Source: Haloterrigena sp. KLK7
Lineage (GTDB): Archaea > Halobacteriota > Halobacteria > Halobacteriales > Natrialbaceae
Direction of reading: 5' to 3'
DNA length: 64,000 nt
Assembly (NCBI RefSeq): GCF_037914945.1
Contig: NZ_CP149787.1
Coordinates: forward strand, 1,984,001 to 2,048,000
Shown: positions 1 through 64,000 of the stretch, piece by piece
Layout of the letters: every line of letters begins with the position of its first letter
Numbering within the stretch: the first letter of the stretch is position 1
Made by a program: the position numbers and the translations under genes
Notes under the pieces: generated by a model
What the model was told of the DNA's origin: nothing
The model's database searches: none
The model's input: the letters and a program-made list of their open reading frames with translations, nothing else

Positions 1-566
1 ATGGGCGTGTCGCGGGCGACCGGAATAATCGTGTGATGGGGTTCGCCGACGATCGGCACGAAGTAGTCGACGATCAGATTGCTCCCGTACCACAGCAGGG
101 CGACACCGACGCTCCACACCGGGAAGTCCGAGATCCGGTGGAGCACGAGCGCCTGCACGACCATCGCGAGGTGGCTCCAGAAGAGGAACTGGTACATCAG
201 CGGGTTGAGATAGCTGTAGGCGTCGGCGAACGCGAGCAGCGTGTACGGCGTCCACAGCCCCAGAATGACGTTGCCGAAGAAGGCCAGCGACGTCAGCCAC
301 GGCTGTTCGTACCCCACCTTCCAGCAGGCGATCGCCAGCGCGATCAGCAGCGTCGCCATCGGGCTGTCGGGCACCCACGGCCACATCACCGCCGCCGTTT
401 CGCCGAGCTGGGGGCCGTAGTACCAGAATCCGAATACCGTCCCCGCGAGGTTGATCGCGACGACGAGCCACGCGAACCGCAGTCCGAGGTCCTCGAGGGT
501 CTTCGGAACGGGCGTGAGATAGGCCGGCAGCGGCTCCCGGTCGGGCAGCGTGGACGACGCGAACAT
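1..566 (-). CDS. DUF1405 family membrane protein (C-terminus outside window)
   Basis: The reading frame opens with ATG at 566 and runs off the left edge after 188 codons, so the C-terminus is missing. The visible protein begins MFASSTLPDRE and has several hydrophobic helices rich in Trp, Tyr and Phe (for example around FWYYGPQL, WPWVPDSPMATLL and FLFWSHLAMVVQAL). This pattern matches the DUF1405 (COG4347, YpjA-like) family of integral membrane proteins, whose function is unknown. It is transcribed away from the acetoacetate-decarboxylase-like gene, leaving about 107 nt between them for two promoters. Family recognition is by eye. Confidence 0.8.
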   Translation of the reverse strand, partial: MFASSTLPDREPLPAYLTPVPKTLEDLGLRFAWLVVAINLAGTVFGFWYYGPQLGETAAVMWPWVPDSPMATLLIALAIACWKVGYEQPWLTSLAFFGNVILGLWTPYTLLAFADAYSYLNPLMYQFLFWSHLAMVVQALVLHRISDFPVWSVGVALLWYGSNLIVDYFVPIVGEPHHTIIPVARDTP

Positions 567-673
567 CGTTTCGTCCGGCCCGACGAACGGGGCTCGCAAA
601 ACAGTAGCGGTTGCCGCCCGCCGCGTCTCGTTCGACCCCTGCTACTATTCGTGTCCGACCCGATGGGGCCCGT

Positions 674-1459
674 ATGCAACCCTCGTCCGAGGAACGGACC
701 CGCGTCACCCTCTCGACCGGTCACGAGATCACCCTCCCACTGGAACTCGAGTTCGCGATGGGCGGCGTGACGGTCCTCGCGCGGCGAGACCGGCTCGAGG
801 CGCTCCTGCCGGACGCGCTGTCCGCGCTCGGCGTCGCACCCGGGATCGGTTGCGTCACGTTCGTCGGGGTTCGGTATCACCGCGTCGGCGGTGAGAGGGG
901 CGACGACACCGCCCTCGAGCCCTACGACGAGTTCGCGGTCATCGTTCCCGCGGTCCGCGAGGGCCGGGGCGATTCGTCGATCGGCAAACTCGTCGGCGGC
1001 GAAATCGGCGGCTACGTCCACTGGCTTCCCGTCACGACCGACGCGTCGGTCGCGCTCGGTCGCGAAATTTGGGGCTATCCCAAGGAGCGGGCCGGGATCG
1101 GGATCGACGACAGCGCGCTCGCGTTCCAGTGCGTTCTCGACGACGGCGACGTCGATTCCGATTCCGATACCGGGGTGCGCGAACGCGTCCGCCTCGAGGT
1201 CCCCCATCCTCGAACGCGGATCGGGAGCCGCGAGCGCGACTGGACGCTGTGGAGCTACACGACGAAAGACGGTGCCCTGCTGCGCTCGGAAGCCGAGATT
1301 CGCGGGGAGATCGCGCTCGGGACGCCCCTCGGCGCGAGGATCGAACTCGCGTCCGATCTGCGAGCGGACCTAGGCTGTTGGCCCCGGCCGCTCGCGCGCC
1401 TGTACGGGACCCGAGTTCGCGCGCGGTTGCATTCGGGCGAACCGGTCGGCGACGCGTGA
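674..1459 (+). CDS. Acetoacetate decarboxylase-like (ADC superfamily) protein
   Basis: A 261-residue protein. The segment [13 protein letters not shown] (about residues 129-141) corresponds to the ADC-superfamily motif in which the lysine after GYP or GFP forms the Schiff base in true acetoacetate decarboxylase; here that is about Lys137. The upstream part, with a YHRVGG-type strand and EPYDEFAV, also fits the fold. I start it at the ATG at 674 rather than an upstream in-frame codon at 611, because the protein then begins just before the conserved part and the extra N-terminus is low-quality Arg/Pro sequence. Many haloarchaeal members are annotated only as ADC family, so the substrate is not known. 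It could be a non-decarboxylating relative. Confidence 0.8.
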
Positions 1460-1575
1460 GACGGCGCGTCCCCGGCGTCGCTGTTCTCTCCCGGCCGACG
1501 CGTCTCGATCCTGTCACGCGTGTGATTCGGACTCGAACGGACACGCGTAAGTGCGGTCGCTCACAACCGCGTACT

Positions 1576-2490
1576 ATGACTGACGAAACCGACACCGATC
1601 TCGAGGAACTCAGACGCGGGACCGACCTCGTCAAGCGCGGCTTCGCCCGGATGCAGAAGGGCGGCGTCATCATGGACGTCGTCAATAAGGAGCAGGCCCG
1701 GATCGCCGAAGACGCCGGCGCGGTCGCCGTGATGGCCCTCGAGGCCGTCCCCGCGGACATCCGCAAGCGGGGCGGCGTCGCCCGGATGGCCGACCCCGCG
1801 GACGTCGAGGCAATCGTCGAGGAGGTTTCGATCCCGGTGATGGGGAAGGCCCGCATCGGCCACACGAAGGAGGCCCAGATCCTCGAGGCCGTCGGCGTCG
1901 ACATGATCGACGAGTCCGAGGTCCTCACCCCCGCCGACGACGCCTACCACATCGACAAGCGCGACTTCACCGCGCCGTTCGTCTGCGGCGCGCGCGACCT
2001 CGGCGAGGCGCTGCGCCGGATCAACGAGGGCGCGGCGATGATCCGCACCAAGGGCGAGGCCGGCACCGGTGACGTCAACCAGGCCGTCCACCACCAGCGG
2101 ACGATCAAGGGGGCCATCCGCGAACTGGCGGGCATGACCCACGAGGAACGCGAGGCCTACGCCCGCGAGATCGAGGCGCCCGCGGAACTGGTCCACGAGA
2201 CCGCCGAGATGGGCCGGCTCCCGGTCGTCAACTTCGCCGCCGGCGGCATCGCGACGCCCGCTGACGCCGCGCTGATGATGCACCACGAGTGCGACGGCAT
2301 CTTCGTCGGCAGCGGGATCTTCGGCGCCGAGAACCCGCCCGCGATGGCCGAGGCGATCGTCGAGGCGACGAACAACTGGGACGACCCCGAGCGACTCGCC
2401 GAGATCTCGAAGAACCTCGGCAAGGGGATGAAAGGCGACGCGAACGCCGACCTGCCCGAGGAGGAGAAGCTGCAGGGACGGGGCGTCTAA
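1576..2490 (+). CDS. pdxS: Pyridoxal 5'-phosphate synthase lyase subunit PdxS
   Basis: This 304-residue protein is the synthase half of the DXP-independent vitamin B6 pathway, which makes PLP from ribose 5-phosphate, glyceraldehyde 3-phosphate and ammonia supplied by the glutaminase PdxT. The whole (beta/alpha)8 family signature is visible: [20 protein letters not shown] near the start, [17 protein letters not shown], the lysine in VMGKARIGH that forms the sugar Schiff base, and the second lysine in [11 protein letters not shown]. The length is normal. pdxT is not next to it, so ammonia must come from a glutaminase encoded elsewhere. The start at 1576 gives a short acidic extension typical of halophiles. 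Confidence 0.97.
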
Positions 2491-2585
2491 CCGACTGACG
2501 GCGATACCCCGTCCGATTCGGACGGCTCGAAGCGCGACCGTTCGGCAAGCGACTCCGTTTTCTCCGTCCAGCGCCTCTGTTCCGT

Positions 2586-3365
2586 ATGAGTCAGACCACG
2601 TCCCCGTCCGCCGCCGAGCAACTGTCGGACCGGATCAAAGCGGGAACCGCGCGGTTAGTTCGGGAAACCGCCGACGACGAGTCGTCCGATTCGCTGTCGG
2701 CGACGGCGGCCGAACTGTGGGACGTCCTCGAGGAAGTCGACGACCTCCTCGGAACGATCGATCTCGAGAACCTACCCGACGTTATCGAGGCGTCGGCGCT
2801 GTCGGACCTCCTCGATAGAGACGAACTCCCGGCCGCGATTCGCGAGGGAGATCCGGATCGCGCCCTCGACCTCAGCACGATCCGCCGGGCCGTCAACTTG
2901 CGAGAGCTCTGGAACACCGTCGATCTCGTCGATTTCCGGCGGGAGCTGCGACAGCTCGAGGCCGAACTCGAGGACGTCGTCGGTCCCGATCTGCTCGACT
3001 CCTCCGGCGACTCCGAGGCTGCGGCCGAGGTCAGATCGTTCGTCGACGAGGTGAAACCCGACGCGACCGACGCGGCGCTCCAGCAGCAAGCGAAAGCGGC
3101 CGCGAAGGCGGCTCGGAGAGGAGTCCTCGAGGGCCACTCGAAATTCGAGACCCTGTACGAGTCGACGGGGCGCGACACCGGGTACGCCGGCCGGCGCCCC
3201 GTCTCGAACAATCCGACCGCGGTCTCGTCGGTCCCCTACGGACCGCTCCCGGCCGGCGTGTCCGCGCGAGTATCGACCGTGCCGAGGAACGTTCGCGGCG
3301 CGAAGGTCGATGCGCTGCCGCGAATCTACGGCCGCCGCTGGAAAACTGCACGCAGACCGAGGTAG
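2586..3365 (+). CDS. Haloarchaeal conserved protein of unknown function
   Basis: A 259-residue acidic protein with no domain I recognise. The first two-thirds look alpha-helical, with repeated Asp/Glu/Leu-rich segments (LWDVLEEVDDLLGTIDLENLPDVI, WNTVDLVDFRRELRQLEAELEDVVG) that could form coiled coils. An Ala/Lys helix (QQQAKAAAKAARRGVLEG) follows, and then a basic, Pro/Arg-rich tail ending KTARRPR. There is no signal peptide or membrane segment. It is 95 nt downstream of pdxS on the same strand and may be co-transcribed, but nothing ties it to B6 metabolism. Confidence 0.72.
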   Translation: MSQTTSPSAAEQLSDRIKAGTARLVRETADDESSDSLSATAAELWDVLEEVDDLLGTIDLENLPDVIEASALSDLLDRDELPAAIREGDPDRALDLSTIRRAVNLRELWNTVDLVDFRRELRQLEAELEDVVGPDLLDSSGDSEAAAEVRSFVDEVKPDATDAALQQQAKAAAKAARRGVLEGHSKFETLYESTGRDTGYAGRRPVSNNPTAVSSVPYGPLPAGVSARVSTVPRNVRGAKVDALPRIYGRRWKTARRPR

Positions 3366-3372
3366 GTGGGGA

Positions 3373-3723
3373 CTACCACCACGTCTCCGGCGTCGGAACG
3401 AGCCCCGCTTCGACGAGCGCGAGAAACGCGAGATACGTCACCGCTCCGCCACAGAACAGCGACAGCACTACGTCCGGCGCGGCGGCGGCGCCGACGGCGA
3501 CGACGAGCAGCGCCGCGGTGAGGGACAGTCCCCGTACGAGCGGTCGCTCCCAGTAGCGACGAACGGTCTCGTACGCTCGAGCGGCGACCAGTTCGAAGCC
3601 GATCGTTCCGAGACCACCGACCGCGGCGGCCGGCCACGAAACCGACGCTCCGACGGCGACGAACGCGATTCCGACGGCGGCGAGAACGAGTATCGCGAGC
3701 GCGGCGTCGGTTCTGTTTCCCAT
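3373..3723 (-). CDS. Small membrane protein, about four transmembrane helices
   Basis: This 116-residue protein is almost entirely hydrophobic: ALAILVLAAVGIAFVAVGA, a second Ala/Gly helix, LSLTAALLVVAVGAAAA and a last helix near VTYLAFLALVEAG, ending PTPETWW. The family is not recognised. It lies 27 nt downstream of the homoserine kinase stop on the same strand, so the two are probably one transcript. The converging gene at 2586-3365 ends only 7 nt away. Confidence 0.7.
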   Translation of the reverse strand: MGNRTDAALAILVLAAVGIAFVAVGASVSWPAAAVGGLGTIGFELVAARAYETVRRYWERPLVRGLSLTAALLVVAVGAAAAPDVVLSLFCGGAVTYLAFLALVEAGLVPTPETWW

Positions 3724-3750
3724 CGGGTCGACTCGAGAACGGAGCGACGA

Positions 3751-4632
3751 TCAGTCCCGGTACAGCGTCGCACCCTCGCCGATGCAGGTCTGATAGGCGC
3801 GACTCTCGATACCGATGGCGTCGAAGGCGTCGATCATCGCACCGGCGATCTCCCGCTGATCGCGGCGGCGACAGGCCGCGAGAATGCCCGGCCCGGCGCC
3901 GCTAACGGTGACGCCCGTCGCGCCCGCCTCGAGTGCGGCGTCGCGAACGCGGTCGTAGCCGTCGATCAGGGCGGTCCGTTCGGGGGTGACGATGGCGTCT
4001 TCCATCCCGCGGCCGACGAGGTCGGGGTCGTCGCGGGTCATCCCGACGGTCAGCGTCGCGGCGTTGCCGACGGTGTCGACGACGTCCTCGAGGGCGGCCG
4101 AGTCGGGGACGACCTCGCGCGCGTCGCGCGTGGAGACGGACATCTCCGGGAGGCAGGCGACGACGGGAATCGAGGCGTCGATCTGCGTGACGCCGTCGTC
4201 GGTGACGACGGTGAAGCCGCCCAGCAGCGAGGGGGCGACGTTGTCGGCGTGGGCCTCGCCGGAGACGAGCGCCTCGCCCTCGGCGGCGACGGGGACGAGC
4301 TCCTCTCGAGAGAGCCCGCGGTCGTAGAGCGCGTTGAGGGCGACGGCCGCGGCGGCCGCGCTGGCCGCCGAGGAGCCAAGGCCCGAGGAGGGTCGCACGC
4401 CCTTGTCGATCTTGATGTGTGCCGGTGCGTCGAGGGCGTCGGCGACCGCCCCGACGGTGTTCTGTTTCGGATCCTCCGGGATGTACTGGCTGCCGGCGCC
4501 GGTCACGGTAATCCTCGTTTCCGGTGCGCGTTCGACCCGGACCACGTCTGCGGGCGTCCCGAGGGCGACACCGAAGACGTCGAAGCCACTCCCGAGGTTC
4601 GCACTCGTCGCAGGTGCCCGCACGGTGAGCAT
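3751..4632 (-). CDS. thrB: Homoserine kinase ThrB (GHMP kinase)
   Basis: A 293-residue enzyme that phosphorylates L-homoserine with ATP on the way to threonine. The GHMP signature is clear: an N-terminal strand MLTVRAPATSANLGSGFDVFG, the glycine-rich ATP loop PSSGLGSSAASAAA at about residues 90-105, and a C-terminal loop TGVTVSGAGPGILAA. The length is that of archaeal ThrB. The ATG at 4632 is chosen because the protein then starts exactly at the conserved first strand; the much longer open frame upstream has no homology-like content. A TACCTTTTTG stretch about 27 nt upstream on the minus strand could be a weak TATA box. Confidence 0.95.
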   Translation of the reverse strand: MLTVRAPATSANLGSGFDVFGVALGTPADVVRVERAPETRITVTGAGSQYIPEDPKQNTVGAVADALDAPAHIKIDKGVRPSSGLGSSAASAAAAAVALNALYDRGLSREELVPVAAEGEALVSGEAHADNVAPSLLGGFTVVTDDGVTQIDASIPVVACLPEMSVSTRDAREVVPDSAALEDVVDTVGNAATLTVGMTRDDPDLVGRGMEDAIVTPERTALIDGYDRVRDAALEAGATGVTVSGAGPGILAACRRRDQREIAGAMIDAFDAIGIESRAYQTCIGEGATLYRD

Positions 4633-4734
4633 GCCGATTCCTTCCGAGACGGCAGGCAAAAAGGTAGCGGACCGCGACGGCCCGCCGGACGACCGACCGC
4701 AATTGCAAAGGGTCGCTGCTCCCGTTGACCCGAT

Positions 4735-6138
4735 ATGATCGGCGTCGTCGGCGGAACGCTGTCGGGACTCGCGGCCGCCTACCGGCTCGTCCGGCGCGGT
4801 CACGACGTTCGCCTCTTCGAACCGGGCGACGAACTGGGTGGTCTCGCGGCGACGACCCCGTCCTCGTCTCTGTCCTCGTCCCCGTCTCGGTCTCAGTCCC
4901 CATCTTCGCCGTCTGGCCCCGATGACACACCGATCGAGCGCGTCCCCGTCTCCTTCGCCCGTCCCAGGGACGAGGCCGCCCTCGAGTTGCTCGCGGAGCT
5001 CGGCCTGTCGGATCGCCTCGAGTGGCGGCCGATCCAGACGGCGATGTACGTCGACGGGACCGTCCATCCCGTCGACGCGCCCTGGGAGTTTCTGGCCTAT
5101 CCGCCCCTCTCGCTGTCGGACACGGCGCGGCTCGCGACGCTCCGGAGCGGGATCGACGTCCGCGGCCTCCCCCGTCGACGGCCGCGGTTCGACGCCTACG
5201 AGCCGTCGGACTACGCCGACGTCCCCGCCGAGGCGTTCGTCCGCGCGCACGCGAGCGACGCCGTCTACGAGCGGTTCTACGGACCCCTGCTCGAGGCCCG
5301 TTTCGGGTCGGCGGCGTCGGCGGTCAGCGCCGCGTGGGTGCTCGAGCACTGTCGCGGCCGAGGGGATCGGACGCGATTCGGCCGGGAACGTCGCGGCTAC
5401 TTCGCCGGCAGTTCGGCCGTCCTCGTCGAAACGCTCGCCGAGGCCATCGGCCGCGAGCAAATCAGTACGAACGCGCGCGTAACGGAACTCGGCGTGACGG
5501 ACGACGCCGTCGACTCGATCACCGTCGAGCGCGATGGCGCGAGCGAGCGCCACGCCGTCGACGCGGTCGTACTGGCGACGGTTCCGGAGGCCCTCGAGTC
5601 GTCGCTCGGCGCCTCGTCGGTCCCGGTCCAAACGCGGACCTGTCTGCGGGTCTCGACGACCGCCGAGACGCCCCTGACCGACGCCGATCGCGTGACGATG
5701 GTCGACGACGCGCCCTTCGGCGAACTCGTCGCGCCGACGGTACCGCGCTCGTCCGACGCGTCCGGCGGTCACCGGTACTACCTGCTGGACGGCGGCGAAG
5801 CGGTCGCCGCCGGTCGCTCGACCGCCGTCATCGAACGCCGCTGGCTCGAGGCGCTGGCGACCCACTTCCCGGCGTTCGATCGGAACGATCTCGTCGGCGT
5901 CGATTCGACGCGGATCCGGCAGCCGGTTCCCGACGGCGTTCACTCGCGCGTCGACGGGACGTCCCCGCAGGCGCGCTCACTCGATGCCCCCGACGGGGTC
6001 TTCGATGCGACGGTCGTCCGGCAGCCGCAGTTCCCCCAGCGACGCGCCGGCGGCGCGCTCGAGACCGGACTGCGCTGTGCGGCGTCGATCGCCGAACCGA
6101 GTCGGCGACTCCCGGCTCGACGACCGGCAGACCACTGA
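4735..6138 (+). CDS. FAD-dependent amine-oxidase/protoporphyrinogen-oxidase-like oxidoreductase
   Basis: A 467-residue flavoprotein. The N-terminus MIGVVGGTLSGLAAAYRL with LFEPGDELGG is a dinucleotide-binding Rossmann fold of the NAD(P)-binding_8/amine-oxidase type. The motif reads GGTLSG where GAGISG is usual. A second FAD contact is likely in VDAVVLATVPEAL. The segment YERFYGPLLEARFG resembles HemG/HemY-like and UDP-galactopyranose-mutase-like oxidases (Y-x-PL-x-x-KFG). Directly after the FAD loop there is a Ser/Pro/Arg-rich insertion, about residues 40-62. The gene is divergent from thrB with 102 nt between the starts. The substrate is unknown; a role in porphyrin or carotenoid oxidation is only a guess. 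Confidence 0.8.
   Translation: MIGVVGGTLSGLAAAYRLVRRGHDVRLFEPGDELGGLAATTPSSSLSSSPSRSQSPSSPSGPDDTPIERVPVSFARPRDEAALELLAELGLSDRLEWRPIQTAMYVDGTVHPVDAPWEFLAYPPLSLSDTARLATLRSGIDVRGLPRRRPRFDAYEPSDYADVPAEAFVRAHASDAVYERFYGPLLEARFGSAASAVSAAWVLEHCRGRGDRTRFGRERRGYFAGSSAVLVETLAEAIGREQISTNARVTELGVTDDAVDSITVERDGASERHAVDAVVLATVPEALESSLGASSVPVQTRTCLRVSTTAETPLTDADRVTMVDDAPFGELVAPTVPRSSDASGGHRYYLLDGGEAVAAGRSTAVIERRWLEALATHFPAFDRNDLVGVDSTRIRQPVPDGVHSRVDGTSPQARSLDAPDGVFDATVVRQPQFPQRRAGGALETGLRCAASIAEPSRRLPARRPADH
4856..4918 (+). repeat. Pyrimidine-rich TCTC/GTCTC microsatellite-like tract inside the FAD oxidoreductase gene
   Basis: The coding strand here is a run of short near-repeats built from TCNTC and CGTCTC units, encoding a stretch made only of Ser, Pro, Arg and Gln. 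It is unlike the surrounding coding sequence and is the kind of tract that can change length by slippage. Any change that is not a multiple of three would shift the frame of the FAD gene. Confidence 0.6.
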
Positions 6139-6253
6139 CACCGAGTGCGAGCGGAGCGAAGTACGAGTGCCGAAAAAACGGAGTAGTAACCGGCAGCGAT
6201 CGCCACCGTCAGTGATCGATCACCGCGAACCGACTCGAGTCGCGTGCGGGTCG

Positions 6254-9200
6254 CTACTCGTCGGTGTTGCCGAACGTGAACACGTCGTCGGTATCGCCGT
6301 CGTCGTCCGCGTCGTCTGACTCCGCGTCGGCGTCGGTATCGATGTCCGACTCGGCCGCGGCGTCGGTATCGGCGTTCGATTCGTCGTCGTTCGACTCGAC
6401 TGCGGCGTCAGCGTCGGTGTCTGCGTCGCTGGCATCCGCCGACTCGTCGTCTTCGACCGACTCGAGCGGCGTCGCCGCGCCCGCGTCGTCCGCGAGCGGA
6501 TCCGCTGTCTCCACCGTGGCGTCGTCGGATTCGCTGGACGCCGCTCCATCGACCGCCGATTCGTCGAGCCCATCATCGGTGCTGACGTCGCTCTCGTCGA
6601 TACCGAGGATCTCCTCGGCATCGAGTTCGTCGTCGGCAGCCGTCTCGTCGGCGGCCGTCGACTCCTGCGCCGACTGCTCGGTATCGGCGTCCGGAGCGGG
6701 TGCCGGCGTCGGCTCGGCGTCGCCCGCCGGCTCCGCCGCCGAATCGGTCTGGAACGTCTCGGTCGGCTGCGCCGCGTCGGGTTCGGTCGCCCGTTCGTCG
6801 GTCGTCTCGGGCGACTCGGTCATCTCGCTCTCGTCGGTCGACAGGGTGATTCCCTGCTCCTGCTGGTCGCGGTCCGACTCCTCGGCCCGCTCGTCCTGCC
6901 GTGACTCGTCGGTTCCCGCGTCGACCGCGGCGTCGAACTCGGGCGTACTCACTGCCGCGGACGGGTCGTCATCGTCGTCCGAATCGCGCTCGTCCTCGAG
7001 GGCCTCGCGGTCGATGCCGGTCTCGAATCGATCGAGCGCTTCGGAGAGCTCCGCGGCCTGGCCGGAGAGGTCCGAGGCGGACTGGGTCACTTCGGTCAGG
7101 GCCGTGGTCTGCTCTTCGGCGGCGGCGGCGACGTTCTCGGCCTCGGTGGTCGTCTCCTCGGAGATCGTCGCGGCGTCGTCGACCATCGCGACGACTTCCT
7201 GCGTCGACGCGGCCTGCTCTTCGGTCGCGGCGGAGATCTCCTGGACGCCCACGTTGGTCTCCTGGGCGAGTTCGGCGATCTCCTCGAGCGCCTCGACGGC
7301 CTCGGTGACCTGCTCACCGGCGGCCTCGATCTGAGCGCTGGTGCCCTCGACCTCGTCCGCGGACCGCTCGGTGCGTTCGCGGATGGCCTCGAGGCGGTCC
7401 TCGGCCTCGTCGGCCGCCTCGGCGACGTCCTCCGAGAGCGCCTTGACCTCCTTGGCGACGACGGAGAACCCTTCGTCGTCCTGTCCGCCGGCCGAGCGAG
7501 AGGCCTCGATGTTGGCGTTCAGGGCCAGCATGTTCGTCTGACGGGCGATCTCGGAGATGGTGTTGATCAGTTCGTCGATCTGCTGGACCTCCTGCTCGAG
7601 GCGGCGGATCTCGCTGACGGCGTCCTCCGCTTCGGTCTCGATCTGGTCCATCGCGGTGATCGCTTCCTGGGCGGCCTCCTGCCCGTCCTGGCCGGTGTCG
7701 ACCGTCCGTTCGGCGATGTCCGCGACCTCGTTCGAGGAGGCGGCGATCTCCTCGGTGGTCGTCGAGAGCCCGCTCATCTCCTGGTTGACCGACTGCAGCG
7801 ACTGGTTCTGTTGCTCTGCGCCGTCGGAAATCTCCTGAATCGACTCCGTGACCTGCTGCGAGGCGGATCGAACCTCCTCGCTGGAGGCGGTCACCTGCTC
7901 GGAGGCGGTCGCGACGTCGGTCGCGAACCGGTTGAGGTCGGCGACGGTCGCCTCGATCTCCTCGAGCATGTCGTTGAAGTCCGCGGCGATCTCCGCCATC
8001 GCTTCGTTGTCCGTCTCGGCGTCCATCCGAGCGGTCAGATCGCCGTCGGCGGCCGCCTCCATCACGTCGCTGTACTCGTCGGCCGTCTGCTCGAGTTGCT
8101 CGTTGATCTCCGCGATGCGCTTGCGTTCGCGTTCGGCCTCCTCGCGGGCGGATTCGGCCTCTTCGATCTGTTCGCCTAAGGCGACGCGCATCGAGTCGAA
8201 GCCCTCGTAGAGCCGGCCGATGTTGTCGATGCGTTTGGTCTCGAGGTCGACGTCGAGGTTGCCCTCTTCCATCTTGCTGGCCTTGTCTGTGAGCCGGTCG
8301 ATCGAAACGGCGGTGTTCCGACCGAGAACGACGCCGATCACGCCGATCATGAGCACGCCGGCGATCGTCGCGATTCCGCCCCACTGGCCGACCGTGTTGA
8401 CGAACCCGTAGGCCTGACTCTCCGGTTCGTGAGTGACGACGACCCAGTCGGTGCCGAAGACGCGCGCGGAGCTGACGACGTAGTCCTCGTCCTCGAAGCC
8501 GTAGGCGTCGGTGCCGAGGTCTAGCGAGGAACCGGCGAGCTGATGGGTGCCGGCGCTTTCGGTGCGGGCCGACTGGACGATTTCGTTGCGTTCGTCGCCC
8601 TCCGTGGCATATGTGGTGCCGAGCGTCTCGTGGTCCTCGCCGTAGCCGGCGTTGTCGAGCATTACCTCGTTGTCACCGTCGAGAACCATCGTCGTGACAC
8701 CCGATTCGTCGCCCAGACGGTCCGCGTACGCCTCGAGGTCCGCCGTGTAGACGATCGCTTCGTCGTCCGTTCCCGGAACGGACTGCACGTAGGTCATGAC
8801 GACGACGGAGTCGTTACCCAGATCGCGGTCGACGAGGTGCGCGTCGGAGACCCACGGGACGTTGTCGTTTCGGTGAACCTGCTCGTACGTCCCGGATTCG
8901 ATGCCGTCGATCTCGCTGGCTGCCGTTTCGCCGCCGTCGTAATCCGTACTGGCGAGGACCGTGTCGTTGGCGGTATCCACGTAACTGATCGAGTGGATAT
9001 CCGCGTCGAGGTGCTCTTCCCAGTCGAGGAACCGGCTCTCGACCGCGGCCGGCTCGCCGTTTGCGACGACGTCGGAGCGGGCGATCACTCCGATGGTGTG
9101 TTCGTTCTGCTCGTTCCACATCTGGAGGTTCTGGGCCTCTTGGCTCGCGAGCGACGTCTGGTCGTTCTGGACGCGGTCTTCGACCTGTCCAGTGATCCCA

Positions 9201-9319
9201 GCGGTCGCGGCCATCCCGACCACTCCCACACCCAGAGCGAGTATTAATAACATGATTCCGAACTTGACCGCGTATCTGCGGCGAATAGCTGTTGGTACCA
9301 ATCGTCGAAGGCCGTCCAT
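6254..9319 (-). CDS. Methyl-accepting chemotaxis transducer (halobacterial transducer, BasT-like context)
   Basis: A 1021-residue membrane receptor. In order: TM1 at about 17-40; an extracytoplasmic sensor of about 270 residues (Cache-like, with YVDTANDTVLAST and SVVVMTYVQSV); TM2 at about 312-332; a HAMP region; coiled coils; and the signalling hairpin with ISEIARQTNMLALNANIEAS and GFSVVAKEVKALSEDVAEAA at about 586-640. From about 775 to the end there is a tail of roughly 245 residues made mostly of Asp, Glu, Ser, Ala and Thr. Most transducers end soon after the second methylation helix, so this tail is unusual. The start at 9319 is preferred over an in-frame codon at 9364 because a TATA box lies about 27-30 nt upstream. 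It is divergent from a solute-binding lipoprotein, which suggests the two work together in sensing. Confidence 0.95.
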   Translation of the reverse strand: MDGLRRLVPTAIRRRYAVKFGIMLLILALGVGVVGMAATAGITGQVEDRVQNDQTSLASQEAQNLQMWNEQNEHTIGVIARSDVVANGEPAAVESRFLDWEEHLDADIHSISYVDTANDTVLASTDYDGGETAASEIDGIESGTYEQVHRNDNVPWVSDAHLVDRDLGNDSVVVMTYVQSVPGTDDEAIVYTADLEAYADRLGDESGVTTMVLDGDNEVMLDNAGYGEDHETLGTTYATEGDERNEIVQSARTESAGTHQLAGSSLDLGTDAYGFEDEDYVVSSARVFGTDWVVVTHEPESQAYGFVNTVGQWGGIATIAGVLMIGVIGVVLGRNTAVSIDRLTDKASKMEEGNLDVDLETKRIDNIGRLYEGFDSMRVALGEQIEEAESAREEAERERKRIAEINEQLEQTADEYSDVMEAAADGDLTARMDAETDNEAMAEIAADFNDMLEEIEATVADLNRFATDVATASEQVTASSEEVRSASQQVTESIQEISDGAEQQNQSLQSVNQEMSGLSTTTEEIAASSNEVADIAERTVDTGQDGQEAAQEAITAMDQIETEAEDAVSEIRRLEQEVQQIDELINTISEIARQTNMLALNANIEASRSAGGQDDEGFSVVAKEVKALSEDVAEAADEAEDRLEAIRERTERSADEVEGTSAQIEAAGEQVTEAVEALEEIAELAQETNVGVQEISAATEEQAASTQEVVAMVDDAATISEETTTEAENVAAAAEEQTTALTEVTQSASDLSGQAAELSEALDRFETGIDREALEDERDSDDDDDPSAAVSTPEFDAAVDAGTDESRQDERAEESDRDQQEQGITLSTDESEMTESPETTDERATEPDAAQPTETFQTDSAAEPAGDAEPTPAPAPDADTEQSAQESTAADETAADDELDAEEILGIDESDVSTDDGLDESAVDGAASSESDDATVETADPLADDAGAATPLESVEDDESADASDADTDADAAVESNDDESNADTDAAAESDIDTDADAESDDADDDGDTDDVFTFGNTDE

Positions 9320-9633
9320 AGATACAGTACGGATCTGAGTGTCGATATATAAATGATGATCCACTATTATCGAAGCTGATAACGTGTGGCGGGCGAATTC
9401 CGGTATTTTCGACCAAAATGCGATAGTGATTCACTCGCAAATACAACTAATCTGATTAGATCCTCTCGCATACCGAACTTTCGGCGCAAGTAGCACAGCC
9501 GCTTCGATCGGACTGACCGTCTATATGAGCTCGTTCGCCCGTCTATCGACCGAAATACCGATATTTAGAACCTGAATGATGTGTAGGCAGCGTCAACAAT
9601 CATTAAGACGTATCAGTAACAACAGCTGTCAAG
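9320..9633. promoter_or_regulatory. Divergent promoter region between transducer and binding-protein genes
   Basis: This 314-nt gene-free stretch holds both promoters. On the minus strand TTTATATATC at 9344-9353 sits about 27-30 nt before the transducer ATG, which predicts a leaderless transcript. On the plus side there is an AT-rich segment with a small dyad, AAATA-CCGA-TATTT, near 9553-9566, and CATTAAG about 30 nt before the ATG at 9634. A shared regulator is possible. No other gene is visible. Confidence 0.6.
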
Positions 9634-10965
9634 ATGACCGATTCGAATCGATCACGACTGCGGTTAGGAACGACGGGGAGCGGAGGCAGACTCTCGAATA
9701 GACGGCGATTTCTCAAAGCGACTGCCGGCGTGGGGGCCGGCGTCTCTCTGACCGGCTGTCTCGGCCAGTATCAGGTGCTCGGTGGTACCGACGGCGAGGA
9801 GCCGGTCAAGATCGGACTGCTGGCGCCGAGTCCGAACAGCAACCGAATGGGACGGTCGATGAAACAGGCCGCGGACCTCGCGGTCACGCACCTCAACGAG
9901 GAGGGCGGAATCCTCGGTCGAGAGGTCGAACTGGTCGTCGGGAACACGAAGGAGAGTTCGCTCGAGGCAAGACGGGAGTACCAGCGGCTGATCCTCGAGG
10001 AGAACGTCGACGCGACGACCGGCGTCTTCTCGAGCGAGGCGCTGTTGAGCATCATCGACGACATCGCCGAACAGCAGACGCTGCATCTCACGAGCGGGGC
10101 GGCGACGAGCGAAGTGAGTCGGATGGTCCGCGACGACTACGAGCGGTACAAGTACCACTTCCGGATCGGCCCGAACAACGACATCGACCTCGGGCGGATC
10201 CAGATGGACTTCCTGACCGAGATGTACGAAGAGCTCGGCTGGAATTCGATCGCGCTGCTGGCCGAGGACTACGACTGGACCGAAAAACCGTGGGAGGTCT
10301 ATCAGGACCGGCTCGCAGACACGGACATCGACGTCGTCCTCGAGGAGCGGTATCCGGCGGCGACCAACGACTTCTCGAGCCTCTACGATCGGGTCGAAGC
10401 GGCCGACGCTGACGCGACGTTCATCACGACCGCCCACACCGGCAACGCCGCGCTCCTGGACTGGCAGTTGCCGTCGAAACGGTCGTTCGGGTTCGGCGGC
10501 GTCCACGTCCCCATGCAGCTGCCGGCGTACTACGACATGGTCGGCGGGCTGTGCCGGTACGCCGTCTCGCAGACCAGTTCGACGGCGAAGACCTCGATCA
10601 CCGAAAAGACGCAGGACTTCGTCACCGCTTATCAGGACGAGTTCGGCGGGAAGAACCCCATCTACACGGGCTACCACACGTACGACGGGGTCAGAGCCAT
10701 CGCGCACGCCGCCGAGGAGTCGAACTCGCTCGACTCCGACGACATGGTCGGAGCGCTCGAGAACGCCTCCCACCCCGGTTACGCCGCGACGGTCGAGTTC
10801 TACGGCAGGGACTCCGAGACGCCCCACGACCTCGTCTACAACTACGGCGAGACGGTCTACTTCCAGTGGCAGGAAAACGAGAACGGCGAAGGCGTTCAGG
10901 AAGCCATCTGGCCGCCGGATAAGAAGACCGCGGACTACGTGACGCCGCCGTGGCTCGAGGCGTAA
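9634..10965 (+). CDS. Tat lipoprotein solute-binding protein (branched-chain amino acid/urea type, BasB-like)
   Basis: A 443-residue periplasmic-binding-fold protein of the Peripla_BP_6 type that includes LivJ, UrtA and FmdD-like proteins. A twin-arginine signal (NRRRFLKATAGVGAG) is followed by a lipobox ending at Cys42 (LTGC). The mature part starts VKIGLLAPSPNSNRMGRSMKQAADLAV, with EEGGILGREVELVVGNTKES and NVDATTGVFSSEALLSI, all classic for the family. No ABC permease or ATPase lies nearby; the only partner is the divergent chemotaxis transducer. In Halobacterium salinarum the binding protein BasB works with the transducer BasT for chemotaxis to branched-chain amino acids, so this is probably a chemosensory rather than a transport protein. 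The ligand is not known, and UrtA-like amide or urea binders are an alternative. Confidence 0.9.
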   Translation: MTDSNRSRLRLGTTGSGGRLSNRRRFLKATAGVGAGVSLTGCLGQYQVLGGTDGEEPVKIGLLAPSPNSNRMGRSMKQAADLAVTHLNEEGGILGREVELVVGNTKESSLEARREYQRLILEENVDATTGVFSSEALLSIIDDIAEQQTLHLTSGAATSEVSRMVRDDYERYKYHFRIGPNNDIDLGRIQMDFLTEMYEELGWNSIALLAEDYDWTEKPWEVYQDRLADTDIDVVLEERYPAATNDFSSLYDRVEAADADATFITTAHTGNAALLDWQLPSKRSFGFGGVHVPMQLPAYYDMVGGLCRYAVSQTSSTAKTSITEKTQDFVTAYQDEFGGKNPIYTGYHTYDGVRAIAHAAEESNSLDSDDMVGALENASHPGYAATVEFYGRDSETPHDLVYNYGETVYFQWQENENGEGVQEAIWPPDKKTADYVTPPWLEA

Positions 10966-11070
10966 CTCGCGGACCTCGCACCGCGTACTGATCGAGAACC
11001 GATTGCGGCCGGCTCCGTTCGGAGTTCGATTCGGTCCGTTCGTTTCGAGTTCGTCGCCGAGGGCGCGCCG

Positions 11071-12342
11071 TCAGTCGTCGGCCTGCGTGTCGACCGCTCG
11101 ATCGAGATCGACGAACCGGTCGAGACCGGCGAGCAGGGCCGCCGAGAGGAGGAATCCGACGAGGGCGAAGCCAGCGGTCAGCGCGAAGAAGGCCGCGAGC
11201 GAGAGTTCGCCGAGGACGAAGCCGCCGATGGCGATGCTCGCCGCGCCGAGTCCGAACTCGCCGAGGTAGGTGTAGCCGTAGGAGAGCCCGCGACTGTCCG
11301 CGGGCGTGTAGACCGCGACGGCGTTCTGGTAGAACGGCTGGATCGCGAACAGGAAGAAGCCGAAGACGCCACAGAGCGTCGCGATGGCGACCAGCCCCAT
11401 GCCGGTGACGGGAACGAACGCGACGGCCAGGACTGCGAGGACGGCGAAGATGGTGACCATCCCGCGGGCCGGCGCGACGCGGTCGGTCAGTTTCCCGCCG
11501 GCGTACTGGCCCGCCATCCCGACGATCAGCAGCCCCACGTAGATGTAATCGGCCGGCTCGATCCCCTCGAGGCTCGCGGGGACGACCAGCCCCGTTATCG
11601 CCTCGAGGCCGTGGAGGATCTCGGGCAGGTAGGTCAACATCCCGCGGTAGTACAGCCCCTCGAACATCACGATGGCGAAGACGACGGCGAAGGCGCTCGC
11701 GAACAGCGTTCGGGTGTCCGCGAGCAGGTCCGAGGCCGACAACGCCTCGTCCGGGCCGGCGTCGACGTCGTCGTCGACGGCTGCGGTCGGATCGAACGAT
11801 GCGCTGAGGCCGTACAGTACCGCGAGAACGCCGGGGGCGGCGAGGATCGCCGCGACGAGTTGCCACTCGAAGACGATGAGCAGCGTCGCAGTGACGAACG
11901 GTCCCAGGGCGATACCGGCGTTGCCGGCGATCCCGTGCCACGCGAAGACGGTGCCGCGCTCCTCGACGCCGGTGCTGATGAGCGCCAGCCCGGCGGGGTG
12001 GTAGATGCTGGCGGCGACGCCCCACAGGACGAGACCGACGGCGATGGCGTAGATCGACGTCGCGAGCGAGAGGACGAGAAACGCCCCGCTCATTCCCGCG
12101 AGACAGTACAGGATGAGTCGCTTCGTCTCGAACCGATCCGAGAGGATACCGCTCGGGAGCGCGCCGATCCCGAAGAGCGCGTAGCCGAGCGCGACGACCT
12201 GTCCGAACAGGGCGACGCCGGCGTCGAACGAATCGAGCCAGACCACCAGAAAGATCGGGATCGACGTCTCGAACCAGTGCACGAGCGCGTGGCCGGCCAT
12301 GGTGAAGCCGGCGATCGACCGATCATTGTTGTCAAGTGCCAT
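11071..12342 (-). CDS. MFS transporter (fosmidomycin-resistance-like branch)
   Basis: A 423-residue protein with about 12 hydrophobic helices and a central acidic loop (DDDVDAGPDEALS) between the two six-helix halves. The start GHALVHWFETSIPIFLVVWL and the loop GILSDRFETKRLI correspond to the MFS motif A region. The Fsr-like families share the early His and Pro residues. It is likely an efflux or solute carrier in the cytoplasmic membrane; the substrate cannot be read from the sequence. It converges with the binding-protein gene and lies downstream of the deacetylase on the same strand. Confidence 0.88.
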   Translation of the reverse strand: MALDNNDRSIAGFTMAGHALVHWFETSIPIFLVVWLDSFDAGVALFGQVVALGYALFGIGALPSGILSDRFETKRLILYCLAGMSGAFLVLSLATSIYAIAVGLVLWGVAASIYHPAGLALISTGVEERGTVFAWHGIAGNAGIALGPFVTATLLIVFEWQLVAAILAAPGVLAVLYGLSASFDPTAAVDDDVDAGPDEALSASDLLADTRTLFASAFAVVFAIVMFEGLYYRGMLTYLPEILHGLEAITGLVVPASLEGIEPADYIYVGLLIVGMAGQYAGGKLTDRVAPARGMVTIFAVLAVLAVAFVPVTGMGLVAIATLCGVFGFFLFAIQPFYQNAVAVYTPADSRGLSYGYTYLGEFGLGAASIAIGGFVLGELSLAAFFALTAGFALVGFLLSAALLAGLDRFVDLDRAVDTQADD

Positions 12343-12437
12343 CGGATCGTCTCGTTGTTGGAAACGGATCCCTCCGGGTACTTAGCGACTTGGATCCCGA
12401 CAAGGCCCGGACGCCCCTCGAGGCCGAGCGATCGTCC

Positions 12438-13694
12438 CTAGAACAGGAACCGCTCCTCGAGGTCCCGCGGGAGGATCACCTCGAGGTCGCCCCGCGACTC
12501 GTACTCGCGGACCGTCTCGACGACCGTTTCGAACGTCTCGCGGCTCTCGTCCTCGAGGCGGTGATAGAGGAACGTCGTGATTCCGCGTCGCTCGGCGGTC
12601 AGTTCGACGGCCCGGCGGGCCTCGTCGACGTCGGGCTCGCCGATCCGCGGGAGCAGTCCGGGAGTCGTGGCGTAGCCGTGGGCCGGCCGGCCGCCGCCGA
12701 AGCCCAGCGAGTGGTGCTCGTCGACGAGGTCCACCGTCGTCGCGTCGTACCGTCCGAACGGGTAGGCGAAGTACTCGGCGCCCGTCTCGAACCCGCGGTC
12801 GACGAGCCACCGTTTCCCGTCGCGGATCGCCGCTTCCTGTCCGGCGGCGTCGCGGTCCGGGAGGGAGGCGTGGTCGGCGGTGTGGTTGCCGACGTGCCAA
12901 CCGACGTCGCGGAGCTCCCGAAGCTGGTCGAGCGTGAGTCGGCCGCCGGCGCCGACGGTGTCGGTGTTGACGAACGTCGTCGCGGGGTAGCCGTACTCCT
13001 CGAGGATCGGGAGCGCCTCCGTGTAGTCGGTGACGTTCCCGTCGTCGAACTGGAACAGCACCTTCCCGGTTTCCGGCCGCGGCGTGAAGTGGAGATCGTC
13101 GAACCAGACCGTCAGCCGCTCTCCGTCGGTCGCCCGGACCTGCAGGCGGACCTCGCGAACGGCCGACGCGTCGAACCCCGAGTCGATCGAAGCGACGCCG
13201 AAGTCGTGGCGTAACAGGCCCAGATCGGGGGCGATCCCGCGGCGATACACGATCGAATCGCCGTCGGCGTCGACCAGCCGGAGCCGCGGAACGACGAGGG
13301 CGTCCGCGGCGACGCCGACGGCGGGGGCGACGTCGGTGAGGTCTCGCGGCGTCGAGAACGTCTTCGTGAGGCCGGCGCTGCTCCGACCGGCGGGCACCTC
13401 GAGGCGAGCGCTCTGGCTCCCGAGGAGGGATCGATTCCGATCCGCAGCGAGTCGACCGCCGACGACCGACCACGACTCGAGGTCTTCGAAGTCGTCGGCG
13501 GTTCCGGCCGCGTCCGGGCGGTCGGTCCCGTCGGCCGGGGGTCGCTCCGTCTCGGCCGTCGGATCGGCGGTTCCGTTCTCGGTTTCGTTTCCGTTTCCGG
13601 TCCCGTTCTCCTCGCTCGAATCGTCGGGAAGCGAACTGAGACAGCCCGCCAGGCAGACCGATGCCCCCGCCGCGATGTACGCTCGTCGGTTCAT
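12438..13694 (-). CDS. Secreted polysaccharide deacetylase (NodB) lipoprotein
   Basis: A 418-residue exported protein. A short signal with lipobox LAGC puts the lipidated cysteine at residue 18. A Glu/Asn/Thr-rich linker (about 25-70) and a beta-rich domain of about 130 residues follow, the latter ending VWFDDLHFTPRPETG and possibly carbohydrate-binding. A NodB homology domain starts at FQFDDGNVTDY (about 215), where the catalytic and metal Asp pair is present, and continues with the metal-binding motif GNHTADHASL (about 275) and EYFAYPFGRYD. Such enzymes remove acetyl groups from surface polysaccharides or glycans. A TATA-like ACAATATCAC about 27 nt upstream of the ATG supports this start as leaderless. 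Confidence 0.9.
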   Translation of the reverse strand: MNRRAYIAAGASVCLAGCLSSLPDDSSEENGTGNGNETENGTADPTAETERPPADGTDRPDAAGTADDFEDLESWSVVGGRLAADRNRSLLGSQSARLEVPAGRSSAGLTKTFSTPRDLTDVAPAVGVAADALVVPRLRLVDADGDSIVYRRGIAPDLGLLRHDFGVASIDSGFDASAVREVRLQVRATDGERLTVWFDDLHFTPRPETGKVLFQFDDGNVTDYTEALPILEEYGYPATTFVNTDTVGAGGRLTLDQLRELRDVGWHVGNHTADHASLPDRDAAGQEAAIRDGKRWLVDRGFETGAEYFAYPFGRYDATTVDLVDEHHSLGFGGGRPAHGYATTPGLLPRIGEPDVDEARRAVELTAERRGITTFLYHRLEDESRETFETVVETVREYESRGDLEVILPRDLEERFLF

Positions 13695-13841
13695 CGCCGA
13701 CGACTTTGTCGAGAAGTGATATTGTTATCTGTCCGTTACTACTCGAGCTCCGCGGTAGGTATCTGTTATATCCCTAACGGGAGTCGAAGGGAAGGGATAC
13801 CGTCCGGCGAAGATCGCGGCGCGCGACCGAACGGCGTTCGA

Positions 13842-14432
13842 TCAGTCGTCGTCGGAATCGCCGACGCCGACCGCCTTCGAGACGTCGACGTCGTCGGGCT
13901 CGTCCTGACCGCCCACGACGAGGTCACCGTCTTCGCTCTCGACGTAGACGTCGTCGGCGAACCCGCCCTCCGCGTGGGGGTGTTCGGGTTCATCGAGTTT
14001 CTCGGGCGTCGACGGCGCCTCGGGTAGCCCCGCCGGGGGTTCGAACTGGCCGAGCGGATCGTCGATCGTGACGTCCCACCGCTCGAAGAAGTCGCCGTAG
14101 CGCTCGTAGTGGGCCTCGAGTTCGTCGACCGGAATCTCCATCATCTCGGTCCAGCCGTGGTTGTAGAAGTCGAAGTTGGCCTGGATGTGGGTGATCTCGC
14201 GGGCCTCGGCCTCGGAGAACCCTTCCTGGAGCGCTCGCAGGTAGGAGTCCATCGTCGCGTCGAAGAGGCCGTCGAGGCGGTCCTTCCGTTTCTCGGCGTG
14301 GGCCGGATCCGCTTTGCCGAGGAAGATCTTGGTGTGCAGGCGGACGAGTCCCGACTTGGCGACCGAGCGGATTCCCGGGGTCTCGAGGGCCTTCCGATAG
14401 GCGAAGTGTTTCGCGTTCTGGCGGAGTTTCAT
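13842..14432 (-). CDS. Haloarchaeal conserved protein (DUF6149-like)
   Basis: A 196-residue soluble protein starting MKLRQNAKHFAYRKALETPG, a highly conserved-looking helical start that I associate with DUF6149, though this cannot be confirmed here. The middle is helical with many His and aromatic residues (THIQANFDFYNHGWTEMMEIP), and the last 60 residues are an acidic tail ending GDSDDD. A further upstream codon at 14474 is in frame, but the extra residues (with two Cys and a Phe pair) look unlike the family. Function is unknown. Confidence 0.78.
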   Translation of the reverse strand: MKLRQNAKHFAYRKALETPGIRSVAKSGLVRLHTKIFLGKADPAHAEKRKDRLDGLFDATMDSYLRALQEGFSEAEAREITHIQANFDFYNHGWTEMMEIPVDELEAHYERYGDFFERWDVTIDDPLGQFEPPAGLPEAPSTPEKLDEPEHPHAEGGFADDVYVESEDGDLVVGGQDEPDDVDVSKAVGVGDSDDD

Positions 14433-14700
14433 GGCGTCGTCTACGGCGCAGCGCCTAAAGAACGGTTCGGACAACTATGCAGGTCTCGGTCGCGAGACCG
14501 ACGCTTCGCTCGAGCGGCCGATTGTCAGAGATAACAGCAAACCTTGCGAAACCGACTATCGGAAGCTAAATACGGCTATGTAATTACCGGGATGAAGGTA
14601 TATCCCCGATTTCGGTATACAACTGTTGAAGTGAAACTCCCACGTGGTAAAATAGACGAGATAGCAACCCACTTTAACCCGCATTACGAACGGTCCGAAT

Positions 14701-15939
14701 ATGACCCATTACGTGATCATCGGTGACGGGATCTCGGGCAGTTCGGCTGCCGAGACCCTCCGGGAGGAGGATCCGGAGGCGACGATTACCGTCATCACCG
14801 ATGAGGGGGAGCCACTGTATAACCGAATTCTCATCAAGGAACACGCGAAGGGCAAACTCCCCGAGGCCCCCATCTCGATTCACGACGAGGAGTGGTACGA
14901 CGAGCGCGATATCGACCTCTCGCTGAACACCCACGTCACGAGCGTCGACACGGACGAACGGATCGTCCACACCCACGACAGCGGCGAGATCGAGTACGAC
15001 AAGCTCCTGGTCGCGACCGGCGGGACGCCGACGCAGCTCCCGGTTGAGAACAGCGACGCCGACGGCGTCCACCACTTCTGGACGTTCCAGGACGCCCGCG
15101 GGATCCGCGAGCACGCCGAGGCGTCCGACCGGGGCGTCATCGTCGGCGCCGGCCTGTTGGGCATCGACTTCGCGGCCGTCTGCGGCGCGCAGGGCATCGA
15201 GGCCGACTACCTGATGCGCGGCGACCGCTGGTGGCGCTACGCCCTCTCGAACGAGGGCGCCGAGATCATGCACGAGGGCATGCGCGAGGTCGGCGTCGAA
15301 CCGGTCTTCGACAGCGGCGTCGACCGCTTCGAGGTCGACGACGACGGCCACGTCACCGCCGCGGTCGATCCCAACGGCGACCGGTACGACTGCGACTTCG
15401 CCGGCGTCGCCATCGGTCTGACCTTCAACACGGAGTTCCTCCGCGGGGCCGGCCTCGAGCAGGACAACGGCATCGTCGTCGACGAGTACATGCAGACCAA
15501 CGTCGACGACGTCTACGCGGCCGGCGACATCACGCGCTTCTACGACGTCCTGCTGGGCGATCAGGCCCAGAACGGCTCGTGGGGCTCGGCCAAGGAACAG
15601 GGTCGGGTCGCCGCGGTCAACATGGCCGCCGACGACGAGGACGAGGAGTTCGAGTGGGTCTCCTCGTACTCGATCACGCACTTCGACTTCCCGTTCCTCT
15701 CCTTTGGCCACCCGACGCTGGGCGACGAACACGCCGAGCGCAAGTACAGCGACACCGAGTGGCGCCGCATCGCCTTCAAGGACGGCAAGATCGTCGGCGG
15801 CGTCCTCATCGGCGACCTCTCGCCCCAGAGCAAGCTCAAGCAGCTGATGCGCGAACAGCGCGAGGTCGCCGATCAGGCCGAGGTCCTCCTCGAGCAACGG
15901 GTCGATCTCGACGAACTCGCGCCGGCACAGGAACAGTAG
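14701..15939 (+). CDS. FAD/NAD(P)-dependent pyridine nucleotide-disulfide-type oxidoreductase
   Basis: A 412-residue flavoprotein. An FAD Rossmann motif, YVIIGDGISGSSAAETL, lies at the N-terminus; PLYNRILIKEHAKGK resembles the NirB/rubredoxin-reductase group. A second nucleotide-binding loop, GVIVGAGLLGIDFAAV, is near residue 145, and the late FAD motif TNVDDVYAAGDITRF is near 275. There is no CxxxxC redox disulfide, so it is closer to NADH oxidase, ferredoxin reductase or the NirB N-terminal domain than to thioredoxin reductase. No iron-sulfur or sirohaem module follows. The redox partner is unknown. Confidence 0.88.
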   Translation: MTHYVIIGDGISGSSAAETLREEDPEATITVITDEGEPLYNRILIKEHAKGKLPEAPISIHDEEWYDERDIDLSLNTHVTSVDTDERIVHTHDSGEIEYDKLLVATGGTPTQLPVENSDADGVHHFWTFQDARGIREHAEASDRGVIVGAGLLGIDFAAVCGAQGIEADYLMRGDRWWRYALSNEGAEIMHEGMREVGVEPVFDSGVDRFEVDDDGHVTAAVDPNGDRYDCDFAGVAIGLTFNTEFLRGAGLEQDNGIVVDEYMQTNVDDVYAAGDITRFYDVLLGDQAQNGSWGSAKEQGRVAAVNMAADDEDEEFEWVSSYSITHFDFPFLSFGHPTLGDEHAERKYSDTEWRRIAFKDGKIVGGVLIGDLSPQSKLKQLMREQREVADQAEVLLEQRVDLDELAPAQEQ

Positions 15940-16173
15940 CGGCCGTCGGCGTGGCCGGCCGCGGTCCGGTCGCCGCTCGCGGCTCTCATCGTCCGTTCGC
16001 GGACTGGTTTTACTCCCCCACGATCGGGTATCAACGCCCGTCATACCGAGGGTCACGTTCGCCGTTCGGTACCGTGAGTCGGCCGTTTCGAATCGACTTT
16101 CGAATCGACGCGAGACACCGATTTGCGTCGATCTCGGCGGAACCGTTAAGTAGTATAGAGTCATTTGGTAACA

Positions 16174-16401
16174 ATGAACATGGGTTCCACTGAACTCCTC
16201 CAACGACGGGTACACCTCGAGCGCGCCGACTCCGTGTCCTCGGGTACGACCGTCCGCCACGTCGATCAGCTCGGTACGGACACGCTGGAGGCGTTCTACG
16301 AGTGTCTCGAGGAGAATCACCCGGTTCCGGAGTCGGAAGTAGATCTCGAGGCCGGCGAGGTTATCGTCTTCACGGAGTACTATCGCGTCGTCCGCGTCTA
16401 G
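16174..16401 (+). CDS. Small acidic protein of unknown function
   Basis: A 75-residue protein with segments RRVHLERADSVSSGTTVRHV and EAFYECLEENHPVPESEVDLEAGEVIVFTEYYRVVRV. It resembles compact haloarchaeal beta/alpha micro-proteins, but I do not recognise the family. The ATG at 16174 is favoured because TTAAGTAGTATA ends about 17-27 nt upstream, which would make the mRNA leaderless. The ATG at 16180 is an alternative. The 234 nt before it (15940-16173) hold only this promoter. Confidence 0.7.
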   Translation: MNMGSTELLQRRVHLERADSVSSGTTVRHVDQLGTDTLEAFYECLEENHPVPESEVDLEAGEVIVFTEYYRVVRV

Positions 16402-16482
16402 GTTCCTCGGCGTCGCCGCTCTCGCTCTCGGCCCGTCGGAAGTATCGAAGTCGTTTTCCCGCGTGCGCGCCTCCGGTGACCT

Positions 16483-16893
16483 ATGAACGGCGATAGCGAC
16501 ATGACCCTGGCGTTCGAACTCGAGGCGCTGAAAGAGCTCGCCTCGCCCGAGAGCGTCTTCGAAGACGCCAGAGGCTGGACCGAGTACATCGGCGTCGTCT
16601 CCGAGAAGCCCACGTACGTCGTGACGAACTTCACCCGGAAGAACCGCATCCGACAGGACTTCTTCTCCGGCCCCCGCGGCAAGGCCGAGAGCCTCGAGGG
16701 CGTCAAAGACCAGTTCGACACCGACCGGTACGTCTTCATCGGCTCGAACGAGGAGGACGAACAGCTGGCCGACGAGGTCGACTGGGAGTACTTAGACGTC
16801 GAAGACGCCGCCGAGGCGGCCGACTGGATCGTCGCCGCGGACACCGGGACCGGCGACGACGACGCCGAACCGGTCCGCGACGACTGGCCCTGA
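16483..16893 (+). CDS. Haloarchaeal conserved protein (DUF7124-like)
   Basis: A 136-residue protein. After a short leader the conserved-looking part starts at MTLAFELEALKELASPESVF (Met7, 16501, which is an equally likely true start). It continues with PTYVVTNFTRKNRIRQDFFSGPRG, a basic, aromatic segment standing out from an otherwise acidic protein, and ends in a Asp-rich tail. I associate it with DUF7124 from memory only. No catalytic motif is apparent. Confidence 0.78.
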   Translation: MNGDSDMTLAFELEALKELASPESVFEDARGWTEYIGVVSEKPTYVVTNFTRKNRIRQDFFSGPRGKAESLEGVKDQFDTDRYVFIGSNEEDEQLADEVDWEYLDVEDAAEAADWIVAADTGTGDDDAEPVRDDWP

Positions 16894-17011
16894 GACCGTT
16901 CCGGTCGCGGCATCCGTTTCCTCTCACTGTTGTACTCCGCGGATCGGATCGATCGAACGACCGCCCGCGTAATGGCCCGCGACTTATGTGTGGGCTCCCC
17001 GATGAACCGCT

Positions 17012-17896
17012 ATGGAAACGCGTGATCTGGGTCCGACCGGCCACGAAAGCACCGTTGCGACCTTCGGCGCGATCGCACTCAACTGGCTCGAGCAGACGGG
17101 CGCGAACCAGATGGTCGAACTCGTCCTCGACCGCGGGGTCAACCACTTCGACGTCGCGCCGACCTACGGCGACGCGGAGCTCAAGCTCGGTCCCAAACTC
17201 CGCCAGCACCGCGAGGAGATCTACCTCGGCTGCAAGACCCAGGAGCGGGACTACGACGGCGCGCGCCGCAAACTCGAGCGCTCGCTCGACCGCCTCGGCG
17301 TCGATCACATCGACCTCTATCAGGTACACGGCCTCGAGTACGAGGACGAACTCGAGGAGATCACGGGCGACGACGGCGCGCTCGCGGCGTTTCGGGACGC
17401 CAAGGCGGAGGGGCTGATCGGCGACATCGGCCTCACGAGCCACGGAAACCCGCAGCTCATCCTCGACGCGATGGATCGGATCGACGACCTCGCGACGGTG
17501 ATGTTCCCCATGAACCCGGTCGTCGCCGCGAAGGGCGACGACGACCACGATTACGAGGCCGTCCTCGAGCGCGCGGACGAGGACGGGATCGGTACGCTCG
17601 GGATCAAGGCCTTCGCGAAGGGATCGTGGCCCTCGACGGACGAGTTACCCGAAGCGGATCGGCCGTACTCCAACTGGTACGAGCCGGTAGACACGCCCGA
17701 CGGGATCCGCGAGCGGTTCGACTTCGCCGCCTCGCAGGGGCTGTCGACCGTCATCACGCCCGGCGATCCGAAGCTCGTCGCGATGGTACTCGATGCGGCC
17801 AGACGCTACGACGGGATGGCCGAGAGCGAACAGCGCTCGCTCATCGAGGAAGCGCGACACGACGACAGTCCGGTCCCCGAACAGCTCCACCACTGA
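17012..17896 (+). CDS. Aldo/keto reductase
   Basis: A 294-residue (alpha/beta)8 oxidoreductase using NADPH. The catalytic tetrad is visible: Asp in NHFDVAPTYGDAE, Tyr six residues later, Lys in LGCKTQE and His in LYQVHGLEYED. The protein is slightly short and the C-terminal cofactor loop reads STVITPGDP, where plant and animal AKRs have a longer R-rich loop. The carbonyl substrate is unknown. It is followed 41 nt later by a methyltransferase gene on the same strand and may share its transcript. Confidence 0.92.
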   Translation: METRDLGPTGHESTVATFGAIALNWLEQTGANQMVELVLDRGVNHFDVAPTYGDAELKLGPKLRQHREEIYLGCKTQERDYDGARRKLERSLDRLGVDHIDLYQVHGLEYEDELEEITGDDGALAAFRDAKAEGLIGDIGLTSHGNPQLILDAMDRIDDLATVMFPMNPVVAAKGDDDHDYEAVLERADEDGIGTLGIKAFAKGSWPSTDELPEADRPYSNWYEPVDTPDGIRERFDFAASQGLSTVITPGDPKLVAMVLDAARRYDGMAESEQRSLIEEARHDDSPVPEQLHH

Positions 17897-17937
17897 ACTG
17901 CCAGCACAGCGAGACGAGACGCGAGGACACGAGACCC

Positions 17938-18723
17938 ATGGACGTTCCACGCACCGTGACGGCCGCCCTCGAGGACCGCCCCGTCGACGGGGCGGTCTGT
18001 CTGGAGGCCGGGGCCGGCGCCGGCAACGCGACGGCCGGCCTGCTCGCGAACGGGGCGACCGAGGTCTACGCCGTGACCGACGACCGAACGCACGCGGAAA
18101 CCGCGCTCGAGCGCGTCCCGGTGGAGCGCGACGCCGCCGATTCGGATCGAGGCGAGACGCGGACCGGGGTCGGGACCGGATCGACGAGCGAGCAGCGACT
18201 CGCCGTCCTCGAAGCCGACCTTCGGGCGATCCCCCTTCCCGACGACGCCGTCGAGGTCATCACCGCACACGGGCTGTTCAACGTGGTTCCGCCCGCGGAT
18301 CTCGACGCCATCGTCGCCGAGCTGACCCGCGTCGCGGCGCCGGGCTGTCACCTCGTCGTCGACGACTACGAGCCGTTGCCCGACGACGCCGCGGTTCGGG
18401 ACCTCTTCGCCCTCGAGAACGCGGCCGCGGAACTCGTCGACGGCGAGCCGATGCTGTCGTTCTATTCGTCGGAAACGCTTCGACGCCTGTTCGTCGGCTA
18501 CGGATGGGAACGCGATCGACGGCGGACGCTGTTGGATCCAGTCCCGTGGACCGCGAGCCACCTCGAGGCCCACGCCGCCGCGGTCCGCTCGCGCGTCGAC
18601 GCGCTCCCCGCGGACTCGGAGGTGGGCCCGGCGTTGCTCGAGCGGGCCGACGCCCTCGTGGACACGATCGGCGCGGAGTCGGTCGGCGAGATGTACAGCA
18701 TCGCGCTGCGCCGACCGGAGTGA
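17938..18723 (+). CDS. SAM-dependent methyltransferase (class I)
   Basis: A 261-residue protein. Motif I is VCLEAGAGAGNATAGLL, with an acidic end of strand 2 near VYAVTDD. A motif IV-like LPDDAVEVITAHGLFNVVPP is followed by LTRVAAPGCHLVVDDYEPL, as in UbiE/COQ5-type methyltransferases. The start at 17938 is the first ATG placing the Rossmann fold at normal distance; the long open frame upstream overlaps the reductase gene out of frame and is not coding. The substrate is unknown. Confidence 0.85.
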   Translation: MDVPRTVTAALEDRPVDGAVCLEAGAGAGNATAGLLANGATEVYAVTDDRTHAETALERVPVERDAADSDRGETRTGVGTGSTSEQRLAVLEADLRAIPLPDDAVEVITAHGLFNVVPPADLDAIVAELTRVAAPGCHLVVDDYEPLPDDAAVRDLFALENAAAELVDGEPMLSFYSSETLRRLFVGYGWERDRRRTLLDPVPWTASHLEAHAAAVRSRVDALPADSEVGPALLERADALVDTIGAESVGEMYSIALRRPE

Positions 18724-18857
18724 CGGAGTCGACGACGCACCCAGGACGACGACTGTAGCCGGCGACCACGCGCCTCGACTGACGACTAAAGCCAGCAGCC
18801 ACACGCCTCGAGTCTCGAGTCGTCGCCCTTTTGGCTCGGCCCGCCCAATGACGGGCA

Positions 18858-19394
18858 ATGGCAGAGCCCCGCGTCCCGGGATCCGGCGGCGACCGGCACC
18901 TCGAGCTTCCCTGCGGTAACTCGATCGACCCCCACGAGATCGATCTGGGGATGCGCGAGTACTCCTGTCCCTGCGGCGGGACCCACGCCGTCGTCACCGA
19001 CGTCCATCCGCCCTCGCGGTTCTTCCCCGAATCGCTCGTCGCCGTCCTCCGGGAGACGATCGAACCCGCCGACGAGTTCGAGGAGTTCGGCACGCCCCAC
19101 CTGCTGGGCGTCGTCATGGAGGAGTTCCCCGAGAAGGTCCGCACCTACGACGCCAGCGACGACGGCGCCGTCGGCTACGCGATGCTGTGGGTGACCGACT
19201 TCGACGCCCGACGACTCCACGAGATCGTCGTCGAACTCGTGGTCGAACTGATGGAACACGCGGTCAGCCACGCCGACGACGACACCGCTATCTCCGAGTT
19301 CGAGACCCAGATGCTCGAGTTCGACGTCGAGGAGTTCGTCGACCAGTACCGGCGCCAGCGCGAGTTCGAGAGCGAACACGACCGCGCGCTCTGA
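18858..19394 (+). CDS. Haloarchaeal conserved protein (DUF5815-like) with zinc-ribbon-like cysteines
   Basis: A 178-residue acidic protein. The N-terminus has LPCGNSIDPHEIDLGMREYSCPCGGTHAVV, three cysteines that could bind a metal together with a His. A mostly helical body follows (IVVELVVELMEHAVSHADDDTAISEFE). I associate it with DUF5815 from memory, with no function known. A 1-nt-scale check of the start is not possible, but ATG at 18858 precedes the conserved MAEPRVPGS start. Confidence 0.8.
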   Translation: MAEPRVPGSGGDRHLELPCGNSIDPHEIDLGMREYSCPCGGTHAVVTDVHPPSRFFPESLVAVLRETIEPADEFEEFGTPHLLGVVMEEFPEKVRTYDASDDGAVGYAMLWVTDFDARRLHEIVVELVVELMEHAVSHADDDTAISEFETQMLEFDVEEFVDQYRRQREFESEHDRAL

Positions 19395-19488
19395 AACACC
19401 GGATCGACCGCCCGACAATAGTCACCGAACCGAATTACGCACTGATCGAAACGCCGTCATGCGATCAGGTGTGCACTGACATCGACTT

Positions 19489-21600
19489 TCAGTGGCTCCT
19501 ATCGCCGTCGATCGAGACGGCCAATCGCAACCCGCCCGCGTCGCTCTCCTCGAGCGCGATCGACCAGCCGTGGGCCTCGACGACCTCGGCGACGATCGCC
19601 AGTCCGAAGCCGGTCCCCTCGGCGGCCGTACTGTACCCCCACTCGAGGACGCGATCGCGTTCGTCGGGGGCGATACCGGGGCCGTCGTCGTCGATCGCGA
19701 ACCCCTCGGGGGTCGGCTCGACCGTGACCGTGACGGTCGCTCCGGTGCGCTCGAGATCGTCCTGTTGAACCTGCGAGTCAGGGCTCGTCGAACCGTGTTC
19801 GACAGCGTTGCGAAACACGTTCTCGAAGAGGACGCACAGCCGCGCCTCGTCGCCGTCGACCGTCGGCAGCGACTCGTCGGACACCACCTCGAGGTCGCCG
19901 TCGACCGTTCGATCGGCGCGCTCGACGACGGCGGCGAGGTCGACCGGTTCGGTCTCGGTCAACCGCTGTCCGTTCCGGGCGAGGGTCAGGACGTTCTCGA
20001 TGAGTTCGTCCATCCGCTCGACGGCCCACTCGATCTCCGCGCGGTGGTCGTCGGCCGTTCCGTCGACCAGGTCCCCGAGGAGCTCGAGGTGGCCCATCGC
20101 GAGCGTCAGCGGGTTCCGGAGGTCGTGTGAGACCGTGCTGGCGAAGGCCTCGAGCCGTTCGTTCTGGCGCTCGAGTTCGCGGCTGCGGTCGGCGAGTTCG
20201 CCCTCGCGCTCGGCGCGATCGAGGGCGGCTTCGGCGTTGGCCGCGAGGATCCGCGCCAGCGCCAGCGTCTCCGGGTCGAAGTCGTTGGTCTCGAGCGAAC
20301 TCACGATGAAGATACCGTGATCGCCGAGCGGAACGTGGGCCTCGCTGCGGATCGGCGTGTCGGGGTTGCGAACGTTCGGTGCCCGCCGGACGTCGCCGTG
20401 AACCATCGCTTCGCCGGCCTCGTAGGCGTCCCAGGCGATCCCGCCGCCGGGTTCGATGTACGGTGAGGAGCCGTCGAACAGGTCGACCGCGCGGTCGCTC
20501 ATCGCGGCGGGAACGAGTCCGCCCCGGTCCGCGTCGTCCGCAGCCGCTGCGCCCGTCGGCTCCTCCGCCCCGTCTACGGCCGGGCCGTCGGCCGATCCGT
20601 CGCCGGGGGAGCGGACCGCCGATCGCGTCAGTACGTTCGGTTCGTACAGGTGGACGGCGTTGAGATCGAGATCGAGCGCGTCGGCGGCGACCTCCGTCAC
20701 GACGCGGGCTACCTCGTCGGTCTCGGTCGCCGCCATCAGCCGCCGCGTCCCGTCGTGGAGCCGTCGGATCCGTCGTTCGCGCTCCGCGCGTTCCGAGACG
20801 TCGCGGACCACGCCGACGCTTCCCGTCACCGCGCCGTCGGCGTCGACCAGTGGCGCGACGTTGGCTTCGGCGTCGCAGGTCGTCCCGTCGCCGAACTCGA
20901 CGGTTACGTCGGTCGTCTCCCACGCCCGATCGTCGACCGTTCGGAGGCCCTCGAGCGTCGCCCGGACGCGGTCGGCGTCTTCGTCGACGACGAAGTCGCT
21001 CATCGGTCGGCCGACGAGGTCGTCGCGCGTCGTCTCGAGGGCGTCGGCCATGGCCTCGTTGGCCATCTCGATGCGGCCGTCCGCGTCGAGGACGTACATC
21101 GAGTCCCCGACCGTTTCCACGAGCGTTCGATACCGCTCGAGGTCCCGCTCGTGCTCGCAGCCTCGATTCGCTCCCCCCACGGTTCGAAGCTGGGCGCGCA
21201 GCCGCTCGAGCGAATCCGCACGCCCCTTCGGAACGTACCCCGAGAATCCGGCGGTGATCGCCTCGCTGGCGAGCGCCTCGCTCCCGTCGTCCGTGTAGAG
21301 AACGAACGGCACGGTCGCGAGTCCGTCGGCCCGCAGGGAGTCGTACAGCGCGAGCGCGTCCGCGTCCGTGTCCGCGAGGCGATATTCGGTGACGACGCAG
21401 GCGTACGCGCTCGACTCGTCGGCGAGCGCCTCGCGGAGGGCGGCCGCGGTCGTCACCGTCTCGATTTCGATCGCGGCGTCGTCCGCATCGTCCGCGCCGG
21501 TCGCGAGTGCGAGCGATACGCGGCGTCGAGCCGTCTCGTCGGGATCGACGTACAGCACGGCTCCCGACGGCAGCGAACCTGTGCGTCCGGCGTCGACCAT
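19489..21600 (-). CDS. Receiver-PAS-GAF sensor histidine kinase
   Basis: A 703-residue soluble kinase. Domains: a receiver-like fold at about 14-130 (VLYVDPDETARRRV ... FVLYTDDGSEAL ... GFSGYVPKG); PAS at about 150-270 (YVLDADGRIEMANEAM); GAF at about 285-470; HisKA with the phospho-acceptor His in FASTVSHDLRNPL near 505; and HATPase with N box FENVFRNAVEHG, G1 DDGPGIAPDERDRV and G2 GTGFGLAIVAEV. In the receiver the residue expected to be the phosphorylated Asp appears as Glu (CVVTEYRLADTD), so this domain probably cannot be phosphorylated. There are no membrane helices, so it senses something in the cytoplasm. No dedicated response regulator is adjacent. Confidence 0.93.
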   Translation of the reverse strand: MVDAGRTGSLPSGAVLYVDPDETARRRVSLALATGADDADDAAIEIETVTTAAALREALADESSAYACVVTEYRLADTDADALALYDSLRADGLATVPFVLYTDDGSEALASEAITAGFSGYVPKGRADSLERLRAQLRTVGGANRGCEHERDLERYRTLVETVGDSMYVLDADGRIEMANEAMADALETTRDDLVGRPMSDFVVDEDADRVRATLEGLRTVDDRAWETTDVTVEFGDGTTCDAEANVAPLVDADGAVTGSVGVVRDVSERAERERRIRRLHDGTRRLMAATETDEVARVVTEVAADALDLDLNAVHLYEPNVLTRSAVRSPGDGSADGPAVDGAEEPTGAAAADDADRGGLVPAAMSDRAVDLFDGSSPYIEPGGGIAWDAYEAGEAMVHGDVRRAPNVRNPDTPIRSEAHVPLGDHGIFIVSSLETNDFDPETLALARILAANAEAALDRAEREGELADRSRELERQNERLEAFASTVSHDLRNPLTLAMGHLELLGDLVDGTADDHRAEIEWAVERMDELIENVLTLARNGQRLTETEPVDLAAVVERADRTVDGDLEVVSDESLPTVDGDEARLCVLFENVFRNAVEHGSTSPDSQVQQDDLERTGATVTVTVEPTPEGFAIDDDGPGIAPDERDRVLEWGYSTAAEGTGFGLAIVAEVVEAHGWSIALEESDAGGLRLAVSIDGDRSH

Positions 21601-21908
21601 CTCGTTGCGTTCGAACAGTCAGGGAGTCACGATAAGCGATTCGGCCGCGGCGCGTGATCCCGCTCGTCCGCGCGTCGATCCGTGAACTCGAGGCGGGGAA
21701 CGCGGCGGATCGTCGATCCGTGGGACGGAGCGGCCGATCACGCCGGAGATCGGATAAAATCCCGGGACTTTCCGTCGAAACGGAGGAACCCATCGCCCCG
21801 AACGGGAAGCGCATCGAGCCGCGGGTTCGAATTTCGAAAAGCCATTTCGAGATTCGTACTGTATCGTGGGGCTTATTACGATGTACGAACTCCGGACGAA
21901 CAAGAGAA
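21601..21908 (+). promoter_or_regulatory. carB upstream region
   Basis: This 308-nt stretch separates the divergent kinase gene and carB. GCTTATTACG near 21869-21878 is a good TATA candidate and would start transcription roughly 5-15 nt before the carB ATG. Nothing else convincing is present; a GGTTCGAAT-like string near 21824 is not part of a tRNA. Confidence 0.45.
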
Positions 21909-24900
21909 ATGAGTACGGACCACCAGAGCGAGGGCGACACCGGCGACGGACGCACGATTTTACTGATCGGGAGCGGCCCGATCCAGATCGGGCAGGCGGC
22001 CGAGTTCGACTACTCCGGCGCACAGGCCTGCCGGGCGCTACAGGAGGAGGGCGCCCGCGTCGTCCTCGTCAACTCCAACCCCGCGACGATCATGACGGAC
22101 CCGGAGATGGCCGACCGCGTCTACATCGAGCCGATCACGACCGAGGCCATCGCGGAGATCATCCGCGAGGAGCAGCCGGACGGCGTCATCGCCGGCCTCG
22201 GCGGCCAGACCGGACTGAACGTCACCGCCGAACTCGCCGAGGAGGGCGTCTTAGAGGAGTACGGCGTCGAGATCATGGGGACACCGCTGGACACGATCTA
22301 CGCCACGGAGGACCGCGACCTCTTCCGCCAGCGCATGGAGAAGATCGGCCAGCCGGTCCCCGCGTCGACGACCATCTCGCTCGAGGAGGGCGAGGAGGTC
22401 TCGGAGATGACCGAGGACGACCTGAAAGAGCGCGTCCAGGCCGCCGTCGACGAGGTCGGCGGGCTCCCGGTCATCGCCCGAACGACCTACACGCTGGGCG
22501 GCTCCGGTTCGGGCGTCGTCCACGAGATGGACGAACTGCTGCGCCGCGTCCGCAAGGGGCTGCGCCTCTCGCGTAACAGCGAGGTGCTCATCACCGAGTC
22601 CATCGCGGGCTGGGTCGAGTACGAGTACGAGGTCATGCGCGACGCCGACGACTCCTGTATCATCATCTGCAACATGGAGAACATCGACCCCATGGGCATC
22701 CACACCGGGGAGTCGACGGTCGTCACGCCCTCCCAGATCGTCCCCGACGAGGGCCACCAGGAGATGCGCACCGCCGCGCTCGAGGTCATCCGCGAACTCG
22801 GCATTCAGGGCGGCTGTAACATCCAGTTCGCCTGGCGCGACGACGGTACTCCCGGCGGCGAGTACCGCGTCGTCGAGGTCAACCCGCGCGTCTCCCGCTC
22901 CTCCGCGCTGGCCTCGAAGGCGACCGGCTACCCGATCGCCCGCGTGACCGCGAAGGTCGCGCTCGGCAAGCGCCTCCACGAGATCGAGAACGAGATCACG
23001 GGCGAGACCACGGCCGCCTTCGAGCCCGCGATCGACTACGTCGTCACGAAGGTGCCCCGGTGGCCCAAGGACAAGTTCGACGACGTCGACTTCGAGCTGA
23101 CGACGGCCATGAAGTCGACCGGCGAGGCGATGGCCATCGGCCGCACCTTCGAGGAGTCGCTCCTGAAGGCGCTTCGCTCGAGCGAGTACGAACCCGACGT
23201 CGACTGGGCCGAGGTCAGCGACGAGGAACTCGAGGAACAGTACTTAGAGCGTCCCTCCCCCGACCGCCCGTACGCGATGTTCGAGGCCTACGAGCGCGGC
23301 TACACGGTCGACGAGGTCGTCGAACTGACGGGCATCTTCGAGTGGTACGCCGAGCGCTTCAAGCGCATCGCCGACTCGACGCTCGCCGCACAGGAGGGCG
23401 ACTTCACCGAGGCCGCGATCGCCGGCCACACCAACGCGTCGATCGCCGCGACGGCCGGCGCCGACGTCGACACCGTCGAGAGCGAGGTCCCGGGTCGCAC
23501 CTACAAGCAGGTCGACACCTGCGCCGGCGAGTTCGAGGCCGAGACGCCGTACTACTACTCCTCGCGCAAGAACGAGTTCGAGAAGGGGCCGCTGCTGGGC
23601 GACGCCGCCTCGGGCGAGCTCGAGGTCGATCGCGACGTCGAGAGCGTGATCGTCGTCGGCGGCGGTCCGATCCGCATCGGACAGGGCGTCGAGTTCGACT
23701 ACTGTTCGGTCCACGCGGTCCAGGCGCTCCGTGACATGGGCATCGACGCCCACGTCGTCAACAACAATCCCGAGACCGTCTCGACCGACTACGACACGTC
23801 CGACGGCCTGTTCTTCGAGCCGATCACGGCCGAGGAGGTCGCCGACGTCGCCGAGGCGACCGGCGCCGACGGCGTGATGGTCCAGTTCGGCGGCCAGACC
23901 TCCGTCAACATCGGCGAACCGCTCGAGGACGAACTCGAGCGCCGCGGGCTCGACTGCGAGGTCATGGGCACGTCCGTCGAGGCGATGGACTTAGCCGAGG
24001 ACCGCGACCGCTTCAACGCCCTGATGGACGACATGGGCATCGCCCAGCCGGAGGGCGGCGCCGCCCACAGCAAGGAAGAGGCGATGCAGCTCGCCCACGA
24101 GATCGGCTACCCGGTCCTCGTGCGCCCCTCCTACGTGCTGGGCGGCCGCGCGATGGACGTCGTCTACGACGACGCGGAGCTCGAGACCTACATCGAGGAG
24201 GCCGTCCGCGTCAGCCCGGACAAGCCGATCCTGGTGGACGACTTCCTCGAGGACGCGGTCGAACTGGACGTCGACGCCGTGGCGGACGGCGAGGACGTCC
24301 TCATCGGCGGCGTGATGGAACACGTCGAGGCCGCGGGGGTCCACTCCGGCGACTCGGCCTGTATGATCCCGCCGCGCTCGCTCGACGACGACACGCTCGA
24401 GCGCGTCCGCGAGGTCACCGAGGACATCGCCGAGGCGCTCGACACCGTCGGGCTGCTCAACGTCCAGCTCGCGGTCCGCGACGGCGAGGTCTACGTCCTC
24501 GAGGCGAACCCGCGCTCCTCGCGTACCGTCCCCTTCATCTCGAAGGCCACGGGCGTCCCGATCGCCAAGCTCGCCGCGAAGGTCATGGCCGGCGACTCGC
24601 TCGCGGACCTCGACGTCGAGGAGCAGATCCCCGAGCAGACCTCGATCAAGGAGGTCGTCCTGCCGTTCGACCGCCTGCCGGGCTCGGACCCGCGTCTCGG
24701 CCCGGAGATGAAGTCCACGGGCGAGGTCATGGGCAGCGCCGACACGTTCGGCAAGGCCTACGACAAGGCCCAGGACGCGACGGGCAAACCGATCCCCGAG
24801 TCGGGCACCGCCATCATCGACCTCTCGGCCGACAAGTTCCCGGACCCGGAGACCGAGGAGGGCGAGGCGCTGGTCGACGGCTTCACCAAGTACTTCGACC

Positions 24901-25133
24901 TCTGTGAGGAAGTCGACCTCGCACAGGCCGTCCGCGAGGGCAAGGTCGACCTCATCGTCTCGCGCGACCGCGACCTGCTCGAGGTCGCCGTCGAGGAGGA
25001 GATCACCTACTTCTCGACGCCCGCCAGCGCGTCGGCCGCCCTCGAGGCGCTCGAGGCGAAGGACGAGCCGATCGACGTCGAGTCGATCACCGACCGTCCG
25101 AAGCGCGCCGCCGAGTGGGGCCGCTCGGAATAA
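21909..25133 (+). CDS. carB: Carbamoyl-phosphate synthase large subunit CarB
   Basis: A 1074-residue enzyme that makes carbamoyl phosphate from bicarbonate, ammonia (passed from CarA) and two ATP, feeding arginine and pyrimidine synthesis. Both homologous halves are present: TILLIGSGPIQIGQAAEFDYSG at the start and VIVVGGGPIRIGQGVEFDYCS near residue 580, each followed by an ATP-grasp domain (RTTYTLGGSGSG and RPSYVLGGRAMD). The C-terminal MGS-like allosteric domain (about 935-1074) is complete. The ATG at 21909 gives the usual family start; the open frame extends upstream to 21654 but that part is not family-like. carA is not adjacent, so the subunit genes are unlinked or carA lies outside the window. 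Confidence 0.98.
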   Translation: MSTDHQSEGDTGDGRTILLIGSGPIQIGQAAEFDYSGAQACRALQEEGARVVLVNSNPATIMTDPEMADRVYIEPITTEAIAEIIREEQPDGVIAGLGGQTGLNVTAELAEEGVLEEYGVEIMGTPLDTIYATEDRDLFRQRMEKIGQPVPASTTISLEEGEEVSEMTEDDLKERVQAAVDEVGGLPVIARTTYTLGGSGSGVVHEMDELLRRVRKGLRLSRNSEVLITESIAGWVEYEYEVMRDADDSCIIICNMENIDPMGIHTGESTVVTPSQIVPDEGHQEMRTAALEVIRELGIQGGCNIQFAWRDDGTPGGEYRVVEVNPRVSRSSALASKATGYPIARVTAKVALGKRLHEIENEITGETTAAFEPAIDYVVTKVPRWPKDKFDDVDFELTTAMKSTGEAMAIGRTFEESLLKALRSSEYEPDVDWAEVSDEELEEQYLERPSPDRPYAMFEAYERGYTVDEVVELTGIFEWYAERFKRIADSTLAAQEGDFTEAAIAGHTNASIAATAGADVDTVESEVPGRTYKQVDTCAGEFEAETPYYYSSRKNEFEKGPLLGDAASGELEVDRDVESVIVVGGGPIRIGQGVEFDYCSVHAVQALRDMGIDAHVVNNNPETVSTDYDTSDGLFFEPITAEEVADVAEATGADGVMVQFGGQTSVNIGEPLEDELERRGLDCEVMGTSVEAMDLAEDRDRFNALMDDMGIAQPEGGAAHSKEEAMQLAHEIGYPVLVRPSYVLGGRAMDVVYDDAELETYIEEAVRVSPDKPILVDDFLEDAVELDVDAVADGEDVLIGGVMEHVEAAGVHSGDSACMIPPRSLDDDTLERVREVTEDIAEALDTVGLLNVQLAVRDGEVYVLEANPRSSRTVPFISKATGVPIAKLAAKVMAGDSLADLDVEEQIPEQTSIKEVVLPFDRLPGSDPRLGPEMKSTGEVMGSADTFGKAYDKAQDATGKPIPESGTAIIDLSADKFPDPETEEGEALVDGFTKYFDLCEEVDLAQAVREGKVDLIVSRDRDLLEVAVEEEITYFSTPASASAALEALEAKDEPIDVESITDRPKRAAEWGRSE

Positions 25134-25297
25134 GGCCGGCTCGAGGGAAGCGAAATCGATCCGTCACACGGTTCAGATCACCCGGCTGCCCATTTTCAGC
25201 GGGAAATTTATCTGGTCCGCAATGCCAAGCGATAAAGCGAGTGATTCGATCGCTCAATATATGCGGTACCGAGCGGAATGGGGTATAATGTAACTCG

Positions 25298-25816
25298 CTA
25301 AAACGCGATGGCAACCATCGGTGTTACTATCGCTTCTATCCACGCTGCAACACCGAGCAACAGAATCGCGAAAGCGAACTGACGGCCACTCCGCTTCACG
25401 GACGACTTTCTGAGTAATGTCTCTTGTTTTCCTGAAAAATATCGGATCAATTCGAACGGTACGCGTAGACCTGCTGCACCCGCAAGCCAAAACGCTGGTA
25501 ATTCAACGATAGCATGTGGTACTAAGAGAACAATGGAATATAGAACGTTCTCACTCCCACTAAGCGCGTATCCTACAACAAAGCCATTGTAAAATAGCGT
25601 AATTGAAGTGCTAACTCCAAAAGTGAACGTACCGACATAAAGAAGAGTTGCTACCATAGCATTTCTCGAGAAGAAAAACCAGATCGACTGCTCACCTCCT
25701 GTGGGAGAATTGACGGGGATAATCGGACTCTGCGTTAATAGACCTACAGACACTCCGACAAAAAAGAGGACGATCGATGCGGTAAGCGGAGGATCGGATC
25801 GTATTGTCCGTATCAC
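25298..25816 (-). CDS. SpoIIM/DUF95 family integral membrane protein
   Basis: A protein of about 172 residues with five or so helices (LTASIVLFFVGVSVGLL, FGVSTSITLFYNGFVVGYAL, SIVLLVPHAIVELPAFWLAGAAGL, and a last helix near ILLLGVAAWIEAIVTP). The motif PHAIVELPA corresponds to the PHG-x-x-E-x-P core of the SpoIIM/DUF95 family. In bacteria DUF95 proteins recur in circular-bacteriocin clusters. I start it at GTG 25816, two nt after the upstream stop, because GGAG lies 5 nt before it; a TTG at 25834, overlapping the upstream gene, is the alternative. Codon use is AT-rich compared with carB, suggesting horizontal transfer. It is the last gene of a three-gene operon. Confidence 0.82.
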   Translation of the reverse strand: MIRTIRSDPPLTASIVLFFVGVSVGLLTQSPIIPVNSPTGGEQSIWFFFSRNAMVATLLYVGTFTFGVSTSITLFYNGFVVGYALSGSENVLYSIVLLVPHAIVELPAFWLAGAAGLRVPFELIRYFSGKQETLLRKSSVKRSGRQFAFAILLLGVAAWIEAIVTPMVAIAF

Positions 25817-25818
25817 TG

Positions 25819-26013
25819 CTACTCCGATTGCCAATAGAGTATCGAAGCCGCTGCAACGAGTCCGGCCACAACTACTGGAACTGAAGCGACGAGTATTGTC
25901 TGTTCGATCGTCACGTAGTCAGACAGTATATATATTATTGCTGTCGCTAATGACCCGGCCAATATGACAATGTTTGCAGTGTGGCGTTCGACACTGTTGT
26001 TGCTTCTATTCAT
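25819..26013 (-). CDS. Small two-helix membrane protein (candidate immunity or processing partner)
   Basis: A 64-residue protein with a polar N-terminus (MNRSNNSVERHT) and two transmembrane helices (IVILAGSLATAIIYIL and ILVASVPVVVAGLVAAASIL), ending LYWQSE. No family is recognised. It starts 23 nt after the Gly/Ala-rich peptide gene; GGAG about 11 nt before the ATG may be a ribosome binding site. It abuts the SpoIIM-like gene. Small hydrophobic proteins of this kind give self-immunity in bacterial circular-bacteriocin clusters, but that role here is inferred from context only. Confidence 0.72.
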   Translation of the reverse strand: MNRSNNSVERHTANIVILAGSLATAIIYILSDYVTIEQTILVASVPVVVAGLVAAASILYWQSE

Positions 26014-26036
26014 ACACTGATTTCTCCTTCGAGTAC

Positions 26037-26327
26037 TTATACACCAGCACCGACTACGAGCCCTGCTCCACCGGTGACTGCTCCGGCGAGTGCGACACCA
26101 CTTAGGGACGAGGCGCTGATTCCTGCCCCGACAACTGCGTCCGTACCACCAGCCGCACCGCCTGCTGCTGCTGCCCCACTACTGGTGGCATAATACGTTA
26201 CTTCTAAGAGAGCGCTGGTAGCGCCTCCGAATGCTATGCTGGCAGCTACGCCGATAATTGCCATTGCCGTCATCGCTGCAACCGTTTTATCCTCGGAGAG
26301 GCCGAATTTATTATTGGAATAGCGCAT
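26037..26327 (-). CDS. Gly/Ala-rich hydrophobic peptide, candidate bacteriocin-like precursor
   Basis: A 96-residue protein. Residues 1-17 are polar and charged (MRYSNNKFGLSEDKTVA) and could be a leader. The rest is a run of small hydrophobic residues: AMTAMAIIGVAASIAFGGAT, then a short ALLEVTYYATSS, then long Ala/Gly stretches up to GGAGLVVGAGV. There is no cysteine and almost no charge after residue 40. Mature circular bacteriocins such as gassericin A and uberolysin are 58-70 residues, helical, cysteine-free and Ala/Gly-rich, and are cut from a leader before head-to-tail ligation. The resemblance is in composition and gene neighbours, not in any alignment I can compute. A membrane-anchored structural peptide is the main alternative. 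Confidence 0.68.
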   Translation of the reverse strand: MRYSNNKFGLSEDKTVAAMTAMAIIGVAASIAFGGATSALLEVTYYATSSGAAAAGGAAGGTDAVVGAGISASSLSGVALAGAVTGGAGLVVGAGV

Positions 26328-26363
26328 TCTCTATTAATATCTATAGAACAATAACTTCCAATA

Positions 26364-26375
26364 TGTTATAAATTC
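26364..26375 (-). promoter_or_regulatory. Probable TATA box of the Gly/Ala peptide-SpoIIM operon
   Basis: Read on the minus strand this is GAATTTATAACA, inside a very AT-rich segment (26328-26410). A start about 26 nt downstream would leave a leader of roughly 15-20 nt before the ATG at 26327. Confidence 0.4.
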
Positions 26376-26424
26376 ATTGTTGTTATATTCACCATAGTTT
26401 ATTTATTATAGTCCATTACCCGCT

Positions 26425-26633
26425 GGTGCACACCGCGGACACGGAGACGCTACCGACCGATCGGTAGCGCGAACTCCTCGAGATCGCGATACGGGAGGGA
26501 CTTCGAAGTGCCACGAGACTGCACGCTCGCGACGGTCGCCGAAGCGGCGGGTATCGATAAAGCGACGGCCAGTACGATCTTCCGTCGAGGCGAAGGACGA
26601 ACCGATCGATTGTCACGGCCTGTACGACAGTAA
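26425..26633 (+). pseudogene. Remnant of a bacterio-opsin-activator-type HTH (HTH_10) regulator
   Basis: Two reading frames together spell most of the HTH_10 domain that ends Bat-like haloarchaeal regulators. Frame one reads LPTDR, then an in-frame TAG at 26465-26467 where family members usually have Gln, then RELLEIAIREG. After a shift near 26500 the next frame reads FEVPRDCTLATVAEAAG and IDKATASTIFRRGEGR before stopping at 26633. The family consensus runs LTxRQxE ... GYFEVPR ... LAexLGIS. With a stop, a frameshift and no N-terminal sensor or GAF part, this is a decayed gene fragment. Confidence 0.7.
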
Positions 26634-26664
26634 AATAGTGCGGAAATATCAGGCTATCAGTTCT

Positions 26665-26685
26665 GTTCTTGGCCCCGGCAAGAAC
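26665..26685. repeat. 7-bp perfect inverted repeat
   Basis: GTTCTTG and CAAGAAC flank a 7-nt GC-only loop. It lies between the HTH remnant and the YdjM-like gene, in a stretch (26634-26816) without any gene I can support. It could be a terminator-like hairpin for the remnant or part of a decayed mobile element. Confidence 0.4.
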
Positions 26686-26816
26686 AATACTGTGAATTAC
26701 TCGCCAAAAGCGAACCCTAGACGAAGCACTTGATGACACTATCTCTACCGCCGCGAAGCTGTTTGTGACTGGGGCTAACGATCACATCTCTGACCGTTGT
26801 TTGCTGTGTCTTTTCC

Positions 26817-27473
26817 TCAACGCCTGAACCGAACGTCAACCGTTGTCCCGTCCGTCTCCGACTCCTTGACGTGGATTACCGGGACGATCGCGCGCAATCG
26901 CGTCGGGACGAGCCCGCCGGCGACCGCGCCGATCGTCGCGAGTCGCTTCCGACACAGCGCGTAGACGCCGGCGAACGCGACGAGCGCGACCAGCGTGCGG
27001 TCGGCGGCCGGCGCGGTCAGCCCGGAGCCGATCGCGACGGCCGCGAAGGCGAGACAGACCAGGAAGTCCTCCGGCGCGCCCGAGTAGCGGACGTACCGGC
27101 GCGGTCGGTGCCAGCGGCCGAGGACGTGGTTGTAGACCCCGTTCTCGGTCGTCGGGTTCCACGGCTCGCGCTCGGCGCTGCCGCCGAACAGGTCCGATAC
27201 CGAGTGGAGGGCGGCGGCGCCGACGGCGACCGTCAGAACGAGCAGCGCAGGCGATCCCGTTAGGAGGGAGAGCCCCGAGAGCGCGAGCGTCGCGACCGAG
27301 AGCCAGACCGGGAAGTGCAGCGTCTTCCGGTGGCTCGCCACCAGGTCGGCGTCGGGCGCGAGCCCGCCGAGGAACGCGGCCGCGAGCAGCGCCGGCCCGG
27401 CGGACTCGCCGAGGGCCGGCAGGAGGAGGACGGCGGCCGCGAGGGCCATGAACCCGTGGGTGAGCGCCATCAT
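26817..27473 (-). CDS. YdjM/LexA-regulated-type membrane-bound metal-dependent hydrolase
   Basis: A 218-residue membrane protein of the PF04307 (YdjM) type. The N-terminus has MALTHGFMALAAAVLLLP and a loop APDADLVASHRKTLHFPVWL carrying the Asp-x-Asp ... HR ... H metal-ligand pattern. A second His is in AALHSVSDLFGG, and YNHVLGRWHRPRRYVRYSG follows. The ATG at 27473 places the conserved His helix directly at the start; a longer frame from 27527 is less likely. Several helices suggest a membrane enzyme. The substrate is unknown even for characterised bacterial members. Confidence 0.85.
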   Translation of the reverse strand: MMALTHGFMALAAAVLLLPALGESAGPALLAAAFLGGLAPDADLVASHRKTLHFPVWLSVATLALSGLSLLTGSPALLVLTVAVGAAALHSVSDLFGGSAEREPWNPTTENGVYNHVLGRWHRPRRYVRYSGAPEDFLVCLAFAAVAIGSGLTAPAADRTLVALVAFAGVYALCRKRLATIGAVAGGLVPTRLRAIVPVIHVKESETDGTTVDVRFRR

Positions 27474-27645
27474 AGCGGTACTGTTCGGTACGTAGTTCTC
27501 AATGCTGATAAAGAAGTAGCTTTTCACGGTCGGGTCGGTCGGAACGGACTCGAGCGACGTCCCCGAGTCACGGTGGCAGCGAGAGAACTGGGACCGCCGC
27601 GGCCGTATCGCCGACGGCGACCGCGTTCCGAACAGCGAGCCCGTC

Positions 27646-28380
27646 TCAGAACAGCGAGAGCGAGGTGGTTTTCCGACAGGCGTTGCCGACGACCTTGGTC
27701 AGGTACTGCCAGGTCGGCGTCCGGTGGCCGACGGCCTCGGTTCGACCGGCGCGCATCGCCTCGAGGACCGTCTCGACCGCGGGCGCGGCGTTCGCGGACG
27801 GGTCGGCGTCAGCGGGGAGCCGAACGTCGGTGGCGGCGCGACCGACGTTCGCGGGTCGGTGGGCGTCGCTGGCGCCGAACCGGGGGTAGTCGCGGCGGGT
27901 CGCGAACCGGTCGGCCTGCCGGTTGCGAAGGTTCGTGACGGCGTGGGCGTTGTAGACCTCGATGCCGTCGACGTCGTCGATCGCGGTCCCACGGGCCCCG
28001 TGGCGCGAGCGCTGGAACGGATGGGGAACGATCGCGATCCCGCCGGCGTCCCGCACCGCGCGCGCCGTCTGCGGGAGCGGACGGCCGGGTTCGGGCGCGT
28101 CGTCGACGCCGAGCGCGAGCAGGTGGCCGTCGGCGGTCGAGACCTCGCAGCCGACGATCACGAGGAGGTCGTCGGGCGCCAGTCGCGCGACCTCGCGGGC
28201 GCCGTCGACCGTGTCGTGATCGGTGACGGCGATCCCGTCGAGACCGGCGCGGCGAGCCGCGTCGACCAGTTCCGCGGGCGTCGTCGTCCCGTCGAAGGAC
28301 GCCGCGGTGTGCACGTGGGGATCGATTCGGAGCGTGCGCGGCCCCCGATCGACCGCGGCGTACTCGCCCCGACACGTCAT
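27646..28380 (-). CDS. PHP-domain metal-dependent phosphoesterase
   Basis: A 244-residue enzyme of the PHP superfamily. All metal-ligand motifs are visible: DPHVHTAASFDG (motif 1), AVTDHDTVDG (motif 2), an IVGCEVSTADGHLLALG Glu/His segment, IVPHPFQRSRHG, and FGASDAHRPANVG (the final Asp-x-His). It resembles the TrpH/RNase AM and nucleoside 3',5'-bisphosphate phosphatase group. Its ATG overlaps the stop of the upstream CDP-alcohol transferase (ATGA), so the two are translationally coupled. Confidence 0.92.
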   Translation of the reverse strand: MTCRGEYAAVDRGPRTLRIDPHVHTAASFDGTTTPAELVDAARRAGLDGIAVTDHDTVDGAREVARLAPDDLLVIVGCEVSTADGHLLALGVDDAPEPGRPLPQTARAVRDAGGIAIVPHPFQRSRHGARGTAIDDVDGIEVYNAHAVTNLRNRQADRFATRRDYPRFGASDAHRPANVGRAATDVRLPADADPSANAAPAVETVLEAMRAGRTEAVGHRTPTWQYLTKVVGNACRKTTSLSLF

Positions 28381-29075
28381 AGGTGTCCGAACTCGAGGCC
28401 GAGCGCCAGTCCGACGGCCGCGACCGCGGCGAGGCCGGCCAGAACGTGGGTACCGTCGGTCTTGTAGGCCTTGTAGTCCGAGACCATCAGCGGGCAAGCG
28501 ACGGCGACGAGCAGCCCCGCGATCCACCCGTTCCACGGGCCGACGAGGGCGGCGACGAAGTAGTTCGCCACCACGAGGAGGTTCGTGTGGACGACGGTGG
28601 TTCCGTGGTAGTAACTCGCGCCGTCGTCGGAGCCGAACCCTTCCTCGTTGTGCCGGACCAGTCGCAGGCCGCCGAAGGCCAGCACGAGGAAGCCGACGAC
28701 GAGGCTGGCGACCACGTGCGGCGCGAGGACGAAGTGATAGAGGAGCACCGCCGGCACCAGGTAGGCGAAGATGTCGATGAAGGAGTCCACCTGCCGGCCG
28801 AACGGCGACGACGTCCCCGTCCGGCGGGCGTACCAGCCGTCGGCCTTGTCCAGCAGGAAGGCGCCGAACATGGCCAGCAGCGCCCAGTTGGGTTCGCCGC
28901 CGACGAACAGCAGGGCGCTGGCCCAGCCCACGAACAGCGCCCCGAGACTGATGTAGTCGGCGCCCGTCAACTGTTCGAGCACGTTCGTTCGATCCGCCGT
29001 CGTCCCGACCCGTCGATCGGCGAGGTCCAGTCGGTTCCTGACGCCCCGTATCGCCTCTCGCAGTTCGTTGGTCAT
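28377..29075 (-). CDS. CDP-alcohol phosphatidyltransferase family enzyme
   Basis: A 232-residue membrane enzyme with the complete CDP-alcohol phosphotransferase signature D-x2-DG-x2-AR-x8-G-x3-D-x3-D in the segment DKADGWYARR ... GRQVDSFID. About six helices surround it. Such enzymes swap CMP of a CDP-lipid (here probably CDP-archaeol) for an alcohol such as serine, glycerol phosphate or inositol phosphate. Which polar head is used cannot be told. The start at 29075 is preferred to one at 29096. It overlaps the PHP gene by 4 nt, so the pair may act in one lipid or phosphoester pathway. Confidence 0.92.
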   Translation of the reverse strand: MTNELREAIRGVRNRLDLADRRVGTTADRTNVLEQLTGADYISLGALFVGWASALLFVGGEPNWALLAMFGAFLLDKADGWYARRTGTSSPFGRQVDSFIDIFAYLVPAVLLYHFVLAPHVVASLVVGFLVLAFGGLRLVRHNEEGFGSDDGASYYHGTTVVHTNLLVVANYFVAALVGPWNGWIAGLLVAVACPLMVSDYKAYKTDGTHVLAGLAAVAAVGLALGLEFGHL

Positions 29076-29224
29076 CCGCTCGAGTGACACCTCCACCCGG
29101 ACGGGAATAAAGCTGCTCCGAGAACTATTTACTTAGTACAGATCTATATAGTTTATGTCGGGTACAGTGGACTACTGCGTTCTCGGTACTCAACTGAAAC
29201 TGCCGAATACACCAGCAGAAGCGG

Positions 29225-29821
29225 TCAGGGCGACCGGACTGACCGATGGGAGAGCGGCCCGACCCTGACGTAGCGCCGGCGTCGCTGCGGGGCGAAGCCG
29301 TGGCGCTCGAACAGGGCCCGCGAGGGGCCGTTATCGAGGGCGACCAGCGCCGTCGCGCGCTCGGCGCCCCGCTCTCGGGCCAGTCGGCAGGTCTCGCCGA
29401 CCATCGCCGTCGCGATGCCGCGGTCGCGGTGGTCCGGATCGACGAAGACGCGCCTGATGTAGGCGCCCTCGAAGCGCAGTTCCCGCTCGAGCGGATGGAT
29501 CTCGTGGGTCGCATCGACGGAGCAAAACAGGTAGCCGCGGGGACGGCCGTCCTCGAGCGCGGCGACGACCAGTTCGTCCGACTGGAGTTCCTCGACCGGA
29601 GCGTCCAGCGGTTCGACGGTCGACGGATCGCAGACCTCGACCGTGTACCCGGTCCGACCGTCGGCGTCGGTCCCGACTCCGGGCCCGCCGTCGGCGGCCG
29701 GCGCGTCCTCGAGCGCGATGACGTACTCGACCATCTCCGTCGCCGTGATTCCGACCCGCCCGAGCGCGTCGTAGACGGCGCGGCCGTACCGGTTCCGTGT
29801 CAGCCGCCACAGCTGTGGCAT
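29225..29821 (-). CDS. GNAT family N-acetyltransferase
   Basis: A 198-residue protein. The acetyl-CoA-binding motif A is clear in AYIRRVFVDPDHRDRGIATAMVGETCRLARERG, followed by motif B ATALVALDNGPSRALFERHGFAPQRRRRYVRVG. The first 90 residues are a family-specific extension with an acidic loop. The acceptor substrate is unknown. The gene stands alone between the CDP-alcohol transferase promoter and the ABC permease. Confidence 0.88.
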   Translation of the reverse strand: MPQLWRLTRNRYGRAVYDALGRVGITATEMVEYVIALEDAPAADGGPGVGTDADGRTGYTVEVCDPSTVEPLDAPVEELQSDELVVAALEDGRPRGYLFCSVDATHEIHPLERELRFEGAYIRRVFVDPDHRDRGIATAMVGETCRLARERGAERATALVALDNGPSRALFERHGFAPQRRRRYVRVGPLSHRSVRSP

Positions 29822-29939
29822 CGGGAGAGGGGTTTCTCGGCTCCCGGAATAAAGTATTGGGTCGCCGACATCGGTCGGTCGGCGGGATCGCCGACACCGA
29901 ATCCAGGTCCGTTCGGATTCGGATCGTCTCGAAGACGGG

Positions 29940-31598
29940 TCAGTCGAGCGTGTACCAGTCGAACCGCTCGACGGCGTACAGATACGAGATCACGGGCGCG
30001 ATCAGGCCGGCCACGAGGACGCTCCACGCGGCGATGGTGATCCCGCTCGCGGAGACCGATAGCGCGGGACCGGGCAGCCACGACGAGACGGCGACGATAG
30101 TGTCGGCGATCAGTTCCGGGGCGTCGGTGTAGAGCACGATCGCGGCGATCGCCGGGAAGACGATCGCTATCGAGTAGACGACGAACGCGGTCTTGCTCGG
30201 CATCACCGCCTCGCGGTTGTTCGTGACCTTGACGCTGCCGAAGCGGGGCGCGACCGTTCCGATCCCCGTCGCGAGCGCGGGCGTCACGACGGTGCCGACG
30301 GTGGTGCCCGCGACCAGCGCGGCCGTCCGCTCGAGCGAGAGGGGGCTGGCGAGCCCGAGCGCGAGCGCGCCGACGAAGCCGATCGGGCCGGCGACGAGCG
30401 CGCCGGCGACGACCAGCCCGGTGATCGCCTGTCGGCCCGAAAGCGGGGACGCCACGACGGCGGGCAGCCCGCGGCCCAGATCGCCCAGCGGGTTGAGCGT
30501 GAACAGCGCGCCGGCGGCCCAGACGAGATACAGCGAGAGGATCACGGCGATGTGGGCGGGAACGCGTCCGGTCTGGACGATCTCCTGAAAGAACACGATC
30601 GAGCCGAACAGCGGGTAGGCGACGTACGCCAGCCGGATCGGCGCTCGCTTCGTCCGCCGAATCGCCGTGACGGTCACCGATCGGACCGGCCGCGAGAGTC
30701 CGCGGGAGAGCAGGTCGGTGAGGCGGTTCGACGACTCCGTCGCGGTCGCCTCCTCGTCCTCGAACCGCGCCGGATCGGCGAACCAGTGGACGCCCGCGAT
30801 AGCGATCGCAGCGGTGAACGCGGCGGCGCTGACGGCGACGGCGCCGACGATTCCGCCCGCGATCGCCGTACTCGAGGCGGCGACGTTCGGGACGGCCGCG
30901 AGCAGGAGGTGGCCGGGCCAGCCCAGTGGCGTGTCCTGCAGGAGGGAGAACAACCGACTCGTGAGCAGATCGAAGCGGCCCGTTACGAACACCCAGAGGT
31001 ACGCGATCCAGAACGCGGCGAACACCGCGATGCGGAAGCGAGCGATCGGTTCGTAGACGGTGACGAGGTGTCGCACGCCGACGCCGATCACGAAGCCGAC
31101 GGGAACGGCAGTGGCGAGGGCCAGACAGACGAGCAGCGGACCGAACAGGACGGGCCAGATCGTGCCCGCGCCGTAGGCGAACGCGCTCGAGAGCACGAGC
31201 GTCGCCGGCAGGAGCCAGCTGGCGAACAGCAGGATTTCGGCGCCGACGACGCCGACGACGGCGTTCCGAAGCGACGTCGAGGTCAGCAGGAACTCCGGTT
31301 CGTCCGGGTCCGCTGCCGTCGAAAACGCGCGCAGCGCCGTAAAGAAGAGCAGAAAGAACCAGCCGACGCCGACGCCGCCGGTGACGAGGTCCGTCGCGAA
31401 CGCCGCGGTGTTCGACGACACTCCCGCGGCGAACTCGGCGCCCAGCTCCGGGAGCACGTATCTGCCGGCGATGAGAACCAAACCTCCCATGAACAGCGCC
31501 AGAATCCCCGTTACGAGGAGTTTCGTCGTGTCGGACGCGATCGTTCGGATCGATCGCCGAAACTCGGTTCTGGCGATGAGGCGGGGGGCCCGCGACAT
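29940..31598 (-). CDS. ABC-2-type exporter, large membrane subunit
   Basis: A 552-residue integral membrane protein with about 12 helices in two halves, separated by a charged loop (about 275-310, WFADPARFEDEEATATESS). The start RLIARTEFRRSIRTIASDTTKLL with a basic, amphipathic first segment is typical of ABC-2 permeases. The probable ATPase (33116-33901) is 1.5 kb away on the opposite strand, with a beta-propeller-like gene between them. Function as an exporter is inferred; the cargo is unknown. Confidence 0.75.
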   Translation of the reverse strand: MSRAPRLIARTEFRRSIRTIASDTTKLLVTGILALFMGGLVLIAGRYVLPELGAEFAAGVSSNTAAFATDLVTGGVGVGWFFLLFFTALRAFSTAADPDEPEFLLTSTSLRNAVVGVVGAEILLFASWLLPATLVLSSAFAYGAGTIWPVLFGPLLVCLALATAVPVGFVIGVGVRHLVTVYEPIARFRIAVFAAFWIAYLWVFVTGRFDLLTSRLFSLLQDTPLGWPGHLLLAAVPNVAASSTAIAGGIVGAVAVSAAAFTAAIAIAGVHWFADPARFEDEEATATESSNRLTDLLSRGLSRPVRSVTVTAIRRTKRAPIRLAYVAYPLFGSIVFFQEIVQTGRVPAHIAVILSLYLVWAAGALFTLNPLGDLGRGLPAVVASPLSGRQAITGLVVAGALVAGPIGFVGALALGLASPLSLERTAALVAGTTVGTVVTPALATGIGTVAPRFGSVKVTNNREAVMPSKTAFVVYSIAIVFPAIAAIVLYTDAPELIADTIVAVSSWLPGPALSVSASGITIAAWSVLVAGLIAPVISYLYAVERFDWYTLD

Positions 31599-31794
31599 CA
31601 GCGGTCACCTCCGACTCGCGACCGATATGGCATTTGGGGGACCATATCTGAGAGCGCGTCCTACGTCCGGAAAATAATTTGTGTTTTGTCATGCGCCGGA
31701 CTCGATCGACCGGACCGAATCGCTTCCGCGCTCGTTGTACCGAATTAGAATGTCTCGGGGGCTTATAGCCGCTCGAGCGCTACCCCGGATCGCG

Positions 31795-32949
31795 ATGCCC
31801 CGACAGACCAGACGCGATGTGCTTCGGCTCGCGACCGTATCGACGACCGCCGGCGTCCTCGGGCTCGGTTCGGCAGTCGCCCAGTCGGACGACAGCGAGT
31901 GGGAACGGGCCGACTCGCCGACCGGAAAGGCGCTGAACGACGCCGTCGATACCGCGGCGGGACCGTTCGCGGCCGGCGCCGACGGAAACGTCATCGCTCG
32001 TCGCGAGAACGGCTGGCAGACGGTCGTGGCGTACGGCCCGCAGGCCCGGAGCCGTCGCCTGACCGGGATCGATGCCACCGACGACGGCCGAGCGGTCTGG
32101 TTCGTCGGCGGGAGCGGCGTCATCGGCGAGTACAACGTCGAGACGCGGACGCTGACCAACTACTCCGCACCGAAAGGGAAGACCAGCACCTGGGAGGACT
32201 GCGCCGTGCGAGGGACCGCCGGCGAGAACGAGCGGGTGTACTTCGTCAACGGCTCCGGCGAACTGCTCGTCGGCGTCCGGCAGGACAGCGGTGCGATGCA
32301 GTACGAGGAGGTACTCAAACCCGGTGGCGGTTCGACGATCCCGGGAATCGACTTCCACGCCCGAGAGGCGGGCCACGTCTGTACCACGAGCCAGTTCGTC
32401 GGGGAGACTGCCGACGGCGGCGAGACGTGGGAGCGGATCGGCATCGACTTCGCGGGCGGCGCGTTCTTCGATCTGGCGAGCCAGGGCCAGCGCGACGTGA
32501 ACGTCGCCGCCGGCTCCGGGATCGTGTATCGCTACGACGGCTTCCGCTGGACGCCCCACGTCGTCGACGATAAGCGACGAGCGATCCGAGCCGTCGACCG
32601 CGACGGGACCGACGGACTCGCTGCCGGCGACGGCGGGACGATCTACGAGCGCCGATCAGCCGGCCAGTGGCGCCGGCACGAAACGGACGTCGAATCGAAA
32701 CTCGACGGCGTCGCGATGGGGTCCTCGTACGACGTCGCGGTCGGCGACGGCGGCACGATCCTCGAGCGGCGGGCCGTCGAATCGTCGCCCGGCGGAGACG
32801 ACGGTACCGACGCTAACGAGACCGAGACGAACGCGACGGCAAACGAGACCGACGCGGCGCTCGACGCTGCGACCGTCTCGCTCGACGCCGTCGAACCGCT
32901 CTCGGTCGAGAACTACGTCGAGGGGGTGTGGACGACACCGGACCGGTAG
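31795..32949 (+). CDS. Tat-exported beta-propeller-like (YCF48/BNR-type) protein
   Basis: A 384-residue secreted protein. The start RQTRRDVLRLATVSTTAGVLGLG with an AVAQ end is a Tat signal peptide without a lipobox. The mature protein shows repeated blades of the type GADGNVIARRENGWQTVVAYG, ETADGGETWERIGIDF and AAGDGGTIYERRSAGQWRRHE, i.e. the GDGGTIL/W pattern of YCF48-like propellers. The last 60 residues are Asp/Asn/Thr-rich. GCTTATAGCC about 27 nt upstream of the ATG at 31795 supports this start as leaderless over the upstream in-frame codon. It lies between the two halves of the ABC exporter. Confidence 0.78.
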   Translation: MPRQTRRDVLRLATVSTTAGVLGLGSAVAQSDDSEWERADSPTGKALNDAVDTAAGPFAAGADGNVIARRENGWQTVVAYGPQARSRRLTGIDATDDGRAVWFVGGSGVIGEYNVETRTLTNYSAPKGKTSTWEDCAVRGTAGENERVYFVNGSGELLVGVRQDSGAMQYEEVLKPGGGSTIPGIDFHAREAGHVCTTSQFVGETADGGETWERIGIDFAGGAFFDLASQGQRDVNVAAGSGIVYRYDGFRWTPHVVDDKRRAIRAVDRDGTDGLAAGDGGTIYERRSAGQWRRHETDVESKLDGVAMGSSYDVAVGDGGTILERRAVESSPGGDDGTDANETETNATANETDAALDAATVSLDAVEPLSVENYVEGVWTTPDR

Positions 32950-33085
32950 GGTCGTCGCTCCGCTCGGCGTCACGCGACTCGACCTCGAGTCCGGCGCTCG
33001 GCTCGCGAGCGTCGATCGGCGATTCCCGCGACGGGCGGGCCGGAGTGGAGACGGCGGTGAGCGGGGACCGTGCGAAATGACACAC

Positions 33086-33094
33086 CTTTAATTA
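33086..33094 (+). promoter_or_regulatory. TATA box of the ABC ATPase gene
   Basis: CTTTAATTA is centred about 27 nt before the ATG at 33116, the spacing expected when an archaeal transcript begins at its start codon. The same spacing is seen before the genes at 31795, 36865, 42179, 47255, 55193 and 59496. Confidence 0.55.
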
Positions 33095-33115
33095 TAGTCG
33101 GACGAAGCAACCCGT

Positions 33116-33901
33116 ATGTGTCCTGCTGCCGGCCCCGCTATCGAAACCGACGGGTTGACCAAACGATACGGGGAGACGACCGCCGTCTCCGACCTGACGA
33201 TGGACGTCGACCGCGGGACGGTCTACGGCTTCCTCGGCCCGAACGGGGCCGGGAAGACGACGACGATGCGGATGCTGACGACGCTGGTGAAACCCACCGC
33301 CGGGACGGCCCGCGTCGCCGGGAACCCCATCACCGACCGCGATTCCGTCACGCCCCACATCGGCTACCTCCCCGAGGAGCCGCCGATCTACGACGAGCTC
33401 ACCGGCCGCGAGCAACTCGAGTACGCCGCCGGGCTCCGCGACCTCCCCGAGGCGGAGTCGAGCGAGCGAATCGAGTCGATGCTCGAGCGGTTCGATCTGC
33501 TCGAGGACGCCGACCGACGGATCGAGGGCTACTCGAAGGGGATGCGCCAGAAGATCGGCGTCATCCAGGCCGTGTTGCACGAACCCGCCGTCGCCTTCCT
33601 CGACGAGCCGACGAGCGGACTGGATCCGCGCGCGGCCCGGACGATGCGAGAGACGATCGCCGATCTGGCCGACCAGGAGATGACGATCTTCCTCTCGACG
33701 CACATCCTCCCCGTCGTCGACGAACTGGCCGACGAGATCGGCGTCCTGCACGACGGAAAACTGGTCGCCCAGGGCGACCCCGAGACGCTGAAATCCCGCG
33801 CCGAGACCGGTGAAGCGCGGAGCTTAGAGGAGGCGTTCCTCGAGGTGACCCAGGAGACGCCCACGGCCGAGGAGCGGTCGGCGGAGCCGTCGATCGAGTA
33901 G
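33116..33901 (+). CDS. ABC-2-type exporter ATP-binding protein
   Basis: A 261-residue nucleotide-binding domain. Walker A is GPNGAGKTTT (residues 41-50), the Q loop is in IGYLPEEPPIYDELTG, the signature is YSKGMRQKIG (about 140), Walker B is VAFLDEPTSGLDP (about 158-170) and the switch His is in IFLSTHILPV. The length and C-terminal extension fit the CcmA/DrrA-like exporter subfamily. It probably powers the large permease encoded at 29940-31598; the multi-helix protein immediately downstream is another possible partner. Confidence 0.95.
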   Translation: MCPAAGPAIETDGLTKRYGETTAVSDLTMDVDRGTVYGFLGPNGAGKTTTMRMLTTLVKPTAGTARVAGNPITDRDSVTPHIGYLPEEPPIYDELTGREQLEYAAGLRDLPEAESSERIESMLERFDLLEDADRRIEGYSKGMRQKIGVIQAVLHEPAVAFLDEPTSGLDPRAARTMRETIADLADQEMTIFLSTHILPVVDELADEIGVLHDGKLVAQGDPETLKSRAETGEARSLEEAFLEVTQETPTAEERSAEPSIE

Positions 33902-33974
33902 CCCCGTGCGGACGTTCCGGCTCCACTCGTCAATACATTAATGGGTTTGCGAATAGTATTATTCTGTTGACGCC

Positions 33975-34874
33975 ATGCGCCCAATCCGCGCCCTCCATAC
34001 CCTCCGCGACGGCGTGACCGACGACGCGCTGCGGGTCGCGATCCTCGTCGGCCTCGCGACGATCCCGGTTACCCTCGCTCTCTCCTGGAACCCGGTTACG
34101 GACGACGTCGTCGCCGGTGGCTCCGTTTCGGGTGCGCCACTCTTGCTGGCCGGACTGCTCGTCGGCTACTACTACAGCGATCGGGAAACGGAGAGCCGCC
34201 GAGCCGGCATCTGGACCGGTCTCGCCGCCTCGGTCGCGACGGTACTGGTTTTCGTCGCTAACGCGATCGTGACGATCGGCTCCGAACCGTCGCGGTGGAC
34301 CGCCGTCACCGTGATCGGGACACCGTTCATCCTCGCTCTCGGTGCCGGATTCGTCGTTCTGTTCGCGACGGTCGCCGCGCAGTTCGCCGACTGGGTGACG
34401 ACGAGACTCCGGCGAGCGCGCCGAGCCCCGGACGCGTCGGACGACGGCGATTCGACCGTCCCCGATCCGAAGTGGTGGAAGATCCTCGCCGCGTACGTTC
34501 TCGTCGCACCGCCCGTGGTGGGTTCCGTGCTCCTCGAGGTTCCCGCCGGCGGTCTCGGATTCGCCCTCTCGCTGCTCGGGCTTCTGGTTCTGGTTCCCCT
34601 ATCGGTAGTCGCCCTCGGTGCGCTTTTCGTCGATGCGACCGCTCCCCGAAGTTCGAAAACGGAACGGGTACCGAACGCGCTGGCGTACGTCGGCGCACCG
34701 ATCGGGACGTACGCGCTCGTCTACGCGGTGGCGACGCTCCGCGGGTCGGGCCATCCGGACGGCTACGCCATCTACGCGTTCATCGGCGTCCTCTGGATCG
34801 CGGCCGTCGTCTACCTCCGCAATCGACATCGGTACTTCGACGGCGGTGGCTCGGCGGTCCGCCAACTGGGATGA
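33975..34874 (+). CDS. Multi-helix membrane protein (DUF5518-like)
   Basis: A 299-residue protein with about eight helices. The segment LLLAGLLVGYYYSDRETESRRAGIWTGLAASVATVLVF resembles DUF5518-type haloarchaeal membrane proteins, in which a short-loop RRAG-G motif joins two helices; this is from memory. A charged cytoplasmic loop (RLRRARRAPDASDDGDSTVPDPKWW) splits the protein. It starts 73 nt after the ABC ATPase and may be co-expressed, though AT-rich sequence just before it (AATAGTATTATTC) could be its own promoter. Confidence 0.72.
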   Translation: MRPIRALHTLRDGVTDDALRVAILVGLATIPVTLALSWNPVTDDVVAGGSVSGAPLLLAGLLVGYYYSDRETESRRAGIWTGLAASVATVLVFVANAIVTIGSEPSRWTAVTVIGTPFILALGAGFVVLFATVAAQFADWVTTRLRRARRAPDASDDGDSTVPDPKWWKILAAYVLVAPPVVGSVLLEVPAGGLGFALSLLGLLVLVPLSVVALGALFVDATAPRSSKTERVPNALAYVGAPIGTYALVYAVATLRGSGHPDGYAIYAFIGVLWIAAVVYLRNRHRYFDGGGSAVRQLG

Positions 34875-34925
34875 GCCGAGAGCGGCCGACGCGACCGCAG
34901 GGACCGCCCTCGCGCTGGACGTGAC

Positions 34926-35012
34926 ATGGCGTACACGCCGCTGATCAGTGCCGTCTCCCTCGCGACCGACGTGAGTTTCGGTGGCTCGAGCGGCGACTAC
35001 TGCGTCGACTGA
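34926..35012 (+). CDS. Possible 28-residue peptide
   Basis: An ATG-started frame encodes a short peptide beginning MAYTPLISAVSLATDV and ending with an acidic Gly/Ser/Cys tail (GDYCVD). It lies 51 nt after the membrane protein gene on the same strand. There is no recognisable promoter or Shine-Dalgarno sequence, so chance is a serious alternative. Confidence 0.2.
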   Translation: MAYTPLISAVSLATDVSFGGSSGDYCVD

Positions 35013-35048
35013 GGCGGTGACGCTACGGTGACGACGTAACCGTCGGAG

Positions 35049-35420
35049 TTAGGGATCGAAGACGCCCCGTTTCAATCCCTCCCGGACGGGTACGTGTTCG
35101 GCGTCGGTCGGGGGCGGACTGGTCACGAGCAGTGCCTCGAGACGTTCCTCCTCGCCGGCGCGGACGCCGCGGTCGACGTCGGCCGGAACGACGACCACGT
35201 CTCCCGGTTCGACGTCGTGTTCGGCGTCGCCCTCGCGGACGAGTCCGCGGCCGGACCGGACGCAGATCGCCACGTCGCTCCCCGGCGCGTGGACCGGGAT
35301 GAACTGTCCGGGCTCGAAGTATCCGAGGACGACCTTCTGTCGATCGCTCTCGAAGACGGTGCGCGGGGTGAATCGATCGTCGTCGTACGTCCGTTCGGTA
35401 TCGAAGTCAGTGGCTGGCAT
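35049..35420 (-). CDS. Cupin-domain protein
   Basis: A 123-residue single-domain cupin. Cupin motif 1 is weakened (PGQFIPVHAPGSDVAICVRSGRGLVREGD, with one clear His) and motif 2 is HDVEPGDVVVVPADVDRGVRAG. With few of the usual His/Glu ligands it may bind a metal poorly or bind a ligand instead. A perfect inverted repeat resembling a DtxR-family iron box overlies the expected TATA position upstream, so the gene is probably controlled by a metal-responsive repressor. Confidence 0.85.
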   Translation of the reverse strand: MPATDFDTERTYDDDRFTPRTVFESDRQKVVLGYFEPGQFIPVHAPGSDVAICVRSGRGLVREGDAEHDVEPGDVVVVPADVDRGVRAGEEERLEALLVTSPPPTDAEHVPVREGLKRGVFDP

Positions 35421-35438
35421 CGGTGATCGGTCCTCGCA

Positions 35439-35456
35439 GTTTAGGCGTACCTAAAC
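35439..35456. promoter_or_regulatory. Candidate DtxR/SirR-type metal-regulator operator
   Basis: GTTTAGG and CCTAAAC form perfect 7-bp arms around CGTA. TTAGG..CCTAA is the core of binding sites for DtxR-family iron and manganese regulators, including archaeal members. Its centre is 27-28 nt before the cupin ATG at 35420, exactly where the TATA box should sit, so a bound protein would block transcription. Beyond it, 35457-35692 holds only the promoter of the next gene (TTATTATAA at 35645-35653). Confidence 0.55.
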
Positions 35457-35692
35457 CGCGTGTGAGGGCGTGGGTGGGCCAGACGGATCGCTCTTCTCCC
35501 GAACGTGTTAGCGCCGATACGGGCGTACTCACGACAGCGAGGAGGTGGAACGCGCTCGGGAATCGGAAACCTCGAGTCCGGAATATTTCCCTATCTGACG
35601 AATAGTACCATTCTCTAAATATACGTAATCAAATATCTATTGAGTTATTATAAATGATGACGACGGTTCGACCAGCAGTCGGACGTGGACGT

Positions 35693-36784
35693 ATGACTGA
35701 CAGTACACGTCTTCCGACGTTTCGACGGCGAACGGCGCTGAAAGCTGGTGCGGCGGGTCTCGGCAGCGCGCTGCTCGGCGCAGCGGGAGTCTCGAACTCC
35801 GTCCGGGCGGAGCCGGAGTCGTATCGGTTCCTCTGGGCGAATTCGTGGCTCACCGACGGCATGGAGGGGGTCGCGGGCCTCCCGTTCAACGTCGCGGCGA
35901 AACCGCAGTATCAGGAGCGAGCGACCGAACTCGGGCGCCGACTCGGCGAGGAGGGATACGACGTCGTCGGACTCTGCGAAGTGTTCAACGACGAGCAGGA
36001 AACCGTCGGGACCGAGTACGTCGACGCTGCCGGGACCGGGACGGCGATCGCTGGCCCCGAACCGGACGGCGGTGAGAAGGGAGCGGGACTGCTGGATCTG
36101 GTAGCGGGCGTCCCCGTGACCGACCGCGCGACCCTCGAGTACGACGCGGAACCGGGCGACGACCTGACCTACGTCGACGCGCACGTCGGGAAAGGAGTCA
36201 ACTACGTCGAACTCGACCTCGGTCCCGGGAAAGTCGACCTGTTTACGACGCATCTAGTGACCGGCTCCCTCCTCCCGTGGGCCGACGGCGGCGACGAGGA
36301 CATCCCGGCGCTCCGACGGCGGCAACTCGAGGAACTGGGCGCGTTCGTCGCCGAGCGGACCAGCCCGGAGAACGTGACCGTCGTCGCGGGCGATTTCAAC
36401 ATCGCGCCGGACGGCGCGGCGGCCGACGCCCTCGAGGCGTTCGCGTCGACCGCCGGGCTGTACGACGCGTGGCTCGAGCACGGGAGCGGGCCGGGCGGAA
36501 CGAACGACCACGCGATCATCGACGGCTGCGCCTTCGATCCGAGCGGTGCGCCGCCGGCGTACTGCCCCAGCGACGACGCGGGCGAGCGGATCGACTACGT
36601 CTTCCTCGAGGAGCCGACGGCTGACCACGAGCTCGAACTGCACGTCGACGCCCTCGAGCGCCGCGTGTTCTGGCGGGAACTCGCCCCGCCGGAGCGGTTT
36701 TACGCGGACGACGCCGGCGAGGTCCCGAACTACCTGATCGACCACGTCGGGCTGGACCTGTCGCTGACGGCGACGAGCGCGTGA
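35693..36784 (+). CDS. Secreted endonuclease/exonuclease/phosphatase (EEP) family protein
   Basis: A 363-residue Tat-exported enzyme. The signal peptide carries FRRRTALKAGAAGLGSALLGAAG and ends near SVRAEP. EEP catalytic motifs follow: VVGLCEVFNDEQ (metal-binding Glu), VELDLGPGKVDLFTTHL, TVVAGDFNIAPDG (Asp/Asn), ERIDYVFLEE and LIDHVGLDL (final Asp-His). This order is like bacterial sphingomyelinases and other secreted phosphodiesterases. The ATG at 35693 is preferred to the one at 35654, since the Tat motif then lies at a normal distance. The substrate is unknown. Confidence 0.88.
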   Translation: MTDSTRLPTFRRRTALKAGAAGLGSALLGAAGVSNSVRAEPESYRFLWANSWLTDGMEGVAGLPFNVAAKPQYQERATELGRRLGEEGYDVVGLCEVFNDEQETVGTEYVDAAGTGTAIAGPEPDGGEKGAGLLDLVAGVPVTDRATLEYDAEPGDDLTYVDAHVGKGVNYVELDLGPGKVDLFTTHLVTGSLLPWADGGDEDIPALRRRQLEELGAFVAERTSPENVTVVAGDFNIAPDGAAADALEAFASTAGLYDAWLEHGSGPGGTNDHAIIDGCAFDPSGAPPAYCPSDDAGERIDYVFLEEPTADHELELHVDALERRVFWRELAPPERFYADDAGEVPNYLIDHVGLDLSLTATSA

Positions 36785-36864
36785 GACGCGGCTCGGCCGC
36801 CATCGGCACCGCCTCAGAGACTCGAGTCCGACATCCCTAAGCGCGCGGACTCTGTGGTTTGCGT

Positions 36865-39447
36865 ATGGAGTATCACGAGGCGGCGGACTTTTTATTCGAT
36901 CTGCGGCGGTTCCGCCCCAAACCCGGGACGGAGTCGACGGCGCGGCTGCTCGCCCACCTCGGCGACCCCCACGACGGGGTCGATTTCGTGCAGATCGCCG
37001 GCTCCAACGGCAAGGGGAGCACGGCGCGAATGGTCGAGCGAAGCCTCCGGGAGGCCGGGCTCTCGGTCGGGCTCTACACCTCGCCCCACCTCGAGGACCT
37101 GCGCGAGCGGATCCGCGTCGACGGCCGCAAGATCCCCCGCTCGGCGGTCACCGAGTTCGTCGAGGCGGCCCGCGAGTACGTCACGGATCGGGGCGCCGAC
37201 GGCGAGTCACCGACGTTCTTCGAGACGATGACCGCCATGGCGATCTGGCAGTTCGGCCGCGAGGACGTCGACGTCGCCGTCCTCGAGGTCGGCATCGGCG
37301 GGAAGTACGACGCCACGAGCGTCGTCGATCCCGTCGCGAGCGCGGTCACGAGCGTCACGCTGGAGCACACGGGCATCCTCGGCGACACCGTCGGCGAGAT
37401 CGCCCGCGACAAGGCCCACGTCGCGCCCGCCGACGCGCCGCTGGTGACCGGTGCCACCGGCGACGCCCTCGAGGGGGTCCGCGAGGTCGCGGGCGACGTG
37501 ATCACCGTCGGTTCGGCGGCGGACAGCGGCGACGCCGACGGGGAGCCCGACGTCCGCGTCGCGTACGGCGGCCGCGTGAACCACACCGAAGCCGCCGTCA
37601 CCGTCGACGGCGGCGACTGGGACCTCGAGGCGCGGCTCTCGCTGCTGGGGTCCCACCAGGCCGAGAACGCGGGCATCGCCGCCGTGCTGGCCCGCCAGGT
37701 CGCCGACATCTCGGACGACGACCTCGCGCGCGGGCTGCGAAGCGCCCACTGGCCCGGTCGGTTCGAGGTCCTCGAGACGGCGCCGCTTGTCGTCCTCGAC
37801 GGCGCGCACAACCCCGGCGCCTGCGAGCCGCTCGCGGCGACGCTGGGTACCTACGAGTACGACGACCTCCACCTCGTCTTCGGGGCGATGCACGACAAGG
37901 ACCACCGCGAGATGGCCGCGACGCTGCCGACGCCCGAGACGGTCGTCGCGACCGAACCGACGCTCGACCGCGCCGAGGACCGCGACGTCATCGCGAGCGT
38001 GTTCGCGGACGCCGGCGTCGCCGACGTTCGGACGTCGGCGACCGTACAGGAGGCCCTCGAGACGGCCCTGCGCGAGGCCGACGACGACGACTGCGTGCTC
38101 GTGACGGGGTCGCTGTTCGCCGTCGCCGAGGCCCGCTCGCGCTGGACGAGCGCCGGCGTCCCGAAGCGGATTCGCGACCGCGAGGACGCCCGCGAGGCGC
38201 TCGCGACGGCGAACGTGCCCGCCGCGGGTAACTCGGAGATTCAGGGCGACGCCGTCCACCGCGTGGTCTCGCTCTCGCTGGGCTATCGGCAGGCCGCGGC
38301 CGTCGAACGGGAACTGCTGCGCCTCGGCGGCGAGTGTGCCCTCTCGGGGCTCCAGCGCGACGAGGAATCGGTCGACGCCGTCCTGATGGGCACCCTCTCT
38401 CAGTTCGAACGCCTCGTCGAGCGCCTCGAGTCCGGCGCCCCGTCCGCGAGCGGGCCGGACGCCGACGTCGACTCTGGCGGGCTGCTCGGCGTCGTCCGCG
38501 AACTCCGGGAGCGCCTCGAGATCGATCCGAACGAGGCGTTCACGAACGTACGCGGGGCGAACGCGGCGGGCTCGAGCGGCGAGCCGTCGACTGCCGGTGT
38601 CGACGTCGATGCCGACACCGCCGACGCGTGTCCCTGGACCGATCGCACCGCCGTCATGGGCATCCTGAACGTCACGCCGGACAGCTTCCACGACGGCGGC
38701 GAGTACGACGCCCTCGAGGACGCCGTCGCCCGCGCCGAGGCGATGATCGAGGCGGGCGTCGACGTGATCGACGTCGGCGGCGAGTCGACCCGGCCCGGTG
38801 CCGAGCCCGTCTCGACCGAGACGGAGATCGACCGCGTCGTGCCCGTCGTCGAGGCGATCGCCGACCGCGACGCCCTCGTCTCGATCGACACCCGAAAGGC
38901 CGCCGTCGCCGAGGCCGCCCTCGAGGCCGGTGCGGACATCATCAACGACGTCTCGGGGCTCGAGGACCCCGAGATGCGCTTCGTCGTCGCCGAGCACGAC
39001 GCGATGCTGGTGCTGATGCACAGCATCGACGCGCCGGTCGTCCCGGGCCGCGAGATCGAGTACGACGACGTCGTCGAGGACGTGATCGACCGGCTCTCCG
39101 AGCGGGTGCTCCTCGCGGAGAAGGCCGGTATCGACCGCGAGGACATCATCGTCGACCCGGGGATCGGCTTCGGCAAGTCGGCTCGCGAGGCCTTCGAGAT
39201 CCTCGATCGCACCGACGAGTTTCGGGCGCTGGGCTGTCCGATCCTGATCGGCCACTCCCACAAGTCGATGTTCGAACACGTCGACCGCGAGGCCGGCGAG
39301 CGCGGCGCGGCGACCGTCGCTGCGAGCGCGATCGCGGCCGATCGCGGCGCCGATATCGTCCGGGTCCACGACGTTCCCGAGAACGTCGCCGCGGTCCGGA
39401 CGGCGCTCGCGGCCCGCGATCCGGAGCGGTTCGACTGGCAGTCCTGA
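36865..39447 (+). CDS. folCP: Bifunctional folylpolyglutamate/dihydrofolate synthase - dihydropteroate synthase (FolC-FolP fusion)
   Basis: An 860-residue fusion for two steps of folate synthesis. Residues 1-430 are a Mur-ligase-like FolC, with P-loop AGSNGKGSTARM near 50, SPHLEDLRERI, a LEVGIGGKYDATSVV block and LDGAHNPGA. Residues from about 590 are FolP, with MGILNVTPDSFHDGG, DVGGESTRPGA, SIDTRKAAVAEAAL, DPGIGFGKS and LIGHSHKSMF. Such FolC-FolP fusions are known in Haloferax volcanii. Between them lie about 160 residues (LGYRQAAAVERELLRLGGECALSG ... LLGVVRELRERLEIDP) matching neither enzyme. CCCTAAGCG about 27 nt before the ATG at 36865 fits a leaderless start. Confidence 0.95.
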   Translation: MEYHEAADFLFDLRRFRPKPGTESTARLLAHLGDPHDGVDFVQIAGSNGKGSTARMVERSLREAGLSVGLYTSPHLEDLRERIRVDGRKIPRSAVTEFVEAAREYVTDRGADGESPTFFETMTAMAIWQFGREDVDVAVLEVGIGGKYDATSVVDPVASAVTSVTLEHTGILGDTVGEIARDKAHVAPADAPLVTGATGDALEGVREVAGDVITVGSAADSGDADGEPDVRVAYGGRVNHTEAAVTVDGGDWDLEARLSLLGSHQAENAGIAAVLARQVADISDDDLARGLRSAHWPGRFEVLETAPLVVLDGAHNPGACEPLAATLGTYEYDDLHLVFGAMHDKDHREMAATLPTPETVVATEPTLDRAEDRDVIASVFADAGVADVRTSATVQEALETALREADDDDCVLVTGSLFAVAEARSRWTSAGVPKRIRDREDAREALATANVPAAGNSEIQGDAVHRVVSLSLGYRQAAAVERELLRLGGECALSGLQRDEESVDAVLMGTLSQFERLVERLESGAPSASGPDADVDSGGLLGVVRELRERLEIDPNEAFTNVRGANAAGSSGEPSTAGVDVDADTADACPWTDRTAVMGILNVTPDSFHDGGEYDALEDAVARAEAMIEAGVDVIDVGGESTRPGAEPVSTETEIDRVVPVVEAIADRDALVSIDTRKAAVAEAALEAGADIINDVSGLEDPEMRFVVAEHDAMLVLMHSIDAPVVPGREIEYDDVVEDVIDRLSERVLLAEKAGIDREDIIVDPGIGFGKSAREAFEILDRTDEFRALGCPILIGHSHKSMFEHVDREAGERGAATVAASAIAADRGADIVRVHDVPENVAAVRTALAARDPERFDWQS

Positions 39448-39659
39448 CGCCGATCCCTCGCGTCCGGGGACCGGTCACGGTTCGCTTGCAGTAGCTAGTA
39501 GCACGGTTTCTTTATTCAGAGATCTGTCTGAGAGCGGATCGGATAATTCGGTCACCACAGGTGCGTATCTTCCGCAGAGAGTACTCCTAGAGTATTTTCT
39601 ACACCACGGAGATATGCAATAACCGAAACATATTATTGAGTTTCTCGATATCATTTCGC

Positions 39660-39776
39660 ATGGACGGACCATTCATTCCTCTCGACGAGGCGAGTAAGGG
39701 TTCAGATAGCCCCTGGGTACTAGCCATACTACTTCTCTTCTTCCTCATTCTATTAGCGATGTTTTATCTTACTTAA
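39660..39776 (+). CDS. 38-residue single-pass membrane micro-protein
   Basis: The frame reads MDGPFIPLDEASKGSDSP, then one hydrophobic helix WVLAILLLFFLILLAMFYL. A TATA-like CATATTATT at 39629-39637 is centred 27 nt before the ATG, predicting a leaderless mRNA. It lies in an AT-rich patch with no other gene between 39448 and 39937. Function is unknown. Its size puts it below normal gene-calling limits. Confidence 0.55.
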   Translation: MDGPFIPLDEASKGSDSPWVLAILLLFFLILLAMFYLT

Positions 39777-39937
39777 TTCACGTTAAAAGTGAGAGTCCAG
39801 AGAATTACGTAGCTCTACACTTCTGAACGGATAGCTCTCACCGTGCTAGATTCGGCCTCTACACTGACAGCAGTTGCATATGGAAATTGAATTACATATA
39901 CAGAAGACACTTATAATACACATCGGTAGGAAGGAAT

Positions 39938-40426
39938 ATGAAACGGCGAACACTTCTCGCGACTATTCCGAGTACAGCCCTCATCGCTGGCTGCATCACA
40001 AACAACACCGATGAAAATAACAACGGTCAGAGAAGAAACAATGGTGTGAGGGATGAAGGCCCATACAATCAACCCGCACAGTATGATGAAGTAAAGCATC
40101 TGACCGTACAGAATGGCCTGAACGAAAGTATCGACGGTACGATAGTAGTTAGAGATCTTGACACTGGGACTGTCCTTTCAGAGACGAATATCACTGCCCC
40201 CAAACCGCAAGGAGACGATAGAGGTGTCCCGGCAGACACGACCATACCAACAGCTGATGAAAGTGGAAACTACTCAGCAGAAATCACGGTCGAAGGCCGA
40301 GGAACCGTAACTACTGAATTCCATTTGCGCACTCCTGTCAGTGACCCTGTTCTATACATCGGCGGGGTAGCACCTGACGAGGACGAACCGTTCGGTGCTG
40401 GTGTAGATGGTGCGCCGGCTGTCTGA
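39938..40426 (+). CDS. Small lipoprotein of unknown function
   Basis: A 162-residue exported protein. The start MKRRTLLATIPSTALIAGC carries a lipobox with the lipidated cysteine at residue 19 and a KRR pair that would suit Tat export. An Asn-rich spacer is followed by a beta-rich, Ig-like domain (LTVQNGLNESIDGTIVVRDLDTG ... YSAEITVEGRGTVTTEF). Base composition is clearly more AT-rich than the neighbours. GGAAGGA before the ATG could be a ribosome binding site, with TTATAATA at 39911-39918 or ATTACATATA further upstream as promoter. Confidence 0.75.
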   Translation: MKRRTLLATIPSTALIAGCITNNTDENNNGQRRNNGVRDEGPYNQPAQYDEVKHLTVQNGLNESIDGTIVVRDLDTGTVLSETNITAPKPQGDDRGVPADTTIPTADESGNYSAEITVEGRGTVTTEFHLRTPVSDPVLYIGGVAPDEDEPFGAGVDGAPAV

Positions 40427-40436
40427 TTGCTCGCTA

Positions 40437-40709
40437 TTACGCCGTATCGCTCGTCCCGCCCTCGGCGGGTACTGACTCGAGCCAGTACCCGATCCGTTCG
40501 CGTCGCGTTCGCGCCTCCGATAGCCACGTCGTCGCGTCGTGCCCGCGTATCCTCACGGGCGGGTGTCTGGACCAACCATCGGTTTCGGCTCCGCTCTCGC
40601 GCCGTCGCCGCGTTTCCTCGAGCGCACTCGCGAGTCGCGAGACCTCGCCCCAGTCGTCCTCGAGAGCGGCCAACAGTCGGGTCGCCCGCCGTCGTCGCTC
40701 GAGGCGCAT
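40437..40709 (-). CDS. Small basic helical protein of unknown function
   Basis: A 90-residue Arg-rich protein (MRLERRRRATRLLAALEDDW ... RIRGHDATTWLSEARTRRERIGYWLESV) with two likely helices. An opposing CGACTATGG element is centred about 28 nt upstream of the ATG. The protein reads as more ordered than the antisense frame, which is why I keep it. The family is not recognised and it could still be a chance frame. Confidence 0.45.
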   Translation of the reverse strand: MRLERRRRATRLLAALEDDWGEVSRLASALEETRRRRESGAETDGWSRHPPVRIRGHDATTWLSEARTRRERIGYWLESVPAEGGTSDTA

Positions 40710-40886
40710 CTATCGGGTATCGTGACCGAGTGCGTCCATAGTCGTTCCGCTGGGCTGACCGTTCGCCGGCCGACTGACGGCGACCGACCGCCGATCCCTC
40801 GATATTCCGTTTCAGGTGCCGGTCCAAGCTTCAACCGTCCGGACAGTGTAGCCACCACGAGCGCAGCGAGCGCGGAGGTTCATTCA

Positions 40887-41657
40887 ATGTCCGAGGAACA
40901 CGATCACGACCTGGCGACGGAACTCCCGACGGAAGCGGCCGAGAAACTCGACGAGTACGACGCAGAGAAGCCGATGGAGGCGGTCACATCGGTCGTTAGC
41001 GGCGACCTCAAGACCGTGCTGCTGCCGTTGCTCGGCGGCGGCGCGGTACTCCTGTCGGCACTCAAATCGCTCGGGAAGGGGCAGCTCCGAGCGATTCCGA
41101 AGGCCGCTATCGCTGCCGGCCTGCTCGGCTACGGGCTCCGGAACCGCGGCGGGGACGAAGCGGAGACGTTCCAGCCGACGTTAGACGAGATCGAGGGCGG
41201 AAGTGACGACAAGGACGTCTCCGACGCGGCCCACGCGGCCGCCGAGCGCCCCGATTCCGGACAGGAGTCCGAGATCGACGCCAGCGGGGACGTCCACGAG
41301 TCGGCGCAGCTCGGCGAGGAGGGCGAGACGGGATCGCGGATCGAGTTCACCGACGACGGGGACGCGGAGGAGACGCGCACGAAACCGGACCACGTGGGTG
41401 ACGAGGAGGACCCGCGCCGGGATACCGGCGACGACGACGAGACGGTCGAAGTCGACGTCTCCGATACGGCCATGGCCGAGGAGACCAGCGAGGCGACGGG
41501 TCCCGACCCCGAACAGGCCCAGCCCTCCCAGACCGACGCGATCGAACCCGAGGAGACGCCCGAGGCGGACGCCTCGGACATGAAGGTCGAACCGGGCGAG
41601 GAAGCCGACAGCGTGACCGACGAGGACGACGAGACCGAAGACGACGAGGACCGGTAA
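40887..41657 (+). CDS. Membrane-anchored acidic protein of unknown function
   Basis: A 256-residue protein. Residues 1-45 are polar, residues about 46-90 contain two hydrophobic segments (TVLLPLLGGGAVLLSALKSL and PKAAIAAGLLGYGLRNRGG), and the last 160 residues are an intrinsically disordered acidic tail (Asp, Glu, Ser, Thr). The ATG at 40887 is chosen because the in-frame sequence upstream overlaps the promoter of the divergent gene and lacks coding character. Function is unknown. Confidence 0.75.
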   Translation: MSEEHDHDLATELPTEAAEKLDEYDAEKPMEAVTSVVSGDLKTVLLPLLGGGAVLLSALKSLGKGQLRAIPKAAIAAGLLGYGLRNRGGDEAETFQPTLDEIEGGSDDKDVSDAAHAAAERPDSGQESEIDASGDVHESAQLGEEGETGSRIEFTDDGDAEETRTKPDHVGDEEDPRRDTGDDDETVEVDVSDTAMAEETSEATGPDPEQAQPSQTDAIEPEETPEADASDMKVEPGEEADSVTDEDDETEDDEDR

Positions 41658-41772
41658 CGCGACCGCGCCGGCGACGACCTCTGCGGAACACGATCGCGTT
41701 CGGCCGCGCTCGCTCGAGACCGACGACCGGCTGTCGGATCTCTCGAGTGCGTGTTCCCCTCCCGTGTGCCGG

Positions 41773-42033
41773 CTACGGGCGCCGACGCTCTCGCGTCGCG
41801 TCCTCGCGCGCCGATCGCTGGGCGGACTGCCAGCCGGAGAGGAGGAGAGCCGGGAGGGCGACCGCCGCGAGCGCGAGCAGCGCGCCGCCGACGGCCGTCC
41901 AGCGGGTAACGCGGCTCGGGTCGAACCGCGCGAGAGCGGTGACCTCGAGGACGATCACCGCCGCGACGGGGACGCCGAGAACGGCGAGTCCCAGCGCGGC
42001 GTACTCGAGGCGCCGGGAGCCCTGCGTTGTCAT
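41773..42033 (-). CDS. Two-helix membrane protein
   Basis: An 86-residue protein: a short polar start (MTTQGSRRLEY), a helix LGLAVLGVPVAAVIVLEVTAL, a second helix VGGALLALAAVALPALLL, and an Arg-rich end. The family is not recognised. The ATG at 42033 is preferred to 42057, since the earlier residues fall in a perfect palindrome at 42039-42057. Confidence 0.62.
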   Translation of the reverse strand: MTTQGSRRLEYAALGLAVLGVPVAAVIVLEVTALARFDPSRVTRWTAVGGALLALAAVALPALLLSGWQSAQRSAREDATRERRRP

Positions 42034-42038
42034 ACGGA

Positions 42039-42057
42039 GTGAACGGCGTCCGTTCAC
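42039..42057. promoter_or_regulatory. Perfect 8-bp inverted repeat upstream of the 86-residue membrane protein
   Basis: GTGAACGG and CCGTTCAC flank CGT. It ends only 6 nt before the ATG at 42033 and could bind a dimeric regulator near the transcription start. It could also serve the divergent aldo/keto reductase gene 122 nt away. Confidence 0.4.
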
Positions 42058-42178
42058 AATGAGTCGTTCGAATCGCGGAGCGCGTCCCTCACGGGATTAC
42101 ACACAACGCCATCATATTTCGCGATCCGAAAAGCGATATTCCGAATCCCATAAGTCCCCTCGATACGAACGGGCGACT

Positions 42179-43234
42179 ATGCAATACCAGGAACTCGGCG
42201 ACTCCGGCGTCGAGGTCAGCGAAGTCGGTTTCGGCGCGTGGGTCGTCGGCACCGACTGGTGGGGCGACCGCTCGGAAGACGACGCCATCGAGATGATCCA
42301 GTACGCCGTCGACCAGGGGATCACCTACTTCGACACCGGCGACGTCTACGGTCACGGCCGCAGCGAGGAGTTGCTGGGCGAGGCCCTCTCGGAGGTCCGC
42401 GACGAGGTCACGATCGCCACCAAGGTCGGCTACGACTTCTACGACAACCCGCAGGCCGGCCACGGCGAACTGCCGAAGGAGATGGACCCCGAGTACCTCC
42501 GGGACGCCGTCGAGCAGAGCCTCGATCGGCTCGGCGTCGACTCCGTCGACGTCCTCCAGTTGCACAACGCCGACGTCGACGAGATCACGCCCGACGTGCT
42601 CGAACTCTTAGACGAACTCGAGGCGGAGGGGACGATCGACGCGACCGGCCTCGCGCTCGGGCCCTCGATCGGCTGGCTCGCGGAGGGCGACCTCGCCATC
42701 GAGGAGGAGTTCGACTCCGTCCAGCTGGTCTGGAACATGCTCGAGCAGGAGGTCGGCAACCACTTCCTCGAGACGATCGAGCGCACGGGCTCGTCGACGA
42801 GCCTGATCCCCCGCGTTCCCCACTCCTCGGGGATCCTCAACGAGCAGGTCACGCCCGACACCGAACTCGGCGAGGGCGACCACCGCGGCTTCCGTCCCGA
42901 CGAGTGGTACGAGACCGGCTGGGAGAAACTCGAGCAACTGCGCTTCCTCGAGCGCGACGGGGAGCGCACGATGGGGCAGGCGTCGATCGCGTGGCTCCTG
43001 AGCCACGACTCCGTCGCGACCGTCACGCCGACCTTCCGGACGAAAGACGACATCGACGAGTGGGCCGCCGCCAGCGACGTGCCGAAGCTCTCCGACGAGG
43101 AACTGGCCCGCGTCGAGGAACTGTACGAGAACGACTTCGACATCGACCGCGACGACGGCATGGACTCGCTTCGCTCGTCGGTCGACGGCGAAGACATCGA
43201 GTCGGCCGGTCTGGACAAGCTGGCAGCTGACTGA
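42179..43234 (+). CDS. Aldo/keto reductase (YajO/Tas-like)
   Basis: A 351-residue NADPH-dependent oxidoreductase. The tetrad is visible: Asp and Tyr in TYFDTGDVYGHGRSEELLG, Lys in IATKVGYDFYD and His in LQLHNADVDE. The phosphate-binding end is unusual for the family only in being followed by an acidic tail (YENDFDIDRDDGMDSL). CATAAGTC centred 27 nt before the ATG supports a leaderless start at 42179. The substrate is unknown. Confidence 0.93.
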   Translation: MQYQELGDSGVEVSEVGFGAWVVGTDWWGDRSEDDAIEMIQYAVDQGITYFDTGDVYGHGRSEELLGEALSEVRDEVTIATKVGYDFYDNPQAGHGELPKEMDPEYLRDAVEQSLDRLGVDSVDVLQLHNADVDEITPDVLELLDELEAEGTIDATGLALGPSIGWLAEGDLAIEEEFDSVQLVWNMLEQEVGNHFLETIERTGSSTSLIPRVPHSSGILNEQVTPDTELGEGDHRGFRPDEWYETGWEKLEQLRFLERDGERTMGQASIAWLLSHDSVATVTPTFRTKDDIDEWAAASDVPKLSDEELARVEELYENDFDIDRDDGMDSLRSSVDGEDIESAGLDKLAAD

Positions 43235-43292
43235 GCCCGAACGTCCCGACGCGCGTCCGTCTCGCTTCCCGGCCGTTCGAGCCGGCGTCGAA

Positions 43293-43562
43293 TCACTCCC
43301 GATCGGTGTTCGTCAGTCTGAACTCGAGTTCGAGCTTCCCCTCCGTTTTCACGTTGACGCCCCCGAGTTCGTCCGAGAGCTGGTCGCGCGCTCGAGAGCT
43401 GGGTTCGACGGTGACCGAGACGCTGTTGCTGTTGGCGTTGTACGCGATGTTGCCGACCGTGACGTCGAACGAGAAGAGGTCGGGGACGTCCTCCCTGAGA
43501 CGGTCGCGGACGTCGTCGACCTCCGACCGCACGTCTGCCATCTCGTCGTTGAGCGTCGACAT
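43293..43562 (-). CDS. Small protein with helical start and beta end, unknown function
   Basis: An 89-residue protein. The N-terminal 25 residues (NDEMADVRSEVDDVRDRLRED) look like a coiled coil. The rest has alternating strands (FDVTVGNIAYNANSNSVSVTVEPSS, GKLELEFRLTN). It converges with the aldo/keto reductase gene. The family is not recognised. Confidence 0.6.
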   Translation of the reverse strand: MSTLNDEMADVRSEVDDVRDRLREDVPDLFSFDVTVGNIAYNANSNSVSVTVEPSSRARDQLSDELGGVNVKTEGKLELEFRLTNTDRE

Positions 43563-43644
43563 CGACGGGAGTAGTGCGTGCGAGCTGTTAACGATTCACC
43601 TTGAATGTTCCCCTCGAGTCGTTATCCTCGGCGCAACGGGACCG

Positions 43645-43965
43645 TCAGGAGGGCATCCGGAGGGCGTAGAGGATCGCGACCAGCCCCGACAGCTGACTGA
43701 GTTGGCTGAGGACGGCGACCGTCGTCTCCGAGAGGAACGGGATCGCGACGTAGAGCACGACCAGCAGGAACGGCACGGCGAGCGCGAGAGCGAAGCCGAC
43801 GGCGATGACCAGCATCGGTCGGCTGTCGTTGCGCCGGTAGCCGCGGTAGGCCTGGTACGCGATGAACAGCCCGATGAGGGCGCTCAGGACGTCGGTCGCC
43901 TGAACGAACGTCACGAGCCACTCCGCGGCCGTCGACTCCCAGAGCTGCAGCGGTAGCGACTGCAC
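43645..43965 (-). CDS. DUF7521-like membrane protein paired with HTH regulator
   Basis: A 106-residue protein starting at GTG 43965, with three helices (VLSALIGLFIAYQAYRGYRRND, MLVIAVGFALALAVPFLLVVLYV and LSQLSGLVAILYALRM). The YRGYRRND loop between helices resembles DUF7521, a family usually found beside a small winged-helix regulator. That is also the case here: only one nt separates it from the regulator's stop codon. It may act as a membrane sensor or be the regulated output. Confidence 0.75.
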   Translation of the reverse strand: MQSLPLQLWESTAAEWLVTFVQATDVLSALIGLFIAYQAYRGYRRNDSRPMLVIAVGFALALAVPFLLVVLYVAIPFLSETTVAVLSQLSQLSGLVAILYALRMPS

Positions 43966-43966
43966 G

Positions 43967-44311
43967 CTAGATCCCCTCGATGAGATCCGTGAACCGGTCC
44001 GCGATGTCCGTCCGGCGGTCGATCCGAAGCGTCAACCCGTCGTCCTCGAGGTCGATCGTGATCCGCTCCAAGTTCGTCGCGTAGACGGTCCGGTGGTGAC
44101 CGCCGTCGGGATCGGGTTTCGTTCGCTCGACGAGGAGCCCGCACTCGCGGAGGTCGTCGAGCCGCCGGTACACCGTCGGTTTGGACGCGTCACAGCGGTC
44201 GCTCAAGGTGGTCGCTGACATGGGTTCCTGGCTCGTCTGGGTGAGGATCGTGCGCACCGTCGGGTCCTCCAGCAGGGCCCCGATCGTCTCGACGTCCGGC
44301 TCCTCACTCAC
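43967..44311 (-). CDS. Winged-helix transcriptional regulator (ArsR-like)
   Basis: A 114-residue DNA-binding protein starting at GTG 44311. The HTH reads TVRTILTQTSQEPMSATTLSDRCDASKPTVYRRLDDLRECGLLVERTKP, a textbook ArsR/HTH_20-type winged helix, followed by a short beta region (RTVYATNLERITIDLEDDGLTLRI). The frame extends further upstream but loses family character. CTTTATG about 27 nt before the GTG predicts a leaderless mRNA, and two inverted repeats flank it, so the gene is probably autoregulated. It forms an operon with the DUF7521-like gene. Confidence 0.85.
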   Translation of the reverse strand: MSEEPDVETIGALLEDPTVRTILTQTSQEPMSATTLSDRCDASKPTVYRRLDDLRECGLLVERTKPDPDGGHHRTVYATNLERITIDLEDDGLTLRIDRRTDIADRFTDLIEGI

Positions 44312-44328
44312 GGTAGGGACGTCTACCG
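44311..44328. promoter_or_regulatory. 6-bp inverted repeat at the regulator start
   Basis: CGGTAG and CTACCG flank GGACGT. The repeat spans the start codon and the first transcribed bases of the winged-helix gene, a position where a bound repressor would stop transcription. Confidence 0.4.
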
Positions 44329-44351
44329 AGAACTGACATAAAGGGGTTTTC

Positions 44352-44374
44352 ACGACTGCAGCGGCTGCAGTCGT
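44352..44374. promoter_or_regulatory. Perfect 10-bp inverted repeat upstream of the regulator's TATA box
   Basis: ACGACTGCAG and CTGCAGTCGT flank CGG. It sits immediately upstream of the regulator's BRE/TATA (about 44335-44345) and 40 nt before the divergent membrane-protein ATG at 44414, so it could control both genes. Such a long perfect dyad is unlikely by chance. Confidence 0.6.
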
Positions 44375-44413
44375 TCTCGCGGCTCTTTCGTGACCGAACG
44401 CGTCGGTACTCGT

Positions 44414-44842
44414 ATGTCGCCATCGACTCGAGCGACCGACGATCGAACCGGCCCGGCGATCCCGTCCCGCGTCGCGACCTGGCTGTGGACCCGAGTGGCG
44501 GGCTCGAGCCCGCTCCGGCCGACCGCAGGCGGCGGACTCGCGCTCGTCGTCGCCAGCGCCGCAGTGAGCCTCGCCGCGTCCGGCCTCCTCGAGGGGACGA
44601 TGCGAATCCGCTGGAGCGTCGGCACCTACTACGGCCCGGAGCACGCGCCGACGACGCTCGTCCTCGCCGCGTTTCCGATCCTCGTCGCCGTCGCGGTCGG
44701 CGCGTTCCGCGGACTCGTGGCCGGCCTCGAGCGCCTCGAGGAGTTCGACGGGAACCGGGGGTACTACGAACTGGCGGCGCTGGTGGTTCTCCTGTCGCTA
44801 CTGCTCACCCAGATCGCACTCGTCGTCGCGAACCTGTGGTGA
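44414..44842 (+). CDS. Membrane protein divergent from the winged-helix regulator
   Basis: A 142-residue protein with three helices (GGGLALVVASAAVSLAASGLL, TLVLAAFPILVAVAVGAFRGL and LAALVVLLSLLLTQIALVVAN). A loop with RIRWSVGTYYGPEHAP lies between the first two. The family is not recognised. The shared 102-nt intergenic region with the perfect dyad suggests joint control with the regulator. Confidence 0.7.
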   Translation: MSPSTRATDDRTGPAIPSRVATWLWTRVAGSSPLRPTAGGGLALVVASAAVSLAASGLLEGTMRIRWSVGTYYGPEHAPTTLVLAAFPILVAVAVGAFRGLVAGLERLEEFDGNRGYYELAALVVLLSLLLTQIALVVANLW

Positions 44843-44868
44843 GCGGCGGCGGTGGAGCGTGACAGCGC

Positions 44869-45672
44869 CTACCGTTTCGCGTCCGCCGCGAGACGGTCGC
44901 GGTGCTCGGCCTCGAGCCACGCCTTCCACGTGGTCGTTCCGACGGTCCGATCCGGACAGCAGGCCGCGCCGGATCGGAAGCCGGCGGCGACTTTTCCCGG
45001 CAGCGGGAGTCGGACGATCGGCCGTCGGAGTCCCCGAACGTCGCGGTAGGTTTCCGCGAGATCGCGGACGGTCAGGATCTCGGGCCCGCCGACGGCCGGC
45101 GCCCGTCCGCCCGCCTCCGACGTCGCGTAGTCGGCGATCGCCGCTGCCGCCTCGTCGACGGCGATCGGCTGGAGGCGAATCCCGGTCGGGAGCGGCCAGA
45201 TCGGCACGCGCGCGATCGTCTCGAGGACGTCGCGGACGAACGAGTGGAACTGGGTCGCCCGCACGATGGTCGACGGGACGGGGCTCTCCGCGACGGCCCG
45301 TTCGGCCGTCAGCTTGCGCTCGTAGTACGAGTAGGGAATCTCGTCGACGCCGACGATCGAGACGTAGACGAAATTCGAGACGCCGGCGTCGGCCGCCGCC
45401 TCGAGCAGCCGTTCGGTGCCGCGGACGTCGACCGCCTCGGTGTCGCCTTGCGGCGCGGTCGCGGCGTGGACGACCACGTCGACGTCCGCCACGGCGTCGC
45501 GGATTCCCGTTCCGTCGATCAGATCCATCGCGGCCCACTCCACGTCCGTCCCGCCGCCCGTCGGCGGCGATCGACTCGCCGCGACCACTCCGTGGCCCGC
45601 GTCGCGCAGGCGCGGTCGCAACGCCGATCCCAGCGTCCCGGTCGCGCCCGTCTGGAGCGTTCGACGAGTCAT
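44869..45672 (-). CDS. NAD(P)-binding atypical SDR (NmrA/complex I NDUFA9-like)
   Basis: A 267-residue Rossmann protein. The nucleotide-binding motif is TGATGTLGSALRPRL, with VVAASRSP as the strand-2 end (an Arg suggesting NADP) and VVHAAT. The body has FVYVSIVGVDEIPYSYYERKLTAERAV, where Tyr and Lys are spaced as YxxxK-like. A C-terminal domain like that of NmrA and NDUFA9 proteins follows. The start at 45672 puts the motif at the N-terminus. Substrate unknown; many such proteins are ligand sensors or quinone reductases. Confidence 0.88.
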   Translation of the reverse strand: MTRRTLQTGATGTLGSALRPRLRDAGHGVVAASRSPPTGGGTDVEWAAMDLIDGTGIRDAVADVDVVVHAATAPQGDTEAVDVRGTERLLEAAADAGVSNFVYVSIVGVDEIPYSYYERKLTAERAVAESPVPSTIVRATQFHSFVRDVLETIARVPIWPLPTGIRLQPIAVDEAAAAIADYATSEAGGRAPAVGGPEILTVRDLAETYRDVRGLRRPIVRLPLPGKVAAGFRSGAACCPDRTVGTTTWKAWLEAEHRDRLAADAKR

Positions 45673-45746
45673 CGGTGTTACAGCTTCGATCGGCATCACC
45701 GAAATACGTGTGGGTCAGTCTCCCGTGCGTCGCCGGCCGCGAGCCG

Positions 45747-45755
45747 GTATATAAC
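45747..45755 (+). promoter_or_regulatory. TATA box of the zinc-ribbon micro-protein gene
   Basis: GTATATAAC. A start about 26 nt later leaves a leader of about 45 nt, which carries GGAGG at 45809-45813, nine nt before the ATG. That makes this one of the few genes here that look Shine-Dalgarno dependent rather than leaderless. Confidence 0.5.
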
Positions 45756-45822
45756 CCCCTCTATATCTGGGTACCCCCCCTATCCCCGACGCGGACGTAC
45801 CGTTATCCGGAGGAACACGGCA

Positions 45823-45957
45823 ATGAACACCTACGAGTTTACCTGTCCGGACTGTCGGCGAGCCATCCCGGTGACCGAACCGATGCGAGAGGCGACGCTG
45901 TCGAGCGGCTGTCCGGTGTGCGGGCGGTCCGTCTCCGGCGAACACTTCGCGGTTTGA
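45823..45957 (+). CDS. Zinc-ribbon micro-protein (DUF7560-like)
   Basis: A 44-residue protein with two CxxC knuckles: FTCPDCRRAIPV near the start and SGCPVCGRSVSG near the end. Their spacing of about 19 residues is right for one zinc. It has a clear TATA box and GGAGG ribosome site. I associate it with DUF7560 from memory. Such haloarchaeal micro-proteins often affect regulation or stress, but no function can be assigned. Confidence 0.75.
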   Translation: MNTYEFTCPDCRRAIPVTEPMREATLSSGCPVCGRSVSGEHFAV

Positions 45958-46144
45958 TACCGACGGGCACGACGATCGGAACGCGGTGATCGAGCGTTCG
46001 AGCGACGACAACGCCGTTTTCAACGGGAACGGTCGATCTGCGAGCGGTCCCGACCCTCGATTCGACGGATCTCGCGGTTCGGCGTCCCGAACGAACACGG
46101 AAGCCGGAGTTTTGATAGTCCGGACACCCAGAGGACCCAGTCGA

Positions 46145-47134
46145 ATGCGTTTGCATACCACTCTCGAGCGGATCGGTGAGTTCACGAGCAAGTACTTCGT
46201 CCTCTGGGTGGTGATCGCGGCGCCGCTGGCGCTGTACGCGCCCGATCTCTTCACGCCGATCGCCCCGTACATCACGCCGCTGCTGGGGATCATCATGCTC
46301 GGCATGGGACTGACGCTGACCCCCGACGACTTCCGTCGGATCGTAGAGCGGCCCCGCGACGTCGCCGTCGGCGCACTGGCCCAGTGGCTCCTGATGCCGA
46401 CGATCGCGTACGTCCTCGTCGTCGCGCTCGGCCTGTCGTGGGAGATCGGCCTCGGTCTGATCCTGGTCGGCGCGGCGCCCGGCGGGACGGCGTCGAACGT
46501 GATGACCTACCTCGGGCGCGGCGACGTCGCGCTGTCGGTGTCGATCACCACGGTGACGACGATCGCCGCGCCGGTGGTGATGCCGGCGTGGATCGTCCTG
46601 CTGGCCGGCGAGTCCATCTCGGTCACGTTCGCGGAGATGGCCGGATCGATCGTGCAGGTCGTCCTGTTGCCGGTCGTCGGCGGACTGGCGCTGCGCTACG
46701 TCCTCGACAGGCGCGCCCCGGCCGTCGCGAAGGCGGGGCTCTCCGTCTTCCCGGCGATCAGCGTGGTCGCGATCGTCGCGATCGTCGCGGCCGTCGTGGG
46801 GCTCAACGTCGAGACGATCCTCGAGGCCGGCGCGCTCGTCTTCCTCGCGGTCGTCCTGCACAACGGGCTCGGACTGGGCTCCGGCTACGCCGTCGGCCAC
46901 GCGACGGGCATGGCCGAGGATCGGTCGCGGGCCTGCGCGTTCGAGGTCGGCCTCCAGAACAGCGGGCTCGCGGTCGCCCTCGCCACCGCGCACTTCAGCG
47001 CCGGCGCCGCGCTGATCCCGGCGCTGTTCAGCGTCTGGCACAACGTCTCCGGGCCGGCGCTGGCGACGCTCTTTACGCACCTCGACGATGACGAACCGGT
47101 CGAGGACGCCGACGCGACTATCGCGTCGGACTGA
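46145..47134 (+). CDS. Bile acid:sodium symporter (BASS/SBF) family transporter
   Basis: A 329-residue membrane protein with nine or ten helices. The family motifs are present: LLGIIMLGMGLTLTPDDFRRI, VGAAPGGTASNVMTYLGRGDVALSVS (the sodium-site crossover region) and CAFEVGLQNSGLAVALATAHF. Archaeal and bacterial members move pantoate, other organic anions or unknown solutes with sodium. The start at 46145 gives a normal N-terminus, while the open frame upstream is not coding-like. Confidence 0.93.
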   Translation: MRLHTTLERIGEFTSKYFVLWVVIAAPLALYAPDLFTPIAPYITPLLGIIMLGMGLTLTPDDFRRIVERPRDVAVGALAQWLLMPTIAYVLVVALGLSWEIGLGLILVGAAPGGTASNVMTYLGRGDVALSVSITTVTTIAAPVVMPAWIVLLAGESISVTFAEMAGSIVQVVLLPVVGGLALRYVLDRRAPAVAKAGLSVFPAISVVAIVAIVAAVVGLNVETILEAGALVFLAVVLHNGLGLGSGYAVGHATGMAEDRSRACAFEVGLQNSGLAVALATAHFSAGAALIPALFSVWHNVSGPALATLFTHLDDDEPVEDADATIASD

Positions 47135-47254
47135 GATCCCAGACGTCCGTTTCGCTTCCCTCTCGATTTCGAATCGAACGTACAGTCACCTTAGTGTCTT
47201 TTAACGTACTATGGGGCAGGGTTTTTACGGGAGAACGGTGTGCAGTTTCGTATC

Positions 47255-47719
47255 ATGACCGACGTAACGTACGTCCAGAAAGCGTGTGCGTACATCACCC
47301 GCGGGTCGGGTGAGCTGCTGGTCTTCGAGGGGCCGGGCCACGAGGGCCTCCAGATCCCGAAGGGGACCCTCGAGGCCGGCGAATCGCCTGCGGAGGCACT
47401 GTTCAGAGAGGTCGTCGAGGAAAGCGGTCTCGGAACGTTAAACGGAGCGACGAAGCTGACGACCGACGTCTGGACCCGCCGCGAGTCGCCGCCCAAGCGG
47501 TACATCCGGCACTTCTTCCACGCGACGGTCCACGAATCGCGCGATCGCTGGACACACACCGTCACCGACGGCGGCGGGGAACACGGCGCCGAGTTCGACT
47601 TTCGGTGGATCCAGCCGTCGACGGACCGCGAGTTCGCCCTCGATCTCGACGACTACGTCCATCTGCTGCCGTCCGACTCCGCGTCCGACGAGGGCGACGT
47701 CGCGAGCATCTCGGACTGA
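47255..47719 (+). CDS. Nudix hydrolase
   Basis: A 154-residue enzyme. The Nudix box G-x5-E-x7-REUxEExGU is complete in GTLEAGESPAEALFREVVEESGLG (about residues 38-61). The start ACAYITRGSGELLVFEGPGHEGLQIPKG is typical. A TATA-like GTTTTTACG lies about 27-30 nt before the ATG at 47255, favouring it over an upstream GTG at 47240. The pyrophosphate substrate is unknown. Confidence 0.92.
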   Translation: MTDVTYVQKACAYITRGSGELLVFEGPGHEGLQIPKGTLEAGESPAEALFREVVEESGLGTLNGATKLTTDVWTRRESPPKRYIRHFFHATVHESRDRWTHTVTDGGGEHGAEFDFRWIQPSTDREFALDLDDYVHLLPSDSASDEGDVASISD

Positions 47720-47774
47720 GTCGGCGTCTCCGGCGCTCGAGCGCCACCTCCGGCGATCCGTATCCGATCCGTCC

Positions 47775-49214
47775 TTACTTCGAGAGCGCCCGTTCGACGG
47801 CCGCCGCGACGCTCGTCGCTTTCTCGGCCAGTTCCTCGGAGACGTGGCCGTCGTCGACCGCGGCCTCGAGTTCGTCCGCGTCGACGGTCTCGACCGTCCC
47901 GTCGGCGCGGCGGATCACGTCGATGTAGAGATCGACGTACCGCGCCGTGTCCGGGAACAGTTCGACGGGCGTGCAGACGTTGACGTACGTTCCCTTCGCT
48001 GCCCCGGTTTCGTCCCTGTACGTCGTCGGATACCACCAGCGACCCTCGCGGAACTTCGTGACGGCGACGTCGCCCTCCTCCTTCGGAACGCCGAGCGCGT
48101 CGTAGCTGCCGCCGCCGCGCATCGACCGCTCGAGGGTGACCGAGCCGTCGGGGTCCCAGTCGGTCACCTCGCCGCGACCGAGCGAGATGAGCCGGCCGTC
48201 GGGCTTGCCGTGACCGATCTCGAGGCGGTCGCCGGTCGTCGGCCCGAACTGGCGGGAGACGGCGCCGAACGGGAATCCGTCGCCGTCGTCGCCGTCGCTC
48301 TCGACGGGCGAATCGCAGACGGCCTCCGCGAAGTCGACGGCCGCGCTCGCGGCCCGGTCGGCGGCCTTGGTCCGGTGGTGGCCCGCCATCGTCGTCTCGA
48401 CCTCGCGGCGCACCCCGTCCAGTGCGAACCGCGACTCGCGGCCGAACCAGGTCCACGTCGTCGCCCGCGGCGCGGCGAGTCGGCCCGGTTCGCCCGGCGA
48501 TTCCGGCGCGTCGGCGAGCGCGTCCTCGAGCGCCCGCGCGCGATCGACCGCCCGCTCGAGGGCGGTCCCCATCGCCTCGAGGTCGGCGTCGGCGGCCGCG
48601 CCCTGCCAGCGCACGCCCCAGTCGTCGGGAACGTCGACCGACAGGAGGTCGGTCATGCCGACGAGTTCGTCGGCCCGTTCGCCCCGGAGCGCCGCCGAGA
48701 CGCCGGTGCGATCGCGCGAGAGGGTGACGAGGCCGTCCGCGACTTCGAGGGTCGGCTCGACGCGCGGGTCGTCGTCGGCCCACGGCGGCGCGGGCTCGGT
48801 GACCTGCACGCGGTAGCGGTTCCCCGCATCGACGTAGCCGTCGACGTCGTCGTAGTGGAGGTAGCCGCGTCGGCCGTCGCCGAGGTCGACCGTCGCACCG
48901 CCCCCGCCGCCGGCGTCGACGACCTCGCAGTCGAAGACCGCACCGCGAGGGACGTCGTCGCCCCAGCGGAAGCCATCGATCGCGAGGGACTCGAGTTCGC
49001 TCGCGACCGTCCCGACCGCGTCGGGTTCCCCCGAGAGTTCGACGCCCTGTCGGTCGCGGGTCGTCTCGATCGCCACGTCCGCCGGCGCGGCCTCGAACGA
49101 GGCGTCGAACCGCTCTCGGATGGGCTCGGAGGCCTGGACGACCTCGAGGTCGCGCTCGCGGAGCAACTGCGTGATCGCCGTGGTGTAGATGCCGCGGACG
49201 CGTCCCGTCGTCAT
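47775..49214 (-). CDS. fau-1: Probable ribonuclease/AU-rich RNA-binding protein FAU-1
   Basis: A 479-residue RNA-binding protein. An N-terminal region (VRGIYTTAITQLLRERDLEVVQAS) resembles the RNase E/G-like start. An S1-like beta domain lies around 95-150 (GAVFDCEVVDAG ... GYLHYDDVDGYV). The C-terminal 130 residues are DUF402 (WYPTTYRDETGAAKGTYVNVCTPVELFPDTARYVDLYIDVI). This order and length are those of Pyrococcus FAU-1, which binds AU-rich RNA and has been linked to rRNA processing. The haloarchaeal version carries extra acidic loops. Confidence 0.88.
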   Translation of the reverse strand: MTTGRVRGIYTTAITQLLRERDLEVVQASEPIRERFDASFEAAPADVAIETTRDRQGVELSGEPDAVGTVASELESLAIDGFRWGDDVPRGAVFDCEVVDAGGGGGATVDLGDGRRGYLHYDDVDGYVDAGNRYRVQVTEPAPPWADDDPRVEPTLEVADGLVTLSRDRTGVSAALRGERADELVGMTDLLSVDVPDDWGVRWQGAAADADLEAMGTALERAVDRARALEDALADAPESPGEPGRLAAPRATTWTWFGRESRFALDGVRREVETTMAGHHRTKAADRAASAAVDFAEAVCDSPVESDGDDGDGFPFGAVSRQFGPTTGDRLEIGHGKPDGRLISLGRGEVTDWDPDGSVTLERSMRGGGSYDALGVPKEEGDVAVTKFREGRWWYPTTYRDETGAAKGTYVNVCTPVELFPDTARYVDLYIDVIRRADGTVETVDADELEAAVDDGHVSEELAEKATSVAAAVERALSK

Positions 49215-49305
49215 CGCTGTCCCTCCGTCCGTCGGTCCCGGTCGGTCCCGCGATACGCTCGCGCACGGCGACCGCCGCAGGCGGTGACTCGCTCGTCCAC
49301 TGGGA

Positions 49306-49683
49306 TCACCGCAGCGTCTCGCGGTCCGGTGCGAATCGAACGCGGCCGTTGATCGTCGGTCCCAGCGTCAGTTCGACCGACTCGTCGGGCAGTACGCGGC
49401 CGTCCTCGACGTAGACGCCCCACGTGTCGAAGCGGAGCCAGCCCCGCATCTCGTCGGCGTGAGTCGTCAGATCGAGGTATTCGACGGTGTGTTCCGGATA
49501 CTCCGAGGACGAGTGAGCCATGTCCATGTCGGAGTAGACGGTATCGTGCTCGTCGAAGAATTCCTCGAGGGCCGCCGCGTCGGCCGCGACGGCCTCGACG
49601 ACCGCCTCCGAGGCGGCCCGGAGATCGTCGGTCTCGAGGCCGACGTCGCGAAGCGCCTGCTGGGTTCGCTGATCGAAGTGCAT
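49306..49683 (-). CDS. Haloarchaeal conserved protein (DUF7532-like)
   Basis: A 125-residue protein starting MHFDQRTQQALRDVGLETDD. The start is helical and the C-terminal half is beta-rich with several Trp, Phe and Tyr (EMRGWLRFDTWGVYVEDGRVL). I associate it with DUF7532 from memory. It is downstream of and on the same strand as the 51-residue peptide, and upstream of FAU-1 by 91 nt. Function is unknown. Confidence 0.78.
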   Translation of the reverse strand: MHFDQRTQQALRDVGLETDDLRAASEAVVEAVAADAAALEEFFDEHDTVYSDMDMAHSSSEYPEHTVEYLDLTTHADEMRGWLRFDTWGVYVEDGRVLPDESVELTLGPTINGRVRFAPDRETLR

Positions 49684-49761
49684 GAGCGCCGATTCGGGCG
49701 GGAGACCTTTGTGGATTCCGAGTCCGTGCGGGCTACTCGTCCCGCCGAAACCGGACCGTCG

Positions 49762-49917
49762 CTAGTCGTCGGCCGCGACGCCGTCGTCGGGCTCCGCGGA
49801 CGGGGCCGTCGAAACGTCCTCCGACGGCTCCGAGGTCGCGTCCGCCGCTGTGTCGTCGTTCGGTTCGTCCGGTCCCGGCGGTGCCGTGTAGTGAATTCCG
49901 CGGCTGCCACTGTACAT
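49762..49917 (-). CDS. 51-residue acidic peptide of unknown function
   Basis: The frame starts at ATG 49917 with MYSGSRGIHYTAPPGPDEPN and continues as an Asp/Ala/Ser-rich acidic tail. GTACTTATCC about 27-33 nt upstream would make it nearly leaderless. The Tyr/Gly/Arg start is unlike random translation, which supports it being real, but the family is not recognised. Confidence 0.5.
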   Translation of the reverse strand: MYSGSRGIHYTAPPGPDEPNDDTAADATSEPSEDVSTAPSAEPDDGVAADD

Positions 49918-50040
49918 ACTTGGCGACCATCGGTAGCACGCCCGGATAAGTACAGTCCTTATACAGTTCTTGATAGTTAATATCATACTAGGTGCAGGCG
50001 CCGCCGAACGCTTACCGGAGCGGCCGTCGTAGGACCGCCC

Positions 50041-51054
50041 ATGGCACGCAGGCGCGATCCGGTCGAAGCGGCGAGCGAGGAGTCGACCGATCTGTACGAC
50101 GTCTCGACGTGGGAGCCGCGATCGATCCTCGATCGATTCGCGTACGCGATCTATACGGGCATCAGCTACGGACTACAGACGATCGTTCTCGCGGTCGCGT
50201 TCGCGATCACGGTCGCGTTACTGGTCCAACCGGCGCTGCTCGTCGTCGAGGAGGGATCGGTCGTCATCGCCGTCTTCTTCGGGCTCTCGGTCGTTCCGGC
50301 GGCGATACTCGCGGCCTTCATCTGGTACTCGGACATCACGACGCACGAACCGCTCACGCTGCTCGTCGCGACCTTCGTCCTGGCCGTGCTCTTCGCGACG
50401 TTCGCGGCCGTCGTCAACTCCCTATTTAGTCCGAGCTTTCAGACGCTCGGATCCCTCGGCATGGTCCTCTTTTTCTACCTGATCGTCGGTCCCGTCGAGG
50501 AGACGGTGAAACTGCTCGCGATCCGGTTCTTCGCGTACCGGAGCGACGCGTTCGACGCCGTCATCGACGGCGCGGTCTACGGTGCCGTCGCCGGCCTCGG
50601 GTTCGCCGCGATCGAGAACACCCTCTACATTTCCGGTGCGATCGCCACGGCCGACACCGGGCTCCTCACCGTCGCGGCCGGGACCACGACCGTCCGGGCG
50701 CTCGTCGGCCCCGGTCACGTCATCTACTCGGCGATCGCGGGCTACTACCTCGGGCTCGCGAAGTTCAACCCCGAGCACGCCGGCTCGATCGTCACGAAGG
50801 GGCTGCTGATCGCCGCGTTCATCCACGGCACGTACAACGTCACGGTCGGCATCGTCCCCAACCTCGTGACGAGCGCCACCCCGCTTCCGTTCGGAGCGGC
50901 GTTCATCGGCTACGTCGTCCTGTTCGACCTCGCCATCGGCGCGTTCCTCTACCGGAAGATCGCCAGGTACCGCCGGGCCTTCCGCGCCGTCAGGGACGAC
51001 ACCGGACCGGATCCGCAGTCGGAACCGACCGAGTTCGATCCGCCCCAGCGCTGA
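50041..51054 (+). CDS. PrsW family intramembrane metalloprotease
   Basis: A 337-residue membrane protein with about eight helices. The PrsW motifs are present: GPVEETVKLLAIR (the EE pair), AAIENTLYISGA (ExN), ALVGPGHVIYSAIAGYYLG (His) and AFIHGTYNVTVG (final His). In Bacillus, PrsW cleaves an anti-sigma factor. Archaea lack that pathway, so the target here is unknown. The N-terminal 40 residues are charged and cytoplasmic. Confidence 0.93.
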   Translation: MARRRDPVEAASEESTDLYDVSTWEPRSILDRFAYAIYTGISYGLQTIVLAVAFAITVALLVQPALLVVEEGSVVIAVFFGLSVVPAAILAAFIWYSDITTHEPLTLLVATFVLAVLFATFAAVVNSLFSPSFQTLGSLGMVLFFYLIVGPVEETVKLLAIRFFAYRSDAFDAVIDGAVYGAVAGLGFAAIENTLYISGAIATADTGLLTVAAGTTTVRALVGPGHVIYSAIAGYYLGLAKFNPEHAGSIVTKGLLIAAFIHGTYNVTVGIVPNLVTSATPLPFGAAFIGYVVLFDLAIGAFLYRKIARYRRAFRAVRDDTGPDPQSEPTEFDPPQR

Positions 51055-51168
51055 CGGACGCGATCTCGAGCGACGTTCTCGGCGCCTCGACCCGTCGGAC
51101 CGCGCGGTCGGACGCGGCCCGCTGGTGCAGGCAGCATAGGCTTGCCTCGGAGAGCGCCATGGTCTCCC

Positions 51169-53754
51169 ATGAGTGCCACGTTTACCGACGACGATCTCGA
51201 GAAAACCGTCGAGAACGAGTCCGGCGAGGTGATCGGGACCGTCGCGTCCGTCGAAGACGAGACCGCCCGCGTCGAACCCCGGGCCGGCCTCGTCGACTCG
51301 ATCAAGGCCGCCCTCGGCTGGAGCGGGAGCCACGACGACACCGTCGCGATCCACGAGGACGCCGTCGACGAAATCTCGAGCGAGACGATCCGCCTCGAGA
51401 CGGTCGCGGCGAGCGAGACGGCGGCCGAATCCGCGACGGACGAACCGGCGGGCGCCGATGCGACTCCATCGGCAGCGACCGAAGCCGACGACGCGACGGA
51501 ACCGCGGGCTCGGGCGGACGACGAGCCCGCGAACGCCGCGGAACGCGATCCCGACACCGAACTCGCCGAGAACGCGGGCGGGGACACCCGCAGCGAAGCG
51601 GACCAACCGACGGGGAACGCGGCCGATCAGGTCGCCGAGTCCGACGACAGTGCTCCTGACGAGGAGCGCGACCGTTCCAGGTCCGGTAGCGCGTCGTCCG
51701 AGACGACGACACAACCCGCGAAGCCGTCCATGATCGACGATCCGGACGTGGACGAGCCGAGGGACGTTCCCGACGAACCGGAAATGGGTGAGCCGATGAC
51801 TGCTCCCGACGAATCGGACGTGGACGAGCCGGAACCGGCTCCCTCCGAGCCGGATATGGGCGAACCGGTAAACACCCCCGACGATCCGGAGACGAGTGAG
51901 CCGAGAGACGCTCCCGACGGCTGGGAGTCGGACGATCCGATGGACGAATCCGGTGACAGCGATCTCTCCGACGGGACGGACGCGGCCGATACGTCGAGCG
52001 AGGCCGACGTGATCGTCGAACGAGACGAACGGGACGAAGCGACGGATCCGCGAGAAGGGGCCGTCGAAACGGACGACAGAGACGCCGACACGAGCGAGCG
52101 AGCTGCCGAAACAGATGAGACAGACGTCGATATGCCGGCGTCACCCGACGAACTGAGCGAGACTCGAGCCGGCGACTCGTCGGACGAGACGGACGAGACG
52201 GACGGCGCGGGCGTCCAGAACACGCCGGTCGGCGAGGCCAAGTCGGCGCCCGACCACGCCGAGATGGGGGCGCCGGTCGACGACGCCGAAACCGAGGAAT
52301 CGGTCGACGATGCCGAGATCGAGGAACCGGTCGACGACGCCGAAACCGAGGAATCGGTCGACGACGCCGAAACCGAGGAACCGGTCGACGATGCCGAGAT
52401 CGCGGAATCGGTCGACGATGCCGAGATCGAGGAACCGGTCGACGACGCCGAAACCGAGGAACCGGTCGACGATGGCGAGATCGAGGAATCGGTCGACGCC
52501 GACCGCGAAGCGGAGACCGAACCGACTGCGGCGTCGGCGGGGAGCGACACGAACGACGCGAGCGACGACGCGTCGGAATCGACGGCCGAGGAGACGGATC
52601 CGGCCGACGAACTGAATCCCGGCGTCGATCTCGAGGCCGTGGCGGAGTCGACTGACAGCGAGCGTTCCGAGGAACGAGGGCGGACGGAACGCGACTCGTC
52701 CGCGACCGACGGGGACGCCGATATCGCCGATGCGGTCGATACCGGCGTCGACCTCGAGTCGGCCGCGGAAGCGACCACTGGTGCCGACCGCGAGGGATCC
52801 TCGAGCGAAACCGAATCGATGGATCTCACCGACGCGGTCGACACCGGCGTCGATATCGAATCGGTCGCGACGGACGACGCGGCGTCGCGGACCGACGCCC
52901 GTCCGGAGACGGAACTGGATCCCGACGTCGACGCCCGTTCGGGTCCCGAGGCCGATCCGCGGCCGGAGACCGAACTCGAGTCGACGGAGTCGACGGTCGA
53001 CGACGCGGCGCCTCGAGACGACTCGCTGACCGCGGACGAGCGGCAGTCGCAGGCGGACGTCGTTCCCGGCGTCGACATCGAATCCGCCGTCGACGCCGAC
53101 GAGGACGCGAGTTCGGGTCCGGAGATCGATCCGGAGACGCTCGCCGGCCGAGAGACCGAGACCGAGCCGACGGACGGGACGGTCGCCAGAGAGCGCGTCG
53201 ACGACGAGACGGACGTCGACGGCGCGGAGCCGGCGACAGCCGATCGGTCCGATCGATCGAGCTCGCCGTTTGCGGCCGCGATCGCGGCGCAGCGGGCCGC
53301 GATGACCGGCGGGCAAGAGCTGGTCAAGCAGGGTATCGCCGCCCAGCAGGCCGCCGCCCGATCCGCCGTCGAGACGCCGCTGCGCATGCAACAGCAGGGC
53401 CTCGAGGCGACGCAGGCGGCGACCAGCGGCTACTTCGATGTCGTCGGTGCGCTGCTGGGCGGTGGCGCTGGGTCCGATCGTGGCTCGTCCGAGTCGATGG
53501 ACGAGATGGTTACCGAACTCGAGGACGCATCTGCCGAGCTTCCGGCCACCGAGTTCGAGCAACAGCTCGCGGTCCACCTCGAACTGCTCCGATCGATGCA
53601 GACGCAACTCGAAGAGACGGACGACGAGATCGACGACGACGAGATCGACGACGACGCGACCGACGACGACGCGACCGACGAGATCGCCGGCGACCTGCTC
53701 GAGCGACAGATCGCGATCCTCGAGGCGTGTCAGCAGCGGCTGACCGACGACTGA
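51169..53754 (+). CDS. Large acidic PRC-barrel protein with tandem repeats
   Basis: An 861-residue protein. Residues 1-80 form a PRC-barrel-like domain (LEKTVENESGEVIGTVASVEDETARVEPRAG ... VDEISSETIRLE). A very acidic, disordered region of about 600 residues follows. It contains imperfect 12-13-residue repeats near 195-260, eight 9-residue repeats at 370-441, and four copies of a GVD-L/I-E motif at about 484, 524, 560 and 635. The C-terminal region (about 695-780) is a neutral Gln/Ala-rich helix (QRAAMTGGQELVKQGIAAQQ), faintly reminiscent of phasins, then an Asp-rich stretch and a final helix. No membrane helix is seen. Function is unknown. Confidence 0.8.
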   Translation: MSATFTDDDLEKTVENESGEVIGTVASVEDETARVEPRAGLVDSIKAALGWSGSHDDTVAIHEDAVDEISSETIRLETVAASETAAESATDEPAGADATPSAATEADDATEPRARADDEPANAAERDPDTELAENAGGDTRSEADQPTGNAADQVAESDDSAPDEERDRSRSGSASSETTTQPAKPSMIDDPDVDEPRDVPDEPEMGEPMTAPDESDVDEPEPAPSEPDMGEPVNTPDDPETSEPRDAPDGWESDDPMDESGDSDLSDGTDAADTSSEADVIVERDERDEATDPREGAVETDDRDADTSERAAETDETDVDMPASPDELSETRAGDSSDETDETDGAGVQNTPVGEAKSAPDHAEMGAPVDDAETEESVDDAEIEEPVDDAETEESVDDAETEEPVDDAEIAESVDDAEIEEPVDDAETEEPVDDGEIEESVDADREAETEPTAASAGSDTNDASDDASESTAEETDPADELNPGVDLEAVAESTDSERSEERGRTERDSSATDGDADIADAVDTGVDLESAAEATTGADREGSSSETESMDLTDAVDTGVDIESVATDDAASRTDARPETELDPDVDARSGPEADPRPETELESTESTVDDAAPRDDSLTADERQSQADVVPGVDIESAVDADEDASSGPEIDPETLAGRETETEPTDGTVARERVDDETDVDGAEPATADRSDRSSSPFAAAIAAQRAAMTGGQELVKQGIAAQQAAARSAVETPLRMQQQGLEATQAATSGYFDVVGALLGGGAGSDRGSSESMDEMVTELEDASAELPATEFEQQLAVHLELLRSMQTQLEETDDEIDDDEIDDDATDDDATDEIAGDLLERQIAILEACQQRLTDD
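52276..52491 (+). repeat. Eight tandem copies of a 27-bp coding repeat
   Basis: Each unit begins GTCGACGA and encodes nine residues of the form VDDAE, then Thr or Ile, Glu or Ala, Glu, and Ser or Pro. Copies differ at a few synonymous and T/I or S/P positions in an alternating pattern, suggesting amplification of a two-unit block. Being a multiple of three, copy-number change keeps the frame. Confidence 0.9.
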
Positions 53755-53847
53755 AGACGACCGTATCCGTCCCCGTTCGCGTCTTCGAACGGCGCGTGGC
53801 TGAAATGGGAGTCTCCGGCCAATCGCGGCAACGGGGAATTGCCACCC

Positions 53848-54087
53848 CCTCCCCAGCCGATTCGCTCGCTTCATCTGCTCACGGGCGCTGCGGGACGGCG
53901 AAGCCGTCCCGGCAGTCGCGGCGCATAGCGCCGCGCACTGCTCGTTCGCATGGTATGCGGGACCTCCGGTCCCGCACTACTCGCTCATCCCTCGCGCAGC
54001 GTCGGCGATCAGTTCTCGCTGTCGCTCACGGTTCACTCCGTTCACCGTTCGCCTCGCTCGAACGTGATCGACAGCGCGCGCCACCGC
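53848..54087. repeat. Hairpin-rich interspersed repeat, copy 1
   Basis: The 410-nt region 53755-54164 has no gene. It holds an element sharing three blocks with 60555-60692: CTCCCCAGCCGATTC near the left end, TCATCCCTCGCGCAG in the middle, and CAGCGCGCGCCACCGC at the right end. Between the first two blocks there are three perfect hairpins in a row: CGGGACGGC/GCCGTCCCG (53891-53911), CGCGGCGC/GCGCCGCG (53917-53935) and TGCGGGACC/GGTCCCGCA (53956-53976). A fourth weaker one, CGTTCG/CGAACG, precedes the right block. Confidence 0.75.
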
Positions 54088-54164
54088 ACTTAGCCCGCCA
54101 AAGCGACTGGACGAGCAGTGTCTACCGCGGTCACTCGAGAACGAATCGAGGACGGACCGGCCGT

Positions 54165-55007
54165 TCAGTCCGCGGAAATCTCGCAGCTGCCCTCGTAGCT
54201 GACGTCCTCGACCGATTCGATCTCGGGCTCGTCGCCACAGACCGGACAGGTCGGGTTCGACTGGATCGGGACTTCCTCGAAGGTCATGTCCATCGCGTCG
54301 TACATGAGCAGGCGGCCCTCGAGGAGGTCGCCCGTCCCGAGGACGTACTTGACGACCTCGGTGGCCTGAATGCAGCCGACGGTGCCGGGCAGGACGCCGA
54401 GGACGCCGGTCGTGGCGCAGTCGGGGACGGTGCCCGGCTCGGGCGCCTCGGGGAAGATACAGCGGTAACAGGGCGGGGAATCGTCTGTTCCCTCCCCGCG
54501 CTCGTTCGTGAACGTCGTGACCTGCCCCTCGAAGCGGTAGATCGCGCCGTGGGAGAGCGGCGTCCCGGTGAGGACGCAGTGGTCGTTGAGCAGATACCGG
54601 GTCCCGAAGTTGTCGCTGGCGTCGAGAACGACGTCGTAGTCGGCGACCAGTTCGCCGACGTTGGCCGCGGTGAGGCGGGTCTCGTGGGTGTCGACGTCGA
54701 TGTCGGGGTTCAGCGCCGCGACGTAGTCGGCCGCGCTCTCGACCTTCGGGCGGCCGACGTCGCCGTCGCCGTGGACGATCTGGCGCTGCAGGTTCGATCG
54801 CTCGACGACGTCGTCGTCGACGATTCCCAGCCGGCCGATCCCCGCCGCCGCGAGGTACTGGATCGCCGGCGAGCCCAGCCCGCCCGCCCCCACGACGAGC
54901 ACGCTGGCCTCGAGCAGCCGCTGTTGGCCCTCGGGACCGATCTCGTCCATGATCACGTGTCTCGAGTAGCGATCGAGTTGGGTCGCATCGAGGCGGAGGT
55001 CGCTCAT
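54165..55007 (-). CDS. ubaA: E1-like SAMP-activating enzyme UbaA (ThiF/MoeB family)
   Basis: A 280-residue adenylyltransferase that activates the C-terminus of ubiquitin-like SAMP proteins, serving both protein modification and sulfur transfer to tRNA and molybdopterin. ATP-binding motifs are VLVVGAGGLGSPAIQYLA and DDDVVERSNLQRQIVHGDGDVG, followed by VLDASDNFGTRYLLND. The zinc cysteines CYRC and CPVC are present, as is DCATTGVLG with the likely active-site Cys known from Haloferax UbaA. The start at 55007 matches the family N-terminus MSDLRLDATQLDRYSRH. Haloarchaea usually have a single such enzyme. Confidence 0.93.
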   Translation of the reverse strand: MSDLRLDATQLDRYSRHVIMDEIGPEGQQRLLEASVLVVGAGGLGSPAIQYLAAAGIGRLGIVDDDVVERSNLQRQIVHGDGDVGRPKVESAADYVAALNPDIDVDTHETRLTAANVGELVADYDVVLDASDNFGTRYLLNDHCVLTGTPLSHGAIYRFEGQVTTFTNERGEGTDDSPPCYRCIFPEAPEPGTVPDCATTGVLGVLPGTVGCIQATEVVKYVLGTGDLLEGRLLMYDAMDMTFEEVPIQSNPTCPVCGDEPEIESVEDVSYEGSCEISAD

Positions 55008-55192
55008 GGCCGATAGTTGGGCCGAGACCGAGAAAAGTCCGCGGGTCGTCCCAGGGGCGCTGGACCGCCCATCGGACGACTCGAGCGTCGCAGTCGACCG
55101 TCGGTCATCGGTTCGGCGATGGTGTTCGGTGGTCGAGGCAGATCTAGGGGCCAACCCAATCGTTTAATACTGTGGCAGCCATTGACACACTT

Positions 55193-55378
55193 ATGGCAAC
55201 CTCACCCAATGACGGCGGTGACGACGTCATCGACCAATTCCTCTCGGACCGCGGTCACACCGTAGAACGAGTCGGGTGGGAGCAGGAGTATAACAAGAAG
55301 CAGTGCCCCGACTGTGGCGGCCTCCACGACACGTCCGCCACGGCCTGTACCGTCTGTGGGTGGGAACCGACGCCGTAG
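55193..55378 (+). CDS. HVO_0416-family zinc finger micro-protein
   Basis: A 61-residue protein, DDVIDQFLSDRGHTVERVGWEQEYN then KKQCPDCGGLHDTSATACTVCGWEP, with two CxxC knuckles for one zinc. The whole pattern matches the haloarchaeal HVO_0416-type zinc-finger family. CGTTTAATAC centred about 27 nt before the ATG at 55193 indicates a leaderless mRNA. Function is unknown. Confidence 0.85.
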   Translation: MATSPNDGGDDVIDQFLSDRGHTVERVGWEQEYNKKQCPDCGGLHDTSATACTVCGWEPTP

Positions 55379-55540
55379 TCACGGCGTCGGGTCGCTCGTT
55401 TTCGGCGTCCGCTGAACCGCGATCAGAGGCAGCGCTCGCTGGTCCGACGACGGGGAATCAGTGCTAATTCGGCCGTAATTTCAACGTTCAACATGCGATA
55501 CAATTATAACGTATGGTTACCCTATAGTTCGCTGAGAACA

Positions 55541-55699
55541 ATGCCGGAATGCCAGAACTGCGGCGCGTTCGTAACGGATGCCTACGCACGCGTGTTCACG
55601 CCGCGCAACGTCGACGATCCGCGGGTCTGTCCCGACTGTCAGGACAAGATCCGCGACGGTGCCGACGTGCGAAACGCCCGCTCCCCGCGAAACCCCTGA
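55541..55699 (+). CDS. DUF7563-like zinc-ribbon micro-protein
   Basis: A 52-residue protein, MPECQNCGAFVTDAYARVF ... RVCPDCQDKIRDGADVRNAR, with two CxxC pairs 26 residues apart. It matches the haloarchaeal DUF7563 pattern as I remember it. The ATG at 55541 is used because the in-frame sequence before it is AT-rich promoter DNA (CCTATAGTTC at 55521-55530), not coding. Function is unknown. Confidence 0.82.
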   Translation: MPECQNCGAFVTDAYARVFTPRNVDDPRVCPDCQDKIRDGADVRNARSPRNP

Positions 55700-55797
55700 G
55701 ACGTTTCGAAACGATCCGTTTCGTCGTCGAACGGCTGTCGATTTTTGCCGACGAAAACCCACGTGACTTATGGGTATTGCGACCCTGAACAGGGATA

Positions 55798-57672
55798 ATG
55801 GCTACCACGGAGACGAAGGTGACCCGGTTGTTCGGTGGTCCGGGCAGCGGGAAGACCACTGCCCTGCTCGACCACGTCGAAGAGATCCTCGAGGAGGAGG
55901 GCGTGACCTTCCGGGATATCCTCGTCGTCTCGTACACGCGAGCGGCAGCACAGGAGGTTCGTGAGCGACTGGCCGAGCGACTCGGCGAGAGTCCCCGCGC
56001 GCTGCAGGGGAACGTCTGTACGATGCACGCGAAGGCCTACGAGCTGCTGGACCTCTCCCGAAGCGACGTCATCGGCGAGTCCGACAAGGAGGAGTTCTGC
56101 GAGCAGTACGGCCTCGAGTACGAGGACGAGTACTCGGGCGCCGGTCGCCGCACCGCCCGATCGACGACGATCGGCAACAAGGTCATCGCGACCAGTCAGT
56201 GGCTCCAGCGGACGCGACGGGACGTCACGGACTGGTACGACGTTCCCTTCCAGTGGAACGACGAGGAGGTCCGACTGCCGCCCGAGATCGACCCCAACGC
56301 CCAGGAGGGCAACAAGTACACCCCGACCTGGCCCAGCGACGACGATCGGATCGACGTCCCCGAGGCGATCCGCGCCTGGCGCTCCTACAAGGGCGAGGAG
56401 GGCAAGATCGGCTTCGCGGACATGCTCGAGCGGGTCGCACAGCGCTCTCTGCTGCCGAACGTCGACTTCCTGGTGATCGACGAGTTTCAGGACATCACCA
56501 CGCTGCAGTACGACGTCTACGAGGAGTGGAAACCCCACATGCGGCAGGTGCTGATCGCCGGCGACGACGACCAGGTCGTCTACTCCTGGCAGGGCGCCGA
56601 TCCCGCGCTCCTACTCGACGAGGAAGTCGACGAGGACGTCATTCTCCCCAACTCCTACCGACTGCCGTCGAACGTCCTCAACGCGGTGAACAAGGAGATT
56701 CGCCACATCGAGACGCGCCAGGACAAGGACTTAAAGCCCCGTAAGGAGGGCGGCGCCGTCGAAGCCCGCGCGAACGCGTCGATGCTCGACGTCGTCAGGA
56801 ACGTTCGGCGGACGCTCAACCAGACTGACGGCACCGTCATGGTGTTGTTCCGGGCGCGCTACCAGATGTTCCAGTTCATCGACGAGTTCATCACCGAGGG
56901 CGTCCCCTTCACGTCGCTGACCGACCAGCGGATGTGGACCGACCGACTCACCCAGTACGTCCGGGCCGTCGAGGCCATCGACGAGGGCGAGGACGTCACC
57001 GGTCTGCAGGCGCGGCGACTCGCCGACATGCTTCAGGAGTCGGCCTTCGGGACCAACGATCGCGACGACCTGTTCGACACAATCGACGACCGCCAGGAGG
57101 AGGCCGGCATCGACGACCTCGAGGAGCTCATGATCCCCGCCGACGTCGTCGAGGACCACGTCCCGTTCATGCCCGGTCCCGCCTCGGCGGCCGACATGGT
57201 CCGGAAGGTCACCAACTTCCAGACGAAGAGCGTCCAGTCGTACTTCGCGATCGGCGAGTACCTCGGGATGGAGACCGACCGCGTCCGCGTGGGCACGATC
57301 CACTCCGCGAAGGGTCGCGAGGCCGACCACGTCATCGTCGGCACCGACCTCACCGAGAAGGTCGTCGAGCAGATGGTCGCCACCGTCGACGACCCCACTG
57401 ACATTCCCGGCTGCGAGGAGTTCACCAAGAACACGTCGCCGGTTCCCGTCCTGACCGACAACGAACGCCGCGTCTTCTACGTCGGCATGTCCCGGGCCCG
57501 CGAACGGCTCGTGCTCCTCGAGAACCTGGTCGACGGCGCGCCGACGCTCCCGATCGACGTCCTGCTCAACAACCGGCTGACCGAGATGCCGCTGGAGGAA
57601 CTGGTCGAGCAGGCCCAGCAGCCCCAGGACGCCGACGCGGACGACAACGAGGTCGAAGCCGAAGCGCCGTGA
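55798..57672 (+). CDS. UvrD/REP-type superfamily 1 DNA helicase
   Basis: A 624-residue 3'-5' helicase. Motif I is LFGGPGSGKTTALLDHV (residues 12-28), motif Ia is VVSYTRAAAQEVRERL, motif II is LVIDEFQDITTLQ, motif III is IAGDDDQVVYSWQGADP, motif IV is LPNSYRLPSNVLN and motif VI is RRVFYVGMSRARERLVLL. It is slightly shorter than bacterial UvrD. The role is probably DNA repair or clearing of recombination intermediates. Its stop overlaps the start of an M24-like gene (GTGA), so the two are translated together. Confidence 0.94.
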   Translation: MATTETKVTRLFGGPGSGKTTALLDHVEEILEEEGVTFRDILVVSYTRAAAQEVRERLAERLGESPRALQGNVCTMHAKAYELLDLSRSDVIGESDKEEFCEQYGLEYEDEYSGAGRRTARSTTIGNKVIATSQWLQRTRRDVTDWYDVPFQWNDEEVRLPPEIDPNAQEGNKYTPTWPSDDDRIDVPEAIRAWRSYKGEEGKIGFADMLERVAQRSLLPNVDFLVIDEFQDITTLQYDVYEEWKPHMRQVLIAGDDDQVVYSWQGADPALLLDEEVDEDVILPNSYRLPSNVLNAVNKEIRHIETRQDKDLKPRKEGGAVEARANASMLDVVRNVRRTLNQTDGTVMVLFRARYQMFQFIDEFITEGVPFTSLTDQRMWTDRLTQYVRAVEAIDEGEDVTGLQARRLADMLQESAFGTNDRDDLFDTIDDRQEEAGIDDLEELMIPADVVEDHVPFMPGPASAADMVRKVTNFQTKSVQSYFAIGEYLGMETDRVRVGTIHSAKGREADHVIVGTDLTEKVVEQMVATVDDPTDIPGCEEFTKNTSPVPVLTDNERRVFYVGMSRARERLVLLENLVDGAPTLPIDVLLNNRLTEMPLEELVEQAQQPQDADADDNEVEAEAP

Positions 57673-58853
57673 CCGACGCCGACTCGACCGCGGGCGACGC
57701 GGTCGACACTGCCACCGCCCCCGCAGGCGACGTCGCCACGCGCCTCGAGTCGCTTCTCACCGACACCCTCGAGCGACGCGACGCCGCGGCGTTCGTCCAC
57801 GTCGGGACTCCGCGCGATCCGGGGATCCGGTACTGTCGGTCGGCCCTCGAGGATGTCGAGGGCCGGTCGACGGCCGATCGAGAGCGGACGCTCACGGCCG
57901 TCGCGTTCGACGGCGACGCCGGCGAGTGGATCGCGGTCACGGCCGCCGACGCGTCGTCCCATCCCGCTCGGGCGCTCGCCTCGCGACTGGCCGACCGCGT
58001 CGACGGCGGGACGGTCCTGACGCCGGCGCGGCTGCCCCACGACGCCGCGCTCTACCTCGAGGAGGCCGACTTCGAACCGGCCTCGACGGACGTCCTCGAA
58101 CGCGCTCGAGCGGCGAAGACGCCGGCCGAACGCGAGCGGATCGCCGCGGCCCAGACCGCCGCGGCCGCCGGTATCCGTCGAGCGGCCGCGCTGCTCGCCG
58201 ACGCGACGGTCGCGGACGGCCGCCTCGCGGCCGACGGCGAGGCCGTGACGCCGGCCCACCTCCGGACGGTAATCGACGAGGGCGTCGTGGCAGCGGGCGC
58301 GTTTCCAGCCGGTAACACCGTCGTTAACCCCGATCCCGGACACGCGCCCTCGAGTCGCGACGCGGCCGACGAACCACTTCGCCCCGCCGAGCCGATCGTC
58401 CTCGAGACGGCGCCACGCGGCCCGGACGGTTACCACGGCGGTCTCGTCCGCACGCTCGTCGTCGACGGCGACGGCGGCCGGGAGCGGCGGGCCCACGTCG
58501 GCGCGACCCAGTCGTTTCGCTCCGCGGCGGCGATGCTGACCGCCGACGCCGAGTCGGTCACCGCCGTCGAGGCCGACCTCGAGGCCGAGGTCCGCGCGTT
58601 CGGCTTCGAGGACCCCGACGCCGTCGCGACGCGCGTCGGCGGCGTCGGCCTCGAGCCTCGAGAGCGACCGCTCGCGGGCGGCGACGAGATCGGTCCGGGG
58701 AGCGTCGTTCGACTCGAGTCGGCCGTCCGCGTCGACGGCGACCGCTGGCTGCGGATCGCCGACCTCCTCGTGAAGGGCGACGCGGGGGAACGGGCGACCT
58801 ATCTGGCGGCGCCGTCGCGCTCGCTCGAGCCGCGGGCGCTGCTCGAGGAGTAG
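57669..58853 (+). CDS. M24 (creatinase/aminopeptidase fold) family protein, likely catalytically dead
   Basis: A 394-residue protein starting at GTG 57669, overlapping the helicase stop. The first half resembles the creatinase N-terminal domain and the second the pita-bread fold: KTPAERERIAAAQTAAAAGIRRAAALL, then AFPAGNTVVNPDPGHAPSS and PIVLETAPRGPDGYHGGLVRTLVVDGDGG. Active M24 enzymes have two Asp, one His and two Glu; here both Asp positions in that last segment are replaced (Glu and Gly). No metal site can be assembled, so it may be a pseudoenzyme that binds something. Confidence 0.8.
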   Translation: MTDADSTAGDAVDTATAPAGDVATRLESLLTDTLERRDAAAFVHVGTPRDPGIRYCRSALEDVEGRSTADRERTLTAVAFDGDAGEWIAVTAADASSHPARALASRLADRVDGGTVLTPARLPHDAALYLEEADFEPASTDVLERARAAKTPAERERIAAAQTAAAAGIRRAAALLADATVADGRLAADGEAVTPAHLRTVIDEGVVAAGAFPAGNTVVNPDPGHAPSSRDAADEPLRPAEPIVLETAPRGPDGYHGGLVRTLVVDGDGGRERRAHVGATQSFRSAAAMLTADAESVTAVEADLEAEVRAFGFEDPDAVATRVGGVGLEPRERPLAGGDEIGPGSVVRLESAVRVDGDRWLRIADLLVKGDAGERATYLAAPSRSLEPRALLEE

Positions 58854-58875
58854 CGGCGTCGGGCGCGCTCAGCGC

Positions 58876-59028
58876 TCAGCCGTCGGCGTCGGTATCGTTC
58901 GTCGAGCGCTCGTCGGTCGCGTCGCTGTCCGTCTCTGTTTCGGAACGAGTCACTCGAGCGTAGAGGCTCAGAACGGCTTCACTCACGAGGGAGACGGCGT
59001 GAACGAGCGCGATGACGAGGTCGGACAT
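58876..59028 (-). CDS. 50-residue protein with an N-terminal helix and acidic tail
   Basis: The frame reads MSDLVIALVHAVSLVSEAVL, a hydrophobic or amphipathic helix, followed by YARVTRS and a tail of Glu, Thr, Asp and Ser. It lies 49 nt after the 94-residue membrane protein on the same strand and is probably co-transcribed. Below normal gene-calling size; family not recognised. Confidence 0.5.
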   Translation of the reverse strand: MSDLVIALVHAVSLVSEAVLSLYARVTRSETETDSDATDERSTNDTDADG

Positions 59029-59077
59029 CTATCGGTTCGATACTCGCTCCGGCGGAATAGTTGTTGTTGATCGAACA

Positions 59078-59362
59078 CTATCGCTGTTCGTCCTCGGGAG
59101 TCACGTCCACGATGTCGCGGTCCTCGTCCTCTGGCTCCGGCTCGCTGACGACCGATCCGACGACCCGTTTGACGGCCAGTTCCGGGAGGTCCGACGGCGT
59201 CGTCATGCGGTGCTGGACGACGACGAGCAACACCGCGAGGGAGACCAAGACGGCCCCGACGAGCGTCTTCCCGTCGATCAGGAACTGAACCCCGGCCATG
59301 GCGGCGGGAAGCGCGAAGACGAGCGTGCCCGCGAGTTTGATCGTGTCGATGATACCGGCCAT
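59078..59362 (-). CDS. DUF7533-like two-helix membrane protein
   Basis: A 94-residue protein: IIDTIKLAGTLVFALPAAMAG (first helix), FLIDGKTLVGAVLVSLAVLLVVVQ (second helix), TTPSDLPELAVKRVVGSVV and an acidic tail. The TTPSDLP loop resembles what I recall of DUF7533. The ATG at 59362 is used rather than upstream in-frame codons that overlap the riboflavin synthase promoter. Function is unknown. Confidence 0.78.
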   Translation of the reverse strand: MAGIIDTIKLAGTLVFALPAAMAGVQFLIDGKTLVGAVLVSLAVLLVVVQHRMTTPSDLPELAVKRVVGSVVSEPEPEDEDRDIVDVTPEDEQR

Positions 59363-59495
59363 TACCCGGGGTACGCGCGATGCCGTCAAAAACGCGGCGA
59401 CTCCGTCACTGCCGTCGCCGCGTTCTTGGGGACCACAGAACTGGAACGAGTTCCGAGTTCGGAACGGCTTTATCCGTCGACTCGGACGTTCGCAT

Positions 59496-60101
59496 ATGTT
59501 CACGGGAATCGTCGAGGAGACCGGCGAGATCGTCGCCCGCGAGCGGACCGACGACGGGCTCCGTCTTCGCATCGGCGCCGACGAGGTCGCGACGGGCCTC
59601 GAGCACGGCCAGAGCATCAGCGTCAGCGGCGTCTGTCTGACGGTCGAACGCTTCGAACCGAGCGCGTGGTTCGAGGTCTTCCTCGCGACCGAGACGGTCG
59701 AGCGGACCTATCTGGGCGCACTCGAGGAGGGGGACGTCGTCAACTTAGAGCGGGCGATGCCGGCCGACGGCCGGTTCGACGGCCACGTCGTGCAGGGCCA
59801 CGTCGACGCGGTGGCGACGGTGACGGATATCGAGTCCGTGGAGGAGGACTGGTTCTTCGAGTTCGAACTGCCCGAGGGGTACGGCCGCTACGTCGTCGAG
59901 AAGGGGTCGATCACGCTCGACGGAATTAGCCTCACCGTCGCCGACTTAGACGAGGCCGCGGGTCGGGTGACCGTCGCCATCATCCCGACGACCTACGAGC
60001 TCACGACGCTTTCGGAGAAGTCGGTCGGCGATCCGGTCCACCTCGAGGTCGACGTCCTCGCGAAGTACGTCGAACGACTGCTCGAAGCGCGGTTCGAGTG
60101 A
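59496..60101 (+). CDS. ribE: Riboflavin synthase (lumazine-binding repeat type)
   Basis: A 201-residue enzyme that dismutates two 6,7-dimethyl-8-ribityllumazine molecules to riboflavin. The family start MFTGIVEETGEIV and both internal lumazine-binding repeats are clear: SGVCLTVERFEPSAWFEVFLATETVERTYLG in the first half and GSITLDGISLTVADLDEAAGRVTVAIIPTTYELTTL in the second. This is the bacterial-type alpha subunit that haloarchaea use, not the unrelated RibC of methanogens. CTTTATCC about 27 nt before the ATG fits a leaderless start. Confidence 0.96.
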   Translation: MFTGIVEETGEIVARERTDDGLRLRIGADEVATGLEHGQSISVSGVCLTVERFEPSAWFEVFLATETVERTYLGALEEGDVVNLERAMPADGRFDGHVVQGHVDAVATVTDIESVEEDWFFEFELPEGYGRYVVEKGSITLDGISLTVADLDEAAGRVTVAIIPTTYELTTLSEKSVGDPVHLEVDVLAKYVERLLEARFE

Positions 60102-60258
60102 CGACTCCGTCGGTGAGTCCGCTCATCGTTCCCGTCATAATTTCGGCTACTTACCGAAACCGCTCCGCTGGGACCGGACGGTCGATACAGAGCACCGCTT
60201 ACTGATTGTTTTCTAATATATCGGAAAGGTATTTGGCGCTCGAATATGTAAGTCAAAT

Positions 60259-60474
60259 ATGGTCTCTGCGAATGGTCGCATTCCGAGGGAGTTACCGACC
60301 CCAGTACGTCTCGGACTCGCTATCGCCCTCATCGGTAGTTTCGCGCTCGCTATGTACACGATGCAACCCTTACTGTGGCTGTTCAGCGTCGTCGCTGTCG
60401 GGTTGACGCTCTACCTGTTCTCTCTGTTTTATCGACTAGTGATCGCCGTCGAAACGATTGCTCGCAAATTGTAA
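60259..60474 (+). CDS. Small two-helix membrane protein
   Basis: A 71-residue protein with a polar start (MVSANGRIPRELPTPVRL), two or three helices (LGLAIALIGSFALAMYTM and LWLFSVVAVGLTLYLFSLFYRLVIAV) and a short basic end. The sequence is lower in G+C than its neighbours. GTATTTGG centred about 27 nt upstream is a possible TATA box. Family not recognised. Confidence 0.65.
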   Translation: MVSANGRIPRELPTPVRLGLAIALIGSFALAMYTMQPLLWLFSVVAVGLTLYLFSLFYRLVIAVETIARKL

Positions 60475-60554
60475 ACGACGCGCAGAGCACAAGACAGTGA
60501 TCCTCCGAAAATACTTCCGCAGTCCGTTCTCGTGGCAGCTGTGAGTTCCACGGT

Positions 60555-60692
60555 CCTCCCCAGCCGATTCACTCACTCACTTCGCTCGTTCGTTCATCCC
60601 TCGCGCAGATTCGTGCCGCGGTTCGTCGCCGGCGAGGACCTCACTTCGTTCGGACCTCGCAGCACTCACCGCGGCACAGCGCGCGCCACCGC
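60555..60692. repeat. Hairpin-rich interspersed repeat, copy 2
   Basis: Shares CTCCCCAGCCGATTC, TCATCCCTCGCGCAG and CAGCGCGCGCCACCGC with the element at 53848-54087, in the same order and orientation, but with different DNA between the blocks. A perfect 9-bp outer stem GTGCCGCGG (60613-60621)/CCGCGGCAC (60669-60677) encloses an inner 6-bp stem GCGAGG/CCTCGC. The rest of 60475-60750 holds no gene. Confidence 0.75.
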
Positions 60693-60750
60693 GTGGTATT
60701 CGTCTGTCGCTCGACTCCCGCTGGAGGGGGTCGAGCAGATTTGAGCGCGC

Positions 60751-61536
60751 CTAACTCCGCAACAGCCCGCCGTCGATCGGGAGCGCGACGCCGTTGACGA
60801 AACTTCCGCGGGGACTCGAGAGCAGCGCCACGACGTCGCCCAGTTCGCTGGGCTCGCCGAGGCGGTCCATCGGGATGTCGCTCGACATGTCCGCCAGCCC
60901 CTCCTCGTAGTCCTCGTAGACGCCGCGCTCGATGTTCGCCTCGATGAGCTCCTCGATGCGGGGCGTCTCGATCGTTCCCGGGAGGACCGCGTTCGCGCGG
61001 ATCTCGGGCGCGAACTCCCGCGAGACCGTCTTGACGAGGCCGATCACGCCGCGGCGCACGGAGTTCGACAGCAGGAGGCCGTCGGCCACCTCGCGGACCG
61101 TTCGGGACGTGATGCAGGTGATCGTCCCGTACTCGGACTCGAGGAGGTGCTCGTGGGCGTTCTCGATCGTCCAGACGACGCTCATCACCAGCAGGTCGTA
61201 GGCCTGGTACCAGTCCTGTTCGTCGGTCTCGAGGAAGGTCGTACTCGGCGGACCGCCCGAGGAGGTGACGAGGTGATCGATCCCGCCGAAGGCGTCGACC
61301 GTCTCGCTGACGAGGTGGGAGACCTCGTCGGGGTCCGTGAGGTCGGTCGGCGTCGCCCGAACCTCGCCGTCGCCGACCTCGGCGAGTTCCTCGCGGGTCT
61401 CCTCGAGGCGCTCCTCGTCGCGTCCGCAGATCATCACGTTCGCGCCCTCCTCGGCCAGGGCCTCGGCGCTCGCGAAGCCGAGGCCGCTCGAGGAGGCCGT
61501 CACCAGTGCGCTGTTCTCGTCGAGTTCGAGGTCCAT
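60751..61536 (-). CDS. Atypical short-chain dehydrogenase/reductase
   Basis: A 261-residue Rossmann protein. The cofactor loop is ALVTASSSGLGFASAEALAEEG with VMICGRDEERL, and the second motif is LVTSSGG where most SDRs have NNAG. At the active site the usual Tyr-x3-Lys is replaced: LLLSNSVRRGVIGLVKTVSREFAP has Ser at the Tyr position and Arg at the Lys position. This SNxxR variant recurs in a known branch of SDRs, so the change is a subfamily feature rather than decay. The reaction is unknown, and the protein may not be a standard reductase. Confidence 0.88.
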   Translation of the reverse strand: MDLELDENSALVTASSSGLGFASAEALAEEGANVMICGRDEERLEETREELAEVGDGEVRATPTDLTDPDEVSHLVSETVDAFGGIDHLVTSSGGPPSTTFLETDEQDWYQAYDLLVMSVVWTIENAHEHLLESEYGTITCITSRTVREVADGLLLSNSVRRGVIGLVKTVSREFAPEIRANAVLPGTIETPRIEELIEANIERGVYEDYEEGLADMSSDIPMDRLGEPSELGDVVALLSSPRGSFVNGVALPIDGGLLRS

Positions 61537-61638
61537 GCGCGTACCCAGGGCGACGAACTACAAAATCCCGGTGCCAGTGGCAAGGGAGTCACGAGCAGCC
61601 AGTTGCGGCGCGGCGAGGTCGGTCGGACGGACGGCCGT

Positions 61639-63123
61639 TCAGTCCGCCCCCAGTCGCTCGAAGTAAATCGCCCGCCGCTCGTCGGCCGCGGGCGTCGTGA
61701 CCAGCGAGACGGCGACGGTGACGACGAGACCGAGTCCCATACCGACGATGCCGGCCGTCCATCCGGCGTAGCTGCCGGGGACGAACGCGAAGAAGAGACT
61801 GGCGAGGTAGAACGCCTGGCTGATCAGGATTCCCGCAGTGATTCCGGTTCGGGTCGTCCGGCGCCAGTAGAGGGCCACGAGCACGGGAAACGCGAGCTGC
61901 GCGAAGCCGCTGAAGGCCGCGTCCCCGAGTTCGAACAGCGTCGCGGGGTTCAGGAGGCTCGCGACGAACGCCGCCGTGGCGAAGATCACGACGACGCTGC
62001 GAGCGATCAGGTCCTCGGTTCGCTCGGAGAGCGCCCACCCGAAACGGGCGAGGGTCGGTCGGCACAGGTCCCGGGTGAAGTACGACGACCCCGACAGCAG
62101 CATCGAGTCCGAAGAGGACATCATCGCCGCCATCGCGCCCGCGATGACGAGCGCGGCGAACCAGATCGGCGTGTACTCGGCGAGCACGATCGGGAGCACG
62201 TTGCCCCCCTCCGGTACCGTCACGTCGAGGCCGGCGGCCCACGCGCCGAGCATGAACGAGGGGAGGAACAGCAGGACGCAGAGGATCGGCCAGAGGGCGA
62301 AGGAGCGCTTGAGCACCGTCTTCGAGCCGGCGGCGAAGAACCGCTGGTTGACCTGCGGGAACATCGCGACGCCGAAGCCGATCGTGATCGCCGTCGAGAG
62401 CATCCACTGGGCCGTGTAGTAGTCGCTCCCCAACGAGAGGAAGCGGGCGGTCTCCTCGCTCGCCGCGAGCGCCTCCGTCGCCGCCCCGGCGCCGCCGATT
62501 TCGGCGAGCACCCACAGCAGAGCGACCCAGGTCGTCACGAGCATGAACGCGCCCTGCAGGGTGTCGGTCCAGGCGATGCCGCGCATTCCGGCGGCGACGA
62601 CGTAGAGGATCATGAACGCGGTGATCAACCCCGCGCCGGCGGCGTAGGAGATCGCGCCCTCGGTCAGCGCCTCGAGCGCGGTCCCGGCGCCGACCTGCTG
62701 GAGCATTATGTAGGGAAACAGCCACAGCAGGCTGACACCGGCGACCAGCGCCCGAAGTCCCCGCGAGCCGAAGCGGTCGCCGAGCATCTCGCCGAGCGTG
62801 ACGTAGCCGTACCGGCGCCCGAGCAGCCACTGCTTGTAGCCGATGACGTACCAGAGAATGGCGAAGATGATCCCGTCCATCAGTCCCATGACCAGCACCC
62901 ACTCGGGGCCCTGCGCGTAGGCGATGTTCGGCCCGGCGAAGAAGGTGAACGCCGACAGTAGCGTCGCGAAGGTGGTAAAGAGGAGGACGACCGTCCCCAG
63001 CGTCCGACTCGCCAGGTAGAAGTCCTCCGCGGTCCGGTCGGTCAGCCGATAGGCGACCAGCCCGATCGCCAGCGCCAATAGCAGGTAGCCGACGATGATC
63101 CCCAACTGTAGGGCGACGCTCAC
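61639..63123 (-). CDS. Sodium:solute symporter (SSS) family transporter
   Basis: A 494-residue protein with about 13 helices and the SSS hallmarks: YLLLALAIGLVAYRLTDRTAEDFYLASRTLG, FTTFATLLSAFTFFAGPNIAYAQG, GMRGIAWTDTLQGAFML and AMAAMMSSSDSMLLSGSSYFTRDL. It takes up a small organic molecule with sodium. It starts at GTG 63123, overlapping the stop of the DUF3311 gene (GTGA). Pairing of DUF3311 with SSS carriers of the acetate or pantothenate type is common and suggests an accessory subunit. Confidence 0.94.
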   Translation of the reverse strand: MSVALQLGIIVGYLLLALAIGLVAYRLTDRTAEDFYLASRTLGTVVLLFTTFATLLSAFTFFAGPNIAYAQGPEWVLVMGLMDGIIFAILWYVIGYKQWLLGRRYGYVTLGEMLGDRFGSRGLRALVAGVSLLWLFPYIMLQQVGAGTALEALTEGAISYAAGAGLITAFMILYVVAAGMRGIAWTDTLQGAFMLVTTWVALLWVLAEIGGAGAATEALAASEETARFLSLGSDYYTAQWMLSTAITIGFGVAMFPQVNQRFFAAGSKTVLKRSFALWPILCVLLFLPSFMLGAWAAGLDVTVPEGGNVLPIVLAEYTPIWFAALVIAGAMAAMMSSSDSMLLSGSSYFTRDLCRPTLARFGWALSERTEDLIARSVVVIFATAAFVASLLNPATLFELGDAAFSGFAQLAFPVLVALYWRRTTRTGITAGILISQAFYLASLFFAFVPGSYAGWTAGIVGMGLGLVVTVAVSLVTTPAADERRAIYFERLGAD

Positions 63124-63422
63124 GGCCGATCACCTCCCGTTGCCGGTCGCGACGAGCGATCCCCGTGCTCGAGACTCGAGGCCTCCGACCCGTTCGCCTC
63201 GCTCGAGTCGCCCTCGCGTCCGGGTTCGATGCCGATACCCCACGCCCGCTGGGCGAACGCCCAGAAGACGGCGGACGCGAGTCCCATCCAGCCGACGTGC
63301 CACCAGAGCCACAGCGGCAGGCCGGCGACGACCGTCGAATCGCCCCAGAGGAACCACGGGACCGCCAGCGCACAGAGGACGATCCCGACCGCGCCCCATC
63401 CCAGAAGTTGCAGTCGGCGCAT
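63120..63422 (-). CDS. DUF3311 family small membrane protein
   Basis: A 100-residue protein with two helices: LLGWGAVGIVLCALAVPWFLWG and LWLWWHVGWMGLASAVFWAF. The Pro-Trp-Phe and Trp-rich second helix is typical of DUF3311. The last 35 residues are a charged Glu/Ser/Arg tail, longer than in most members. It is translationally coupled to the symporter, so it is probably its accessory subunit. The ATG at 63422 is used rather than 63464. Confidence 0.85.
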   Translation of the reverse strand: MRRLQLLGWGAVGIVLCALAVPWFLWGDSTVVAGLPLWLWWHVGWMGLASAVFWAFAQRAWGIGIEPGREGDSSEANGSEASSLEHGDRSSRPATGGDRP

Positions 63423-63638
63423 ATCCGGGTGTTCGGCCCGACGTTGGTAACAGTTTCCCTTCAACCGTGGTCGTTGAAGAAGTTTCGTTATCGATAGCGC
63501 GAGAGCGTTCTCCGCCGGGATTTCGAGGCTGAAATCGCTCTTTCGCCTGCTCGAGAAACTGGTCGTCCCAAGCTAAAATCGCTCTTTCAGACAGGACAAA
63601 ACGTATAGTAATCGCCGAACGAGTACGACGCGAACCAC

Positions 63639-64000
63639 ATGGCTCGGCTGTTCCCGTTTCGCTCCGAACCCGCCGAGAACGAGGGCCGGCCGCGTATCGT
63701 CGGGCTCGAGGGCGAGGACGCCGACGCGGTCTTTAGCGCGCTCTCCTCGACGACGGCCCGCCGGATCTACGCGCGCCTCGACGAGGACCCCGGCACGCCC
63801 AGCGACGTCGCCGAGGCCATCGACTCCTCGATCCAGAACGTCCGCTACCACCTCGAGAACTTAGAGGAGGCGGGGCTCGTCGAGGTCGTCGACACCTGGT
63901 ACTCCTCGCGGGGCAACGAGATGAGCGTCTACGCGACGACCGACGGGCCGCTGATCGTCACGAGCGACGAGTCGACGGCCAGTCGGCTTCGCGAGGCCCT
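63639..64000 (+). CDS. ArsR-like winged-helix regulator (C-terminus outside window)
   Basis: The gene starts at ATG 63639 and runs off the right edge after about 120 codons. After MARLFPFRSEPAENEG the winged helix reads AVFSALSSTTARRIYARLDED, DVAEAIDSSIQNVRYHLENLEEAGLVEVVDTWYSS and RGNEMSVYATTDGPLIV, the ArsR/HTH_20 pattern common in haloarchaea. It is divergent from the symporter operon with 216 nt between and could regulate it. The missing C-terminus may hold membrane helices, as in some relatives. Confidence 0.88.
   Translation, partial: MARLFPFRSEPAENEGRPRIVGLEGEDADAVFSALSSTTARRIYARLDEDPGTPSDVAEAIDSSIQNVRYHLENLEEAGLVEVVDTWYSSRGNEMSVYATTDGPLIVTSDESTASRLREA

Follow-up and report, generated by a model that had tools for sequence, protein, structure and literature searches.

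A dispersed element with a covarying, strand-specific fold in Haloterrigena sp. KLK7 and other haloarchaea, a candidate structured RNA of transcript 3' ends

REP and BIME sequences are dispersed, mostly intergenic palindromic repeats that show a convergent bias and form inverted pairs, and REP/RAYT systems carry a conserved tetranucleotide beside the hairpin. Haloarchaea harbor non-coding dispersed repeats of their own, the PATEs and SMRs, which according to the passages on them in PMC3119063 contain palindromes and small inserts, show no target duplication and, in the case of PATEs, have ends resembling IS605-type transposons. The main text of a survey that includes archaea (PMC12306157) contains no word that starts with 'Halo' or 'Natr'. 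Termination sites in Haloferax volcanii are described, in the relevant part of PMC7237163, as a T stretch with the transcript ending at C, and hairpins lie upstream of 503 sites. Candidate structured RNA classes, as presented in PMC2864571, combine conserved sequence with covarying helices.

The element described here resembles each of these systems in part. It is like REP/BIME sequences in its dispersal, intergenic sites, convergent bias and inverted pairs, but has several helices, a length of ~135 nt or more, strand-specific covariation and no Y1/RAYT link that could be found. As with PATEs and SMRs, it is a non-coding dispersed repeat with palindromes and small inserts, and shows no clear target duplication at the one site compared base by base, yet it does not occur at the tested Y1/TnpB loci, is shared with a congener at many sites and covaries. 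It shares with the H. volcanii T-stretch terminators and hairpin 3' ends a position 3' of genes and, in some copies, a structure followed by a T-tract and C, although it is a large conserved multi-helix fold that also lies antisense to its neighbours. Finally, it has the conserved sequence and covarying helices of candidate structured RNA classes, but in ~100 copies per genome, with expandable loops and repeated facing GA steps in one helix (P3). No description of it was found in the literature searched, which comprised open-licence papers alone and is therefore weak evidence of absence, and the strings GAGGGATGAGCGA and TCGCTCATCCCTCGC have no occurrence among the open-licence literature matches listed.

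The window, a stretch of 64,000 nucleotides of the KLK7 genome, carries one copy at positions 53795-54088 on the minus (RNA-sense) strand, recognised from covariance-model matches and a BLAST family, with approximate ends, and located between two convergent genes whose 3' ends face it. On one side lies a minus-strand ThiF-family (UbaA-like) gene (54165-55154; PF00899, E 6e-82, Pfam on 54168-55013), the product of which has 94% identity to its Haloterrigena salina counterpart, and on the other a plus-strand ORF encoding an acidic protein of 870 aa (51142-53754), for which a Pfam search of 51169-53751 gave no match. This ORF carries degenerate DDAE(T/I)EE(S/P)V-type repeats. R1, a covariance model built from 18 short copies, matches the minus strand twice, at 53819-53944 (44.0 bits) and 53944-54090 (37.2 bits), and we take these two matches, which together cover 53819-54090, for a single long copy interrupted by cassettes.

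All parts of this copy are given in the minus-strand sense. The conserved 5' end TGCGGTGGCGCGCGCTG (54072-54088) is largely invariant in alignment A1. P2 (53993-54080; helices of the model, placed by hand) consists of a closing stem, P2a (54075-54080 with 53993-53998), and a variable stem, P2b (54065-54072 with 54001-54011), which has GTTC/GAAC inside and is also present in the predicted fold. The P2 loop holds an extra tandem-GA hairpin (54024-54052; GC-GA-ACGGT-GA-AC-GGA-GT-GA-ACCGT-GA-GC) that the H. salina ortholog lacks. A conserved junction, CTGCGCGAGGGATGAGCGA (53981-53999), includes the GAT at 53987-53989 that opens P3; together with its enlarged loop, a three-hairpin cassette, P3 spans 53857-53989 and is closed by GAGCGAATC. 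P4 (53827-53858; GGC-TGGGGA ... TTCCCC-GTTGCC) has a conserved G-rich loop and is followed by a tail (53800-53829) with TTTC at the T-tract position. A second, minus-strand copy at 60526-60695 (R1 103.8 bits), with a P3 that reads GA-AC-GA-AC-GA-GC-GAA-GT-GA-GT-GA-GT-GA, lies downstream of the minus-strand ORF 60751-61536, which by eye is short-chain dehydrogenase-like. A short plus-strand ORF of ~71 codons (60260-60474), membrane-like by eye, converges on this second copy, and a similar ORF occurs beside a UbaA-like gene in Natronococcus pandeyae (L068).

An earlier note on this DNA had drawn attention to three hairpins at 53891-53976, each a perfect inverted repeat around a 3-nt loop, and they are present at these places. 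Hairpin 1 (53891-53911) has 9 bp and a loop that reads GAA on the plus and TTC on the minus strand; hairpin 2 (53917-53935) has 8 bp, an ATA loop and a flanking GCAGT/ACTGC stem that lengthens it in the predicted fold; and hairpin 3 (53956-53976) has 9 bp and the loop TCC, with TGCGGGACC GGA GGTCCCGCA on the minus strand. The window, with a G+C content of 0.60-0.72 (per 2 kb), contains nine hairpins with a 3-nt loop and a perfect stem of 8 bp or more, against a mean of 4.5 and a maximum of 12 in 30 dinucleotide shuffles, and one cluster of three such hairpins within 90 nt, against one across all 30 shuffles. In isolation the three hairpins are only mildly improbable for a G+C-rich window, and the strong evidence for them is their location within a repeated, covarying element.

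Hairpins of the third type have 16 occurrences in 13 of the 46 KLK7 elements inspected, in versions that are mutually compensated (GGGACC/GGTCCC in eight, GGAACC/GGTTCC in five and GAGACC/GGTCTC in three), 12 of the 16 having a GNA-type triloop on the folding strand. The distinction that had been drawn from plain terminator hairpins is upheld; related copies hold their stems by covariation, and many loops on the folding strand are GNA-type triloops. The note had also held that its proposal would fail if other copies lacked the stems or if these varied without covariation: the stems do covary across related copies, but the hairpin trio is absent from the H. salina ortholog and, being an insert in one loop, does not stand as a conserved unit. 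This ortholog, which lies between the same two genes, is a short form (119.1 bits) without the three hairpins, and the trio is therefore a copy-specific cassette: it enlarges the P3 loop of a single copy of a bigger, dispersed element.

A BLAST search of the KLK7 genome with 241 bp recovered at least 92 pieces (40 of 184 candidates scored), and R1 at least 111 matches that merge to at least 102 copies (150 of 6115 first-look candidates scored), all matches found being on the 3.84-Mb chromosome contig C1. The aligned copies share a short core of ~135 nt, into which hairpin cassettes are inserted in the long copies. Wider scans, which scored 11-54 candidates per genome under strict filters and so missed weak copies, gave R1 matches in 44 of 61 genomes of the same family (22 of 29 genera; 0 to at least 54 copies each), the other 17 having no match at E 1e-6, in 114 of 292 genomes of the class (39 of 77 genera, from several families of the order), and in 8 of 196 genomes of the phylum, every one from the same order. 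No Rfam family reached its gathering score in the window with the Rfam copy searched, and on four element loci this score was reached by tRNA alone, outside the element. In other haloarchaeal families (L292, L305, L307, L316, L321) a second recurring motif, GGTGGGACTGAAAGGGGC-like, replaces the Natrialbaceae tail beyond P4.

The fold itself is supported by covariation. Pairing holds in 94.6% of cells when 117 matches are aligned, and 25 of the 35 pairs have changed on both sides (574 cells), a result that 0 of 500 shuffles reached; with slid 3' partners, two-sided changes affected no more than 12 pairs (102 cells). The alignment was fitted to the model, which favours structure, but P2a and P4 fall within conserved sequence. 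The element thus shows the base pairs preserved by two-sided changes that mark structured RNA classes. G-U cells outnumber A-C cells by 493 to 34 over all pairs, by 93 to 3 in P2a and by 228 to 12 in P4, so it is the minus strand that folds. Double changes are nearly absent from P4, which is supported mainly by changes from G-C to G-U. Single-sequence folding of the window copy (minus strand -150.7 kcal/mol, z -3.5; plus strand -139.4, z -4.5) does not by such prediction decide the strand, because the plus strand also folds well.

P3 runs between GAU and AUC as GA-NN-GA-NN ... NN-GA-NN-GA, with facing GA steps that alternate with covarying two-base-pair steps. At least one GA-NN unit is present in 93 of the 105 rows that could be parsed, the remaining 12 parsed rows having no GA unit and 12 of the 117 rows being unparsed. 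The facing NN steps of successive units pair in 90/93, 86/91 and 50/57 cases, whereas permutations gave 75.7, 40.4 and 23.3 on average and at most 81, 50 and 34. The stem is often capped by a GNA triloop, frequent three-base cores being GAA (23), GGA (14) and GCA (6). We interpret the facing GA steps as sheared G-A pairs in tandem, a geometry that is inferred. Two GTGGC/GCCAC boxes also occur, for which long-range pairing was considered.

Copies at shared chromosomal sites allow the same pairing to be followed in place, with synteny derived from the flanks and the elements masked. Fifteen of 20 sites sampled from the best-scoring matches of a congener (G028) are syntenic on both flanks and have a KLK7 element between them; of the rest, one is rearranged, two share one flank and two match none of the KLK7 stretches compared. 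For six other relatives, 20 sampled sites comprised eight syntenic on both flanks, including L256, L257 and L266 in other genera, two on one flank, one rearranged and nine with none. Across the 23 both-flank comparisons, which leave out L233/L032 (opposite orientation) and the split copies L255/L028, window 53810-54090/L059 and L251/L187, pairing is retained in 78 of 94 double changes, as compared with 0-6 when the pairing is slid; 72 one-sided changes are still paired, 35 + 15 are broken and one is unpaired in both. A clear case of compensation is L172/L242 versus L248. Syntenic copies have 72% of their paired cells unchanged and non-orthologous copies 61%, and, because this difference is modest, gene conversion from other copies may in part explain the compensation.

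Two of the sites compared differ in orientation or order. At L233 (1502-1640) versus L032 (973-1170), one of the 15 G028 sites with synteny on both flanks, the two congeners have single elements that are oppositely oriented, as if they were different halves of an older pair. At L163 (KLK7, C1 2196395-2202111), the order of the flanks differs from that of L230 (G028) and L250 (G049), which suggests from the arrangement of the flanking matches that a segment of at least 2 kb between inverted copies was turned round in the KLK7 genome; recombination between the inverted copies would explain such an inversion.

The placement of the copies relative to genes was classed with a home-made gene finder, leaving out the 18 of 102 copies that overlap a predicted ORF. 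Of the other 84 copies, 44 lie between convergent genes, 18 are sense and 18 antisense between tandem genes, and 4 lie between divergent genes; among the gaps of at least 100 bp in the window 6 of 31 are convergent. An earlier gene finder sorted 101 copies in much the same way (46/25/24/6) and left one unassigned. A same-strand gene thus lies upstream of 62 of the 84 copies (44 convergent plus 18 tandem sense). Tandem sense copies are located a median of 77 nt past the preceding stop and 292.5 nt ahead of the next start, and tandem antisense copies a median of 207.5 nt from the preceding stop. At 12-40 nt 3' of the conserved GCC[AG], 38 of 90 copies have TTTC or TTTT, compared with 5/90 in each of two downstream windows, 9/90 upstream and 4/90 for the complementary tract in the same place. 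By class, the tract is present in 8/14 tandem antisense, 8/16 tandem sense and 14/40 convergent copies.

Our best reading of these patterns, in which belief and doubt are evenly balanced, is that of a structured RNA 3'-end (terminator/insulator-like) element that is selected in place. The minus strand would work as RNA near transcript 3' ends, where its compact fold and the T-tract behind it would aid termination, processing or protection of the RNA, chiefly where genes converge; elements in convergent pairs would serve both genes. Covariation far above the two controls, and pairing preserved at syntenic sites despite sequence change, argue for this role, and the T-tract resembles by analogy the termination sites of H. 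volcanii as T stretch plus C (PMC7237163, in its account of those sites). Several observations count against it. Tandem genes have as many antisense as sense copies between them, which is unexpected for a simple 3'UTR signal; the T-tract is present in fewer than half of the copies, as frequently in antisense as in sense and less so in convergent ones; no promoter-like signal lies upstream; and copy number is patchy among genomes of the family.

The chief rival takes the element for a mobile or selfish repeat that is not autonomous (of the REP/BIME, MITE or PATE-like kind). Its strand-specific fold would then be an intermediate of single-stranded DNA or of RNA, which an enzyme recognises in trans. 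The dispersal, the mostly intergenic sites, the patchy number and the lack of orientation bias between tandem genes agree with this, and convergent placement would simply be where insertions do least harm; we consider this explanation unlikely on balance, though it is the strongest of the alternatives. The extragenic dispersal typical of REP/BIME palindromes, often as inverted pairs, is found here, with 84 of 102 copies overlapping no predicted ORF. BIMEs form inverted pairs, and the 13 close pairs in the KLK7 genome (gap of 265 bp or less) are likewise all inverted, with their 3' ends facing; three of them include a weak half (34.1, 27-28 and 48.7 bits), and an overlapping opposite-strand match at 3525038 is uncounted. 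In seven single elements a weak opposite-strand match (~8-19 bits) follows the 3' tail at no more than 400 bp, as compared with one past the 5' end, and some singles may accordingly be what remains of pairs. The arrangement is not universal, since two pairs from another family, L298 1501-1837 (G159) and G180:C2:601516-601854, face away from each other, their 5' ends adjacent with a gap of ~27 nt. Mobility would also account for a pair at L228 that is present in G028 and absent from KLK7 (17 bp versus 494 between the flanking matches), and the cassettes recall the small repeats that insert into PATE palindromes in the examples given in PMC3119063.

Several results weigh against such a repeat. 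A base-by-base comparison of the empty and filled site at L228, where the flanks have diverged, revealed no clear target duplication; at a second site, L235, the KLK7 genome has unrelated sequence. The Y1_Tnp (PF01797) matches of the KLK7 genome are located in two places, on C1 and C2, one of them split, and the nearest chromosomal element found lies ~5.6 kb from such a match, so that the suggestion that the hairpins are recognition sites of a Y1 transposase or REP/RAYT system is not borne out. Nor was the proposed association with IS200/IS605 or REP-type Y1 transposases seen: R1 was run at 12 of the 13 loci of three Y1 and ten TnpB matches (the thirteenth overlaps another) and scored 12.1 bits at best, none convincing. 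In the KLK7 genome neither an associated RAYT-like Y1 transposase gene, as in REP/RAYT systems, nor IS605-type transposon ends, as in PATEs and other IS200-IS605 derivatives, accompany the element at these loci. All of the at least 111 KLK7 matches (within the 150 of 6115 candidates scored) are chromosomal, most of the sampled congener sites (15 of 20) are common on both flanks, and a selfish repeat does not predict compensated pairing at shared sites. Furthermore, an exact 20-base core pattern occurs in no viral contig and plasmid records with element matches number only four.

A Y1/REP/IS605 origin was rejected for the lack of association within the KLK7 genome, and viral or plasmid carriage on the core-pattern and plasmid counts. 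A 15-mer from the element matches 65 viral contigs, two of them with weak R1 scores of 20-23 bits. Of the four plasmid records, CP031304.1 (Natrinema thermotolerans, 987 kb) contains six element-like places and the other three one or two.

The 3'-end reading must also be weighed against a role in trans, which we regard as improbable: the copies would give small RNAs or scaffolds processed from read-through transcripts, their number setting dosage and their loops serving as variable targeting hairpins. Highly conserved G-rich and GA-rich segments that adjoin hypervariable loops would suit such molecules, but upstream of the element there is no AT peak or promoter-like signal, and some relatives have no match. 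A promoter belonging to the element was rejected for lack of that AT peak. That the element acts in the chromosome as DNA, whether as a cruciform, a nucleoid site or a recombination site, is very improbable, since the strand-specific fold (G-U far above A-C) is unpredicted by a double-stranded or cruciform role, even if every KLK7 match lies on the chromosome contig with no departure from uniform positions (KS p 0.42), the pairs are convergent (inverted) and one rearrangement has elements at its borders.

Extended to the whole family, the reading as a transcript 3'-end element would define a previously undescribed haloarchaeal class of structured RNA, with an expandable P3 in which facing GA steps and two-base-pair steps alternate, ~100 chromosomal copies in the KLK7 genome, each selected in place, a modular transcript-end or insulator role, and loops that grow by hairpin cassettes; this fuller proposal is offered tentatively, with doubt somewhat outweighing belief. 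If true, a strand-specific fold that covaries at shared sites, with ~100 copies on one chromosome and matches in 39 of the 77 class genera sampled, would be a major non-coding component of such genomes, without a match in the Rfam copy searched; the way in which haloarchaea separate convergent transcripts would become testable; and long tandem G-A runs and GNA triloops could be studied in a natural system within a high-salt cytoplasm.

The neighbours of single copies in low-copy genomes were also compared. The idea that they share a helper or host gene was rejected. Among the 30 loci, strongly similar neighbours come from three same-genus pairs (L199/L200, L204/L207 and L222/L223), and weak similarity (35-40%) is found for L203/L211 and L205/L220. 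At L214 (527-1186) and L224 (680-1339), from different genera, the element adjoins one and the same gene of 219 aa (72% identity), on different sides.
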